Assembly (NCBI GenBank): GCA_022592435.1
Contig: JABYQS010000014.1
Span: 1-64,000 of the forward strand
Length of the DNA: 64,000 nt
Source of the DNA: Cerioporus squamosus
Lineage: Eukaryota > Basidiomycota > Agaricomycetes > Polyporales > Polyporaceae
Reading direction: 5' to 3'
A program made the position numbers and the translations under genes. Position 1 is the first letter of the stretch, and every line of letters begins with the position of its first letter. The notes below the pieces were generated by a model. The model was not told the origin of the DNA. It ran no database searches and was given only the letters and a program-made list of their open reading frames with translations. Shown piece by piece: positions 1-64,000 of this stretch.

Positions 1-506
1 TCGCAGGATCTTACGGGAATTCTGCGCTCGAGAACAGCCACGAATCGAATTGGATGCAAGCTACCGATCATACTAGCCCCGCCGGCAGATGGCAACGAGA
101 ATGGCGACGTGGCCAAGTCCGTACCAGGCCTCGCACGAGACATAAGCACATTGTAGAGCACCAGTGTAGCTATTGCAACAAGATCAGCGACTCAGCGCTG
201 CCATGCTGCCCCATCTGCAAGTGAGCACTGGCACACACTGATAGTACCTCAGGTTGGCTTGTCGTCACTAACCGCGATGATCTCGCTGGCAGGTCGGTGC
301 GCTACTGCAACAAGGAGTGCCAAAAGGCAGACTATGCCGCTCTGTCACAAGCAAGACTGCGCCGAATTCGCCGATCCGTTCTTCACGACGGACTTCCTCA
401 CTGTTCCCATCGAGAACCAGAAGTACCCTCGTAACCCCATTATCGGACAAGATCAGGAAGAGGGGGTGGGCGTATGGGTCTCAGTACGGACTTCCCAGAA
501 CTGCGA
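1..506 (+). pseudogene. MYND zinc-finger protein, 5' truncated by window edge, frameshifted
   Basis: An open frame from base 3 leads into a MYND-type zinc finger: QCSYC...CCPIC in the first exon, a GT-AG intron at 221-292, then SVRYCNKECQKADY. The second half of the finger (CHKQDC) and the following text (PFFTTDF...GVGVWVSVR) are in another frame: one extra base lies between 338 and 346. The same protein, at the same intron position, is encoded intact on the opposite strand at 524-1452, so the two are paralogs facing each other. The part corresponding to the paralog's last exon is not found downstream here, because that stretch belongs to the paralog. MYND fingers are protein-protein interaction modules. 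I read this as a decaying copy; a base error in the assembly at 338-346 would be the alternative. The 5' end lies outside the window. Confidence 0.6.
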
Positions 507-523
507 GTGAGGCCTCGAACGGA

Positions 524-1452
524 TCAAGTTTGAGCTGCCAAGATCAAAACGGGCTCTCCGTCCTTGCGGCGGTTCTGCACGAGCACCTGCAACGCGAGAA
601 GACAAGGTGCATGATACGGCAGGAGTTCGTCCGCGCGGCCGGATCCGGTGAGTGCGGCAGTCAACATCTCATCCATGAATCTTCCTTCCCACTGCTTCGG
701 GAACAGGGAACTAGTCAGATCCATGAGACTGATGGTTCACTAAGTCAGTATGGCGCCGAATCACTGCATGTGGCGAGCTCAACATCGCATACTCACATAG
801 CATTAGGCGTGCCTCTGACCGAAAGCCAGCACCCGACCCCGTCACGATGCTCGCGCGCGAGGATAGTGGCGGGGATGCAGTTAGTGAGGGCGCTGATTGG
901 CTCCGTTGTAAATGCAGTGGTGAAGGGGGGATGAGTGAAGACCGCGCACTCCTGTCTATGGCATGCGATGTAGTCCGCTCTCTGGCACTGCTCGTCGCAG
1001 TAGCGAACCGATCTAAACCGTATGCTCATCAGCTCGACAACTACGGAGTAGCTGAGTGGAAGGACTCACTTGCAGAGCGAGCATCTGCGTTTGTCGAGAC
1101 CAACTGACCCACAGAAGGTGCACTGACGGTTGACGACGCGTTTATGCAGCCTTTGACGTCTCAGAGATTGCTGTAGGCGGTAATGCTCTTTCAGGATGAT
1201 TGGCGCCGCGTACTCCTTCCAAGGCTCGTACGGGATGTCTTCGCGCTGCATAGTACGTATGTAGCGTGAGGCCTGCAGCAGTTCTAACGGAAAGCAGATA
1301 AGACGTGGCAGACTGAAACTTGGAGTGGTCTCAGCGCTGACCACTCTGAGAAGTCGAGTTCTCCAAATGAGACGCAGTGTAGTAGGCCCACGCGGACAGC
1401 CTAAAAGATATTCGCCCTGCGAGAGATAGAGAGTGTACCTCAGTTTGACCAA
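524..1452 (-). CDS. MYND zinc-finger domain protein
   Basis: Three exons on the minus strand: 1452-1070, 1012-797 and 710-524, with matching phases, giving 261 residues if Met at 1452 is the start. The finger spans the first junction: CTFC...CSLCK | SVRYCDEQCQRADYIACHRQEC, which supplies the C-x2-C, C-x2-C, C-x3-C and H-x3-C ligand pairs of a MYND zinc finger. Upstream, a charged segment (PWKEYAAP...RRQRLHKRV) resembles the same region of the broken plus-strand paralog at 1-506. The C-terminus ends VLVQNRRKDGEPVLILAAQT. Such small MYND proteins are common and multicopy in Agaricomycetes; their partners are unknown. The N-terminal part before about residue 60 is less certain, and an additional upstream exon is possible. 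No enzymatic (SET) domain is visible. Confidence 0.6.
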
Positions 1453-1917
1453 AGCAGCGGCAGTGTCGAAGACCGACGCCTCGATGCGAGGACCTGTGAA
1501 GCGTCCGGAGTTGCGTGCTCCGAGCAGTTAAGTAGTTAACTCACGATCGAGCGCCACTGGCAGTACCGGGTAAGTAGATGGACGTGACTGTCGCGGCATG
1601 AGGTCACGGTGAGTTGGGACGACATTGATCTCAAAGCATCGCTGCGTGTAGCCTCGTGCATGGGTCGCCGACAGTGTTCATAGAAGGGTGTGTTGTGTGT
1701 CAGGGCTAAAAGGGAAGAACAGAGAAAAGACATTGGCAAGTTCGAGCCATCGGCCGGCGTCTAGTGAGTACTTACCGCAGTGTGAGTGCACGTGACCGAG
1801 ATCGCGCTCAACCCGCGTCGGCGGGAGCATGGTTTGACCTCTCCCGCCACCATGATTCCCTCCCTGCACTAGGCTGCATCTCTTGGATACACTGTTTGAC
1901 TCTGAACGATAAACAAC
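1453..1917. other. Intergenic, no gene seen
   Basis: This is the divergent spacer between the minus-strand MYND gene and the plus-strand coiled-coil gene. It probably holds both promoters. Open frames here are short and antisense to the coiled-coil gene. No TATA box or repeat stands out. Confidence 0.4.
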
Positions 1918-4150
1918 ATGATGCGACGGGAGAGTCACGTAGGCTCCCGGGCCTTGTCCAACGTGACCCCGAACGATGCCATGATCGCTAGCCAGCAGCA
2001 GCACATCGCCGAACTCGTACAGCGGAACAAGACTCTGGAGCACACCATTTCCAAGTTGCGCGCCGCGGTGGCGGAAGAGAAGGACCGCGCTGCTGATGCT
2101 GTCGCTCAGATACAGGCACAGTGGAAAGCCGAACGGATGGAGTGGCGCGAGGGATGCGACTTGCTGCAGGTCTCGCATCGTATCGCGCACCTTCGGACGG
2201 CCGGCGATGTCGAGCGCGAACATCGTGCGCTGCTTGATACGAAGGAGGCTCTGAGGAAGGAGAAGCTCTTGAGGATGCATCGCGATTACAAGCTCGTGAT
2301 GTTCCAGGCGAAGGAGCTCGAGATGGAGGAGCGCGTCTCTCAGTTACAATGGGACCTCGAGAAGTCGGTGGAAGAGCGACAGGAGGCGGTGGCGGAGGTG
2401 GAGGAGCGTGCGGACGAGACGGCCGCGGCATTGGAGGCGCGTTGCACTGAACTTGCGGAGCAGCTGAAGGAGATGGCGGAGGAGCAGGGACGGGCGGTGA
2501 AGGAGAAAGAGAAGTTGGAAGTACGTCTGAGCCACTCTTCGTGTACGATACTTGTGAACCTTCTCTTAGGCAGACCTCTCCACTTTGCGCACGGAACACG
2601 CCAAGCTTACAGCCTCTGCTGAACGGACCACGAAGAAGCTGGAGCGTACCGAGCTGCAGTTCGAAGGGCTGAAGACCACGCATGGGGAGCTGGAGAAGAA
2701 GTACGCCGAGTCCGAGGGCACCGTCGCTTCTCTTAGTCGTCAAGTGGAGAAGTGGGCCAACTTGGAGAACCGCGAGAACGCAGACTTGGAGAACTTGCGC
2801 AAGGCTCGTATTGAACTCGAAGTAAAGGTCAAGCAGCTCGAGACCGAGAACGAGAAGCTCGAGGCCGAGCGGGAGCAGGAGGCAGCGAAGGCCGAGAAAC
2901 TGAGGGCGAGTCTTGCTAAGTGGAAGGAGGGTTACGATGCGCACTCCGTTCGTATCGCGTGTCCTGCTATTCGCGCGCATCCACTGATGTACCGAACAGA
3001 AAGAGACCGAAGCTGCACAGGAGGACGCACAGCGAGCGCAGAAGGACCTCGATGAAGCGCGAGAGCGGACTCAGAAACTCAAGGTAAAGCTGCAAACACA
3101 GAAACAGCTCATCGACGAGCTCCAAGCGCAGCTCGAGCAGGCGCAAAGAGCAGGCCCTTCAAAGCCAAAGTCCTCGAGATCGGTACGTGACCCTCTACTG
3201 ATGTACCCTTTGGATCTCAATCTCATTGTTTCATTTTGCAGCCAAATAAACCTGAAGTCCTGGATGACGCCGACGAGATTGAGGAGCAGCCAGCTCCAAC
3301 GAAGCGACCTGCGAAGCCGAAAGCACCGTCACCACCGCCTGCGGACGATGAGGACGAGATCGAGGAGATCGCACCACCGCCCAAAGCCAAGGGAAAGGGC
3401 AAGGAGCGTAGTCGCTCCGCGGCAAATGTCGATGACGATGACGAGCCCCCTCCGCCCTCCAAGCCGAAGTCTAAAGCTGCAAAGGACAAAGACAAGGTGG
3501 ACAAAGGGAAGGACAAGAAGCAGCGCAGCCAGCAGCTTCCGCCGGACGAAGATAGTGACGTGCAACTCATAGAGCCCCCGGCAGCCAGTGTTGGTCCCGA
3601 GAAGGACAAGAAGGGGAAGCGAAAGGCCGAATCGATAGAGGTGGACGAAGACGTCGCCCCCGCGAAGAAACGCGCCAAGAAGAAGACCCTTCCGGACGAC
3701 GCAAACGATGCGGAGGAGCCCGAAAAGCCCCCTCCGAAGAGGCGCGGTCGGCCTCCGAAAGCCAGTCTGGGTACTGGTGACGCGGGGAAGGCTACGACGA
3801 AGAGCGCGTCCGCCGCAGTCAAGAGCAAGGCTGCTGCGAAATCTGCGAAGGCGTCAGACAGCAAAGGTGGCGGGGAGGACGAGGAGGAAGATGGTGGTGC
3901 GCCAAAGAAGAAGAAGAAGAAGATCAATCTGTTTGCAGCGGCCAACCCGACCACATTCCAGTGGAATCTCGGAGTAAGTGTCTGGTCGTCGGCGGGTTAC
4001 CTGGGTCGTGGACTAACACTGTGTGGTTATACTCAGGGCGACGGCGGGCTCAATATACCCACAGAACTCTCCCCGATCAAGGAGGGCGATGTCGCGCCGC
4101 CTCGTCCAAGCTTCTCCTCAGCTCTTGGGAGCTTCGCACGTCGCAGATAG
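1918..4150 (+). CDS. Coiled-coil protein with acidic/basic tail and AT-hook
   Basis: Five exons: 1918-2520, 2570-2947, 3000-3182, 3242-3973 and 4037-4150, all phase-consistent, giving 669 residues. The first half is almost uninterrupted heptad-like coiled coil (QHIAELVQRNKTLEHTISKL, then KLEAEREQEAAKAEKL). The second half is low-complexity, with alternating acidic blocks (DDADEIEEQ, DDEDEIEEI) and lysine blocks, and carries one clear AT-hook, KRRGRPPKA, plus NLS-like KKKKKK. This points to a nuclear, DNA-associated scaffold or structural protein; no catalytic domain is visible. The second intron uses a GTTCGT donor. The Met at 1918 is immediately followed by a second Met and begins the coiled coil without an upstream in-frame extension. 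I do not recognise a named family, and the function is unknown. Confidence 0.8.
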
Positions 4151-5249
4151 CCTCATGCTTGGTTACATGGCAACCGCTATGGTGCGTGAGCTTTCCGATA
4201 TAACGTGTCTCTCCCCTAGGAGACCTAACGGATTTACCAGCCATCGAGCACACACAGCAGTAGAGCTTTACATGACGGCAAAGCAGTTGGGACTTGCGGT
4301 CGTCAGAGCTCCTCGGCCGGTCGTACGTTCTCAGATAGTCGGCCTCTCCTGGAACCATGCATGCTTTCTCGAACACTCTTGTCTATGGCTTTAGTTTATG
4401 GCGTCTTTGTATCATGTTGGTTGCCCGTTGTGACTATGTATGCACTTGTATGTCTGTTTGGAGGTTCTCTGCCGTTTGGTGTAGGAGAGATGCATTTCAT
4501 TTGGAATCGTCAGGGTTGGAGGAAAGGCAACGACCATTGCAGCCCTGAAGTTGCAGCCTGTAAGTAGTTATCCTAAGTATCATAAGTAGCCGTATCGAAG
4601 AAGCGAGTACTCGAGTGCTGGGATGTGCTGGGGCAACTTCTGGCTATCCTAAGTGCAAAGCTTGGAAATCCAGGCCACGTATGCAGTGTACACTGTGCAG
4701 TCTTTCATTTGCTCACTACGGAAACACAACATATGTAGTATGAACGAGAGGAAGGTGTCGCCAAAGCATGAAACTCCATTCGACGTAGATTCTAGGTGAA
4801 CGGAGCGATTAAGATGGCTTTTCGCTCAGGACCATCACAGAGCTTCAAGAAGCGCACCAGCCCACACCCCAAGGTCGTGCGGAACGCAGACACGAGGAGC
4901 AGAGGTGCGTGGTGGCCGCAACGGTGAAGAAAGATTTTCGTCGCCGATGCTTATAAGGCGGGCGGTGGTCGGAGCGTGAACGTTTTGACTCCGCCCCAAC
5001 TGGAGGGCACATGACCGCGGCTTCACCGCGTTTTGACCGCGTTTCTCTCCGGAGCGCGTCGACAGGCACAGCAGACTGACTGCGGCAGGACGGCCATCTG
5101 CTCGTTTTGTACGTGTCCAGCAGCAGCAGCTATTCCAGAAGCGTCCGTCACACGGCATTCTCCTGCGATTATCATCATGTTTTCCGACATGTTGATCCGC
5201 CTCTGGGAGTCGCTGACCTTCTGGCGGTACCCCAACCTGCTCTTCCCAG
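4151..5249. other. Intergenic; amylase promoter region
   Basis: No convincing gene. A TATAAG at 4952-4957 lies about 300 bases before the amylase start and could be its promoter. An ATG at 5177 opens a 33-codon frame (MFSDMLIRLWESLTFW...) that ends at 5278 just after the amylase start at 5250, in a different frame. It may be an upstream ORF or the remains of an alternative N-terminus. Confidence 0.35.
4952..4957 (+). promoter_or_regulatory. Possible TATA element of the amylase gene
   Basis: TATAAG lies about 300 bases upstream of the coding start. The match is short and the distance implies a long leader, so support is weak. Confidence 0.25.
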
Positions 5250-7800
5250 ATGAGGCTGAAGCCAGGGCGCGGAGATGAGAATGCTCTTATGGTATGTGTC
5301 CGAATGTTTGCGCGAGAGACGTTGGCTATTGGTGACGTGGCATTCACAGGTTCAGTTCTTCACTTGGGAAGCGACACATCCGCAGATGAGTTGGTGGAGG
5401 CACTTCGAAGCCGAAGTGCCAAACCTCGCGGCAATGGGTGTCACGCAAGTGTGGCTGCCACCACCTAACAAGGCCATGAGAAAGGTGTGCAAATCCCGGC
5501 TCTGCTCGCTCAACCTTAACTGAACTATCGGGCAGCAAGGCCAGGGATATGACGCGTACGACCTGGTACGTTGTACTTCGCGTCCAGTGCGCAGAACGCG
5601 CATCGGTGACTCTGCAGAGCTTGTGATACGATACTGACATTTGCCAGTGGGACTTGGGCGAGTTCTACCAGAAGGGCACCATCGCGACAAGATGGGGCAC
5701 GAAGGAAGAGCTCGTCCGAGCCATCGCTGCGGCAAACGAGCATGGCATAGATGTCCTAATTGACGCCGTCCTGAATGTAAGATCAGTCTTCTCCTTGTTT
5801 TGGTCTACAGTAACGCTCAGCTGGGATAGCACAAACTCGGCGCGGATAGACCAGAGAAGTTCATGGCTACCCCAGTGGATCCGAACAATCGCCTCAAGGA
5901 CGTGGGCCCACCCAAAGAGATAGAGGTTCGTCTCGGTCAGCGTTCATTAACAACCTGCATTGACGCATTATGCAGGGATGGACAGCCTTTGACTTCGATG
6001 GGAGAGCTGAGAAGGTTGGTCTGTACGAACTGGCAAAGCTTCGAACTGCCTGACATGCATACAGTACAGCAGCTTCAAGTGGACGTACGAGCACTTCACA
6101 GGTATTCTCGTTGTTTATGTAACTACAACAATATCTCACAAGTGCACAGGTCTGGATTGGGACCATAAGACGCGTACCAAGGGCATATACCGCATCACCA
6201 GCGAGAAGCACAAGGGATGGTCCAAGTGGGTCGACTCAGAGAACGGGAACTATGACTACTTGCTGGGGATAGACGTCAGTGTCGACGTTCATTGCTGAAA
6301 CCGTCGCTGACACTAGGTTCATAGATAGACCACCGCCACCCTGACGTGCGCAAAGACTTGTTGGCATGGGGCAGCTGGGTACTGCAGGTAGAGTCGTCTC
6401 CTTAGGCTGCTCGCCTCATCGTCGCGAGACCAATGGCTACTTGACAGACTACGGGCGGCGCAGGCTTCCGCTTTGACGCAATCAAGCACATGGATCGCAG
6501 GTTCCTTCTACACTTCGTACGTCCCATTGCCTATGATGATACGTTCGCAGTATCAACACGTCCTGCAGATTAAGCACGTCCGTGAGACACTTGGGAGGAA
6601 TGATCTCTTCTCGGTCGTTGAGTATTGGTCCGAGGAGTCAGTACACGATGTGTCCTCCTACGTCATTCGCCCGATGGCTGATGTTTCTCAAGCGTCGAGC
6701 TCATTAAGCCATATATCCGGGTATTCGAGGGGCTTGTAAGCATCTGGTCATTCTGTACATTTTCCAACGCATTGCTTACTCGAGTTGCTCTGCGTGGCAT
6801 TTTCAGGTCACATTCTTCGACGTTCCGCTTCACTACAATTTCCATAACGCCAGCAAAGCCGGTTCCCGGTACGACCTGAGGAGGATACTTGATGGCTCCA
6901 TTCTCAAGTTCAGGTCGGGCGATGCCGTCACCTTTGTGGACAACCATGAGTGAGTGTCGCCACGATAGTCCTGGCCTATGCTGACACGTGTCGCAGCACG
7001 GTGAATGCTACTTTAGTACTGGCTGAGGCGATGGCTGACATCCTGTTGGTACCAGCAAATCGGGCAGACGCTGGAGAGCTGGGTAAGTTCGTCCTAGTGC
7101 CATCATGTGCGTATTGCTGAACGCTATTCTGTCGTGACGTTAGGTTGGAAACAATTTGAAGCTCCAGGCGTACGCAATTATCCTGCTCTATGGCCACGGA
7201 CAACCGTGAGTATGTTCCACTCTTGTAATGCAGCACCACGACTGAGGCTGCGGCCCTCGTCCCGCGTCCGCCGTCCCCGCTTCAGATGCGTTTTCTATGG
7301 TGACTTGTACCCTAACGAGGAGTGCTACGACCCGAGCATTGCAGATGGCTTGAAGCGTCTCATGGAGGCCCGAAAGAAATTCGCATACGGCGATCGCTCT
7401 GATTACTTCCACAGCGCGAACTGCATCGGTTTCATGCGGAAGGGCGATACTACGCGACCTGGTTGCGCCGTCCTCATAAGCAACGCAGACTCTGCCAAGG
7501 AGTGAGTAGTTCCAGTATCGCTCTCTTCGGTGTGAAACTCACACCTGCTTGAAGGGACATTGCGCAGCATACGATCCGGATGGACATGGGCACCGTACGT
7601 GCTATCATTGCGTAGTCCATCGTGTTGCTGACTCGCACGGGACATGCGACTTTATGCAGGCGAACGCGAATGCGACTTACGTCACTTACCTTGGATCGTC
7701 ACCCCCTTCAGCCGCGGTGCGAAGTGATGCACACGGCTGTGCCGCATTCACATGTCCCGCGGGTGGACTTCAAGTATGGGTTATGGAGGATACCTTTTGA
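5250..7800 (+). CDS. Alpha-amylase, GH13 family, intracellular (liquefying/GH13_5-like)
   Basis: Hydrolyses alpha-1,4-glucan bonds. Exons: 5250-5291, 5350-5484, 5536-5565, 5648-5776, 5830-5925, 5976-6014, 6065-6101, 6150-6274, 6325-6387, 6448-6516, 6569-6636, 6693-6735, 6807-6949, 6997-7000, 7056-7082, 7144-7205, 7286-7501, 7555-7594, 7660-7800; 502 residues. The four GH13 regions are present: DAVLNH (108-113), GFRFDAIKH (nucleophile D242), FSVVEYW (acid/base E273) and FVDNHD (D340). The sequence starts directly at VQFFTWEATHP with no signal peptide and has bacterial-amylase-like signatures (LLGIDIDHRHPDV, FFDVPLHYNFHNASK). It therefore matches the intracellular fungal amylases related to bacterial liquefying enzymes rather than secreted Taka-amylase types. 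Exon 14 is 4 nt long and completes the D340 codon. The start at 5250 is chosen because it is in frame with exon 2; the upstream ATG at 5177 is not. Confidence 0.88.
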
Positions 7801-8369
7801 GCGTAAGATTGAACGTGGCATTCGACTCCGTTGTTCCTTTCCTACATTGGCTTCATCTTGGGCTATACCATTGTTCTGCTGCGATGGGCATCACGGGTGC
7901 TGGCCCATGTCTAGTTACCCATCGTACGTACCCGTACCCACCTCCGTCGTGTCAGTGGCTCGGCCGCTTGGTCTCCCAACCAGGTGGGTCAGCCATCTTT
8001 ATTCGGCGAGGGAAAGAAGACAACAAGGTGCGCTTCCCGTGGGCGCGCGATGCTGCAGTTCATCTGGCGGCGCCCGCTGTCACCCACTGCGCCGTCCGAG
8101 GCAGTATACCCACTGGTTGTATACGCGTTCGACAGCAAGTGGGTCTCTCGGTTCCTGTCCTCGTGCACTACTTAGTACTGACCCACTTTCCCAGTGTTGC
8201 TAAAAATAATGATAATGGTCCCAAGCAATCTACAGTCAAGCTGTGTATTATCCTTCGCGTTGTTGAGTATGTATGTGTCTGGCAAGCACCAAGCTTCGCT
8301 CTCGAGCTACCCAGAACCGTCCAACCCGAGTCCGATCACTTCGACACCCCTAGCAGACCAAGTACTGTA
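7801..8369. other. Intergenic between amylase and epimerase-like gene
   Basis: Several overlapping open frames cross this stretch in all frames, but none has intron signals, recognisable motifs or family resemblance. It is read as the amylase 3' end plus the promoter of the next gene. Confidence 0.4.
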
Positions 8370-9445
8370 ATGAAAATTCTCATCTTGGGGTGAGTGGTGG
8401 CCATACTTCATCAACACTATCGTCACCATCGCTCATGGCCCCCATAGCGCAACTGGCTTTATTGGCTTGCCCGCCGCGCAAGCCCTCATCCGGGCAGGAC
8501 ATGTCGTGTACGGCCAGACCCGCTTTGCCTCGAAGGCCAGGCAACTCGCCATGGAAGAAAGTGAGTGTATCTACTAGAGTCCGTGTTTCCGTCCCCTCGA
8601 CCTCAGTCGCTTTCGTATAGTCATACCGATCGTGGCGGATTTGAAGGATACAACAGCATATCTCCACCTCGTCTCCTCGCTCGACGTGATCATCGACGCA
8701 GTGGGCGGGACAGATCTCAAGGAACTCTCAGACTACATCCTCTCCGCCACCGCCGATGCCGTTCGGATGCACCGCCCATCGCACGCGCCCAAGCTCACGT
8801 ACATCTACACCTCTGGCACCTGGGTGCACGGCGACGATCGCACCGAGATCGTGACGGACACGACCGCACTTACAAATCCCGTCGAACTCGTCGCATGGCG
8901 CCCCGCGCAGGAACAGCGCGTCATCTCGAACCCGCACCTGAACGGCATCGTCATCCGCCCGGCTCTGCTCTACGGCCGCTCGGGCTCGCTGCTCGCCCGG
9001 CTGTTCAAAAGCGCGCATACCGGCGATGTGGCCTGGTACGGGACGCCGGGTGGACGTATGGCCCTCATTCATGCCGACGACTTGGCCGAGCTGTACGTGC
9101 TAACGGCGGAGAAGGCTGCGATCGTGGGCGGACAGATCTTCGACGCGGCGAACGATGTGACGGAGAGCACGGACGCGGTCCTGCAGAGACTGGTCGAGGT
9201 TTCGGGCGCGAAGGGGCAGTTCCGCTACATCGAGCCTACAAATCGTGAGTGCAAGATCGTGATGCGTACCGTAGACTAACACGGCATTGCGAACAACAGT
9301 GTTCGAGGTTGCGCTCAGCACCACAACGATTCTTCGGCCGTACCTCGCGCATGCGCTCCTGGGATGGCGACCGCGCAAGGCTGGCCTACTGGATCACCTG
9401 GAGCTTTACTACAAAGCGTGGCAGGCTAGCGAGGGACTCGTATGA
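8370..9445 (+). CDS. NAD(P)-binding Rossmann-fold protein, epimerase/dehydratase-like (extended SDR type)
   Basis: Four exons (8370-8389, 8448-8560, 8621-9244, 9300-9445), 300 residues. The N-terminus MKILILGATGFIG carries the GxxGxxG dinucleotide-binding loop, which is split by the first intron after the first Gly. A conserved DAVGGTD segment follows, then YIYTSGTWVHGDD, where strand 5 of the fold and the SDR active-site Ser/Thr would lie. The canonical YxxxK is not evident: at the expected place the sequence is LVAWRPAQEQRV. This suggests an atypical SDR related to nucleoside-diphosphate-sugar epimerases, with unknown substrate. IVIRPALLYGRSGS and the downstream IHADDLAELYVL are typical of that family. 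No signal peptide, so probably cytosolic. The first exon encodes only about seven residues, so the start depends on that short exon. Confidence 0.82.
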
Positions 9446-10766
9446 TGGAGCCGGGGTACCTATGATCCGTGCCCGGCTGGTTGAGCCTCAGGTTGAGATG
9501 GCGCAGAGCTAAGCATCGCGTCAGTCACAATGCACGTGTGCTCAGCGTCACGCTGCATGGGTGACGCGGTCAATTGAAGTGCCGCTGTTACTGCTTTATG
9601 CATGTTGTTAAAACGTTCATCACCCTCCCAAGTGCCGTCAGAACATCTACGATATTGCTCGTTTTGAGTGGGAGAGTTATGACGATCTTATCCTCACATT
9701 TTGACTACCATCGCCCTTCGTATTTCCGTCTCGCGGACTGACATCTGGCCAGGCAATCGTTGTAGTCGCCAAGCACCGGTACCGCTCATGCTGACGGAGC
9801 AGTCAGTTGCTTCTGCCTTCGTCTGACGTCGCTGACTGTAGGCTGACTGCTCATTCCCAGGCAATGGCGACTCGGTCCATACTGAGCCCTGAAGTTCCTA
9901 CAGGCACTGAGCACTCTCTGCGAAGCTACCGCCTTCGTACTGACGACGACTTTCATGGAGAGGAACACAAGTTCGTGGCCAGACGAATACATACGGAATT
10001 GTCTGTGGACACCCAGCTGACGGACAGCCCATGTACCAGCTTCACGATCGAGGTGGCTGTCATACAGTCCCTCCGAAAGTCGCCTTGACCTCCGGGACGC
10101 TCTCACTTTCTCCCATCCGACAGGGATTTATAGCTCTGGACCCTTGTGGCACTGTCCTCGTGTAGCCCATATACCGCCGCGTCGGAATCGCCCGAGCACG
10201 CAAGTTCGACAGTGACTGGATGCGCTCATTCACCCACTCCAGCGGGAGCGGACGGACACGGGCTTGCTGTCATATACGCGCCCTCCGACTGGCTCGTGTG
10301 CATAGTACATACGGATCGCCGAGGAGGCGGGTTCACGAGGACAGAACGGCCCAAAGCCTCCCAAAGCACGAAATATCGCTTTTTCCGAGGCCGAGACGAA
10401 TCTAGAGGCTGTAGCGCCCGGGCCCATCCCGGCAGCTCAGCGCGCCAATTCGAATGCACACCGACCGGTCGGCGGTAGGCTCTCTTCCCTGCGCTCGAGT
10501 ACGTGCAAATTTACCGCCTTTCTGGCTGTGATTCGCGCTGATGTTGACCCGGACGTCCTTGCAGGTCGAAGGTTCAGTCTCGACCGTTTCTCAGGTCAGG
10601 CAGGGGGTGGCTATAAATTCTGCTTCGACAGCATGGGAGGATGTCAACCTCACCTCTACTTACGGTCTCAGGAGCCGTACATACCATTGATCTCCCTCTT
10701 CTCGGTCTGTCTCCTCCGTCAGGACCTGTCAAACTTGCTATTCCTCCTCTTCCTCACGAGTTCGAC
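9446..10766. other. Intergenic; flavohemoglobin promoter region
   Basis: About 1.3 kb with only short open frames lacking motifs. The right end holds a TATA box at 10612-10617 that fits the flavohemoglobin gene. Nothing else is recognised. Confidence 0.4.
10612..10617 (+). promoter_or_regulatory. TATA box of the flavohemoglobin gene
   Basis: CTATAAATTC contains a consensus TATAAA. A start of transcription about 30 bases downstream would fall at roughly 10640-10650. That leaves a leader of about 120 bases before ATG 10767 but essentially none before the in-frame ATG at 10641. The element therefore supports the downstream start codon. Confidence 0.5.
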
Positions 10767-12193
10767 ATGGGCAAAGTAATCGACACCGGAGCCGACCTCC
10801 CTCACCCTCCCTCGCTGACCGCTGAGCAGCGCAAACTCATCTCTGCAACGGTTCCCATCCTTGCGGAGCATGGTTTCACCATCACAACGCTCATGTATAA
10901 GCGGATGCTTGAAGCTAACCCGGATATGAAGAACATCTTCAGCCACAGCAAGCAGATGGTATGTCTCCTCCCTTCTCCTCCCTGTCCTCTGCCAGATTCT
11001 CACGCATATTGTTATATAGCGTGGTCACCAGCCTCAGGCACTGGCGTCCGCCGTCTATGCGTACGCGGCGCACATCGAGGACCTCACCCCGATCTTGCCT
11101 GTCGTCGAGCGCATTGCGCACAAACACGCATCCGTTCACATCGTTCCCTCGCAATATGCCATCGTCGGGACCCACCTCCTGAGCGCGATTGCCGAGGTAC
11201 TCGGCGCAGATACCTTCAAGGGCGACCTCTACAACGCATGGGAGAGCGCCTACTGGAACCTCGCGCACATCTTCATCGACCGCGAGCGCCAACTATACGA
11301 GGCTGCCGCATGGACAGGATGGCGCGAGTTCGTCGTCGAGAAGAAGGTCAAGGAGAGCGACGAGATCACGAGCTTCTACTTCCGCCCGAAGGACGGCAAA
11401 CCACTGGACCCGTACCGCCCCGGCCAGTACATCTCCATCCAGCGGTTCATCCCCGAGCTTGGTTACTACCAAAACAGACAGTCCGTACCAATTCGCACAA
11501 ATCACTTTCGGCATGTACTGACGGTGCTTAACCCATCGTGCACGTTACAGATACTCGCTCTCCGACGCTCCGAGCGCCGAGCACTACCGCATCTCTGTCA
11601 AGCGCGAGGAAGGCATTCGCCCCGCGAAGCCGTCCGGAGCGCTCGACACGAGAGAAGCAGGAAACCCCGGCTGGATGTCGAACCTGCTGCACGCGACCGT
11701 CAACGAGGGCGACACCGTCGAGCTCGCGTACCCTTTCGGCGAGTTCTTCCTCGACGACTCCTCCGCGCCCGTCGTCCTGCTGTCTGCTGGCGTCGGCCTC
11801 ACGCCCCTCCTCTCGATGCTCAACACCGTCGTCAGCTCCGATACCAAGCGTCCCGTCAGCTGGGTTCAGGCCGTGCGCAACAGCCGCGTGCACGCCTTCA
11901 AGGCGCACGTCTCGTCTGTTGCGAAGGCTAACCCCGAGCAGGTGCAGACGGCAATCTTCTACTCCAACCCTGTCGAGGGCGACGTTCGGGGTCGGGACTA
12001 TGACTTCCTTGGCCGGCTTGACGTCGACAAGCTTGACCGTGCCGTATTGCGGCTGGACGACCCAAGTGCGCAGTACTACGTCTGCGGTCCTGAGGGTTTC
12101 ATGGCCGACATCTTCAAGGCCCTGAAGGCTTGCGGGGTGGATGGAAGCAGGATCCATGCCGAGGTCTTTGGTGCTGGTGCTAATCCGGCGTGA
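10767..12193 (+). CDS. Flavohemoglobin (nitric oxide dioxygenase)
   Basis: Converts NO plus O2 to nitrate using NAD(P)H. Exons 10767-10958, 11020-11480 and 11551-12193 give 431 residues, the usual length. Globin domain (about 15-155): Tyr44 (B10), Gln68 (E7), Leu72 (E11) and proximal His100 align with a constant offset to the known bacterial Hmp residues. FAD domain: PGQYISI and RQYSLSDAP. NAD domain: SAGVGLTPLL and the C-terminal YYVCGPEGFM. The second intron starts with GTCCGT. The frame extends upstream to an ATG at 10641, which would add 42 residues (MSTSPLLTVSG...); the TATA position and family length favour 10767. Probably cytosolic. In fungi such enzymes protect against nitrosative stress and are NO-inducible; regulation cannot be seen here. 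Confidence 0.93.
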
Positions 12194-12753
12194 AGGATAA
12201 AAACTCCCGGTGTTAGGATTCTTCGAGTTGTAGTTTAGTCTGTATCTCTATTGTAACTTACTGTAATGTTCATCAGTCACCCGCTCACTGACTATACCGC
12301 TGCGGTTCACCGACCTATCTGCATGACCATACTTACCGGTCGACCGCAAAGATCAGTTGAGGGAGTCGCTTGTGATATTGGCTCCGCAGTCGGATGCAGT
12401 CCTTATGCTTACGAAGCAATTCAGAGGAACACCCCGACGTACTCACGCAATGATACTACTCCACTCCCCAATCTCGGCACCATTAGACGAGAGTCATGGA
12501 TACTTTTTATGCATGTCGCCGGGCTCACTTGCGATACTGCATGTGCTTGTGACAGTGATGGGCAGCGGCAGTAGATGCAACGACCATGTCGCTCAAAATT
12601 GGTATACTATCGCGCAAAAGGTCTGAGGCGGGACCGTCGTTAGCAGGTTGAACGCGAGCAGCAGTCATCGATGGATCGACATACACATTGGATATATATG
12701 TCAAGGCTTCCTAGATGCTTTGTTCATCGTACAGTTCGTCGCACGTGAGACCT
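12194..12753. other. Convergent intergenic region
   Basis: This lies between the 3' ends of the flavohemoglobin and the minus-strand small gene. Only short frames without motifs are present, consistent with two 3' untranslated regions. Confidence 0.4.
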
Positions 12754-13397
12754 TCACTCGTTGAAAAACTCAAGCGGGGTATCGCGGTTCTGGATAGCGC
12801 GCCAGGTCGTAGGATGGCCGTCCGCGTTACGGTTACCCTCATCGGTCCAGATGGAGTGGAAGAGAACATCCTCAGTGCCCTGTAAGCAGACAATCAGCCG
12901 TGGCTGCAGGCTCGAACATGAGAAGTCGTGACAGACGGACCCTGTTAGGCGGGTCATGAACCCTGGAGTCGTATTATCATCGATCAGTACCATTGAGAAG
13001 CAAGGGCACATCGCACAACTTACCGGACGTGTATATAGCCTTCACCCTCCGCATCGTTGATAGCGGGGAGCCTGATCTTCCCGAGGATGATGGTCCCATA
13101 CGACGTCGGCGCACTGCGAATCTCCACCAGATTGTTGCGGATGGAGAAGGCGACGAGGTCTGCATCAGATACACCTTCCGCGCGCGACCACATACGGGGC
13201 TCGTGCTTGTTCCAGTCGTGGCGGGACTTCAGGATCTCGGACTTGATGGTGTGTTCCACAACCTCGAAGGCCTCAATTGCCTTGTCGGTGGGCGCGTGGG
13301 GCGCATTGAGATCGATCTGCTCGGCGTCGGCTGTAGGCAGACACACATAGCTGTCAACACGGTCTGCTTGCATTCCATCCGTTGTATACTCACCCAT
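12754..13397 (-). CDS. Small conserved-looking protein of unknown function (152 residues)
   Basis: Exons 13397-13394, 13330-13024, 12962-12941 and 12879-12754 join in frame to 152 residues. The first coding exon is just ATGG; the ATG sits in a good context and the splice supplies Ala2, giving MADAEQIDLNAPHAPTDK. The third exon is 22 nt and encodes VHDPPNR. It is needed to connect GEGYIHVR to GTEDVLFHSIWTDEGNRN in frame. The protein is soluble, rich in charged residues, without signal peptide or membrane segment, and ends RAIQNRDTPLEFFNE. I do not recognise the family. The regular amphipathic pattern and the neat exon structure argue for a real gene. Confidence 0.72.
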
Positions 13398-14905
13398 GGT
13401 TTGTGTGTGGATGGTGGGCGGAGGCGAAGGAGGCAGCGTCCGGTATCACAACTGATGGGACTTGTGGCTATGCGGTAGCTCCGCGTCAGCGCTTGCACTG
13501 CTTCGGCTCCAAGTCCCGGTCGTCCCGATACCACTGCTGCACCTCTCTGCAAGTTGCAACCTCTCTGTGTTCACTTCGTCACCAGTGGGATGACATAGCT
13601 CTGCAATAAATATGTGCACAACGCAACAGATAGTGGCGGAGTTGTACTAACCAACCCAGAGATGCTGCCGACCAGACGACCAGAAATCTGTCGGTGGCCC
13701 GGGGGTTCGATCGTGAAGTACTATCCACTGCTCTTACTGCGGACTTCCTGATCTGTTACTTACCTATCAGAAACCTCATCTGGGTTAACCGGATTGACAA
13801 GGGCAATGGTGATCAGGCCTGAGCTTGCCTCACCGCAGTTTGAGAGTGGTTAGGCGACTCCCCGGACCCAATCGAACGGCAGCATCCTCCAATACTTCCT
13901 ACACTGAGACGGCTGAAGCCATGCACATGTGAGTCTCACCTTGACCGATTATAAGCTGCTCTAATCGCTGCCCAGCGGCGCGCATTGTGCAGCGAAATTG
14001 ATGGTCTTCCACTTTCACGTTCAAGGCGCAGGATGGTCGGCACAAGTTCAGCCTGACAAATCCGAGCACTGAACTCAACGTCGGCAGATTTCCGGGGGAT
14101 ACAGGGCTCTGCCAGACCCTCATCAAGGCATACCACTGCTTCGATACCGAGGGCATTTTGAAAGCAGTAGTACCCAGTGTGGGGCGTCGGAATCCAGCGC
14201 ATGTGCTTCGCACCGACTCGTGGGTGACGCTGCATGTCAATGTGATATTTACAACTCGCTGATCATCAGATCCCACCAAAAGATGACAAGTCGGAGCGTT
14301 TAGCCATCTTCTCTCGTACCGCCAATGCAATGAAGCAACTCGTTCTTCTCGATGACGTATGAGGCTGGCAGTGATTAGCCGGTAAGTTGAGAACGAGCGG
14401 AAGAAGCTCGCCGGTACCTCTCAGTGCACGTAGCTGCACGGCGGACGTCGGGCACCTTCGTTCTAGCGTTCTCATCACGCCACCCTGCGCATGGGAGGCC
14501 GTGGGCTTATGATCAGCAATGCATCATACCACAAAATTGAGGACACAGCATATGGGTGCTTCCGGTCAATACAGTCCGCAAAAACGTCGGTCGGTATGTT
14601 TGTTGGTTGTGAAGCACTAGCAAGCCTGCGCTTGTCCCTATAACGGAATCTCTACCCTCACAGGAAGGAAGCGTTTGGACATTTGCCAGGGCGAAGAAGG
14701 GGTGGGCGACCTTCGGGCGAACTAATCATACAATTTGATTCGTTACAACGATGTGGCGACAGCAAATGAAACAACAGGATGAGAATGCAATGGCCCGGTA
14801 CAGAAGGCAAGTCGTGGCAGGTATCGTGGTGATGAGGTATGCGATGAGTCTCACAAGACTAGCACTATTGGTATGTATGTGGGGAAGGTCTGTGAAACTG
14901 TTCGG
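13398..14905. other. Gene-poor region
   Basis: About 1.5 kb with no convincing gene. A minus-strand frame at 13936-14235 (99 codons, containing LGIEAVVCLDEGLAEPC) looks faintly protein-like, but it has no partners, motifs or splice support, so it was not called. Confidence 0.35.
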
Positions 14906-17537
14906 CTATACAGCCTCGCATATTATCCGACTTTGGGAGTGCTCGGATAGCTCGTCCTCCTCATACCTACTCATGCTCATGGTCTGCGTCTGGCTCATCG
15001 TGCGATCGCTGATTCGCCGCGGCGAGTGGCTTGAGCCGGACGTGCGTAGCTCGACGACGTCCGTCACCGTGCTTTTCTCCTGTTCGACCCAGATTCCAGG
15101 TCCGCGTGCGACGATGTTCATCGACAGCGTCGCGGCTTGGCCACCGGTTTGCATGAGCACCTGTGGCTGCTGCTCGCCGTCGAACAAAGCTGCGGTCTCT
15201 TCCAACGTACGTCCTGTAAGCGAATAGACGGTCAGCCGCAGTCACCGCGACAAGGAAAAGAAGTACTAGTGACCTTTGGTCTCGATGACATATGACACGA
15301 CGAAGACGAGCTCGATAATTAGCCACCCAAGGTAGACAAGGTACTGTACGAAAGCATGTGAGCTGTGGCAATAGAACAGGGTTCAACTCAGATCGCTCAC
15401 ATATTTCCAACCGAGAGCATCCAACGCCCATGGGTTCACAAACTGGTTGAATGCTAGAGTGAGGGATACCACGAGGTTCTGGTTCGTATGTGGTTAAGTG
15501 AATACGACTCCACGGGAGTACGGAGTAAATCGCACCATGACGGCGAATCCTTTGGCACGTATGTTGAACGGCAGGATCTCCAGGGTGTATGCGATCAGCA
15601 TGGGCGTGTAGGCGATGTCATAGAAGAAGTAGAAGAGGAAGATAAACGGGATCGTCGCTGGAAGGTGGGTCAGTAAAGGCAGCAGCCAACCTGCGTTGAA
15701 ACGCTACCTTTCGCAGCGGCGGCATTATCCAGAGTGTTAAAGAGAGCGGTGGTCAAGGTCCATGCGCCGAAATCTACGAAGGAGTCAAGACGACTCAGAC
15801 GGCGAAGAGGTCACGAACAAACGCACCGATCAGCATGCCCACATTGGAGATGATAAAGAGTGTTCTTCGGCCGAGTTTGTCGACCAACAACGCGCCTGAC
15901 ATAGCCGCTATGAGATTCCATACCTACAGAAGATAGTCAGCAAGCGAACCGACGCAGGACGTAGATAGGAGCGTACCTGAAGCCCGCCGTTGATAGCCGC
16001 CTTGGTTCCCGCGTCCGAGATACCGACGCCTTCGAGGACCAGGTTAATGTAGTACGAGACCAGACCGTTGCCACTACCAGAGGATCAATACATGGAGCAT
16101 AGCATGAGAAGCGTCTGACGCACCTCCATTGCGAGAAGATTGCGAGAGCGATGATTATTATCATCCGTTTCCTGTTCCCCGGGGTAGCGAAGAGAGTGGT
16201 GAACGACGTGCTCTGCGCGGCCTCCTTCTCTACCTTCAACGCGTGGCGTATCTGCGCCATCTCGAACACGATGAGCGGGTCGCGCTCATCTCCGGTCAAA
16301 GAGTGGTACTGCGCGAGCACTTTAGCCGCTTTTGACTCCTGTGGTCATCCGGTCAGTTATGCGGCATGAGCAGCGGTCTCCGAGGACATGCGGAGAGAGA
16401 ACGCACCCGTCCTTTCGCCACCAGGAATCGCGGCGACTCCGGAACGAACCTGTGCGGAGGTCAGCGGCGCTCCGCGTCACCTGCGCATGGTCGCGTACCA
16501 AATGAAGAAGATTTGCAAGAAAGGACCGAGAGCCTGTACGAGCGTTGGCACTCGCCACGACCACGTCGAGTGACCTGCGCCTTGGTAGGCACCGTAGCAT
16601 GTCCATGCCGCTTTAAGTCCACAAAGTGGTCAGCTGGCTTCTGCGCAGCGAGGAAGAAAGCCAACTTACAGACGATGCTTCCGAGGTACCACGAGGCGTT
16701 GTACATTGAGGTCATCTTACCACGCTGCAGAAGTTAATTATGAGGAAGCCGCAGCACACGGCCGGAGTGCAGTTTTCCCGCACCAGTGTCGGATAGGCTA
16801 ACTCGGTGATGAGCAGGGGAGCCGCGTTGAGCGCGAACGTGAGTCCGAAGCCGACTGACCCGAGCGTGGTTCCAAGTTAGATACTGACGCGAATCAGCAA
16901 AGCGCGGCGTGACGTACTGAGACCTCGTGCTCCTATGAACATCCCAATACTGGTCGCTGCGCTCTGCAGGGCGACGCCGGCGAGCATCACCACGGCTCCA
17001 ATGAGCAAGGTTGGTCGTCGGCCGAGATTGTCTGATGAAAACGGCGTGAAGGGAAGACCCTGAAGCACAAACGCATGGCCGTAAGCTGTTAGTGCGGATG
17101 CAGATGCATGCAAACTTACGACAATGGAGCCGATAACCTGCGCGGCACTAATGAGGCCTGTGCAGGGGAAGTTGAGCCGCGGGGAACGGTATCACGTCAG
17201 TGGTAGGCTCTCGCACCTAGTGTCTTTCCGCTGGGCTCATGGAAGTAGCTCTTCCAAGCAGGCAATATTTGCAGCCCTGTCTCGCAAAGTGCATGAGCGA
17301 GCTATCCGGATTTCAGGGGTATGCTCAACGTACCGTTGACCAGAGAAGAGTCCAGGCCATTGATGGAAGCAGTCAACAAGGGGAGCACCAGCAGGAGGTT
17401 GAGGACCCGAATGCCTAGCGATCAGACGCGTCAGGACGCGTCGCCAGGTCGATGGAGGCAAAACATCACGTACTGCGATTCCTCCACCAAGGACCGCGGT
17501 GGATGAAGTCGACTATAGTCCATTCCGGTGGCGTCAT
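14906..17537 (-). CDS. MFS sugar transporter (sugar/H+ symporter family)
   Basis: Seventeen exons, high to low: 17537-17474, 17414-17334, 17276-17217, 17157-17120, 17059-16918, 16854-16784, 16724-16670, 16610-16499, 16449-16407, 16338-16124, 16073-15977, 15923-15827, 15773-15708, 15657-15536, 15478-15401, 15343-15274, 15213-14906; 572 residues, all phases consistent. Twelve membrane helices are expected: the first is IRVLNLLLVLPLLTASINGL, and others include IIIIALAIFSQW and IPFIFLFYFFYDIAY. Family signatures are DNLGRRPTL (loop 2-3), VPESPRFLVAKGR after helix 6, DKLGRRTLF (loop 8-9) and the end ETKGRTLEETAALFDGE. The closest type is fungal hexose/lactose-permease-like transporters of the plasma membrane; the substrate is not predictable. 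The tail of about 85 residues is Ser-rich and cytosolic. The start MTPPEWTIVDF is the only Met in frame with PWWRNR-IRVLN. Confidence 0.9.
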
Positions 17538-18821
17538 CCTCACGAAGAGGGAGGGCGTGCGACGGCTCAGAGCGGGTGGAGGGCAACTGCGCGGGGGAGA
17601 AGACCATCGCGTGCCCGGATTCGAAGGCAGCACCCACTATATACTTACGTGAAAGGCTGAGCTCTCTTGGTGGGATTCACGGTGACCGCATCCGCTGCCA
17701 CGGCTTCTCCTTCCACACTAGTTCCCCCGGGATCTGGAGAATATCTGGGGTTATGCGGGGTAGCCGACCAGGCACGCGCTCTGTCACTGGGCAGCGCAGC
17801 CCGTTACTCACTGGTTGCTAGAAGAGCGGGAGAAGGGCTGTCGAGAGCGCGGAAAAAGGCCGGGGTGTAAGGGTGAGCAGGAGGGCGCATCTGATGGGAA
17901 TGGCGTTCAGAAGGTCAGGCCGCCCCGGGGAAACTTCGCATCCAGAGTACTTGGCCTACAGGATACCCGCAGGGCTGCAAGAGAGTATCCGACGCCTGCC
18001 GTACAGTCGAGTGTCGACCAGTCTAGTGCGGTACCGCGGCGGAGGTACATAACATCTCGTGGGTCTGTTCATCGTGTTGTTGGATGTGGCGCTCAGTTGT
18101 ATCCGAACAATCTAGAGGACGGGGTTGACTGCAGGCACGGGTGAAAGGGTCATCACATGAGGCATGTCCTTGCCCAGTATTCCCGACGCTCTGCAAACGC
18201 TGAAAGGAAGTCCTGCAAAGGAAGGCAAGGAATATACTCGCCTCGAAATCAGGGCCTTGCTATTCTTCCGGCCCACAACGCGACCACCAGCCATCTGATA
18301 TTGTGCACTGAGTTCGGTCACAGGAAAACAAGCTTGGGTTCTGCACCGGCGAGTGGCGGGGAGATCCTGCGGGGCCGGAGGTATGGGAACGAGCAATTGA
18401 ATCCTGATGTGCTTCCTGTTCAATGCAATACATTGCAGAAAGAGACAGCGAAGCTAGATATAAGACGGCGTCTGGGAATCGCTGCGGAAATGCGAGGGCA
18501 TGCAGTTTCTCTCTTGGAAGCGGAGTTCGGGAGTTGCTATGTAGGATGACGGGATTTGCTAGGATGAAGGGTCAAGCGATCTCGAGAATTTAAAACCGTG
18601 ATGCAAAGCCTACGGCCTGAGGCTGAAAATCCTGGACGCATGGCAGGCCAGAACTTGCATGGCACGGACGGTCGGCGGACGGGTCGACCTGTGAACCGAG
18701 GCATGCCCATGAGGCAAGCAGACGGCATCGGGGATACACCAGAATAGAGCGCGTAGCTGCCACTGTCAATACATACAAACGATAGCAGAAAGGATGACAA
18801 CAATATAGAATTGGCGTACCC
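17538..18821. other. Intergenic; transporter promoter
   Basis: About 1.3 kb. A 130-codon plus-strand frame at 18157-18549 shows no motif, splice pattern or domain and is treated as chance. It probably holds the transporter promoter and the 3' end of the 18822-19874 gene. Confidence 0.4.
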
Positions 18822-19874
18822 TCAACCGTGCATGCCTCCAAACTCATCCATGCTCATACCACGCGTCACACGCCGTCGCACTTCAGGCGATAGAGACCCA
18901 TCCTGCGGCAGACCGCCCATAGCCATGTTCATGCCCATCCCGGGCGCCATACCCATTCCTGGGTTCATACCCATACCATGCGGCGGGCCGCGCTGCATTG
19001 GGGATGCTGGCATTCCGTCACCGCCAGGGGTGCCATAGAACTGCGCGGGAGGGATGCCTGACATGCTACCATAGGGGCCGCCCATGCCTTGGCTGCCGCC
19101 GGGGAAGTGGCGAGGCGATGCCATGGCTTGCGGGGCACCGTAGAGTTGCGCTTGAGACATGGACGGGGTCATCCCGCCTGGAGGCATAGAGGGGGTACGT
19201 GACAAGCGTGGGGAGTTGACTACGTCTGGGTGCTGCCGTTGGGAGAGGTTGGAGGAGGAGGGTTCGTCCGAGTCGTTCTGCTGGTCCTTCAGGTAACCTC
19301 GCAGAGGAGTAGGGTCATAGTACAAGTCGGAGTACTCGTCGACAAGGAATCTAGTGCAAAGAGTCTGCATCGAGTGGAAAGTGAGATAGGCAGGCAATAC
19401 GCACTGTTGTGTTCCGACATCCCACTGTGGCCCTCGTTCTGCCCTCGCGGTCATGAGTAACGAGTTCCAATCTGATGCGCTCTCCTACATATGCATCCGC
19501 TGGATAAGCTATCAACTACTCGTTGGGTAGATGTGCGCATCACGTACGATAGCTTGCGCAAGAGCACTACTCGGCTCGAGTGCCGTCTGACTGACATCTA
19601 CGCGAACCCGCTCCTCGCGAGCAATGGCCTCAACGGAGGCCGTCATCAGGGGTCCGATCCGCTGTGAGTTGTGTCGCGGAACATTGACTTTGATGTCGCG
19701 GTGGGGCTTCGACACTGGAGACATCTTGCGTTGGTCGCAAAGCAGGGAGGTCGAGCAGGAGGTGTCCAGTACCGGTGAGAGGCGCAGGAACAACAGGCGC
19801 TGGCGACCACCGTTGGACGCGTCGCAGGCGCCAAAGTTCGCGCGACTTCGAGCCTCTCCTCCGATCTTCACCAA
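18822..19874 (-). CDS. Unknown protein with Met/Gly/Pro-rich C-terminus
   Basis: Three exons (19874-19544, 19499-19405, 19364-18822) join in frame to 322 residues. The central part reads PDAYVGERIRLELVTHDREG ... LCTRFLVDEYSDLYYDPTPL and looks folded. The C-terminal 130 residues are low complexity with repeated MGMNPGMGMAPGMGM-type units. The first donor is GTGATG rather than the stronger overlapping GTACGT, because only GTGATG keeps the frame open. The start could be Met19874 or the internal MSPVSKPHRDIKV. It is transcribed divergently from the SNF5 gene with only 93 bases between the coding starts, so a shared promoter is likely. No family recognised; a regulatory or RNA-associated protein is conceivable from composition only. 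Confidence 0.55.
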
Positions 19875-19967
19875 TCCCGCGAGCCTTCATCACCACGGCA
19901 TTGTCCTACACATCCGCAAAGCTCTTTCTTGACTTCACAAACCCGTCCCTGCAAAGAAGAAAAGCCT

Positions 19968-21828
19968 ATGTCTGAGACAAACGCGGCCGCAGGGCCGTCA
20001 AGTTTTCTCCGCGGACAGCAGCCCATCGCGCCCGCACCTCCGCAGCCCACCCATTCTGGTAAGCTTGCTGCTCTTTCATGCCCGGACACAATTGAACTGG
20101 CATTGGGATAGCCTACTATAACAATATCAGGCATTGGTCCAATTCTGCAACTCCACCACCCACGAACGGCCGGATTAACCCCTCGCGGAAGGGTACTCGC
20201 CCAGTTCGCGGCAGTAACCTTGCGCACACACCCCAGCCACAAACTCCCGCTGCTCCCTCTCGCCAAGTCTCATTACCCCCCACACAACCGCAAGCCGCCG
20301 TGCCTCCGCAAACGACCATGAACATGCATTCGAATCCCCATGCGGCACGACAACCACTTCCCACCACACCGCAAGCCCGCATCTCCACCTATGCTTCGCG
20401 CCTGCGCACGGGAACCACCCTGTTGATGCAGCCCATTCTGGCGCCGTCCTCCGTTGCAGCAGTGGCGACGCGCACATCGCGTCGTGGCGGGGTGGTCAAT
20501 TACGCCGACCCGGGTTCGGGAGACGAGTTCCCAGACGCAGGTGCGATTGATTCATCAGACGACTCAGACTTCGTAGCAAGCGGCGGGACGCGTCAAGCTG
20601 TACGTACTGCGCGACTTTCAAGTCGTGCGCCAGCGGGGAGTTCGGTATTCCATGCGGGAACCGGGAGTGGATACACGACGCCGGCTCCCGTTGTACACGC
20701 CCAGCCACAGAAGACGGAGTTGGATCAGAGTTACTTGGGACAGGTGCCGCCGTCAAGGTTCATCACAGCAAAGGCCGTGCCGGAAACGAAGCTGGCATAC
20801 TAGTGAGTGACGTCCCGCTCGGTCGCATAGAGCGCTCCCCTCAGACCCACACTCCTGCAGCTCAGAAGCCGCTCTGCAATCTCAAGCCGAAAAGCCGACT
20901 GCTCTCATCCCTATACGCGTCGAGTTTGAGACGGACACGCAAAGGATACGCGACTGTTTCGTGTGGAACCTCAACGAGGAGCTCATCACGCCGGAGACGT
21001 TCGCACGAACATTCTGCCTAGACCTGGATCTTTCCCTGCAGCCATATGCCGAGATTGTTGCCAACCAGATACGTGCGCAGATTGAGGAGCATGAAGGCGT
21101 CGCGTCCATGTACCTTGGGGCTGACGCTGAGGTGTCCGAGGAGGAAGATGAGAACCCTGGCGAGGAAATCAATGAATGTCGAGTCATCCTAAGTGTGAGT
21201 GTCATGCCTGACTTCCGTCTTTCTGTCTTTAACTTCCTGACATCCCTGACCAGATTGATGTCCAAATTGCCACTCACCATCTGCTTGATCACATCGAGTG
21301 GGATCTCCTGTCCCCGCTCACGCCTGAAGAGTTTTCCATCAAGCTGTGCACCGAACTAGGACTCACGGGCGAGGCAGCACCCCTCATCGCACATGCAATC
21401 CATGAGGAACTTGTCAAGCACAAGCGCGATGCTATTGAGTGGGGAGTCATTGGTGGCGAAACCCGTGACGTCGCAGACGAAGCATCTGCCGACCGCCCAC
21501 GAGACAAGAGCGGACAGAGTCTGATGAAGGACAAGACTGGCCTTGGTTTGGGATGGGGACGCGCCCCGAAGGATGGTCGTGGGCCGAAGCCGTTGCGAAG
21601 TGTGTGGCGGGACTGGGCGGAGGCGGAGGAATTCCGGACGCGGTTCGAGGTGCTGACAGCGGAGGAGGTCGAGCGCCGGGAGCTGGAGAGGGAACGCGCA
21701 AGCCGGTACGTCTACGCTCGTGAATTCATATGCGCTGTCCTAACGCACCCATGCGCAGACGACTGCGGCGCGAGACTTCAAAATTCCAGTCTTCAGCCCG
21801 TTCAAGGTTGCTCACTGGGCGGAGGTGA
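19968..21828 (+). CDS. snf5: SNF5/SMARCB1/INI1-family chromatin remodelling subunit
   Basis: Core subunit of SWI/SNF- or RSC-type nucleosome remodellers (Snf5 or Sfh1; the two cannot be separated here). Exons 19968-20058, 20112-20802, 20861-21194, 21254-21705 and 21759-21828 give 545 residues. The N-terminal 260 residues are Pro/Gln/Thr-rich and disordered (PTPPPTNGR-like, acidic DSSDDSDF). The paired SNF5 repeats follow: ALIPIRVEFETDTQRIRDCF ... LITPETFARTFCLDLDL, and VILSIDVQIATHHLLDHIEW ... PEEFSIKLCTELGL. After the repeats comes LGLGWGRAPKDGRGPKPL. The C-terminus is a basic helix RRLRRETSKFQSSARSR, the type that contacts the nucleosome acidic patch in the family. The Tyr codon at the 20802/20861 junction is split. 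It acts in the nucleus. Confidence 0.9.
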
Positions 21829-22094
21829 TGCTGAGTGGCAAGCTTGTGTCCGCCCTGACTGTACCGTACCTGTTGTGTGTATCTCCTACCGTAGTACTCG
21901 ATACTATTTTAGTGTATAGTCGTCTTCGAGGCTGGCTCCCTTGACTTTCTGCGTCTTGAGTCGCGTCAATGAACGCGTCCGCCGTGTCGCAGTCATGTGA
22001 CCGACGCGTTCAGCGCGACAGCCACGCGCTGTGGTTCACCTTACCGCGACTTCGTCGCTGACGACGACCTCAAGCCTCCCGCCCCTCAAGACCC

Positions 22095-25000
22095 ATGGAC
22101 CCCACTTTTGCCAGCAAGCTCTCCCAGAAACGCGATAAATACAGGGCGGAACTCGCGACTGCGCTCACGGAGGACGCCGACCCGCTTGCGGCGTACGACT
22201 CGTTCATCAAGTGGACCGTGGACGCCTACGGAAGCCATCTCGCGCAATCTGGCCTGCTCGAGCTTCTGGAGGAGGCCACACGACACTTTGTCGATGACGA
22301 TGCGTACAAGAGCGACCTGCGATACCTGAAGCTGTGGCTGCTATACGCGACCCATGTTGAAGATCCCACGGTGATCTATCAATTCCTCGTCGAGAACAAC
22401 ATTGGCAAGATCTACGCGCAGACGTACCAGGAGTATGCGGATGCACTTGAGAGAGGCGGGAGGTGAGTACATTAAGACGAGCTGTTCACTACCACTCCCA
22501 CTACACCGCTACACCAGCATGCGCCTTGTGCATCTGGAGCATGTTAGGCATGTCATGTCGTTTTGTAACCTGTGTTGAATGTTGAACGTAGGCGGCAAGA
22601 AGCGGATACTGTATATCGGATGGGGATTCAGCGTCGCGCAAGACCGGTGGATCCTCTCAAACGACGGTACGAAGAGTTTAAGTCACGATCCTCCGCTCCC
22701 CCGCCAAAGGCCACCGCCGCTTCCCCCGTTTCCTGGAAAGACGCACCCCCGGAGACGCGTGCTCTGCGCCGTTCCCCACTGAAGAACCACACGAGCATGC
22801 CGGGATCATCTTCTCGGCCATCGCCCACCGTTCGTCCGAGGATCTCGCAGGTTCATGCACACCGACCGCCTGCACAGATAACAGTGCCCCAGCCGACATT
22901 ACCCCCCGCGTCCACTTTGCTTGACCAGGAATACAAGCCATATGCGCATATGCTTGCCCCACCTATGCCAGGGAAACGGAAAGAGAAGCTGCGCTTCAAC
23001 CTGTCGTTGCTCTTCACAGAGGACGGGGTCGAGTACAGCATGCAGGAGGCAAGAGCACGCTCGATGGGGCTGCTCGGCAAAAAGTGGGGTCCGCCTCCTG
23101 CCCCCGAGCGTGACCGTCGCGTCGGTTTCTCAGAGAACACGAACAAGGGCACGAAGACGACGACGACGCGCAAGTTCGCAAACGGGGCCGAGCCCACTGT
23201 CACGCTCGCCACGAAGGAGGCTCTTGCGGACGTGTTTGGGATGTACAACTCGCCGGAGAAGTCGATGCGCTTTGGCCCCGCTGCTGGGAGCAAGCATGCG
23301 CCTGTGCGGAAGATCGAGCCGGTCACGCCCATGGCTCCCCTGCTTCGTTCGTTGAGCAACGAGAACGCGGAGGCGTCCGCGAAGAACCCAGGTACGTTCT
23401 TGTATGCACTGTTATAGTAATCATCTCTCAAGCTAATCTGTGGCTAGCGTTCCGACCTTTCGTGGACGAGAATGCCCAGAGAGAGAACAAGACACCGGCT
23501 GGTCCTCCGAAGGTGGGTATATGCACCGAAGTGCGATGGAAAACCGCTGATTCCCTTGACAGATAGTGCCATTCGTCGACCCTGAGCTTGCAAACAAGCC
23601 CGTCGTCACGCCAAACCCTAATCGTCCAGTACTGTCACTTAAGGATCCCTCGACACTTGGTCCCAAAGCCGATGAGAACGCGCAAGGACCCAAGAAGAAG
23701 CTCGCTGTCCACATCGACTCCGACTCGAAGCCCTCTCCGGTCTTTAGCCTTACCCCGGCGTCCGCGACTTTCCGCGACAGACGGGATGTCTTCTCTGACG
23801 ACGCGAAGGGAGAGAACATCTTCCGCCCGGCATCTGCGGGGGCGACGAAGTTCATGCCTTTCTCTGACGAGAACGCGCCGAAGGTGTTCAGTAGGCCAGT
23901 GCCGAAGACCGGGGGCGCGCCGACGCCGACATTCACGCCGTTCGCAGACAAGGCCGCTCCAAAGCATCCCCTCTCTTCATCAGGCTCCGGTCGGCCGATC
24001 CTGGGCGAGCGCACCCCTCTCCGTACAGTCTTCACCCCGCCGCCACAAGCAGAGCCGGAGCCGGAGCCAGAACCGGCTCCCAAGGAAGGAGAACCAGAGT
24101 CTGAACCCGAAGCAGAGCCAGAGCCGGAACCTGAACCTGAACAGGAGCCCGAGGCAGAGCCAGAGCCCGACACCCCTACTACGGAGTCGGACGCTGATGC
24201 GCACTCGCAATTGGAGCTGGAGCGAGCTAACTCACACGACGCATTCACGAGCGAGAGCTCTGAGGACTTTGACGACTTCGACGGCTACGAGGAGCCACCT
24301 GCAGCCGAGGCTATCCCTATCGAGGGTGTTGAAGATGCATTCGACGACGAAGACGAGGCCGATCGAACTGGCGGATACCAGGCTCCGCTCGGGGGACGGT
24401 TCGGGCAGTTCAACGTGATGACCCCAATCACGGAGCGCACGTTCGAGTACACGATGAGCACCCGCGGGTCGGGGACACCAGGGTTCAATGTCCAACGTGA
24501 CCCAACGATTGAGGCAGAGCGATTGGCCGCCGAACTTCAGGAGGAGGATGAGGAGGATGAAGTTGTGGACATCGAGGAGCGAACAGGGACGTTGAGTCTT
24601 GCTGACGCGCTGGACGTCGCGTCATCATTCAAACCACCGAATCCTTGCAATCCCTTCGACCCTCCGATCGTGTCCACTCTGCTCAGGCTCATCCCGCCAG
24701 ACTCTGCGTTCCATGACCTCAGGAGCAACGAGGCGCAGCAGCTTGACGCGCTGCAGAAGTTTGCCAAGAAGAAGACCCGCCGCGCTAGTGGCAACTCGAA
24801 CTCTGGTCGCTCGATGCAGGATGGAGAGACTTTCAAGATCCGCTTACATGATCGCCAGTTCGCGGTGGTAGACAAGCTTGGCGAAGGCGGCTTTGGCGCG
24901 GTCTTCGAGGCCATTGACCTCGACCTTGCCAAGCAGTCCGATGACGATGACGAGGAGGAGGACGATGACGTGGAGGAAGCCAACCGGGTCGCGTTGAAGG

Positions 25001-25890
25001 TCGTCAAGCCACGGAACCTCTGGGAGTTCCACGTCCTCCGGCGCATCCATTCCACACTGTCCGCCAACTTGCGGAGGTCCATCATCACTCCACAAGCCCT
25101 GTATGCCTTCCGTGATGAGAGCTTCCTCATCCTCGAGCTTCGCAAGCAGGGCACGCTCCTCGACATCGTGAACCGCGCCTCTTCAGCTGGGATCACACAG
25201 CAGGGTGCATGTCTCGACGAGCTGCTCGTGATGTTCTTCGCTATTGAGCTGATGCGCCTTCTCGAGGGCATGCACCGCGCGGGCTTCATACACGGGGACA
25301 TGAAGATCGACAACTGCCTCCTGCGCATCGAAGACGTACCTGGCCCCGCATCTGCCTGGGAGGCCGTCTACCAGCCATCGGGCGACGGTGGCTGGTCATA
25401 CAAGGGCATCAAGCTGATCGACTTTGGACGCACGATCGACACCCGCCTCTTCCCCACCGGTCAGCGGTACATCGCGGAATGGCCCACGGACGCGCGCGAC
25501 TGCCTCGAGATACGCGAGGGCAAGCCGTGGACGTTCCAGACGGACTACTTTGGTCTCGCGGGCATCATTTACTGCATGCTGTACGGCAAGTACATCGAGG
25601 CGGCGTCCGTCGTCCCTTCGCCTACGCCCGACCCCGACGGCAAGATCCACTACAAGCTGTCAACGCCGTTCAAGCGGTACTGGCAGGGCGACCTCTGGGC
25701 GAGGTTGTTCGACGTGCTGCTGAACCCTACACTGGTTCGTCCGGATGGCAAGCTGCCTGTCACGGACGAGCTCGCGGTGCTGCGCGGGGAGATGGAGGCG
25801 TGGTTGCAGGCTAACTGCAACCGGGCCAGCAACAGCTTGAAGGGTCTCCTCAAGAAAGTTGGGTTGGCTATCCTTGGTGGGAAGGGCTAA
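22095..25890 (+). CDS. BUB1: Spindle-checkpoint serine/threonine kinase BUB1
   Basis: Four exons (22095-22462, 22592-23391, 23448-23512, 23563-25890), 1186 residues. The N-terminus is the Mad3/BUB1 TPR-like domain (about 1-150: YDSFIKWTVDAYG..., YLKLWLLYATHVEDP, IYAQTYQEYADALERGG), which binds the kinetochore scaffold. RFNLSLLFTEDGVEYSMQEA (about 275-300) is the second conserved Mad3/BUB1 block. A disordered middle holds four F/I-x-P-F-x-D motifs and a long Glu-Pro run (24046-24170). The kinase domain (about 843-1170) has GEGGFG (851), ALK (K890), HGDMKIDN (D990) and DFG (D1031), with an acidic insert before the Lys. This architecture distinguishes it from kinase-less Mad3. It acts at kinetochores to delay anaphase. 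Confidence 0.95.
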
Positions 25891-27216
25891 TGCTACTGGT
25901 TTCTTCGTTTATTTTCTTCGAACTCCTCCTTCGTTTGCATTAGCATGATCACATGTTGCCCTACACCTCATTCGCACGTTAATTGTACGCTATGTGTACG
26001 TCGCAGGCGAGCACCCATTCACGACCGTAACGATATACTTACAAACCGCATCCGTTGAGGACACGAGCGAGCCGCAAACTGTTTTAGATCTGCTTCCGAG
26101 AGGCACAGAACTCAGTCTCAGGCCCCGTTGCGAGTACCCCATGCACAGTCTTCCGGCGATCCCTTCGGAGCAGCGGCTTATGCGCGCACGAGAGCTTAGT
26201 TTGACAAAGCAACCGCAGAGGAATGATACGCGTACTGAGGCCTCCGTTGCATCTGTGGATATCGAGGCGCGCGGATATCTGTCGCACCGTTGTACTCTGG
26301 GCGGTATCAGGCGGCCCTCCTCGAAAGCAGTGTTTGCGGTGAATGCTGAGATCGTTTTGTCGCATGGACTGCGACGTTGAATTCTGTTCAGAGCGCGGTC
26401 CGAACTGACCAAGCTCTCGAACTCGTCGTGCGACCTGGAGGCCGATCGAGCTGCGGCGGGACGCAAGGTGTGTTGCCAGGCGCCACAATGTCCCCACGAC
26501 GGCACTCTGGCTTCCAGATGCGCGCGCAAATGCCGGCTCGTGCTGGACATGCTGCCCTTCGCGCGTTCCCCAGGAGCATCGCGCGGTGGCTTTAGACATC
26601 GTAGACAACTGCGAGGGCAGCGCAGCGGGCCATGCTCCGCTGAAAGCTGCATGAGGCGGGATCTGAGAAGCAGGCAAAGTCTGGAATGGCAACACGCGCC
26701 GGTGGGACCCCGAGAGCTGCCTCCGTTATGAGAGGGCACGGACCACCCGCGCGCCGGCCGTGCTGAGCAGCTGCCTCGAAATACAGACGACCAGCTGTTG
26801 CTGGTGCACAGACCCGTTGTTGAGCGGGCGTAGAGTGCAATGTATGTGTGCGAGGGACGAGGCAGGGAGCAGCGATGCGCGTCGGAGGGTTCCGGGGTCT
26901 CGGTCGAGGAGAGTGTTAGAATTGTGGATTTGGGAGAGACGAGCGTCGACTTGCCTCTTACTCCCGTCTCTCTCCCCGCCCACACTCTCCTCCCCGTCCC
27001 CGTCGCCGTTCGACGCCAGCGCGCCGTTGAGCACGCCCCTGAGCCTGCACATCGAGCAGCCCGCCTTTCCTGCTGCCCCTTCACCCCGCGCTTTCTGTCA
27101 CTGTTATCGCCCCGCACTTTCCCTCCGTTTCTCTCTCAGTCCCTCCGCACGCTTCTGCTTCTCTGCTTTCTCGTTCCTTCTTTCACATCTACTTCATAAC
27201 AACATCTGTCCTGCAA
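25891..27216. other. Intergenic; 5' region of the ataxin-2 gene
   Basis: About 1.3 kb. The last 250 bases are strongly pyrimidine-rich, as is usual in leaders of highly expressed fungal genes. A 375-codon minus-strand frame (25990-27117) is Arg/Ser/Cys-rich without motifs and is considered chance. No repeat or RNA gene seen. Confidence 0.45.
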
Positions 27217-30200
27217 ATGGCCACCACTGCGAGACAGTCCAAGCCGCCCCGGAAGGGACCCGACCCTGGTCCTCGGTCCGTTGCCCTTTCCTCTCGCTTC
27301 GCCATATACGTGAGCATACCCTGACCTGAGTCCTTCTTCGATACCATTAGCCGTGCTCCTGCATGGAACGGCGCGCGTGCGTCCCCGACGTTCTCTCCCG
27401 GCCCCGCCAACGCACGCCTTCCAAATGGTAACCAACAGGGCCCTCCAGGCGCCTTCCCGCCCCTTGCGAATGGGACTCGCCCGAGCCCCGCACCAGCCGA
27501 TCCCGCACACGCTCGTGTCCTGTCGCAGATCTCTGGACTCACGGTATGTGTACTCCCCTGTTCTCAAGGCATCCCGGTGGTGGCGGTTATGACGCAACGG
27601 ACTATGGATGCGCGACTGATTGGTGTGACTGACTCGGCGCGTCTGCTCAGGGAACGACGATCACGATTTCGACCAAGACTAACATGCGCCTTGAAGGCGT
27701 TGTCCTTTCGACGAGCGCGGAGGGAGACACGACTGGGGTCACGCTGAAGGACGTCAAGGAGGTCTCCAACCCTGGTGCCCCGCTTCGCGAGACGTTCTTC
27801 ATCGCCACGACCAACATTCAGGAGTGGTCGTCTGGGCCCGCCGACGCGAAGATTCCGAACGGTGCAGATTGTGCGTCCCCTTCGCCCTCCGTGTCATTCT
27901 CACGTTTGGGCAAACGCTGACGGCTGTGTATGCTTCGGGCACGGTCGCCGCTTATGCGCTCATCTTCGTCTAATTATTCCGACACAGCCTTCAAGACAGA
28001 CACTGATATTTCGCTCAAGGCAGCAGCCCGTCGTGAACGGGAGCTGCAGGCCTGGCAGCCAGATTCGACGGATTCAAGCGCGCCGGCCGCTGCTTCGGGC
28101 GCTACCAATTCGCGCGACGAGTTGACCTTTGGGCCGGGGGCGTCAGGCGGCTCATGGGACCAGTTCGCCGCGAACGAGAAGCTCTTTGGAGTGACGGCTG
28201 GCTTCGACGAGGAGCTCTACACCACGAAGATCAACAGGGATGCTCCGGACTTCAAGGAGAAGGAGCGAAAGGCCCAGCAGATCGCCAACGAGATCCTGAA
28301 CGTGAGTGCCGTGTCAGATTGCTCGATGGGGCGTGGTTGACGGATGGACGATGGCATGTGTCAATGGTTGCTGCCGGTGCAGTCCACGACAAACAACGCG
28401 CATATTGCGGAGGAGCGTGTCATGAATTTGGCCAACGATGGTTCTGCGACCAATGAGGAGGACAAGTGCGTCGCCACTCTTCCTCTCCTACGTAGCTGTG
28501 TTAACTGGGCTACAGGTATGGCGCTGTCGTCCGCAGCGCGAATGCGTATGTCCCTCCTGGAGCGCGCAAGGGTACTACCTCTGCCACTCCTCCCACCAAG
28601 TCAGAGCTTTCGAAGGTCGCGGTCAACGCTCCTGATGGCACGGCCGTTCCGAGTGCCACGACTTCATCAACGCCTTCAGCGAGCAAAGTTCCCTCCCCTG
28701 CCCCTGCTGGTGCCAAGCAGCCTGCGGATGCTGTGCCGGCGTTCAGGAACTTTGTATCGACCGAGAAGGACCGGCTTCTGAAGAAGAAGCAGGCATTGAT
28801 GAAGAGCGAGATGGATAAGCGGTTGTCTGACCTCGTCAGCTTCTCAAAGTCGTTCAAGCTTAACAAGCCTATCCCTGACGACCTCGTCCCGATCCTTGCG
28901 AAGGACGAGGACAAGCAGCGTTTGATCAAAGAGAAGTCCACGCGCGATGCTGAGGACACCAAGGCTCGCTCCATCGGCGTTTCTACGACGATCGCTGCTA
29001 CTCCCGGGGCTCGTCCCGTACCTGTTCCCTCGAAGGGTGCAGACACTTCCCGTGCTGCTCCTGCGGCGAAGGCTTCTGGCGCCTCTGGCACCGGCAACGC
29101 CATGGCCAAGACTGCGACGGCACCGAGCAAACCTGCCGATGCCGGAAAGAAGATCAACATGATCATCCAGCCGATACCGCCCTTCAAGGGCAAGCGCACG
29201 TCGGCACCGGCACCCACTCAGGCGCAATCTGCAGCCTCAGCTGCAGCCAATGGCGCTGCTAAGCCCGCTGCCAGCCCGTTGTCTCCCACTGCGCAGAACA
29301 GGCTGAACGTCAACGCGTCTTCTTTCAGGCCGAACGTCAAGGCATCTGCCTTCTCTCCTGTGAGTATCGCTTCTCTTCCTATCTCGTTACCTACTTAATT
29401 CGCGTGACTAACTTTATGCTCTCAGGGTGGTTCTCCGAGCCCCAACAACGGTGCCGCGTCATCTGCGTCTTCGGCTGGCAAGCAGGGCGAGAACGCCTCC
29501 CCTCAGGGACCGCCTAACCCCTTCTTCGGTACGCGCGTGGTGAAGAAGACTCCCTTGGTGCACGTCAAGGACGACTTCAACCCGTTCAAACATCACAAGG
29601 TTATCGAGGCCGCCCAAGTTGGTGCGTACACCCCCCTGTCGTCATTAAGCTGCATAAGCTGAGGAGGGTCTGCGTATATACAGCGCCGACATGGCCGTAC
29701 AACGGCAAGCGGTACATGCAAATGTTCCCCCCGATCCAGGTCCAGCCGCAGCAGCAGTCGCCGCCCATGGCTCCGCCTGGTCCGCCTCCACCGATGCCCC
29801 CGACGACGTACGAGGAGGATCCCGCTGCACAAGCGGCGCGTGGCTATGTCTACGCTTATCCTCCCTACGGATATCCTGGTCAGGTACGTAGTCTTATATC
29901 GACATTCTCTGGAATGGATGAAGGGTGCTGAACGGTCGTTATTCAGATGATGCAGCCCATGATGCCTGGAATGGCCCCTCCTCCTCCTGGCGCATACATG
30001 CCTGGACCATACATGCAACCTATGCATTACCCTATGCCCCCACCAAATGGTGCGTTACTCCGTATGAGCGCTGCGACGTCGTCTGGTTGCTCATGTTCGT
30101 CTAGCTATGTATCCCTCGACACCGATGGGTCAGATGCCTCGTAAGCCTTGTCTTCGGTTTGTATGACGGATAGGGATAGTTTCTGATGACGGTCGACAGC

Positions 30201-30525
30201 CCCTCAAGCATATGGAATGCCCCCTCCTCCCCCGCCTGGTGCCTACCCCCCGCCACCAAACGGCGCCGGTCCTCGTCCATCAATGCCCCCGACCCCGATT
30301 CCTTCGCATGCGCATCCCTACTATCACCACCAAAGCCCTCAACGTACGCCAGTCTCCTATCACTTGGTGCCCACAGGCCAATTTGTGATGACTGATGGTA
30401 ATTTTGCTGCAGTGCAACATGCCGTGCCGTACCCGATGATGATGCCCCCGCCCGGCCATGTCCCGCATCCATACGACCCCAACGGGCAGCCCCCGCAACC
30501 TGTGCAGATGGGTGGTCACGCTTAG
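27217..30525 (+). CDS. PBP1: Ataxin-2 / Pbp1 homolog (poly(A)-binding-protein partner)
   Basis: Twelve exons: 27217-27275, 27351-27543, 27651-27870, 27988-28301, 28383-28465, 28516-29359, 29426-29621, 29684-29883, 29947-30049, 30105-30140, 30200-30343, 30413-30525; 834 residues in frame. The Lsm (SM-ATX) fold begins TITISTKTNMRLEGVVLS and is followed by the LsmAD domain FDEELYTTKINRDAPDFKEK ... AYVPPGAR. LNVNASSFRP and NVKASAFSP at 29310-29359 are PAM2-type motifs for the MLLE domain of poly(A)-binding protein. The C-terminus is Pro/Met/Tyr-rich low complexity split over five short exons. The family controls mRNA stability, polyadenylation and stress granules in the cytoplasm. Intron 1 uses a GTCCGT donor; other placements break the frame. 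Confidence 0.9.
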
Positions 30526-31319
30526 GCCGGCGTAGGGGGCCTCAGCCGTGTCGTCGTGTCTGAGCCTTTCTTCCTCATCTCTCTGCCATTGTCATCGTCA
30601 CATCGTGCATCTCGACGTCTGCTTCTGACCTCACACTCCTGCCCGTCATCCCCGCCTCCGCTCTCCCTAGCAACTCACTCATCCTCCCCCACCACCGCTC
30701 TCATACGTACTCCACAGCCACTCTTCCTACGTACTCCCACATACAGACACATGCGGGCGCGGTGCACGCGACTTGCTCTACGCTCTGGAGTCGAGGATGT
30801 GCGCGCCAGATACACTACAGCCGTGTGGCGCGCGCTCCTCGAGGTGAGCGGGGCTTCCGTCCTTCGTGCGTCCGAGTCACACGTCTTGCATGTTGTTGTT
30901 GCATCCCAGTTGCGCCCTCCCCCTGTCCGTGCGTTCCGTCCTCCGCCCCATGTTGTTTTGGTTTGTCATGTGTTGTCAGTTGCAAATTGTTGTGATGCAT
31001 CGTTTCGCAAAATCATGGCGCTTTCTTCGCGGGTGGACTTCGCAGAACGATTTCTGGTTGTGAGAGTGTGCATTCACGCGGATACAGGAGCTCGAGATAC
31101 AGAGCATACGCTGTAAGGAGCGTAGGGAGTAGGTATCTAGACAGCGCGGTGATGAGCTTGTCGGACATGGGGAATCGACTCTCGAGTCTATCGAACACTG
31201 CAACGTGCCGATGGTCAATGCATGCATGCATTATGATATGAGTATTGTGCGAGAAGTACTTTACGCTTGGACAACTACCGACGCAACTCCCGATACTTTT
31301 GCTAGTGTCCGAATCACAA
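30526..31319. other. Convergent intergenic region
   Basis: Pyrimidine-rich 3' flank of ataxin-2 followed by the 3' side of the minus-strand gene at 31320. The open frames are composition artefacts. No gene seen. Confidence 0.4.
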
Positions 31320-34018
31320 TCACCTCCCCCGCTCCTCCTTCTCCAACTCCCTCCCAAACCCAACCAACACACCCTGCTCCAGCGTCGTCTCCCACAACGC
31401 GACCTTCGCACGCTCGACCTCCGCCGCGAGCGCCGCGCGCATCTTCCGCGCTCTCTCCAAGACCGCCTTCCTCTCCTGCTTTGCCCCTCCGCCTGGGGCT
31501 GGAATGGCCCCGACACCATTGCCCGTGCCTGATATGGCCCTCGCCTTGCCCTTCGCACGAGCTGAGGTGGCCATGGCATGGGCAACAGACGACACGAAGG
31601 AGGCCGGGAGCACGCCGAGGGCCGTCGACGCGGAGAGCTGCGCGGGCAGATGTGGGAAGGACGGTGGAATCGAAGGTGAGACGGTTGGTTGGGGAGTCAT
31701 GCCCGCAGCGCCATGCTGGAGAGTCAGTTGTGACGCATCCTGAGCTCCAAGACCCTGCCGCAACGCGTCCTCCTGCGGAAGGCTGGGGCCGGAGTGTACT
31801 GGCGCACGCAATTGAGGAGGCTCCGGATCCACAGGGACGGCCATTTGCGCGTCCACACCAAGCTGCGGCGCCGCAGGAACCTCCGTGGCAGAGGTCGACG
31901 GGTCAACGGTGGGCGCCGGGACGGCAGAAGCTGCAAGTTGTTCGTCGATGATGGCCCCCATGTCCACGTCTACATCCATCCTGGCCCATTCCTCCAGTGT
32001 TTTCTTCATGTCCGTCGCTGTCTCCTCGTGTCCCTCGGTGAAGGTCCAATCCCATGTCGGCGTAGCGGGCCCAGCGTCCGCAGGGTCCGCGAGCGAGGCA
32101 GTGGTGACTGTAGGCGAGTCAACGAGGGAAGGTGTGGCTGACTGAACGCTGGCAGAGGGAGCAGGAACAGCAGCCGCTGCTTCCGAGTTCGGAGCAATGG
32201 ACGAGGATGCTGGTAGGGATGCCGAAGCGGCTGCGGACGTCGTAGGACTTGGTTGAGTGATGTCGCTAAACGCCAGGTCCAGTAATGCAGGGTCAATGAG
32301 ACAGTCTGGAATCTGCGACGACGCTTCCGCAGCGCTGTCCGTCATAACGGGCGACGTGGTTGAATCAGTAGGCGCACCAGAAGACGTGGCACCAACATCC
32401 GCAGATGAGACAGGCGAGGTCGGTGAGGCAGCGGAACATTCGTCCGGATCACCAGGCGGAAACGCGGTAAGCATCTCCAGCCAGTTGTCGAACAAGGCCT
32501 GCGTGTTGTCCTCAGACGTAAAGCTCGACGAAGCGGCCGGCGACGATGCCGATTTGGGCGTAGACGCCGGATCGACAGACGTATCGGCTACTTGCTGCTC
32601 CTGCTGTTGCTGAGCATTTAGCAAGGACTCCACCAGCTGATCGAAGGCCGTAGGGGAGAGCTGGGGTACCTCCTGAGTAGACTGGGCTTGGTCGTGGGGT
32701 GATGCGGATGAGGGTGGGTCGTGCGGTAGACCAGCATCCGAGCCGCAAGCGACACTTGTACTGGGCGTACTCGTTCCAAAAGTATGGTATGCAGGAACAG
32801 CGTAAGAGGCCGCAGGATGAGGATAGTACGGACGCTGCGGGGGGACGGGTGCCCGCTCCAACCCGTAGTACATGGTCTTCGGACGATAGTATTTGTTCAC
32901 CGTCGGCTCCGGACCGTACCCAACCACCACACCGCGTCCGTAGTAGCGACGCTGCGACTGCTGTTGCTGATACCAGGTCTTCGTCGCAGCTTTCTGCGCA
33001 GCCCCCTTCACGAGCTGCACAAGATCCGCAAGGAGCTGCTTGCTCCTCTCGCGCTCCCAGTTCGTGCGATAGTTCTCCGGTCCCTGACCCTCTTGGAAGG
33101 GGTACGGCACGTCCCAATCTGCGGCACCCGCAGGCACCGAGTTCAGCTTACGCCGCTTCAACGGTGGCGCGGACGTACCGGCAGCTTGCTCCGGGCTTTG
33201 ACTACGCGTCCAGAAAGAAGGCGTAGTCTGTGGAGGAGTGTATTGTTGAGGGTAAGGATAGTAGGGATGGCTGGGTGGGACGGATGCAAGGGATGGAGCG
33301 CCGGGCGCGAGAAGACGGAGCAGCGAGACGACAACAGGGAATACGTTCTTCTGTTGTAGTAGAGACCCTAGGATCTGCTCACTGGAAGGACGAGGAGTTG
33401 AGAAGGATCCGACGGTCCTGGGCGGACAGGGCGTTTCCCGATCGAGGGTTGTTGAGGAAGCGACGGCTCTTCCTCCACGACTATGGGGTCCTCCGCCGTA
33501 GTTCCTCGTGTGTCGCGGGGCTTCGGAAGGTTCGCAGGATTTACACCACCGACCATGCCCGCAAGTCCAAGCAACGCCTGCTGATTCCTCAAGAAGTGGG
33601 GTGGAACCGTTTCATCGGCAGCAGGAAGGGATATGGGAGGAGGAGTGGGACGGGGGGTCGTAGATGTCTCCTTTTCCTTACCCTTGCGCGACTTTCGTGG
33701 AGCGGGCTCAACGCGGGCACTGTTCCTCCGAGAAGATGACACAATTGACTGCGACGGTATCCGGGGAGGAGGTGGGTGAGAAGGAGATTGCCGAGAAGGA
33801 GCAGGTGCGCTCGCAGTCAACGGCAAGGACACTGGCGGAGTGACTGGAAGTTCAGCGACAAGGTGGGAACCAGGAAGTGCAAGAGTCCCCACGTTTTGTG
33901 CTGGGCCGCTAGGTAAGGCTAGCGGTGACGGTGACCTACCTCTAGTCGGCGACGAGGGGGGTGAGCCAAAGAGGGAGTCGTCATCGCCGTCAACGTGAAT
34001 CTCTGCGGAAAGAGACAT
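31320..34018 (-). CDS. Large Ser/Pro/Ala-rich protein of unknown function
   Basis: Two exons (34018-33465, 33417-31320) joined by a 47-base intron with GTCGCT donor and a CTCAAC branch-like site, 883 residues. It starts MSLSAEIHVDGDDDSLFGSP. Conserved-looking islands are SEQILGSLLQQKNVFPVVVS (about 199-220), PYYPYPQQYTPP, the basic LKRRKLN, and a WERERSKQLLADLVQLVKG helix. The rest is Ser/Ala/Pro/Thr-rich disorder, including a Gln run. The C-terminal helix (about 820-883: ERKAVLERARKMRAALAAEVERAKVALWETTLEQG) looks like a coiled coil. Basic stretches RKSRKGKEKE and KRRK could be nuclear signals, so a transcription-associated role is possible but unproven. The start was chosen at the Met opening the acidic DGDDDS motif; the frame extends upstream to 34273. 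Confidence 0.65.
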
Positions 34019-34847
34019 AGCACTGCGCGGATTTCCAGGAGAGTCAGAATGATTCAGGTGAGATGGTGAAGAGTTCGGGGTACCTCGTGCGAGTGCTATC
34101 GATTGCTCAATACCACGAGGACGGGGCGAGGATAGGCGATCCAGTTTGTATACGCTGCGGCCACAAGCTTCAACAGCAGTTCTGATTTGTGGCGTGTACG
34201 TCGATGGTGGAGGGGGATCTGGAGAACGAGAGCTTTGGTGAGAACCAAGCACGAGTTCGAGGAGTCCGAGCAAATCTGCCTGTCAAGGTTTACGGACTCC
34301 GCTTTGACTCAGCTCAACTCAGATGACGCTCGATCGGCAGGCGTCAAACTCCGACCGAAATGGAGGGCGCATCTCTGAAATGCAGTTGACTTGTCGTCGA
34401 GTGCGACGTTTGTAGTTCGACATCTTGCTGCAACGCTCTTCCTGCTAGCTGTGCATGTCTCCTACTGCCTATGTACGACCTCTTCACTATTCAAGCAGAC
34501 AATACATAGTTCCCAGCATTCCCGGACTGCGTGTGATTGGCCATCGAGAGGTCCCGGGATTACCATACTTGCGGTGTTAGAGGCGCAGGACCTGCGGTGA
34601 GTCTACTCACAGCCTACATACTACTCTCTCGTCTCCGCCATCATCGACACGGTGTGCGCGCGCACGCCGACACCAGCCGCCACTGGAAGAACGGAGAGAG
34701 CGTCATCTGTGCCTGGCTGCTGAGTGCAGAACCGGACCGGTATCAGGTGCGTCATGGCCGCGAGATGCTGTAACAGCTGCTGCACAACTCACCTCTCGAT
34801 TTCTCAAGTTCGAGTCTCTCGTGGCCATCCTCGTCTGTGGCTGATCC
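34019..34847. other. Divergent intergenic region
   Basis: This is the promoter region between the minus-strand unknown gene and the Rho GEF. No gene is supported. Part of the left end could be translated if the 31320-34018 gene starts at 34273. Confidence 0.4.
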
Positions 34848-37800
34848 ATGGCCCACCGTCCTCGACCGCATGTCACCATTCCTCCCGGCGCAGCCCCTCC
34901 TTCCAACCCTTCCCTGTCGGCGCACGACCAGTCACTCTCGCCGATTAACCTCTGGGCAGATCGCCGCCACCCAATATATACCCCGTATACTCCTTCATCG
35001 CCGAACATACTCAGTTCGTCACATCCTGGTCCGCGGATTAGTCTCGATGTCCCTGGGCGACCGCCGAGCAGAGCAGCGAGCGCGTACGAGTATGAGACCT
35101 CTCGCTTGTCCTTCCCGGAGCCACAGTTGTACCGTTCGTCTTCCCAGCGTTCGTCCTCCCAGCGATCGCCCTACCGCTCCACCAGCACGAACTTCACCCA
35201 TCGAACGAGCTTGAGCGAGTCGGTACTCTCCCCGGACAGTTTGCTCACACCAACGCAGTATTCCATAAGCGGGGACTCGCGACCGCCATCTTTTGAGAAC
35301 ACGCCTGAGGTGTGGACTTCTATTAATCGCCCTGGTCATGTTAACCAACCACGAAGGTCTAGTCGATCAACAGGGACCTGTCATCCGAGCTCTCCGACCT
35401 AAGGTGTGTCCACTGCTTCGCAAACCTCTCCGAGCTCTTGCTCACCCGGTTCAGTATCGACTCTGAAGAGAACCTGCGGAAATTCCAACTCGGGGAACTC
35501 CCGGATGCTGAGTGGTACCGCCTAGTCCCGCCAGAGGCTCGCGATGTCCTCGACAGGAAGGAGGTCCAGCGACAATCTATCCTATTCGAGATCATCAAGT
35601 CGGAGAAGGATTATGTTGCTGACTTGGAGTTAGTCAAGGAGGTATGTCCGTCCACTCGTCCGTTGATAGTGCCCTTGCCTGTTCTGTGTATTCAAACGCA
35701 CGGATAGGTCTTCATAGATCCTCTCCTGAACACCCTCGCTGTGCCAAGCTCCCGCGTCAAGAACTTCATCCGCGAAGTGTTCTTCAACTTTGACGAAATC
35801 CTAACGCACCATCAGCGGATGCTCGCGGCGTTGTTCGATCGACAACGCGACCAATTCCCATTAGTGCAGAGTGTTGCTGATATCGTCCTCGACAGTACGC
35901 ATTCCGCGTTCGCAGATTATTCGTTAGCGTTATTAACTCTGTTCCTGCCTGTTCATCCAGACTGTCTGCTGTTCCGAGCAGGTTATGAAGAATATATCAA
36001 GCACTACCCCATAGCAGAGATGCGCCACCGTTCGGAGATGCGCCGGAATCCGAAGTACCAGTACCTCGTGCAGCAGTGCTCTCTAGACCCTCGCGTGCGC
36101 AAACGCGACATCATCACCTTCATCTCTAGACCGGTCACGCGTTTGCCTCGTCTGCAGCTGCTTCTCGACAACGCGAAGAAGTACACCGAGCCGGATCATC
36201 CAGACTCGGAAGCCATTCCGCTAATATTGGGCATCTTGAATGAGTTCATACGGAGCACGCAGCCGGGCATCGAGGCCGCCGAAGAGAAGGTCAAATTCTG
36301 GAGCTTGTGTGAGAGCTTGGTCTACCAGAAGGGGGAGATTATAGTATGTACTTCGTTCAATAGCGATCCCTTGGCTAACCGGCTCGTAGGATCTCGATTT
36401 GTATGACGATACGCGGTCATTGCAATACCAAGGTCGACTATCGAGGAAATACAAGTCCGAGATGAACTACCACTGGGCAGATCTGCATGTCGCTCTGCTT
36501 GATAACTATCGTCAGTACGCAATCGCTCGCACCCTGTCTTCGAGGAGACTGACATCCACTGAAGTGCTCTTGCTGAAGCCTGACGTACGGCCCAACGATG
36601 GTCGTCCAAGTCCATCCACACGACATCACGTAGTCTCACGTGTGAGCCTCTTCAGTCTACCTTCCCTGGTCGGCTCGTTCTGAAGCCTCCACATAGCCTA
36701 TACCCATCGACTACCTCCGCCTAGGCATGTTCGACGGCCCTCCAGAGAACCGAAAGGAGAAGGCGGAAGACGGCAGCCTTGGCCTTCTTGACCGCGTGCG
36801 CCCGAAGTATCGCCAGATGTTCCCTTTCACCATATATCATGCCTCATCCAAGATGAACCGCCGATATACCCTTTATGCGGCGAGCGAGCAGACACGGGAC
36901 CGCTGGCTTGCGGCCTTCAACACTACATTGGATATCCGCCGGTTCCGGCAAGAGGGCAACATGGTGCGTGCTGCCTAAGAGTGCCTGTATGCGCGTGAAT
37001 GCGAGTGTACTGACTGTCACTTGCAGTTCTTCGTGACGAATGTCCTCAATGACGGGTTCTTCAAGCAGGCGAGCTACTATACCCCTGGCAACTTCAATGG
37101 AGCGGGATCACATTTTACGGGCCGAGTTAATGCAGCCATCAAATTTTGTGAGTGCATATATGCTAGGAAGCCATTCTCATACGCTGAGTAAGGACTTTGC
37201 ACACCACTACAGACAGCGGTTCGCACAAGTTCGTTGCAGTCGCCTGCTCATCAGGAGTGTATATCGCGCAGAAGGGCGAGCCCGCCTTTCGCAAAGTGCT
37301 CAGCGTCTACAACCCGACGTGCCTCGTTGCGCTCCCTGCCGTGAACAAGTTCTTCGTCCTCCACGATCAGGGCTTGTACGCGTACTCGCTCGACCTCGTC
37401 GGGCGTGCCACGCTCGGCATAACGAGCACGCAGAACGCAGAGGCTTCGAAGGAGCGAATAGCCGGAGACGTGCTTTTCTTCCGTGCAGGGCGGGTCGGGA
37501 ACAGGGTTATGGGTCAGTTAGCAATGCAAGTCAATCGGATGCTCCTGCTGACCTTTCTACAGTGCTCTACGTTGCGAAGAGCTTCCTCCAGTATAACCTG
37601 TATGCGTTGGAGGTCGTGAACAACGCGGAGTTGAACATCAACCCAAGACGGAGCACGAACGGACTGTTCTCCTTCCGGGCGTTCGGCGAGCCCGTATCAA
37701 TACCGAAGGACCCCCTCGACATCATTACATTCAAGCATCGCATCGTCATATGCTCGGAAAAGGGGCTCTCCATCGTCGATCCCACAAAGTCCGTTCTAGT

Positions 37801-38490
37801 TCCCCGTTCACTTCTCTCCCTATATACTAGTCACTGACGTTGTGAGGCGGACCTGCAGCTTGAGCCTGAGCGCGAAGTCTACGATGATCCCTGACTTCAG
37901 CGATGCGGACGTCAACAACAACCTGCCGATGATGACGCTGAAGTCGCGTTGTGCGTCGTCGAAGCCGCTGGGGATCGTCCGCTGCGACGCTTCCGATGAA
38001 CTCTTGGTCATATATGACGGTGAGCATCTAGTCGTGCGAGTTCCTTCCCTTCAATACCTTGCCTCGTTTCCTCTAAGTTTATTCCAGCTCCAAATGGGAG
38101 GCTGAGTGTTATCGATTCACAGAGCTCGGATGCTACACGAACAAGTACGGTGTCCCGACCAGGTCCTCCGGGTACCTGCGCTGGGAGACGAAGGCGACCG
38201 CGTACTCCTGGCGCGGCGAGCACATCCTCCTCTTCTCGCCCGAGTTCATCGAGATCCGGACCGTGCAGACCGGCAAGCTCGTGCAGGTCATCGAGGGTGC
38301 GGACATCCGGCGCGTTGATGTCGGGCTGCTCACCTCCGAGAAGGACGCGACGACGCTAGTCGCGATGAAGGGACGTGAAGAGCAGGGCCTCGTCGTGGAC
38401 ACGCTCCAGGAGCTCGTCGAGACAACGGAGATCCGGACGACGCGCTCGAGCGAGGTGCCAGGGATGTTTGACGACTTCGAGGTGATGTAG
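34848..38490 (+). CDS. ROM2: Rho1 guanine-nucleotide exchange factor (DH-PH-CNH, Rom2-like)
   Basis: Activates Rho1 for cell-wall integrity signalling at the plasma membrane. Exon 1 is 34848-35309 (Ser-rich, TPYTPSSPN, SSSQRSSSQRS). A 53-base intron leads to exon 2 (35363-35641), with FSIDSEENLRKFQLGELPD and then the start of the DH domain (ILFEIIKSEKDYVADLELVKE). DH continues to about 36350 (YLVQQCSLDPRVRKRDIITF ... ISRPVTRLPRLQLLL). PH lies at about 36390-36963 (VSRPIPIDYLRLGMFDGPPE ... TRDRWLAAFNTTLD). The CNH domain starts near 37027 (FFVTNVLNDGFFK) and ends at 38490 (GYLRWETKATAYSWRGEHIL). No DEP domain is visible in the short N-terminus, unlike yeast Rom2. Several donors are GTCAGT/GTCCGT types. 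Exact exon ends between 35890 and 36000 are uncertain because the frame stays open across a possible intron. Confidence 0.88.
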
Positions 38491-38884
38491 CTCGGTTAAC
38501 ATGGCGCATAAGTAGGATACATCGTACGGACAGGGTGATATTGTTGGATGGGAAGAAGAAGTGCTCACTGTGTATCGGATGGAGTGTATCGTGTATCTTA
38601 TGGTTACTTTAGACTAATGGACCGCAGCACGCTGTATTGTAGCCACAGAAACCCAGATATATTCCCAAGATCCCGACGCCGCGAAGTGAACACAGAGAAA
38701 ACTCGCCCAAGACAATAGATATAGCAATAATGAGGAAGTGCGTGGTACAGCATTCGGATGGCGTCGTCAACAAATACATGTTCTCTACTGGAGAAGTACT
38801 AGTCTGAAGCGCGTGGTCTGCGGGTATGGTTCTCGAAGAACGGGGTATACTTGCGCTACACATCGAATGGTCGCTGGGGTGCAC
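38491..38884. other. Convergent intergenic region
   Basis: Short AT-richer spacer between the Rho GEF stop and the 3' end of the lactonase-like gene. No gene or repeat seen. Confidence 0.4.
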
Positions 38885-40488
38885 TCAGGGAGTGAACGTC
38901 GTCAAGCCCTGGAGGTTGTTGGCATCTGTGTACGAGTATGTGAGTCGGTACCGTAGACTTGGACCCCGATGTGGAGCAACGTACGCACTGATGGTGATGC
39001 CCGCAGCCTTGGTGGGGCCTACGATGTTGAGCGCAGTTTGCCTCAGCGCGAGGCCAGGAGAGTCAATGGAGAGAACATCGATAGACGTCGCGTTCGCAGC
39101 CAAGACATAGATGAAGCTGGACGTGTTTGGTCAGCACTTGCTGGTGAGAGGGTCCTACCAGGAATAGAGAAATCAATACTTACTCCTTGCCGTTGACGGT
39201 GGCAATGTCGAGGTCGAGCAGAGCAGATCCAGGAGTCAACGGATATCCCTGCGAGACGCATGATCGGTTAGCCTCCATGAGGTGCAGCGCCAGCAAGTGT
39301 ACACAACACCTACCGCGACGATTGAGCCCTTCAGGTTGTCATCGACGTGGACCTCCGTGACAATGGCCGTGCCAATATCGGTCAAGTAGAAGTTCCCCGT
39401 CGCCTGGCTGTGCGTCGCCCAGCATGTCGCGACCTGCCCGTCGATCTTGACCGCCGAGCTCTTGCTGTTGTCCTTGAGGTTGACGATGTCGAATCCGATA
39501 CCCGCGTCCGTCGCAAGGACCGCGTTCTTGCCAGGAATCACGCTCATGCCGAACGGCAGGAGGCCGCCCTTGGCAGGCGCGACCTTCTTGAAGTCAGCGG
39601 TGAGCGAGCCGTCCCCGTTGACATCCCAGACCGCGAAGAACCCGGCCTTGTCCGGGGTGCCCTTGACGGACGCAATGAGTTGCTTGTCGTCCTCGCTGAA
39701 GACGATGTGGCTCGCGGTGCTCGCGGGCCCCGCGGGTGGCGTCGACGTCTGGAGGTCGTTGGTAAGCAGTCGTAGCGAGTTGTCGATTGCAACGGGCCCG
39801 AGCTTCTGGTCGATGTTGTAGCAGTTCACACCGTTCACGTGCCCACCGTTAAGCACACAGAACTGGGTGCCCTTGCTGTTGAACGCGATGGAGATGGGGA
39901 ACTCGCCCTCAGAGGACACGACGTCGCCTAGAGGCTTGAGGTCCGTGGGCTCCTTCGGGTTGATCGAGAATAATGCGACGGTGTTGGAGCCAGCCTGTGC
40001 GAATGCGGAGGTTAGCCTATTTCGAGAATATGATGATGTGCGTGCACTGACGTTGACGGCTGCCAGGACCTTGCCCGCCTTGGACGCCTTCACGGCGCCT
40101 TGGGAGAAGAGCGCATCGGGACCGTCAGATTTGCCATGGGACCCACGGCCACCGGTTTCGATTGCGTTGTCGAGGTTCTGCAACAATCATGAGGGATGGA
40201 TGCTAAGTAGTGTCAGGGAACTTACCAAGCTACCGTCAGCATTGATGCTTGCAGCGATGATGCGATTGACATCCGGTTCGTTAGTAAGGACTGAAGATAG
40301 TGTTCAGCAATTGCAAGCATCCGTGGACGAACGATCCTTGGCTCACAGTAGACAGCCCCAGAAGCATCAAAGCGGGTCTTGCCCATTGCCTTTATGGTCC
40401 CAGTGCCTGCACGCGGTGCGAGAGGAGCAGCAGACACGAGGGAGACGGCGGCAAGGACAGTGGTGAGGAGCGTGGCAGAGCACTTCAT
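38885..40488 (-). CDS. Secreted lactonase/3-carboxymuconate-cyclase-like beta-propeller protein
   Basis: Seven exons (40488-40347, 40290-40226, 40177-40052, 39994-39314, 39248-39184, 39116-38989, 38925-38885), 415 residues. A signal peptide is clear: MKCSATLLTTVLAAVSLVSA, then APLAPRAG. Repeating blades follow (YFLTNEPDVNRIIAAS; VALFSINPKEPTDLKPLGD; HIVFSEDDKQLIASVKGTPD; FYLTDIGTAIVTEVHVD; FIYVLAANATSIDVLSID), typical of the seven-bladed 6-phosphogluconolactonase/carboxymuconate cyclase-like family. GAVKASKAGKVLAAVN separates early blades. Secretion argues against a role in cytosolic catabolism; the substrate is unknown. Intron 3 starts with GTCAGT. The Met at 40488 begins the signal peptide directly. 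Confidence 0.86.
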
Positions 40489-42421
40489 CTTGACTAGTCG
40501 GATTAGTAGAGGATACGGTCGTGAACGAGTGTGGAGCCGAGCGAACGTGTGCGTCGTGAACGGGAAGAAAAGAAAGAAAGTAGTGGCAAGATGAAGTGAG
40601 CACAGCTCCGGCAGGGAGAGAAGGAGAAGGAACCAGCAGCTCCGCGCACCCAGGCGGCGAAAGGGAAAAGAAGAACAAAGAAGCGAGGGGCGGTCGGAAA
40701 CTGGACAGACGGTCCGCGGCCGACTGCACATCCCTTTTATCCCCGTTCGCATACTCATGGACCAATGCCCGCACCTAGTCCCTCAGTCCATCGTTCTGAT
40801 GGAGAGGACACACCTCCCATGAGCGGCATCAACCCCTGGCGTCGGCGCTTCCCAACGGCTTGGTCGCCTCGGACGCCAGTGCTATGTTGCAATGGATGCC
40901 GAAGGGCGGTGAAGAAAGGCAGTCGCATCCAGGTCGCATCAACCGTCAACGAGCCCTGGGCGCTGCTGACCACACGACCACAGCGTCTGGGGCCGACCAG
41001 TGTGCTGCCAGGTGCTGCCCTCGTAGATACTGCTGGAGTCCAAGAGAGTGTTGACGCGAGATATGGCTAGATCATGTCAAGGATCTGTGACATTCTTGCA
41101 CTTACAATCGTCAATACAGACAACACAGAGGGCAGAGGGAGGGAGTCTGTCCCGGCGCACCTCTCTGCACAACACAACCTCTGCCGAATCATCCGGCCGT
41201 CGGGGTCCCGGGGAATGATGTTTGTCGCCGACGGAGATGTATCAAGCTTTGCGGCCGAAAGCTATCATGCCATCCCGACGACACTGGACGAGGTAAAACC
41301 GGGAGCCCTTTCTCCTCTCGGACAAACAAAACCACGTTATACAGCCTGGTGCTCGGTAGTCAGAGACGGTATCCAGCCAACGAATATGGAAAAGAGCAAC
41401 GAGTTTACCCTTTACTTGCCGGTGCGAGTTGACGGGCTACCACGAGCAGGTTGGGAACGAGCATGCTCGCGTCCACTCCCAGGACCCAGATACAGACGCG
41501 TAACCCACGACCGTATGATGGCAAGACCGCCCTGGGGAATGCCGCCCTTGTCCGCCGCGGCGCGGCACGACTGACACCAAGTCATCCAGGAGCTCGAACT
41601 GATTGCGATCCCATCTCGGGCGCCGCAGGGTTGTTGGACGGATTTCCTCGTCCACGGAGCATAGCTTCTGTCGTCTGAACTCCGCAGACGTCTCCGAGTA
41701 CCTGAGAACGAGGTACTTGGTATGCCCCTACCGGGGAATTGGACTAGAAGCCACGCCATTAGCGCAATTGAGCTCCTCCGGCTTGTTGTAACATACCCGG
41801 GCCCTCTCCGTCGAGCGACTGTGACCCTCGACGCCATCAGCGCAACTCTTCAGCACTGCCCCCCGCACGAAATGCACACAATGAACGTCAAGCGAGACTG
41901 GCCGGCGTAGATGTTCGGTTCGACCGTGCCTCGAACGGATTGCAAGACACGGAGGTCCATGGTCCATCACGGCCAGCAGTTGGCTGATCGTGGGCGCTGA
42001 AAGCGACCGCTTCGTCCTGTCGAGCTTTCTTCCACATGTCTGCAGCCTGACCAGAACGCGGTTGGATACGGCTACCTTGTGAGCCATCTTGTACGAGAGC
42101 GAAAGCAGTGAGCCGGAAGAACAGGATCGATACGTCCTCGAGATCATAGCGGCTGATCGACGTGATGACGGCAACCGCCCATTCTTCGTATAAGCTGCGA
42201 AAGGCCCGTATCGGCAAGGTGAACTAGCACTTTTCAAGCAACTCAGGATCACGGATACTCGTCATCAACACACAATAATGATATCGATACTTCGCTCAGC
42301 GTACAGCTTGGTTTTGAGATAAATGTTGTCTCCTATAGAGGCAGGTAATTAGACAGGCAACAAGGGATACCGATACAACTGTGCTTCACCTGGTCACTTC
42401 TACAGCCTGTTATAACGACAT
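40489..42421. other. Long intergenic region
   Basis: About 1.9 kb. The left 300 bases are the promoter and leader of the lactonase-like gene. A plus-strand frame of 166 codons at 41074-41574 and minus-strand frames at 41412-42252 have no motifs, no splice sites that lengthen them and no low-complexity pattern, so no gene is called. Confidence 0.4.
40733..40740 (-). promoter_or_regulatory. Possible TATA-like element of the lactonase-like gene
   Basis: On the minus strand the sequence reads GGGATAAAAGGGA, about 245 bases upstream of the start codon and followed by a pyrimidine-rich leader. The match is partial. Confidence 0.3.
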
Positions 42422-43891
42422 CTATTCAGTGGGGAAGACGAGGCATGTGCCTTCGTCACCTGCACTGACGACCACACCGCCTCCAAGACCAAGTGCCGCT
42501 GCGAGGACGGCTCCGGTGTGGCCCTTGTGTTCCCGCACGAGCGTTCCCGTGCGAGCGTCCCATGTGCGCAGCGTCTTGTCGGCGGACGCTGAGACTATGA
42601 GATGCCCCTTGGGTGCAGGGAGACGGTGCAAGGAGGTAACAGCGTCCTAGAGAAGCACCAGGTCAGCCCACAACCGATACTAGTATAACGTTCGCAGAAC
42701 ACACCTTGTGTTCGAGGGTCGCACGCAGCCTCATTGTACTCAAATCCCAGATACACGCCTTTCCATCCGTCGCGCCGGTAACCACCACACCGCCAGACGC
42801 AGCAGAAGCGCCGCCTGGCGCGAGCTCGACGAATTCCACAGCCTCAACGCTCTCGCCCTCTTGGTGGCCAGCGAGCGCGCCAACAACCTCGCCCTTGCTC
42901 AGGCTGACCACACGTACGCCACCAGACGCTCCACCTACGACTGCGAGTGTAGACGCGGGGTTGACTGCGAGGGAGGTAATGCCGTCAAGCGCGAAGCGTG
43001 CGTCAGTTGGAGTGAGCTTGAAGACCGGTGACGGCGAGCGCGGGTCCCAGAAGAGCAGGGTGCCCTCCGCGTCTGCTGTTATGATGCGCTTGCCGTCCGG
43101 TGTGAAGTCACCACATTGTACGGGACCAGTGTGGCCTGCGAACACCTGCATGGTGTTACCGGACGGTACTGCGCGGAGGCGAATGAGACTGGCATTCCAA
43201 TTCCTAAATGTAAAGACTTACGCTGCCATAGCCATACTGTCATGTCGTTTGAACCCGCGAGGAGGACGGCACCCTTGGGATGCCATCGCAACCACTAAGT
43301 AGCCTTATTAGTCGACAACAGCAGCTGGGCCAGCGATCAAAAGCTCACCATGACCTCATCGGGACCGGTCAGCTCCGTTATGAACTCCCACTTGTCGTAG
43401 TTGTCCTTGCCGACTCTCCTCCATATCCTCACCTTCCCGTCCATGCCGCCCGTCGCGAGGAACTCCCCATCCGAGCTGAACGCCACTGAGACCACGCTGT
43501 CCGTGTGCCCGGTGAGCTTCACGACCACATTGCCCGTCGTCAGGTCCCAGATATAACCCAGGTCGTCTTCGCCGCCCGACGCGGCAAGCGGAGCAGTGGG
43601 ATGTGTGCAGATCGCGAAGACAGAGCCTTGGTGAATCGGGAAGTGTTGCATCGAGTTATCCTCCCATATGACCGTGCCCATAGGTGGGAGCTCAAAGGGA
43701 GGTCCCTCCTGTCCTTCGTGTCCATCGTGTTCTTCGTGCCCCATGGGTACCTCATCGTCCTCATCCATGGGCATGTCGCCGTCGTCCGCAACCTCGACGA
43801 GCACGTCGTTCGGGTCAAGGAACTCCTCCTCGCCCTCTCCTCCCCCTTCGCCCTCCTCAAAGTGGACATCCTCCGCGCGTTCCGCCGCCAT
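42422..43891 (-). CDS. SQT1: WD40 protein Sqt1/AAMP, ribosome assembly chaperone
   Basis: Four exons (43891-43349, 43294-43222, 43168-42705, 42646-42422), 434 residues. An acidic N-terminus (EEGEGGGEGEEEFLDPNDVL, VADDGDMPMDEDDE) precedes a WD40 propeller: VFAICTHPTAPLAASGGEDD-LGYIWDL; VSVAFSSDGEFLATGGMDG-KVRIW; LRWHPKGAVLLAGSNDMTVWLW; GDFTPDGKRIITADAEGTLLFWD; VVTGATDGKACIWDL; and the last blade LIVSASADKTLRTWD. This order and the acidic leader match yeast Sqt1 (dedicated chaperone of Rpl10/uL16, late 60S assembly) and animal AAMP. Cytosolic. The start Met follows a TATA box by about 70 bases. Confidence 0.88.
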
Positions 43892-43960
43892 GCTGAGCTT
43901 CCCAGACAGAATTAGAGAGATGTGAGTGTTGTTGTGTGCGGGCTGCTTGACCCTCCGGAG

Positions 43961-43967
43961 CTTTATA
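43961..43967 (-). promoter_or_regulatory. TATA box of the SQT1-like gene
   Basis: The minus strand reads GTTATAAAGC, containing TATAAAG, about 70 bases before the start codon at 43891, a normal distance for a short leader. Confidence 0.5.
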
Positions 43968-44721
43968 ACAAGAAAAGACCGCAGGAAGGCGCGAAGAGCT
44001 GAGTAAACGCAGCAGCTGCTTGGTGAGCCACTGACAAAATCTCGCGAAATCCTCGATCGGGATCTCCGGGCGCATTAGGCGCTCACATCCGGTCCCGCAG
44101 GAGGAGAGTCTGTCTCAGAGCACTCATAGCAGTATTCACTCTGAGTCTCCGATCTCACCTCATGCTGACTATATTCTCTGTAGGTACGTGCGTCGCCGAG
44201 TTCTATGTACTCGGGTAGAACGGATATTCTGATATCTTGTGCCCTCCAGTCTCGTCCACGTGATCGTGTGCTGGGAACAGGAGGAGGCACCAGTGTGGCA
44301 CCCTGCGTGGCACACGGGCGGAAGTAGTATGCCTTCGCGATTTGATGTGCCGCTAGGACCGCCTCAAGGCCTCTTACGAACGTCATCTACGCCGCCAAAA
44401 CCTCGCCTCAGCGTCTGCGAGATTCCGCCATGGTCCTTCCAGGTCTGGCGGTTTATCTGATGCCTGCACGAGGCCTCTCTTGTCTGAACCGTGCACGGAA
44501 ACGTGTTCACCTAGATTGTCCTAGTCGGCAGCTCGATGGCTCGATGGCAATCGTGGACCATCAGAGCCCAGAAGTTTTGGACCACCCACAGTCGATGGCA
44601 GAACCAGAACCGGGGGCGAAGCGCGACAACCAACCGCACGACGATAGAGAGGATGATGTGCGAACATTCTACCGTATCGGACAGCCTCGTCCCTGCAGCC
44701 CACAGCTGACCAGCACGGATC

Positions 44722-44728
44722 TATATAG
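44722..44728 (+). promoter_or_regulatory. Possible TATA box of the TDP2-like gene
   Basis: CTATATAGC lies about 140 bases before the start codon at 44864. Confidence 0.35.
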
Positions 44729-44863
44729 CTCGAACCCGCTACGGCGGATCCTCCGCAGGCCTCCCAACCCCACGCTTCATGTTCCCTTCCATCGCCCGCC
44801 CTATCTCCTACCGGTTCTTCCTCCGACTCCCCTGACGGCTCCGACTCCGACGACTACTACGAC

Positions 44864-45772
44864 ATGACCGAAGACATCTTGCGTCCCTTACGCATTAAGG
44901 GATACTCCCCCGAAGAGGGCCGGTGGACTACCAAGTACCCGTCCTCCAACACACCCGTGTTCACCCTCCGCATCATCTCATGGAACGTCGACTTCATGGC
45001 CCCCGATCCTGCAGGCAGAATGGCCCGCATACTGGATCACCTGCAGGAATGGGTTCTCACGTACTGTCCAAAACCGTCTTGCATCTTGCTGCAAGAACTT
45101 ACCGAGGAGAGCTTCGAGGCGCTCCTCCGGAGTGATTGGGTGCAAGAGCACTTCGTGGTTACGCCGCCCAACACGAAGCGATGGCGTACCTCGTACGGCC
45201 TCGCGACCCTCGTCTCTCGCCACGCTCGTGTGCGTAACGCACAGATGCTCCAGTTCCATCGCACAACCATGGGGCGGGGAGCCCTCTTCGTCGATATCGA
45301 GATGTTCGTCCCGGGCTCCATGGGCGAGACCCGCGTTGTCCGCATCGCCAACACACATCTCGAGTCACTCCCGGAAGGCGAACGGTCCCGCCCCGCCCAG
45401 CTCTGCGCCATCGCGGACTTGCTGCGCGACAAGGCGGTCACGGGGGGAGGGTTGGTCGGTGGCGACATGAATATGATTGGGCCTGCCGATCAGGACATTC
45501 ATGTTCGCGCAGGGCTCATCGACGGGTGCGCGAACGAAACTCCCGCGGACTACACGTGGGGCTGGCAGCCGCGGACACGGTTCCCTCCCGGGCGACTAGA
45601 TAGGATCTTCTTCCGCGGGGATCGTATCCAGTGGAGCCCCGTTCAGGTGATTGGGAGAGGGGTTAAAACGCGCGACACTGAACAGTGGGTGAGCGACCAC
45701 TTTGGACTTGTAGCGACCGTCGAGTTGGTTGCGGCAACTAAAAACACTTGTGCTGTATGTACTAGGCACTAG
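44864..45772 (+). CDS. Endonuclease/exonuclease/phosphatase-fold protein, TDP2-like
   Basis: An intronless frame of 302 residues. The motifs of the EEP metal-dependent phosphoesterase fold occur in order: ISWNVDF (N41), LLQELTEES (metal-binding Glu), RIANTHLES, GGDMNMI (Asp and Asn), RLDRIFF, and the terminal WVSDHFGL (catalytic Asp-His). The THLES motif and the SDH-x-GL ending resemble tyrosyl-DNA phosphodiesterase 2, which removes 5'-phosphotyrosyl topoisomerase II adducts. Related fungal EEP proteins with other substrates cannot be excluded. No signal peptide. It is the only sizeable intron-free gene in the window besides the retroelement frame. The C-terminal 15 residues (KNTCAVCTRH) are poorly constrained. 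Confidence 0.8.
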   Translation: MTEDILRPLRIKGYSPEEGRWTTKYPSSNTPVFTLRIISWNVDFMAPDPAGRMARILDHLQEWVLTYCPKPSCILLQELTEESFEALLRSDWVQEHFVVTPPNTKRWRTSYGLATLVSRHARVRNAQMLQFHRTTMGRGALFVDIEMFVPGSMGETRVVRIANTHLESLPEGERSRPAQLCAIADLLRDKAVTGGGLVGGDMNMIGPADQDIHVRAGLIDGCANETPADYTWGWQPRTRFPPGRLDRIFFRGDRIQWSPVQVIGRGVKTRDTEQWVSDHFGLVATVELVAATKNTCAVCTRH

Positions 45773-46358
45773 GCTCTTCGCTCTTACTTGTATCTGCTCT
45801 CGTGCTTGCTCTGTGTATGCTTCGCTCTGTGATTCGTATCGTACAGATTCGTATTTGTACTGTCAAGATCTCGAGACTACCTTCACTCCCGGTCGCTTGA
45901 TATCTCTCCATACCTGCCATCTTCCCTCATTAATCTGAGCTTTCCCCTTCTATGGCCTCTGCAGTAGTCATCCTCATGCTCCGTCGCAGGAGTCGTCGCT
46001 CCTGTCTTGAACTACGTGACCTGCCTATTTCGGGCGCGCTCGCGAGGACCTGTCGACGAAGCGAGCGCTGTCGCCACCTTGGTCCTTTACCACGACCTGC
46101 GTTTACCGCAGCACCGTTATGACCATCGTTCGCGCCCTTCATCTTGCTGCAGGACTCATGTGACCAAGTCTCGACCTAGTGGCGCGCTCAGCGCTGCACA
46201 AAGGCCTTGCGGCGTGGCCTGTGAGCAGCGCGGTAAGCTGCAGCTGCAGAGCTTGCCACAGCTCCGTCGCCACCACAGCCCTGGCTTTGACTTAAAGCCA
46301 GCCGCACTCGTACAGCTCTCCCTCCCCCGGACATCAAACTCTACTACATTCCCTACTC
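45773..46358. other. Intergenic; RdRP promoter
   Basis: About 590 bases with no motif-bearing frame. A pyrimidine-rich stretch precedes the RdRP start. Confidence 0.4.
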
Positions 46359-49300
46359 ATGAATATCCAGATTCGCGATCTTCCCTTCAGTGCTACAGAA
46401 TGGGAAGTCAAGCGCGCGTTCGCCGCCATCCTGCACCAACCCCCGTTCTATGAGGCCGACGCTCCCAAAGCACGCCCGATGTACGTCAGTTCCCTTATGA
46501 TCGTTGGCGCACATACTCACGCATGCCGCCATCAGCAACTTCGAGGTTCAGTTAGGGAAAGCCCGCAACGGCCTTCCAAACAACGGGACCGCCACTCTCA
46601 CCATTCCTGACGCAGAGCTCGGCTTGCGATTCGCGAGAGCTGCTGTCAGACGTGGCGGAGAGCGAATCCGGATTTTGGGAAAGGCTGTCTATCTGTCTTG
46701 GGGCACGGGCGACAAGCCCCCCAAGGGTCAGATACATAGGCTCAACAAGACGCCGTTCGTGAACCCTGAGGACGAGGCCGTACGCCAACGCAAGCTCGAC
46801 ATCATCCGAGGACTAAGGATCCTTGTCGACGCGGTCCAATTTGGAGTATTTTTCCGCCACCCTGACGACCCCCATACGGCCAACCGCAGGTTTTCCATTG
46901 AGCACGAGATTCGCCAGGAGGACACCTACGTGGGCGAACTGACGTATGATTATAACCATAAGCTTCTCAGGATTGAGGTACGGGGCCAGACTTATGCTTG
47001 TCTGACTGTGGATTGACTGCTTGACCACTCTCGGTGGGCAGTTGGGCCATTATATCATGGAGAACACGTCCGACCACATTGTAGTCGACCTGGACAACCT
47101 CATGAAGAGTGCATATGGCAAAGGTCCGGACGGCCAGTACTGTGAGTTTGTTGTTTATCCCTTTGTGTGCAAGCTTGACTCTCCGATTCGCGTATACAGA
47201 CGTTTGCCTCGAACTAGGGGCGCCTCCGCGGTACGAGCGACAGCTCCGCTATCGTCACTTCACCGGTGATCACCAGAAGGATCGAAAGTTTCGAGAACGC
47301 CTGCCACACCTCGGTGAGCTGCATGAACGTATCACACACTATGCATTCCAGCTCCGCCTCGTCCTCAGCGACTCGGAAGGGCGCAAGGATCTCCGCACGC
47401 TCTGTGAGGAGGCGGGAATCCGGCCTCCGACCAAGCAGGATATCCCAGTGGAATACGGCGGATTCTTCACCGAGGAGGAGGTGGAGCTCACTCGTCAATG
47501 GATCCATACCTTCGACTGGCCTGTTCGCTTCCAACTGGAGGCCCTCCTGCGCAACGGGCTCGTGAACACTGCGGATCTTTACTTGATCAGCGAGATGATC
47601 AATAGTCTGGTACAGGAGCGGCCCTCACTCGCTGGCGACTTCCTCCGCCGCTTCTCAGAGAAGGTAAAGTCCAGGAAACCGGGAGTATCGGTACCCGAGT
47701 GTTTCCAGGCCGCGCTGGAGGCCGAGCAGCGGGACATCGATCAGTTCGCGGAGCCCGGATTGGACACTCATCGCAACAAAGGTTTCGTACAGAGCGCTCA
47801 CGCGATCGTGACTCCCACCCGCATCCTGCTCGAGGGGCCATACGACACGCAGTCGAACCGCGTGATCCGCAGGTACTTCGAGTACCGCGACAACTTCATG
47901 CGTGTCGAATTCCGCGAGGAGAACCGGATGCCCCTTCGTTGGCCCGTCGATGTATGTTTTTTGCCCTCGTTTGTTTCGCAATGACGTCCTCACGGGTCCT
48001 TCACAGGTAAATGGGAGGTCACTGATCGAGAAGCGTTTTGGGGACATCCTCAAGAATGGCTTTGAGATCGCCGGACGTCACTTCCGCTTCCTCGGTTACT
48101 CCACGTCTGGCCTGCGCGAACACTCTACCTGGTTCATGAGCGAGTTCGAGCACCCGGTTGAAGGACTTGTCACCGTGGACGGGATTCGGAAGGATCTCGG
48201 CACGTTCGAGAGCTGCATACGGATCCCCTCCAAGTATGCTGCTCGCATCGCGCAGGCCTTCAGTGGCACGCACCCGTCTGTGAGCATCACGCGTGACCAA
48301 TGGGACGACGACCTTCAAGATCTTGGAACGAAGCCGTATGAGCACACGGACGGCCAGGGGATCATCTCCAAGGGTCTCCGCGACATGATCTGGGACATCC
48401 TGGTTCAAGCCTGGCCGGACAAAATGAAGCTGGTCCTGAAGCCATCTGCCGTGAGTATTGCAGTGCTGGCCCACACATCCGCCACAGAGCTGACCTTATC
48501 TATAGTTCCAGATCGGGTTCCTCGGTGGGTCTGCAGTGTGTGGATGAGGGCCTGTGCATACCATGCAGCTGACCGCCTGCGTCTCTAGGCTTCAAGGGCG
48601 TCGTCGTGGTAGACGAGCATCTCGAGGGCATACACATGAGCCTCCGCCCGTCAATGAGAAAGTACCTGGCGAACAAGAAGGATGAACAGGAGGCGGAGAT
48701 CGAGATCGCGAAGGCGTTCTCTCACCCCGGAACCGCCAGGCTCTGTCGGTCGGTATTCGCAGCTCATTATCCGGGAAAGTATGCGGGCTAACCGCGCATG
48801 CCAGACCCCTCGTCGCCGTCCTAGAAGATCTCGGCGTCCACAAGGTGCACTTCATCCGGTTGCAGGAAGAGGCGAAGAGGGACACCGTCACCGCGAGCGA
48901 CACGATGGCCGACATGGTCAAGCTGTTCAAGCATCACGACTTGGGTAACGTCTTCGGGCTGTCCTTTATACTGAAGTACCTCGAGAGCGCTGGCGTGGGC
49001 ACGCGCAAGGAAGCCGGCAAGGGCAAGGCGTACACCTTGGAGAACGACTTCATCCGGCAGCTCGTGAAGTTCGGGCAGACGCACGTCCTGCGCGAGTTCA
49101 AACATGAGGCGCGGATTCCCATCAAGGACGCCCACCAGCTCGTGGGCGTCGTCGACGAGGGCCCGGCATGGCTCGCCGCTGGGATGAAAGACGTGTTTTG
49201 TCTGCAGGAGGGCCAGATTTTTGGTACGCTGATTGTTCCGGGAGATGCCACCTGCCTGCCAGCTGCTGAATAGCTGACCCCTCTGTCCGTAGCCTGCGTC

Positions 49301-50973
49301 CAGAATCCGGAGGAGGATGTACCGCATTGGGTCGAAGGTGACTGATTTCTTCGAAGCTGCCACGGTGCTCCGTCCTTGTTCACTGATATATGTACGCTCC
49401 AGGCCACGTCTCGATCTCGCGCTCTCCGCACATCCACCCCGGAGATGGTGCGTATCTTACCCTGGAGTGCGTGCAAGGTTGTGGCTCACGTGTCATGCAC
49501 GTTCGTACAGTCCAGCGGGTAGTAGCGATTGGCAAACCTCCAGACGGCGTGCCCTGTTTCTTCCGCAACCTGCGGAACGTCGTGGTCATGCCGTCCGTCG
49601 GTGAGTACTCCTCTCGCACACGCAGTATCTGGACGAGGACACTGACCGTCTACGACCAGGCAAACGTTCTCTTGCCTCGATGCTAGCAGGAGGAGACGTC
49701 GACGGGTGCGTGTCCCTGCCTCTGTGTACAATCTCAAGGTGCTGACGCAGTCGATACTCTCTCTCTAGCGACGAGTTTCTGGTGATCAAGGACGAAACTC
49801 TGCTTCCAACGGAGTACCACGAGCCCGCCAATTACGAGGGCGTCGACCCGCGTGTACTCGATCGCGACAGTACTATTACAGATATATGCGATTTCGTCGT
49901 CGAGTACATGCAGTCGGACGTCATGGTGAGTGACAAAGCGTGAACTGCTTCGTGTGGCGTGCTGAGCGTACTTCGCTACAGGGTCTCGTGGCAGACCAAC
50001 ATCTGCGCATTGCCGGTACGTGTGTCCGCTGTGCCATCCGAGATGCGTTCTGATACAATGACTCTTCTCTCCTTAGATCAGTCCAAGGTAAATAGAGCAC
50101 GTCCGAGGCTGTCACCACTGCTGAACCTCACCCGGCTCCTCACAGGATGGCACGCTTGACCCCGACTGCATGAAGCTGGCGCAGCTCTGCAGCCAGGCCG
50201 TCGACTACCCGAAAAACGGCGTCCTGGTCGATGTCAACGACATGCCGCGGCCGTACATCCGCGCCAAGCCCGACTGGAAGAAGAAGGAGGACAACGACGA
50301 CCGGCCGGGCGACTACTACGAATCCACGCGCGCCCTCGGGGACCTCTTCCGCAACATCGTCGTCGGGCCGATCCAGGCCCCGCCCTCCTCGTACCCGAAC
50401 GGCGCGCCGCTCGAGCCCATCTGGGAGGAGCCGCTCTCGGACGGCATCTCGCAGGCCCTGAAGCGCAAGGTGCAGCACTACCTCGGGCGCGTCGAGAACG
50501 ACGACTCCGCGCAGCTGGCGGAGGCCACCGAGCCGCTCTTCCGGTGGTACGCGCGCGAGCTCGCGTACGTGTGCCTCACGCACGCGCCCGCGGAGAACAC
50601 GGACGTGCGGTTGAGCGAGGAGGAGGTCGTGCTCGGGGCGATCCTGGCGCAGTGCTCGCAGCGGCGGTGGAAGAAGGACCGGATGCACCGGATGCGCGAC
50701 CACGTCAGGCAGATCGTGCGCGACGTCAAGTGTCGCCGGCGGGGGCTGGGCATGCCGGAGTCGAAGGACAAGACGGAGGAGCCGGCGCGGGAGGATTTGG
50801 TGTCTGCGCTGGCGAAGGGGTGGGCGGCATGGGACTTTGGGATGCGCAACAGGAACACGTTCGGGGCGAGGAGCTTTTCGTTGATTGGACTGGGGGTTGT
50901 GTGCGAGATGTTGGAGAGGCTGGAGAAGTTGGACGGTGCTCTTCGGAAGGCTGCTAAGTCGCCGTCGAAGTAA
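46359..50973 (+). CDS. RNA-dependent RNA polymerase (QDE-1/RDR family, RNA silencing)
   Basis: Makes double-stranded RNA from aberrant or transposon transcripts for Dicer-based silencing. It is a multi-exon gene (about 14 exons). The N-terminus MNIQIRDLPFSATEWEVKRAF is an RRM-like module common in the family. The body contains VPVEYGGF-type text, AHAIVTPTRILLEGPYDTQSNR, FREENRMPLRWPVD, GFKGVVVVDEHLEGIHMSLRPS, EIEIAKAFSHPGTARLC-RPLVAVLEDLGV, HWVEG-HVSISRSPHIHPGDVQR and the double-psi beta-barrel active site AGGDVDGDEFLVI. That last motif is the family DxDGD metal triad, and an intron splits its Gly codon at about 49709/49770. After it come VADQHLRIADQSKDGTLDPD and a helical C-terminal domain ending AAKSPSK. 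All junctions examined preserve the frame, so the gene appears intact. Nuclear or cytoplasmic location is unclear. Confidence 0.9.
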
Positions 50974-51371
50974 GTAATACCCGGAGCATTTCGAACTCAC
51001 GCGTATTTTCTGTACCATCATCATTGTGCTTTGATATCTTCCGCGAATTTTGCTAGCTACATACTCATGCGACCGTACCATCGTGGGGCGGTCAGCGCCA
51101 CTCCTGAAGACAGGTAATATAATGGTCTGGGTCGCGCGGCCATGTAGACGTTGTGAACGGTTCGAACTGGTTCATAATCCGGTGCCGTGTGGTAGTAGGA
51201 ATGGTGAGTAACCTGCGGGGGAGCCTGACAAGACGTCGTCAATGTTGTATTTTTCACCAGGAGATGTTTAGAGAAGGTCTGCGTGAAGGACACAGGTAAC
51301 AGACTGAGGAAGGATGACATGAGTGGAGCTAATCCCGGCATATCACAGGTGCGGCAGTCATACAGACAAGT
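50974..51371. other. Intergenic between RdRP and retrotransposon
   Basis: RdRP 3' flank. A 94-codon minus-strand frame at 51057-51341 has no recognisable motif. The retroelement target duplication begins at 51372. Confidence 0.4.
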
Positions 51372-51376
51372 CGGAC
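51372..51376 (+). repeat. 5-bp target-site duplication, left copy
   Basis: CGGAC directly precedes the 5' LTR; the same five bases follow the 3' LTR at 60087-60091. Five-base duplications are usual for Copia integrases. Confidence 0.9.
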
Positions 51377-51648
51377 TGTTGTGGTATGTGAAGACAGGAC
51401 CTTTTCCCAGTGACGGACTATCTTAGTTATCGATTGATCCCTTTTACTTACCTTTGTTATGATTGTCGTACTTACAATGTTTACTCATGATTGCAATAGT
51501 TCATTGACTAGTTTGTTACTCGCATACAAACGGACTTATCATTTACTTACTGGTCTTCCATTATAGTCTACTTGTATATGTACTAGCTCTCAGCTCTCGC
51601 AATCTCATCATCGCTGTTCTCGTCTCTCGCCCCGCTCGAACTCCAACA
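51377..51648 (+). repeat. Copia 5' LTR (272 bp)
   Basis: Starts TGTTGTGG and ends CCAACA, so the ends form a TGTTG/CAACA inverted repeat. It is identical by eye to the two halves of the 3' LTR (55892-56104 and 60028-60086), which also sum to 272 bases. Confidence 0.95.
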
Positions 51649-51670
51649 GGTTATGAGCCCTGCTGGGTCC
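51649..51670 (+). promoter_or_regulatory. Primer-binding site resembling half initiator-Met tRNA
   Basis: Immediately after the LTR the sequence is GGTTATGAGCCCTGCTGGG. Its complement GGGCTCATAACC matches the conserved anticodon arm of initiator methionine tRNA (CAT anticodon), as in Drosophila copia and yeast Ty5, which prime from an internally cleaved half tRNA. Confidence 0.6.
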
Positions 51671-51747
51671 TAACTGAAGTCTACGCTACTCTGCTGCGGA
51701 ACTCTCTTGCTTAACTTTTCTCTCACACTCTCGCTTCTCTCGCAACA

Positions 51748-54700
51748 ATGTCGGCAAGTGACATCATCGGCCGCGTACGGATCGAGCCACTCACCGGAGT
51801 GGACGACTGGACGTCCTGGAGGGTCCAGATGGAGGACTTCCTCTTCGGGGTGGACCTATGGGGCTATGTGGATGGGACGATGAAGAAACCGGTGCCGAAG
51901 GACGCGTCGAAGGAGACGGAGGAGGAGAGGAAGCTGAGGATGGAGTGGGAGAAAAGGGATCGGAACGCGTTGATCGCGATACGCATGCGCGTAAGTAAAG
52001 CACTCATCAGCTCTATCATGAGGTGCACGACGAGCGCGGAGGCGTGGAAACGGCTCGAGAAGAACTTCGAGCCGAAGGGAATACGTCGGGTGGTTCAGGT
52101 CCGGCGGAAGCTGTTGCAGGCACGCTACGGCGAGTCGGATGACATGGAGGAGTTCTTGCGCACGATGGTGAATCTGCGCGAGACTCTAGCCTGCCTGGAC
52201 CAGCCCCTGACTGAGGCGGAATTCTCCATTACATTGCTAACCGCGCTACCCGAGTCTTGGGACGCGTTCGTTAGCTCCATCAACCACCAGAACGATCTCG
52301 CGGACGCGGATGAGATCATGTCGCGCATCAGGCAACATGCGAGCAGGATCAACGACCCGGAAACGTCGCTGCTCGCGCGCTCGAAGCAGAACGAAGGCTG
52401 CTTCAAGTGCGGCAAGCACGGCCACATCAAGCGCGACTGCCCGGAACGGAAGAAAGGGAAGGGCAAGGGTGGAAAAGGTGGTGGGAAGGATGGGAAGGAC
52501 AAGAAGGAAGGGAAAGGGAAGGATGCGGACAAGGCGATGGTCGCGAACGCGCGCGCGGACGACTCCGATACGGGGTCAAACTACGCGTGGACCGCGACGG
52601 ACGAGCCCGACGTCGCGCTCGCGATGCTGGAGGCAGACGCGTGGATCGCGGACACGGGCACAACGGTGCATGTCGCGCGTCGCCGCGCTGACTTCTCCGA
52701 CTACACCGCGACCCCTGGCAGGACCTTGAAGGGCGCCGGGTCGACCGAGATCCTCGGGCGCGGCACAATCTTCCTCGAGTTCGACTGCGATGGGCGCAAG
52801 ACGGTCGTCGAACTGCGCGATGTGGTACACGCGCCGGGATGCCCCCACAACCTCATCTCCGTCGGTCGCGTCGAGACCGGCGGACACAAGGTCGAGATGG
52901 CATCGGGCGCGATGCGATTCATCAACCCGAAGGGGCGCGCATACGCGATCGGAAAACGCGCCGGCAACCTCTACCAGATGCGCGCGAGCGTCGTCAACAG
53001 GAAGTTCGCGGAAATCGCATGTGCCGCCGCCTTGGCTCGACCGCGCCGCAAGCCGACGTACGACGAATGGCACCGCATCCTCACGCACATGGGCATGAAG
53101 GCCATCATCGCGATGAAGAAGAAAGGACTCGTCACTGGCATGGAGGTTGACGAGTCGGTCCCGCCCTCGGATCAGTGCGAGCACTGCGTCCAAGGCAAGC
53201 AGACGGTCGCGCCCTACCCGAAGCTCTCGGAGACGGAGGTCAAGGAGGTCGGGGACCTGACGGTGATGGATCTGTGGGGAAAGGCACCGGTAACGGGGAT
53301 CAACGGCGAGAAGTATTTCTCGACGTTTACCGACGCGCACGGCCGCCGCACCGTGACGGAGTTCGCCAAGGACAAGACGAGCGACCTCGAGTTGGAGCAT
53401 TTCAAGGCTTATCAGGCGCACGTAAAAAACGTCCATGGCAAGAACCTCAAGCGGGTGCGATGCGACAACGGCGGCGAATATCTTAGCAAAGAATTCAAAG
53501 ACTACCTTCGCGCCGAAGGCATCACGCTCGAGACCACCACACCGAACTCGTCCGCCCAGAATGGTATTGCCGAACGCGTCAATCGGACGATCATGGATCG
53601 CACCATGACGCTGCTCATCGCCGCCGGTCTCCCGAAGTTCCTGTGGCCTGAAGCGGTCGCATACGTCACATATGTCAAGAACCGCTCCCCGACGCGCGCC
53701 CTCAAGGACAAGACGCCGCATGAAGTCTGGACAGGCCAGAAGCCGGACGTCTCGGACTTGCAGGAGTGGGGCATCAAGTGCTGGGTGCTCACCGATCGCA
53801 AGAAGCGGACCAAGCTCGATCCGAAGTCGCAACCGATGCGCTTCATGGGAATCGCTGAAGGCACCAAGGGCTGGCGCTTCTACGACCCACGGTCGCGCAG
53901 GATTGGCAAGACCCGCAACCTCGTGTTTGCTGTCCCCAAGCGGAGCATTCAGACCGACTCGGACGACGACATTGAGTACATGGCATTCACCCCTCTGTCG
54001 CTCGAGGGGGAGACGGGGAACAGCAGCGAGCAGACTTCAGGGGGAGATCTCGGAGATCAGGCCCAGGCACCCACACAGCCACCAGAGAAGTCTGGAGACG
54101 ACAATTCCGGGACCGCAGGCGCTCCGAAGGATGACGCAATACGACCGCGCAGGCAAGTCCCACGCATCGACTACAAAGCGCTCAATGAGGGACATGGCAT
54201 TGTCCCGAAGGCGCACATCGCTTACGATGATGGTGAGGACCCGCTCGATGAAGCGGACGCCTTGTGCTTGCTCACGCTACATGGTACGGAGACCGTGCAC
54301 GAGCCGCGCAACCTCAAGGAAGCACAGGCACAGCCTGAATGGCCCGAGTGGAAGCGCGCGATGGACGAGGAGATCGCTTAGCTCCAACAACTCGGAACGT
54401 ACAAGCTGACGGCGCTCCCATGAGGCCGCAAGCCTATCGGATGCCGGTGGGTCTACCGACTGAAGCGCGACTCAGAGGGGCGCATCACGAGGTACAAGGC
54501 ACGACTGGTGGCACAAGGCTTCTCACAGGTCCCCGGTCTCGACTATTTCGAGACGTACGCGCCAGTTGTCAGGATGGACTCGCTTCGCCTTGTACTCGCG
54601 ATTGCAGCCGGTCGCGATATGGACCTCAAGCAGTTCGACGTCGTCGGAGCTTACCTGAACGCAGATCTCAACGAGGAGATCTTCATGCGACAACCCCCTG

Positions 54701-55884
54701 GCTATGAGGACGGTACGGCTTCCGTTGCCCGGCTGCACAAGGCACTCTACGGTCTCAAACAAGCCGGACGTCAGTGGAACGCGAAGTACAACGACACCAT
54801 GGTCAATGTGCTCAAGTTCCGCCGCCTCAACATGGACGCTTGCGTTTACGTCAAGCAACTCCATGGCAACAAGCTCGCGATCGTCGCCGTCCATGTGGAC
54901 GACATGCTTGCGGCTGTCGATCGTGGCCACATGTCCGAAATCGAGAGCGGCTTGCACGCGAACTTCAAGCTTACCGACCTCGGCTCTCCTCGTCTTCTGC
55001 TGGGACTCGAGATCAATCGCACCCGCTCTACACGCGCCCTCACGCTCAGTCAGAAGCAGTACCTTCTGACTGTGCTAGACCGTTTCGGAATGACTGATTG
55101 CAGCACAGTTAGCACCCCGCTCGACCCAAACGTCAAGCTTGTTGCCGAGCCGAAGGACGCGGATCTCTCGGATATGAAGAGCGTACCTTACCAGGCCCTC
55201 ATCGGAAGCCTGATGTACGCGGCACTCGGAACGCGCCCGGACATCAGCTACGCCGTACAGGCACTCTCCCAGTTCTGCTCCCGCCCTGGACCAACACACT
55301 GGACCGCCGCGAAGCGTGTACTCCGCTATCTCAAGGGCACACTCGACTACGGCATCACTTACTCCGGTCAGGGGGAGACGCACATGCGTGCGTTCTACCG
55401 GAATTTCCGTCTTGAAGGATACTCCGACGCGGACTGGGGATCAAACCCGGACGATAGGCGATCCATCTCTGGGTACGCGTTTCTGGTTGGAAACGGAGTT
55501 GTCGCTTGGAGCTCGAAGAAGCAGTCGACGGTCGCGCTATCCTCGATGGAGGCAGAATACATGGCGATCAGCTATGCAGCCCGACATGCGATCTGGATGC
55601 GTGGCATGCTCGCTGAGCTCACATTCAAGCAGGAGGAAGCGTCGAAGATCAACGCGGACAACCAGTCGGCTATCGCGCTCTCGAAGGACAACGTGCATCA
55701 CGCTCGGTCGAAGCACATCGACATTCGGCATCATTTCATACGTGAATGCATTGCGTCCGACACCATCGCTCTCGCGTACTGTCCTACCGACATCAACTCC
55801 GCCGACATCTTCACCAAGGCCCTCCCGCGCGACCGCTTCCAGGCTCTCAGGACGCAACTCGGCATCTTACCGACGCAGAGTTGA
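51748..55884 (+). pseudogene. Copia Gag-Pol polyprotein with two in-frame stops
   Basis: A single frame of 1379 codons interrupted by TAG at 54379 (codon 878) and TGA at 54421 (codon 892), between integrase and reverse transcriptase; both sides stay in the same frame. Gag-like UBN2 region (LTGVDDWTSWRVQMEDFLFG); zinc knuckle C218-x2-C-x4-H-x4-C231; protease D302-T-G; pre-integrase WHRILTHMGM; integrase D508, D573, E609 with 35 residues between the last two; reverse transcriptase QFDVVGAYLNADLNEEIFMR and VHVDDM (D1051/D1052); RNase H GYAFLVGNGVVAWSSKKQST ... SSMEAEYMA. Apart from the stops every catalytic motif is present. Upstream of the stops a complete Gag-protease-integrase could still be made; reverse transcriptase could not without suppression. 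Confidence 0.93.
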
Positions 55885-55891
55885 GGGGGAG
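55883..55891 (+). promoter_or_regulatory. Polypurine tract
   Basis: GAGGGGGAG ends exactly at the 3' LTR boundary and overlaps the polyprotein stop codon. Such tracts prime plus-strand synthesis. Confidence 0.75.
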
Positions 55892-56104
55892 TGTTGTGGT
55901 ATGTGAAGACAGGACCTTTTCCCAGTGACGGACTATCTTAGTTATCGATTGATCCCTTTTACTTACCTTTGTTATGATTGTCGTACTTACAATGTTTACT
56001 CATGATTGCAATAGTTCATTGACTAGTTTGTTACTCGCATACAAACGGACTTATCATTTACTTACTGGTCTTCCATTATAGTCTACTTGTATATGTACTA
56101 GCTC
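55892..56104 (+). repeat. Copia 3' LTR, first part (213 bp)
   Basis: Identical by eye to bases 1-213 of the 5' LTR. It ends in ACTAGCTC at the hAT insertion point. Confidence 0.93.
56097..56104 (+). repeat. 8-bp hAT target-site duplication, left copy
   Basis: ACTAGCTC, repeated at 60020-60027; it occurs once at the matching place of the intact 5' LTR. Confidence 0.92.
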
Positions 56105-56124
56105 CAGTGTTGTACCGGATGACC
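56105..56124 (+). repeat. hAT left terminal inverted repeat
   Basis: Twenty bases beginning CAGTG; pairs with 60000-60019 except at position 10 (A versus T). Confidence 0.9.
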
Positions 56125-56415
56125 TGGGGTCGCGGTCAACTTGCAGTCAACTTGTCAACTTGTCGACCGTCAACTAGATGACGCTCGGTCAACCGCAACT
56201 ATCTCACGCCTGGCCTACTTTCGCAGGCACCTCGGCATGTCCTCCGATTGGCTGCCGCGAACACGTTCAATCATATCGCGATCGTGTCGCGCCTCGCGTC
56301 TGCGCCGTGCGCGACTAGGCCGACTTTGCCTCCCTCTCTTCATCGATGCCTCGCACTCTCATGTATTTAGCACTATCAGCAATGTAGACTATTCTCTCTC
56401 TCCTCTCACCTCGCC

Positions 56416-59400
56416 ATGGCCACATACACTCAGTCTAAGCAGCCTCCTGAGACTTCAGAAGGTCGATCATGGTACAGGAAGCTCTTCTACGATCATCCTC
56501 TCTATCTTGGCGGCAAGGACCCGTCCTCGATGGCAAACAAGGACAAGGTGAAGGTTTGGTGTAAGAAGTGCTTTGAGAAGCGGGTGGCAGATGAGCTGCT
56601 GTTGGATATGCAGAGGGGAGAGGCAGTCCGTGAGAGCAGGGAGGTCGAGATGGCCTGTGAGTGGTTATTAGATGCTTCGCAAGGTTTGCTTCACTGACTT
56701 CTTGATGCTAGTATGGAACTTGCCCAAGGACACACCGCGTTCGCTTCACTGGATAGCCGGGTCTGCTCCTGAGCTGCTCGTACACATCCGGGATTGCGAC
56801 CTCATTCATGAGCCGGAGCTCCGCCGTCAAGCAGCGCACGACCACGATGAGAAGCATCTCTCCCCCCGACGGCGTGATCGCACGACCGCACGCGCTCAGG
56901 GAACGCACGCTGCATCCATGCTGCCCCCGCAGACACCTCTAGTTCCCTTTCCCTCTGCTGTACAGCTGCAGACCATGGCTGGTACGCCGGTCCTGTTCCC
57001 ATTCCAGTTCTCTGGGTCACCCGGCTCTACACTGTCCCCGCTTGACATCCCTAACCTTGCGGGACCGTCCGGATACGCGAGCGGTCCTGCTAGTACACCT
57101 GTATCCAACACCGCATCTCCGATCGCAGCGTTTGCAGCAGTCATGGCAGAACAGCCCGGCTGCAAGTCCAAGTCCGACTCCAAGTGCTTCCAGCCTTCTG
57201 GGAAAGCGCGTTGATAGTCCGGTCGATTTCACAGGCTCTCCAGTGAAGCGCGGCCGGTATCGAAGCCATGCAGGCCCTTCTCTGTCCTGCCAACCCAGTG
57301 GAGCTGCAGCTCCTCCGCCGCCGCCTACCTGGGACTCCGATCCCGGACGTCAAGCACTCTTCGAGTCGTATCTCGGTTGGCTGACGGCGTCACAAGGCTG
57401 GACCTTGTCCTGGACGGAGAACCCAGTCTGGATTGACTTCTGCGAGAAGTTTGTCGATCAGAAGGCGAAGAATCCCTCGCGTCGAGTCCTCACCACGCGC
57501 ATCCTTCCCCAAGAAGTCAAGTCACACCGGGACGAGGTCAAGAAGGAATGCGCTGGGAAGCCGGCCACGGTTCAATGTGATGGGTTCACCGCTCAGAACA
57601 AGCACCACCTGGTCTCGTTCATGATCACCGTGAGCCGCAAGGTGCCGCGCGTTTCATCCACCAGTGTGCCGACTACATGCTGACACTGTGATCACCTTCA
57701 GGTCTACACCGTTCAGACTTTTGACACCTCTGCAGAGCCGAAGACGACGGAGTACCTCCTCAAGATGATACGTGAGGTACTCGCGTTTATCGAGGATGAC
57801 TGGGGTGTTATCCCTGTCGCGGTCACAACTGACTGCAGTGGGGAGTCCCGAGCTGCACGCTCAGCTATCGTAGCGGAGCGTCCTCAACTTGTCGGGCCAG
57901 ACTGCTATGCCCATCAGGTGATTGATTCATAACTAACGCTGCAAAAAGTTTTGAACTAACTCACCGGGATATCGCAGATTCAGCGCGTCATCGTCGACTA
58001 CTTCAAAGCTGCCAATACCACCAACATCTTCGTCTACGCCAAGCTTGCAGACAAGGTGATCAAGACGCTTCGGAGCCGCACCTATCTCCTCGCCTTGCTG
58101 CGCGACATTCAAGAGGTCGAGCTAGCAGGGACTAAGGCACAACCCAAGACGATTATTAAGGGCGTAATCACTCGTTGGACGACGAACTATGGCGCATATT
58201 GCCGCGTCCTCGAACTCCAGGTTCCCCTCATGAAACTCGCGTCTGATACCCGTCTCTTCGACTCCGGAGATGAAGAGAGCCACGAGAAGGTGAGGGAGAT
58301 GGTCGACATCATCCGGGGCCATGGTGGAGAGGCCAATGCGCTCTTCTGGCATGGATTGGCAAGGTATATTGTCGGTCAACTCGTCGAGTGGTTTTGCGAT
58401 GCTGATACAGTTCATAGGATCAAGAGGCACCTTGAGCCTCTTGCCATCGCGTCTCACATCACTCAGGCAGATACATGTCGCCTCGACGATGTGCTCCTAA
58501 CGTTTGGACATCTGTACAAGTTCTACTCCGAGTTGGATGACCCTGTAGACGTGCCCGCTCGTACCGCCGTCCTTCGCAGTCTCGAGAAGCGTTGGAGCAA
58601 GGCCGACCAGGACGTCTTTGTCGCTGCAACCCTCTTCAACCCCTACAGACAGCGCGATCCATTCAACAACGACCTCATCGATCTCCTTGCCCCCGCACAT
58701 GTTCACATACTCGCAGACCGCCTGTGGAACCGGTTCTTTCCACACGACACAGACGACAGCAAGAAGCCAACGTTCCGCATGGTATGCGACTACCTCGAGC
58801 AGAAAGGAATATATGCACACATGAAGATCACTATGAACGCCATCGCCGCGGAAGCACGTTCAAAGGTATGCGATGAGCGAACACGTCCGCATGTCCTAAC
58901 AGTCTTTGAATTCCCAGGGAGAGTGCGTTGATCCAGTCGACTTCTGGCGAGCATTCTCAACGAATCCCACAACTGTACCTCCACTTGCTCGCCTTGCCAT
59001 TCACGTCCTCTCGATCTGTCCAAACTCCGCAAACTGCGAGCGATTGTTCAGCATCCTCGGCTTCATCATGTCCGACTATCGTACCCGTCTCACGGTCCCA
59101 AATCTCCTGAATATCGCCGAACTTCATATGCATCTGCGCGACAAGTGGTCTCGCAAGGAAACCAAACAACGGCTGAAGAATCACTATGGTGAACGCTCAA
59201 AGGATGCGACCCCAGCCACAGCAACGGAACCCTCTGGTACGTAACATGGTGCGCTTACTACGGTCACAGCTGACAAAGTCTTGACAGATCCGCAAAGCAC
59301 GCAGCGCGTGCACGCGGACAATCAGGAAGGCAGCAACTTAGCTGCAGCACTCCGAAACCTGGACCGCGGGGACTCCGATGACAGTTACCTACCTCAAGAC

Positions 59401-59604
59401 TTCCCTTCCAAGATTGCTATTCCGCTCAGTAGGCTCTTTGACTACTCGTCAGATTTCTGGACGCAGGATTCACTGATTGCGACCACGGCGAGCCTGGAGG
59501 AGGAGCTGGCAGTGTGGGATCTTTTGGATATGGATGCAGATGGCGAGGAGGACCCTGATTTTGGACGTTCAGATGACCTTGCTAGCTCCGCTTTTACTTC
59601 CTGA
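56416..59604 (+). CDS. hAT transposase
   Basis: Cut-and-paste transposase of the nested element. Exon 1 (56416-56656) holds a BED-like zinc-finger candidate, KVWCKKCFEKRVADEL. Exon 2 starts at 56712 (t|TA TGG...: LWNLPKDTPRSLHWIAG ... LLVHIRDCDL). A Ser/Pro-rich linker then changes frame near 57080-57150, by a short intron or a frameshift, before LLGKRVDSPVDFTGSPVKRG. The catalytic core follows: VQCDGFTAQNKHHLVSFMI (first Asp), AVTTDCSGESRAARSAI, GPDCYAHQ | IQRVIVDYFKAA, VITRWTTNYGAYCRVL. The hAT C-terminal dimerisation domain is ECVDPVDFWRAF ... LARLAIHVLSICPNSANCER-LFSILGFIMSDYRTRLT (58919-59140). The end is acidic. Exons are joined by GT-AG introns at about 57690, 57920, 58866 and 59237. 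Apart from the linker no break was seen. Confidence 0.85.
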
Positions 59605-59999
59605 ATTGATGTATCTCTTGTACTCTATGTCTATGCTGCCACAGAACTTAAATTGTCAATTGCTTGTGCAACATCGACTCGAGAGCGCCTATGTCGTCCA
59701 AATTGGGTAGGTAAGGAGAAACTACGTGCAGTCTATTTCTCCCTAGCCCTCACATAGAAAGACAAGATTGAATAGAGAAACGATAGACCTATGTCTCAGT
59801 AACACGTCTGTGCACTTCTTCTCTCTTATCAATAAGTGCCCAGTGCTGTAGAGGCGAACTGAAGTGCGCATATCGGGCGTTTGTATTTCTAAATACAGTA
59901 AGACGCTGCTACCAGGGATGGCGCACTGTGGGAAAGTAGGCCGTCACCTCCGTCAACTAGTTGCCAAGTTGTCTCGACCGGTCAACCGTGTCCACTACT

Positions 60000-60019
60000 G
60001 GTCATCCGGAACAACACTG
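60000..60019 (-). repeat. hAT right terminal inverted repeat
   Basis: Reads CAGTGTTGTTCCGG... on the minus strand; 19 of 20 bases match the left end. Confidence 0.9.
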
Positions 60020-60027
60020 ACTAGCTC
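60020..60027 (+). repeat. 8-bp hAT target-site duplication, right copy
   Basis: ACTAGCTC directly after the right inverted repeat. Confidence 0.92.
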
Positions 60028-60086
60028 TCAGCTCTCGCAATCTCATCATCGCTGTTCTCGTCTCTCGCCCCGCTCGAACTCCAACA
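60028..60086 (+). repeat. Copia 3' LTR, second part (59 bp)
   Basis: Matches bases 214-272 of the 5' LTR and ends CAACA, followed by the CGGAC duplication at 60087. Confidence 0.92.
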
Positions 60087-60091
60087 CGGAC
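60087..60091 (+). repeat. 5-bp target-site duplication, right copy
   Basis: CGGAC, matching 51372-51376, proves that the split 3' LTR belongs to the same insertion. Confidence 0.9.
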
Positions 60092-61196
60092 ATGCAAGCA
60101 ATGCAGAGTCCATGCCAATTCAACGTTGAACGTTGAACAAGCGACGGTGGCTTTGACCACACGATGTGTGGACGTCGCAGCCTGCTCTGACGATGTGGCA
60201 AGAACTCGGCACCCGAGCATGCATCATGCATCATGGCTCGGAGGCGTCTTCCGTTCGCGCTGGGACAGCGTATCCCCGCCGACTGTCCCTGGTCGGAGAT
60301 TGGCCTGACCAAAGCGTACATACATAAGACGAGTCGGACGAGCATGCACTGGACACGCACCGGCACTAACGGACTCGAGGTGAAACGCTTCGCAAAGTGT
60401 GTGGTATTTTTGGTATGCGTCTGTCTGGGAATGGTGTCATCGAGAACGTTCCTGTGCAGCACTGTGAATAAGTATTGGCGGCAGCACACGCCGGGGCGTT
60501 GCGGACGAAAATGCGTCATCGGAGGGATGTCAACGCGTCGACAACGCGGTGAACGTTGTGCCGAAGCGGTGACGACGCAGCAGATGACGTCCTTGCCTCG
60601 CATTAGGGGGGTTAATCATACAGGCTGCGAAGGCGAGACCAGCATTTTTGGGTAATTTTTGGGCTCCTAACAGTCAGGACGTCGGGCGTTGTGGATGTGC
60701 TCCTGACCGTGCCCCCTTGGACCTTGGTTGCCTACGATAGCCAGCGAGACGTCCAGGGAGGTCCCAGGACCGACTTCCAAGAGAACGCGCCGTGCGGGGC
60801 AAAGTTTGCCGACGCGACTGAGATCATCACGGGCCGCCCACGGAGCGACTGTCGGTCGCACGCCCAGAACCTTCCCGCGGTGCGCGCCCGGCCTGCTGCA
60901 GCCCGTGCTCGGGGACGGGGAGGACGCAGAGCACGAACGGGCCTGGGAAACAGCTGGACAGCGAACCTCGAGAGGAGATGCGCAGCGCGAAGGGCCTGGA
61001 ACAGAGCTCGGGACGGCGTGGATGATACGAGGCCAAGTTGAAGTTGAGCGTCGGAGAGCGTGCCTGCGGAGGACCAAACAAACACCGGCCAGAGCCGCGC
61101 ATATATAAGAGCCGCTATCGTTGACAGGCAACCTCTCGCCCCGTCTCTCTCATCCCGCTTCCCACAGGCAAGCCCGTCGCCCGCCCGCTGTCCACC
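60092..61196. other. Intergenic; promoter of GPI-anchored protein gene
   Basis: About 1.1 kb with no gene supported. The first 60 bases include a small palindromic repeat of AACGTTGAAC units near 60121-60137. A TATA box lies at 61102-61109. Confidence 0.4.
61102..61109 (+). promoter_or_regulatory. TATA box of the GPI-anchored protein gene
   Basis: GCATATATAAGAGCC contains a strong TATATAAG 88 bases before the start codon, followed by a CT-rich leader. Confidence 0.65.
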
Positions 61197-62258
61197 ATGA
61201 AGTCGCTCTCTGCTTCCCTCGTCACCGTTGCTCTTTTCGCTGCTGGCGCCGCCGCCCAGACGTTCCAGATCAACACCCCGTGAGTGCCCCTCAAGCACGC
61301 GCCCTATCTCCGTAGCCCTGACCCGTTGCCCCGCTAGCAACCCCCCGACGCAGTGTGTCCCGACCCAGTTCACCTGGTCTGGCGGAACTCGTACGTTTTC
61401 TTTTCCCCTGCAGCCCAAATGTGCGAAGCTGACGTGCAGTTTCCCTCTTCAGCCCCCTACTTCTTGGTGAGTTCGACTTCGCTGTAGCCAATGGAAGTGA
61501 CGCTTGACGCGACCCGTGTCTTGTTCCTCTAGGCGTGAGTGTTCTCTTCCTTCATCCCTTTCTTCAGTCCTCAGGTTAACGCCATCCTCCAGTATCAACC
61601 CCGGAGGCCAGACTGGCGCTGCTGCTCTCCAGCAGTACTCCGGCCTTACTGGCACCTCCTTCACGTGGTCCAGCAACATTTCTGCAGGTACGCCCGACGA
61701 GCTGCCTTCGCAAATCAGGACTTTGACTGACGTTCTTTTTACGCAGGCACTTCGATCGGTCTTTCTCTCACTGATTCGACCGGTGCTACTGCCCTGTCCG
61801 CGCCTGTCACCATCCTGTCTGGCCGTACGTACCACGAGCAACTCTCGGTTTTAGATCATATTCTCATGCTGCATGCGCATCCACAGCCGACAGCAGCTGC
61901 TTGAACGGTGGTGCAAGCACCGGCGCTGGCTCTACCGGCGCCAGCACTTCTGCTGCTGGCACTACTGCTGCCGGTACCTCCGCCGCTGGCACGACCTCCG
62001 CTGCCGGTTCCTCTGGTACGGCTACCACCCCTACCGGCAGCGGCACCACCTCCAAGGCCTCGGGCACCAACAGCGGCTCTGGCACCTCGTCGTAAGTCCT
62101 TGCAACCGCGCGGTATGGCTAGTCACGTATACTGACTTCATCACAGAACCGCTAGTGCGACTGGTGGCTCTTCAGGAAGCAACGGCGCCATGTCCAACGC
62201 CGCCTCTGCGGGCGTCGTTGGCATCATTGGTGCCGTCGCCGCTGCTCTCCTTGCTTGA
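61197..62258 (+). CDS. GPI-anchored Ser/Thr-rich cell-surface protein (Kre9/Knh1-like N-domain)
   Basis: Eight exons: 61197-61279, 61338-61390, 61453-61466 (14 nt), 61533-61534 (2 nt), 61593-61687, 61747-61824, 61887-62091, 62147-62258; 213 residues, total length a multiple of three. A signal peptide (MKSLSASLVTVALFAAGAAA) precedes QTFQINTP. The N-domain reads VPTQFTWSGGTPPYFLAINPGGQTGAA ... GTSFTWSSNISAGTSIGLSLTDSTG, the Ser-Thr-GPI/Kre9-like fold. A Gly/Ala/Ser/Thr linker expected to be O-glycosylated follows (about 115-190), and the C-terminal GPI signal ends in the hydrophobic AGVVGIIGAVAAALLA. Such proteins sit in the wall or plasma membrane; a beta-glucan-related role is assumed from the family. 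The 2-nt exon joins YFL to INPGGQ; without it the frame is lost. Confidence 0.85.
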
Positions 62259-62986
62259 GCGTGCACGTATTCTCGTCGGCCGTTGGGCTTCAAAACGAGT
62301 AGATCGCATGACGTCGGCGCTACGCTTCGAACCGCTGCTGTGCTGCCTGCCACGCAGAGACTTTGCTTCAGGCCACCCCAGACTGATAGCCCACCCTCCT
62401 TCCGTACGCTATCACACCACTTACCCCGTGTTCTCCTTATTCCCATCTCTACCTACCTTCTACCGGCTCGATCTGTACCGATCCTTGCTAATTGCGCTTC
62501 AGCTGCATGGACTGCGTCTTTTTACGTAGTTGCTTCTGTTGTGTCCTTTGCTTTGCGTGTGAACTCTCTAGGCTTCTTAGGACCGGTGTTGTAGCGGTTG
62601 ATACAGTATACCTGCAATGAACGCTATGATCCTCTCCGAGCGTGCGGTCTTGTAATAGCACATCTCATTGCAAGCCTGCACCTCAGACCTCATCCAAATA
62701 ACGAGATATGTTCAGATCTCCCTCCATTTCCATCGTCCTCGGCCTTCCTGAGTATTGCACATGTCGTTGCTTGCTGACCTGCAGGAGCCCTTGTTTGCCA
62801 CTCGGAGTCGCAGCAGGCCTGCAGCCATGTGGCGCGCTGTGACATCCGCGTGACAGGTCGCGCTTGAACGCGTCCGGGCGCTTCGACGCGTTCTTGTCTG
62901 AGTACCTCACCGTCACTCAGCTCGTCCTCCATTTCTTGCGAGCTCTTCACAGCCATCTCAGAACCACTATTAAAGGATAGGCCATC
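62259..62986. other. Intergenic
   Basis: 3' region of the GPI gene and promoter of the RNase H2 gene. Pyrimidine-rich, with no gene supported. Confidence 0.4.
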
Positions 62987-63987
62987 ATGAAGCTATCTCT
63001 AGAAAGCACCCAGGTGGAGGCACCTCTCGGCATCCCATCCATCGCCGACCCGTCCGTGCCGCTCACGGAGTCGTACACGTACCACTCACCGACGCCGACG
63101 GGCGAGGGACCGTACATTCTCGGGGTTGATGAGGCGGGGAGAGGGCCCGTGCTGGGCCCGATGGTGTACGGCGTGGCGTACTGCCCGGTGGCGTACAAGG
63201 AGCAGCTGGAACAGCTCGGGTTCGCCGGTGAGTGACTGTACTGGCACGGCGTGTTCTCGTTCTCGACGTTTTGAGGGTGAGGGTCGTGGGCTAACGTGGT
63301 GTGTATGAACGCGTACCAGACTCGAAGACGTTGACTGCGCAGGTGCGCGCGAACTTGTTGGAGACGTTGGGCTCCGACCCTGCGAACCTCGGCTGGTCTG
63401 TTCGTGTCCTCAGGTCAGTACTCAGTACTCAGTCGCGCATACCCTTCCCTTCCCCTCCCGTGCCTCCATCCTCCCGAACACGCGAGCCTGACCACGCCAC
63501 CGTCCCATCCCCAGCCCCAAGTGCATCTCCGCAGGCATGCTCCGCCGCCCGCCCACGAACCTGAACCAGCAAGCGCAAAACGCGACGGTGCTGCTCATCC
63601 GCGAGGTGCTCGCGCGCGGGCTGCAGCTCGCGCACGTGTACGTCGATGCGCTGGGGAAGACGACGACGTACGAGGCGTACCTGTCCGCGCTCTTCCCCGG
63701 CATCGGGTTCACCGTGCAGGCGAAGGCGGACCAGACGTTCAAGATCGTGGGCGCGGCGAGCGTCGCGGCGAAGGTCACGCGCGATGCGTGGGTCGAGGGG
63801 TGGGTGTATGAGGAGGACGCGCCGCCCGTGAATTGCGCGGGGGGAGTAAAGGCGAGGTTGTTCCAGCAGCCTGGGCGTGTTGGGGAGGATGTGGAGATGG
63901 AGGCGGGGGTGGAGAACAAGACGGAGGCGGAGGGCTTCAAGGGCGAGGGCAAGTGGGTGGAGAAGACTGGGAGCGGGTATCCGTCTG
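62987..63987 (+). CDS. RNH201: Ribonuclease H2 catalytic subunit A, 3' end beyond window
   Basis: Cleaves RNA in RNA:DNA hybrids and removes single ribonucleotides from DNA. Exons 62987-63227, 63320-63413 and 63515-63987, then a GTATGT donor; the gene continues past the right edge. The family residues are present: [20 protein letters not shown] (D48, E49), [10 protein letters not shown] after intron 1, VYVDALG (D156) and [21 protein letters not shown] (D184), completing the DEDD metal site. Intron 2 begins GTCAGT. After the conserved core there is a Glu/Gly/Lys-rich insertion ([20 protein letters not shown]...), longer than in many relatives. The start [11 protein letters not shown] is the first Met in frame. 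Confidence 0.9.
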
Positions 63988-64000
63988 GTATGTCTCGTCT

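What the first reader, a model, noticed from the sequence alone, without database searches (positions are those of the whole stretch)
61453..61593. Predicted 2-nucleotide exon in a GPI-anchored protein gene
Between PPYFL (exon 61453-61466, itself only 14 nt) and INPGGQ (from 61593) the reading frame cannot be kept by any single intron. Bases 61531-61540 read AG-GC-GTGAGT: an acceptor, two bases, then a perfect donor. Including GC gives PYFL-A-INPGGQ, the continuous strand expected of Kre9-like N-domains, and makes the whole CDS divisible by three. A two-base exon between two normal-length introns (66 and 58 nt) would be among the shortest exons known, and would challenge exon-definition models for intron-defined fungal splicing. 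A recursive-splicing step is an alternative explanation.
Basis: partly seen in the sequence, partly recalled or inferred. Interest (0 to 1): 0.82.

Follow-up and report, generated by a model that had tools for sequence, protein, structure and literature searches.

The report
Two-base exon in a polypore gene
A mushroom cell-surface protein gene very probably contains an exon only two bases long, an extreme case of the tiny exons already known from plants and one other fungal group, and it still needs RNA proof.

Summary
Bases 61531-61540 read AG-GC-GTGAGT, and an eight-exon model with a 2-nt exon (61533-61534) gives a stop-free 642-nt CDS, 213 aa. Its four flanking splice sites score at the 42nd-58th percentile of 53 introns from this genome; both introns have normal length and a branch point. 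An equally good pair arises in 12 of 20,000 shuffled and 10 of 20,000 genomic intervals, or 1 and 0 with branch points. A paralogue in the same genome, uninterrupted there, aligns without a gap across the joint. The Cys-to-Trp spacing that results, 42, is the commonest in homologues. The window very probably comes from Cerioporus squamosus; the deposited protein P0001 is reproduced exactly by a chain that already contains this 2-nt exon, but with two other acceptors. Intron definition is not challenged, since the introns can be removed in turn. No RNA was available. Verdict: probably real, a new member of a known kind.

The parts
61197..61279 (+). exon 1 (83 nt), start codon and signal-like N-terminus
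   Evidence: agrees with depositor protein P0001
61338..61390 (+). exon 2 (53 nt), ...QCVPTQFTWSGGT + 1 base
   Evidence: intron 1 has a YTRAY branch point 16 nt from the acceptor end
61391..61452 (+). intron 2 (62 nt), branch point 20 nt from the acceptor end; the depositors instead end it at 61413 (23 nt)
   Evidence: against: acceptor 61452 scores only at the 21st percentile, 61413 at the 87th
61453..61466 (+). exon 3, 14-nt micro-exon (PPYFL with the base from exon 2)
   Evidence: P[YF][FY]L present in 41 of the 65 hits
61467..61532 (+). intron 3 (66 nt), donor GTGAGT (47th percentile), acceptor CTCTAG (53rd), branch point TTGAC 25 nt before the acceptor end
61533..61534 (+). exon 4, the 2-nt exon GC (first two bases of the codon GCT, Ala51)
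61535..61592 (+). intron 4 (58 nt), donor GTGAGT (42nd percentile), acceptor CTCCAG (58th), branch point TTAAC (61576-61580) 13 nt before the acceptor end
61575..61592 (+). 18 nt that the depositors' model keeps as exon (LTPSSS); they contain the branch point of intron 4
61593..61687 (+). exon 5 (95 nt), third base of the Ala codon, then INPGGQ...
61747..61824 (+). exon 6 (78 nt)
61887..62091 (+). exon 7 (205 nt), Ser/Thr-rich stalk
62147..62258 (+). exon 8 (112 nt), hydrophobic C-terminal tail and stop
   Evidence: GPI anchoring is inferred from the tail, no tool tested it

Best explanation
A constitutive 2-nt exon (GC, 61533-61534) lies between two ordinary short introns in a small secreted, Ser/Thr-rich, probably GPI-anchored protein gene of Cerioporus squamosus. 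It supplies the first two bases of the Ala codon that joins PPYFL to INPGG inside one beta strand. Most likely the introns are recognised separately by intron definition and removed one after the other; the spliceosome cannot sit on acceptor 61532 and donor 61535 at once. If intron 4 goes first, GC becomes the start of a normal exon; if intron 3 goes first, GC becomes the end of a short but ordinary exon. The donor context (-3 to -1 = GGC) is the same in both orders, so no special machinery is needed. Shown: the sites, their quality, the frame, the homology constraint. Inferred: that RNA is spliced so, and that removal is sequential.
For: Frame and CDS. Both donors and acceptors sit at the 42nd-58th percentile of 53 introns collected without supervision from 264 kb of this genome, each intron with a YTRAY branch point and normal length. 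Chance 10-12 of 20,000 without and 0-1 of 20,000 with branch points. Of 84 GT-AG frame-keeping chains it is the only one that keeps PPYFL with all sites, lengths and branch points normal. Paralogue L009, open in DNA across the domain, aligns without a gap from the Cys through the joint (SGGTPPYFLAI against SGGTPLFDLAL), with the same Ala. Cys-to-Trp spacing is 42 in the proposed protein and in 44 of 89 homologues outside Polyporaceae and 7 of 29 Polyporaceae, in each group the commonest value. Trametes maxima P0066 reads FFL-A-IKPGG. Depositor protein P0001 is reproduced letter for letter by a chain with GC 61533-61534 as an exon; of 5 GC dinucleotides between 61467 and 61574 it is the only one flanked by AG and GT. 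The joint lies in strand 48-54 of the P0002 model, in blocks of pLDDT 95 and 86. Skipping the 2-nt exon, the 14-nt exon or both, or retaining intron 3, intron 4 or both, gives products of 51-108 aa instead of 213.
Against: No RNA evidence of any kind was available. No DNA of a related species could be read, so conservation of the 2-nt exon is untested. A small assembly error here cannot be excluded. The depositors' model has the same GC but two other acceptors, and one of these, 61413, scores better (87th percentile) than the acceptor I prefer for intron 2, 61452 (21st). The training set of 53 introns is small and was gathered by coding score, not by transcripts; about 28% of it, and intron 6 of this very gene, lack a YTRAY branch point, so that criterion is not absolute. 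The paralogue L009 is 3 residues shorter just after the joint, so it marks the joint by alignment, not by total length. Half of the other homologues do not have spacing exactly 42. The structure model rests on 38 sequences that I chose as clean at the joint out of 65.
Confidence: 0.85

Rival explanations
1. The depositors' form: the 2-nt exon is used, but intron 4 ends at 61574 (40 nt), giving FL-A-LTPSSS-INPGG, and intron 2 ends at 61413 (23 nt). It could exist as a minor alternative-acceptor product, since the 18-nt difference keeps the frame.
For: It is the deposited protein P0001. Acceptor 61413 scores at the 87th percentile. Trametes meyenii P0006 has the same shape, FL-A-LIAVC-S-IKPGG.
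Against: Acceptors 61413 and 61574 have no YTRAY branch point; 61574 is at the 9th percentile; the branch point TTAAC lies inside the retained 18 nt. T. maxima, which is nearly identical to T. meyenii there, has A-I with no insert. The insert would fall inside a beta strand.
Confidence: 0.05
2. No 2-nt exon: intron 2 is retained and one 126-nt intron (61467-61592) is removed, giving GGTRTFSFPLQPKCAKLTCSFPLQPPTSC-INPGG.
For: In frame, with good sites and a branch point; its weakest site scores higher than the weakest site of the preferred chain.
Against: Loses PPYFL, which is in the majority consensus of the unselected alignment A1; needs retention of an intron with usable sites; 126 nt is far outside the training length range.
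Confidence: 0.03
3. Assembly error or a broken allele: bases are missing or added near the joint and AG-GC-GT is coincidence.
For: No second assembly and no reads could be checked.
Against: Chance of such a site is low. The rest of the 213-aa frame is intact.
Confidence: 0.06
4. Nested intron (stwintron) or zero-exon recursive splicing removes 61467-61592 in steps without leaving a base.
For: Two donors and two acceptors in tandem within 126 nt.
Against: Leaves PPYFL joined to T-ATC: shifted frame, 90-aa product. Acceptor and next donor are separated by GC, so there is no AG|GT ratchet.
Confidence: 0.01

Closest known systems
1-nt exon of Fusarium CYP621A (Nelson and Syed 2026, PMC12940212; parts 1 and 2 of 3 of the text read)
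   Same: Fungal gene; ultra-short exon inside a conserved motif, inferred from incompatible phases, a double-length intron and an intronless relative as length marker; the authors find nearly all deposited transcripts wrong at the joint.
   Different: 1 nt, not 2; Ascomycota, not Basidiomycota; that paper has 20 orthologues and 18 SRA reads, neither of which was available here.
1-nt exon of Arabidopsis APC11 (Guo and Liu 2015, PMC4674806; part 1 of 3 of the text read)
   Same: Constitutive ultra-short exon between AG and GT, required for the frame.
   Different: Plant; shown by cDNA and mutant reporter constructs; lies in a 422-nt stretch first taken for one intron.
P450 micro-exons of Phanerochaete chrysosporium (PMC1184071; passages read)
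   Same: White-rot basidiomycete; many micro-exons between short introns.
   Different: Shortest exon stated there is 6 bp.
Stwintrons, spliceosomal twin introns (search listing and starts of abstracts only)
   Same: Two introns packed together and removed in sequence, in fungi.
   Different: One intron lies inside a splice signal of the other and no exon base stays between them; here two bases must stay.

Membership tests
Ultra-short (1-5 nt) constitutive exon | Canonical AG before and GT after the tiny exon, each of normal strength | tested here: met
   CTCTAG|GC|GTGAGT; 53rd and 42nd percentile of 53 training introns
Ultra-short (1-5 nt) constitutive exon | Omission breaks the frame | tested here: met
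   Skipping gives a frameshifted 90-aa product
Ultra-short (1-5 nt) constitutive exon | Length marker (uninterrupted relative) agrees with inclusion | tested here: met
   L009 aligns ungapped across the joint, though 3 residues shorter just after it; Cys-Trp spacing 42 is the mode in homologues
Ultra-short (1-5 nt) constitutive exon | Same tiny exon in orthologous DNA | not testable with these tools
   No DNA of related fungi could be read; protein models give only indirect hints
Ultra-short (1-5 nt) constitutive exon | RNA reads across the joint, constitutive inclusion | not testable with these tools
   No RNA data on hand
Stwintron | Whole complex intron removed with no exon base left between the parts | tested here: not met
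   Removal of all 126 nt shifts the frame
Recursive (ratchet) splicing | Acceptor AG directly followed by donor GT | tested here: not met
   AG and GT are two bases apart
Kre9/KNH-like N-terminal domain (PF10342) | Match in Pfam | tested here: inconclusive
   0 families for this protein at E<=1; 5 of the 66 members of A1 match at E<=1, best E 4e-05
Kre9/KNH-like N-terminal domain (PF10342) | Ig-like beta sandwich | tested here: inconclusive
   7 strands predicted for P0002, whole-model pTM 0.49; Foldseek gives Ig and FN3 domains among other folds, 0 matches at E<=0.001, best 0.0033

The most novel reading that the evidence does not exclude
The paired 14-nt and 2-nt exons are an old, conserved feature of this gene in Polyporaceae. 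Deposited models break at this joint more often there (8 of 28 clean by regex, P0001 left out; 7 of 28 after hand check of P0007) than in other homologues (62 of 89). Four Polyporaceae models (P0009, P0013, P0021, P0067) read V-S right after FFL, as translation of a GTRAGT donor in phase 0 would. P0006, P0013 and P0067 read S before I, as an AG|T acceptor in phase 2 would. A phase-0 donor and a phase-2 acceptor in one gene again demand an exon of 2 mod 3 bases. The gene would then be a natural reporter of strictly sequential splicing, because all six skipped or retained forms tested are truncated.
Probability: 0.35. Interest if true: 0.5.

Novelty: new member of a known kind. Interest (0 to 1): 0.38.

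Why it matters
If RNA confirms it, this would be an exon below 3 nt in a second fungal gene, and the first that I could find in Basidiomycota. That rests on six searches of the held PMC library, which lacks most subscription journals: 20 of 51 papers seen in the listing; 14 of 14; 20 of 186; 2 of 2; 0 papers; 8 of 8. It shows that ultra-short exons can be found from phase logic alone, fits the view that recognition across the intron sets no practical lower limit on exon size, and suggests that deposited models of an orthologue group can fail at one joint. It does not overturn a splicing model.

Tried and rejected
Rejected: single-intron solutions that keep PPYFL (donor 61484 scores below all 53 training donors, donor 61471 at the 2nd percentile, acceptor 61539 at the 0th). 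GC-AG donors were allowed in one enumeration (336 chains in all); none entered the 14 best-scoring chains or passed the cut-offs. Tandem duplication of one intron as the origin: introns 3 and 4 are no more alike than shuffles (263 of 400 mononucleotide shuffles score as high); introns 2 and 3 (4 of 400) and 3 and 5 (2 of 400) look somewhat alike, out of 21 pairs tested, and I did not follow that. Mobile intron (introner) origin: only the query itself was found for intron 3 and for GC plus intron 4 (that search skips common words). An allelic copy of the gene: among the 13 matches the only ones above 80% identity are the window's own exons; the nearest other is the 49% paralogue.

Led nowhere: one search used a pattern with a wrong letter (AAGG instead of TAGG), so its 35 hits say nothing about this site. 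One search read minus-strand loci on the wrong strand and was repeated. The first intron training run gave only 5 introns and was replaced (then). The structure search gave no confident match.

Caveats on counts: both protein searches scored only about 8,000 candidates each. 'Clean' is a regex; it wrongly passes P0007 (ACV) and P0074 (VKV) and wrongly fails at least P0043, P0064, P0104 and P0108, which look clean by eye. I assigned the Polyporaceae list from genus names; P0100, a second Cubamyces paralogue, was left among 'others'. P0001 was dropped from the Fisher table because it is the gene itself. Alignment A2 (38 of the 65 hits) and A3 (13 sequences) were chosen by me, A2 for being clean at the joint.

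Full report
What was checked. The window is G000:C46:1-64000 of a 53.97-Mb, 988-contig assembly. Contig C46 has 454,473 bases, the same length as the contig behind P0001, 'hypothetical protein C8T65DRAFT_693277 [Cerioporus squamosus]', which is 92% identical to my spliced protein over 100% of it.

The gene. On the + strand, eight exons (83, 53, 14, 2, 95, 78, 205, 112 nt) and seven introns (58, 62, 66, 58, 59, 62, 55 nt) give 642 nt and 213 aa with a signal-like start, a small domain, a Ser/Thr-rich stalk and a hydrophobic tail. The letters at 61531-61540 are AGGCGTGAGT, as reported.

Is the frame argument sound? Not as worded. Enumeration of GT-AG chains between exon 2 and INPGGQ (introns of at least 40 nt) finds 84 that keep the frame without a stop: 12 with one intron, 51 with two, 21 with three. 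Nine keep PPYFL. Examples are donor 61484 to acceptor 61592 (PPYFLVSSTSLINPGG), and retention of intron 2 with one 126-nt intron (TSC-INPGG), whose weakest site is better than the weakest site of the preferred chain. But only the 2-nt exon gives PPYFL, one residue, INPGG. With cut-offs near the 10th percentile for sites and lengths of 50-79 nt, two chains survive: the 2-nt model, and a one-intron chain that retains intron 2, loses PPYFL and adds 40 residues.

Site quality. Without a transcript set I collected 53 introns from 264 kb (the window plus C1:1-200000) by coding score on both sides, then built donor and acceptor weight matrices. Donor 61467 is at the 47th percentile, donor 61535 at the 42nd, acceptor 61532 at the 53rd, acceptor 61592 at the 58th. 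Branch points (YTRAY) lie 25 and 13 nt before the two acceptor ends. The rival donor 61484 is below all 53, donor 61471 at the 2nd percentile, acceptor 61539 at the 0th. Against my reading of intron 2, the depositors' acceptor 61413 scores at the 87th percentile and mine, 61452, at the 21st; I prefer 61452 for length (62 against 23 nt), branch point and homology. The set is small, and 28% of it, as well as intron 6 of this gene, have no YTRAY, so these are guides, not proofs.

Chance. In the 126-nt interval, an AG-N2-GT pair as good as this arises in 12 of 20,000 dinucleotide shuffles and 10 of 20,000 genomic stand-ins; with branch points in both introns, 1 and 0 of 20,000. With any length 2 mod 3 up to 26 nt and loose cut-offs the figures are 666 and 729, and 29 and 20 with branch points.

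Homology. The nearest paralogue in the same genome, L009 (C703:12886-13200, - strand, 49% identity), is open in DNA across the domain. A local alignment runs without a gap from the Cys to the residue after the joint (SGGTPPYFLAI against SGGTPLFDLAL) and then opens a 3-residue gap. Among the 118 proteins, Cys-to-Trp spacing is 42, as in the proposed protein, in 44 of 89 outside Polyporaceae and 7 of 29 Polyporaceae. A regex for one residue at the joint passes 62 of 89 outside Polyporaceae but 8 of 28 Polyporaceae without P0001 (Fisher p = 0.00016); by eye P0007 should not count and a few others should. The test treats related sequences as independent, so the p-value is too small. Polyporaceae models thus tend to fail at this joint, as expected if the 14-nt exon, the 2-nt exon or both are common there. 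It does not by itself show the 2-nt exon in other species.

Hints from the faulty models. Trametes meyenii P0006 reads FFL-A-LIAVC-S-IKPGG, whereas T. maxima P0066, otherwise almost identical there, reads FFL-A-IKPGG: the same six-residue (18-nt) difference as between the depositors' model and the one proposed here for C. squamosus. Four models (P0009, P0013, P0021, P0067) read V-S after FFL, as retention of a GTRAGT donor would; retention of intron 3 in C. squamosus also gives V-S. These are back-translations, hence inference; T. meyenii and T. maxima could also have a single phase-2 intron after FFL-GC.

The depositors already have it. P0001 is reproduced letter for letter by the chain 61197-61279, 61338-61390, 61414-61466, 61533-61534, 61575-61687, 61747-61824, 61887-62091, 62147-62258. 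So the deposited model contains the same 2 nt, perhaps because the predictor too needed them to keep the frame. I take it as an ab initio model because of the 23-nt intron 2; whether RNA backed it is unknown to me.

Structure. AlphaFold2 on P0002 with 37 homologues (chosen by me as clean at the joint) places residues 48-54 (FFLVINP) in one strand; blocks from residue 21 to 110 have pLDDT 85-95, the whole model 68.7 with pTM 0.49. No PDB match reached E 0.001; the top hits, at E 0.0033 and above, include Ig and FN3 domains among other folds. Pfam gives nothing for this protein and PF10342 for 5 of the 66 members of A1, best E 4e-05. 'Kre9-like' is a plausible but weak label.

Mechanism. Introns of 55-66 nt fit recognition across the intron (established knowledge). 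The two machines cannot bind acceptor 61532 and donor 61535 together, so the introns must go one after the other; either order leaves an ordinary exon for the second step (inference). The -3 to -1 bases of donor 61535 are GGC before and after removal of intron 3, so the sequence does not favour an order. The six failures tested (skip 2 nt, 14 nt or both; retain intron 3, intron 4 or both) give products of 51-108 aa instead of 213.

Origin. Introns 3 and 4 are not alike (263 of 400 shuffles as good), and the genome search found no other copy of either, so tandem duplication of one intron or an introner burst is not supported. The route offered for Fusarium by Nelson and Syed, rescue of a lost base by a cryptic exon, is possible here but untested.

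Known before. Single-nucleotide exons are reported in Arabidopsis APC11 with mutant constructs (PMC4674806, part 1 of 3 read) and in Fusarium CYP621A with SRA reads (PMC12940212, parts 1 and 2 of 3 read), the latter called by its authors the first in a fungal gene. That paper also cites exons of 2-5 bp in Arabidopsis, Drosophila and humans. Phanerochaete chrysosporium P450 genes have micro-exons, the shortest exon being 6 bp (PMC1184071, passages). Six phrases for a 2-nt exon gave 0 papers; searches for micro-exons with basidiomycete terms listed no such exon. The finding is therefore a new member of a known kind.

Verdict. Probably real (0.85), of moderate interest (0.38): extreme, well constrained and easily tested, but not a challenge to splicing theory.

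Noticed in passing
window 61391-61413 and 61535-61574: The deposited model P0001 uses a 23-nt intron 2 and a 40-nt intron 4; both end before the apparent branch points, so the deposited protein probably has two spurious inserts.
   Followed up: yes
P0004-P0006, P0009-P0013, P0015, P0017-P0019, P0021-P0023, P0029, P0030, P0044, P0067, P0076: These 20 Polyporaceae models are not clean at the PPYFL joint by the regex; close relatives disagree with each other (T. meyenii and T. maxima; T. sanguinea P0024 and P0030) and the two T. versicolor models P0009 and P0018 differ.
   Followed up: partly
L009 (G000:C703:12886-13200, - strand): A paralogue of the same domain with a Ser/Thr-rich stalk and a likely transmembrane segment, without introns in the domain.
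   Followed up: partly
window 62987-63235 (+): The start of the next gene has a [17 protein letters not shown] stretch that looks like ribonuclease H2 subunit A (motif recalled, not searched).
   Followed up: no
L019 and L020 (G000:C579 and C231): Two nearly identical long open frames of a possibly related membrane protein on different contigs; perhaps haplotype copies left in the assembly.
   Followed up: no
window 61391-61452, 61467-61532 and 61688-61746: Introns 2 and 3, and 3 and 5, of this gene align better than most shuffles (4 and 2 of 400), out of 21 pairs tested; may be chance or shared ancestry.
   Followed up: no
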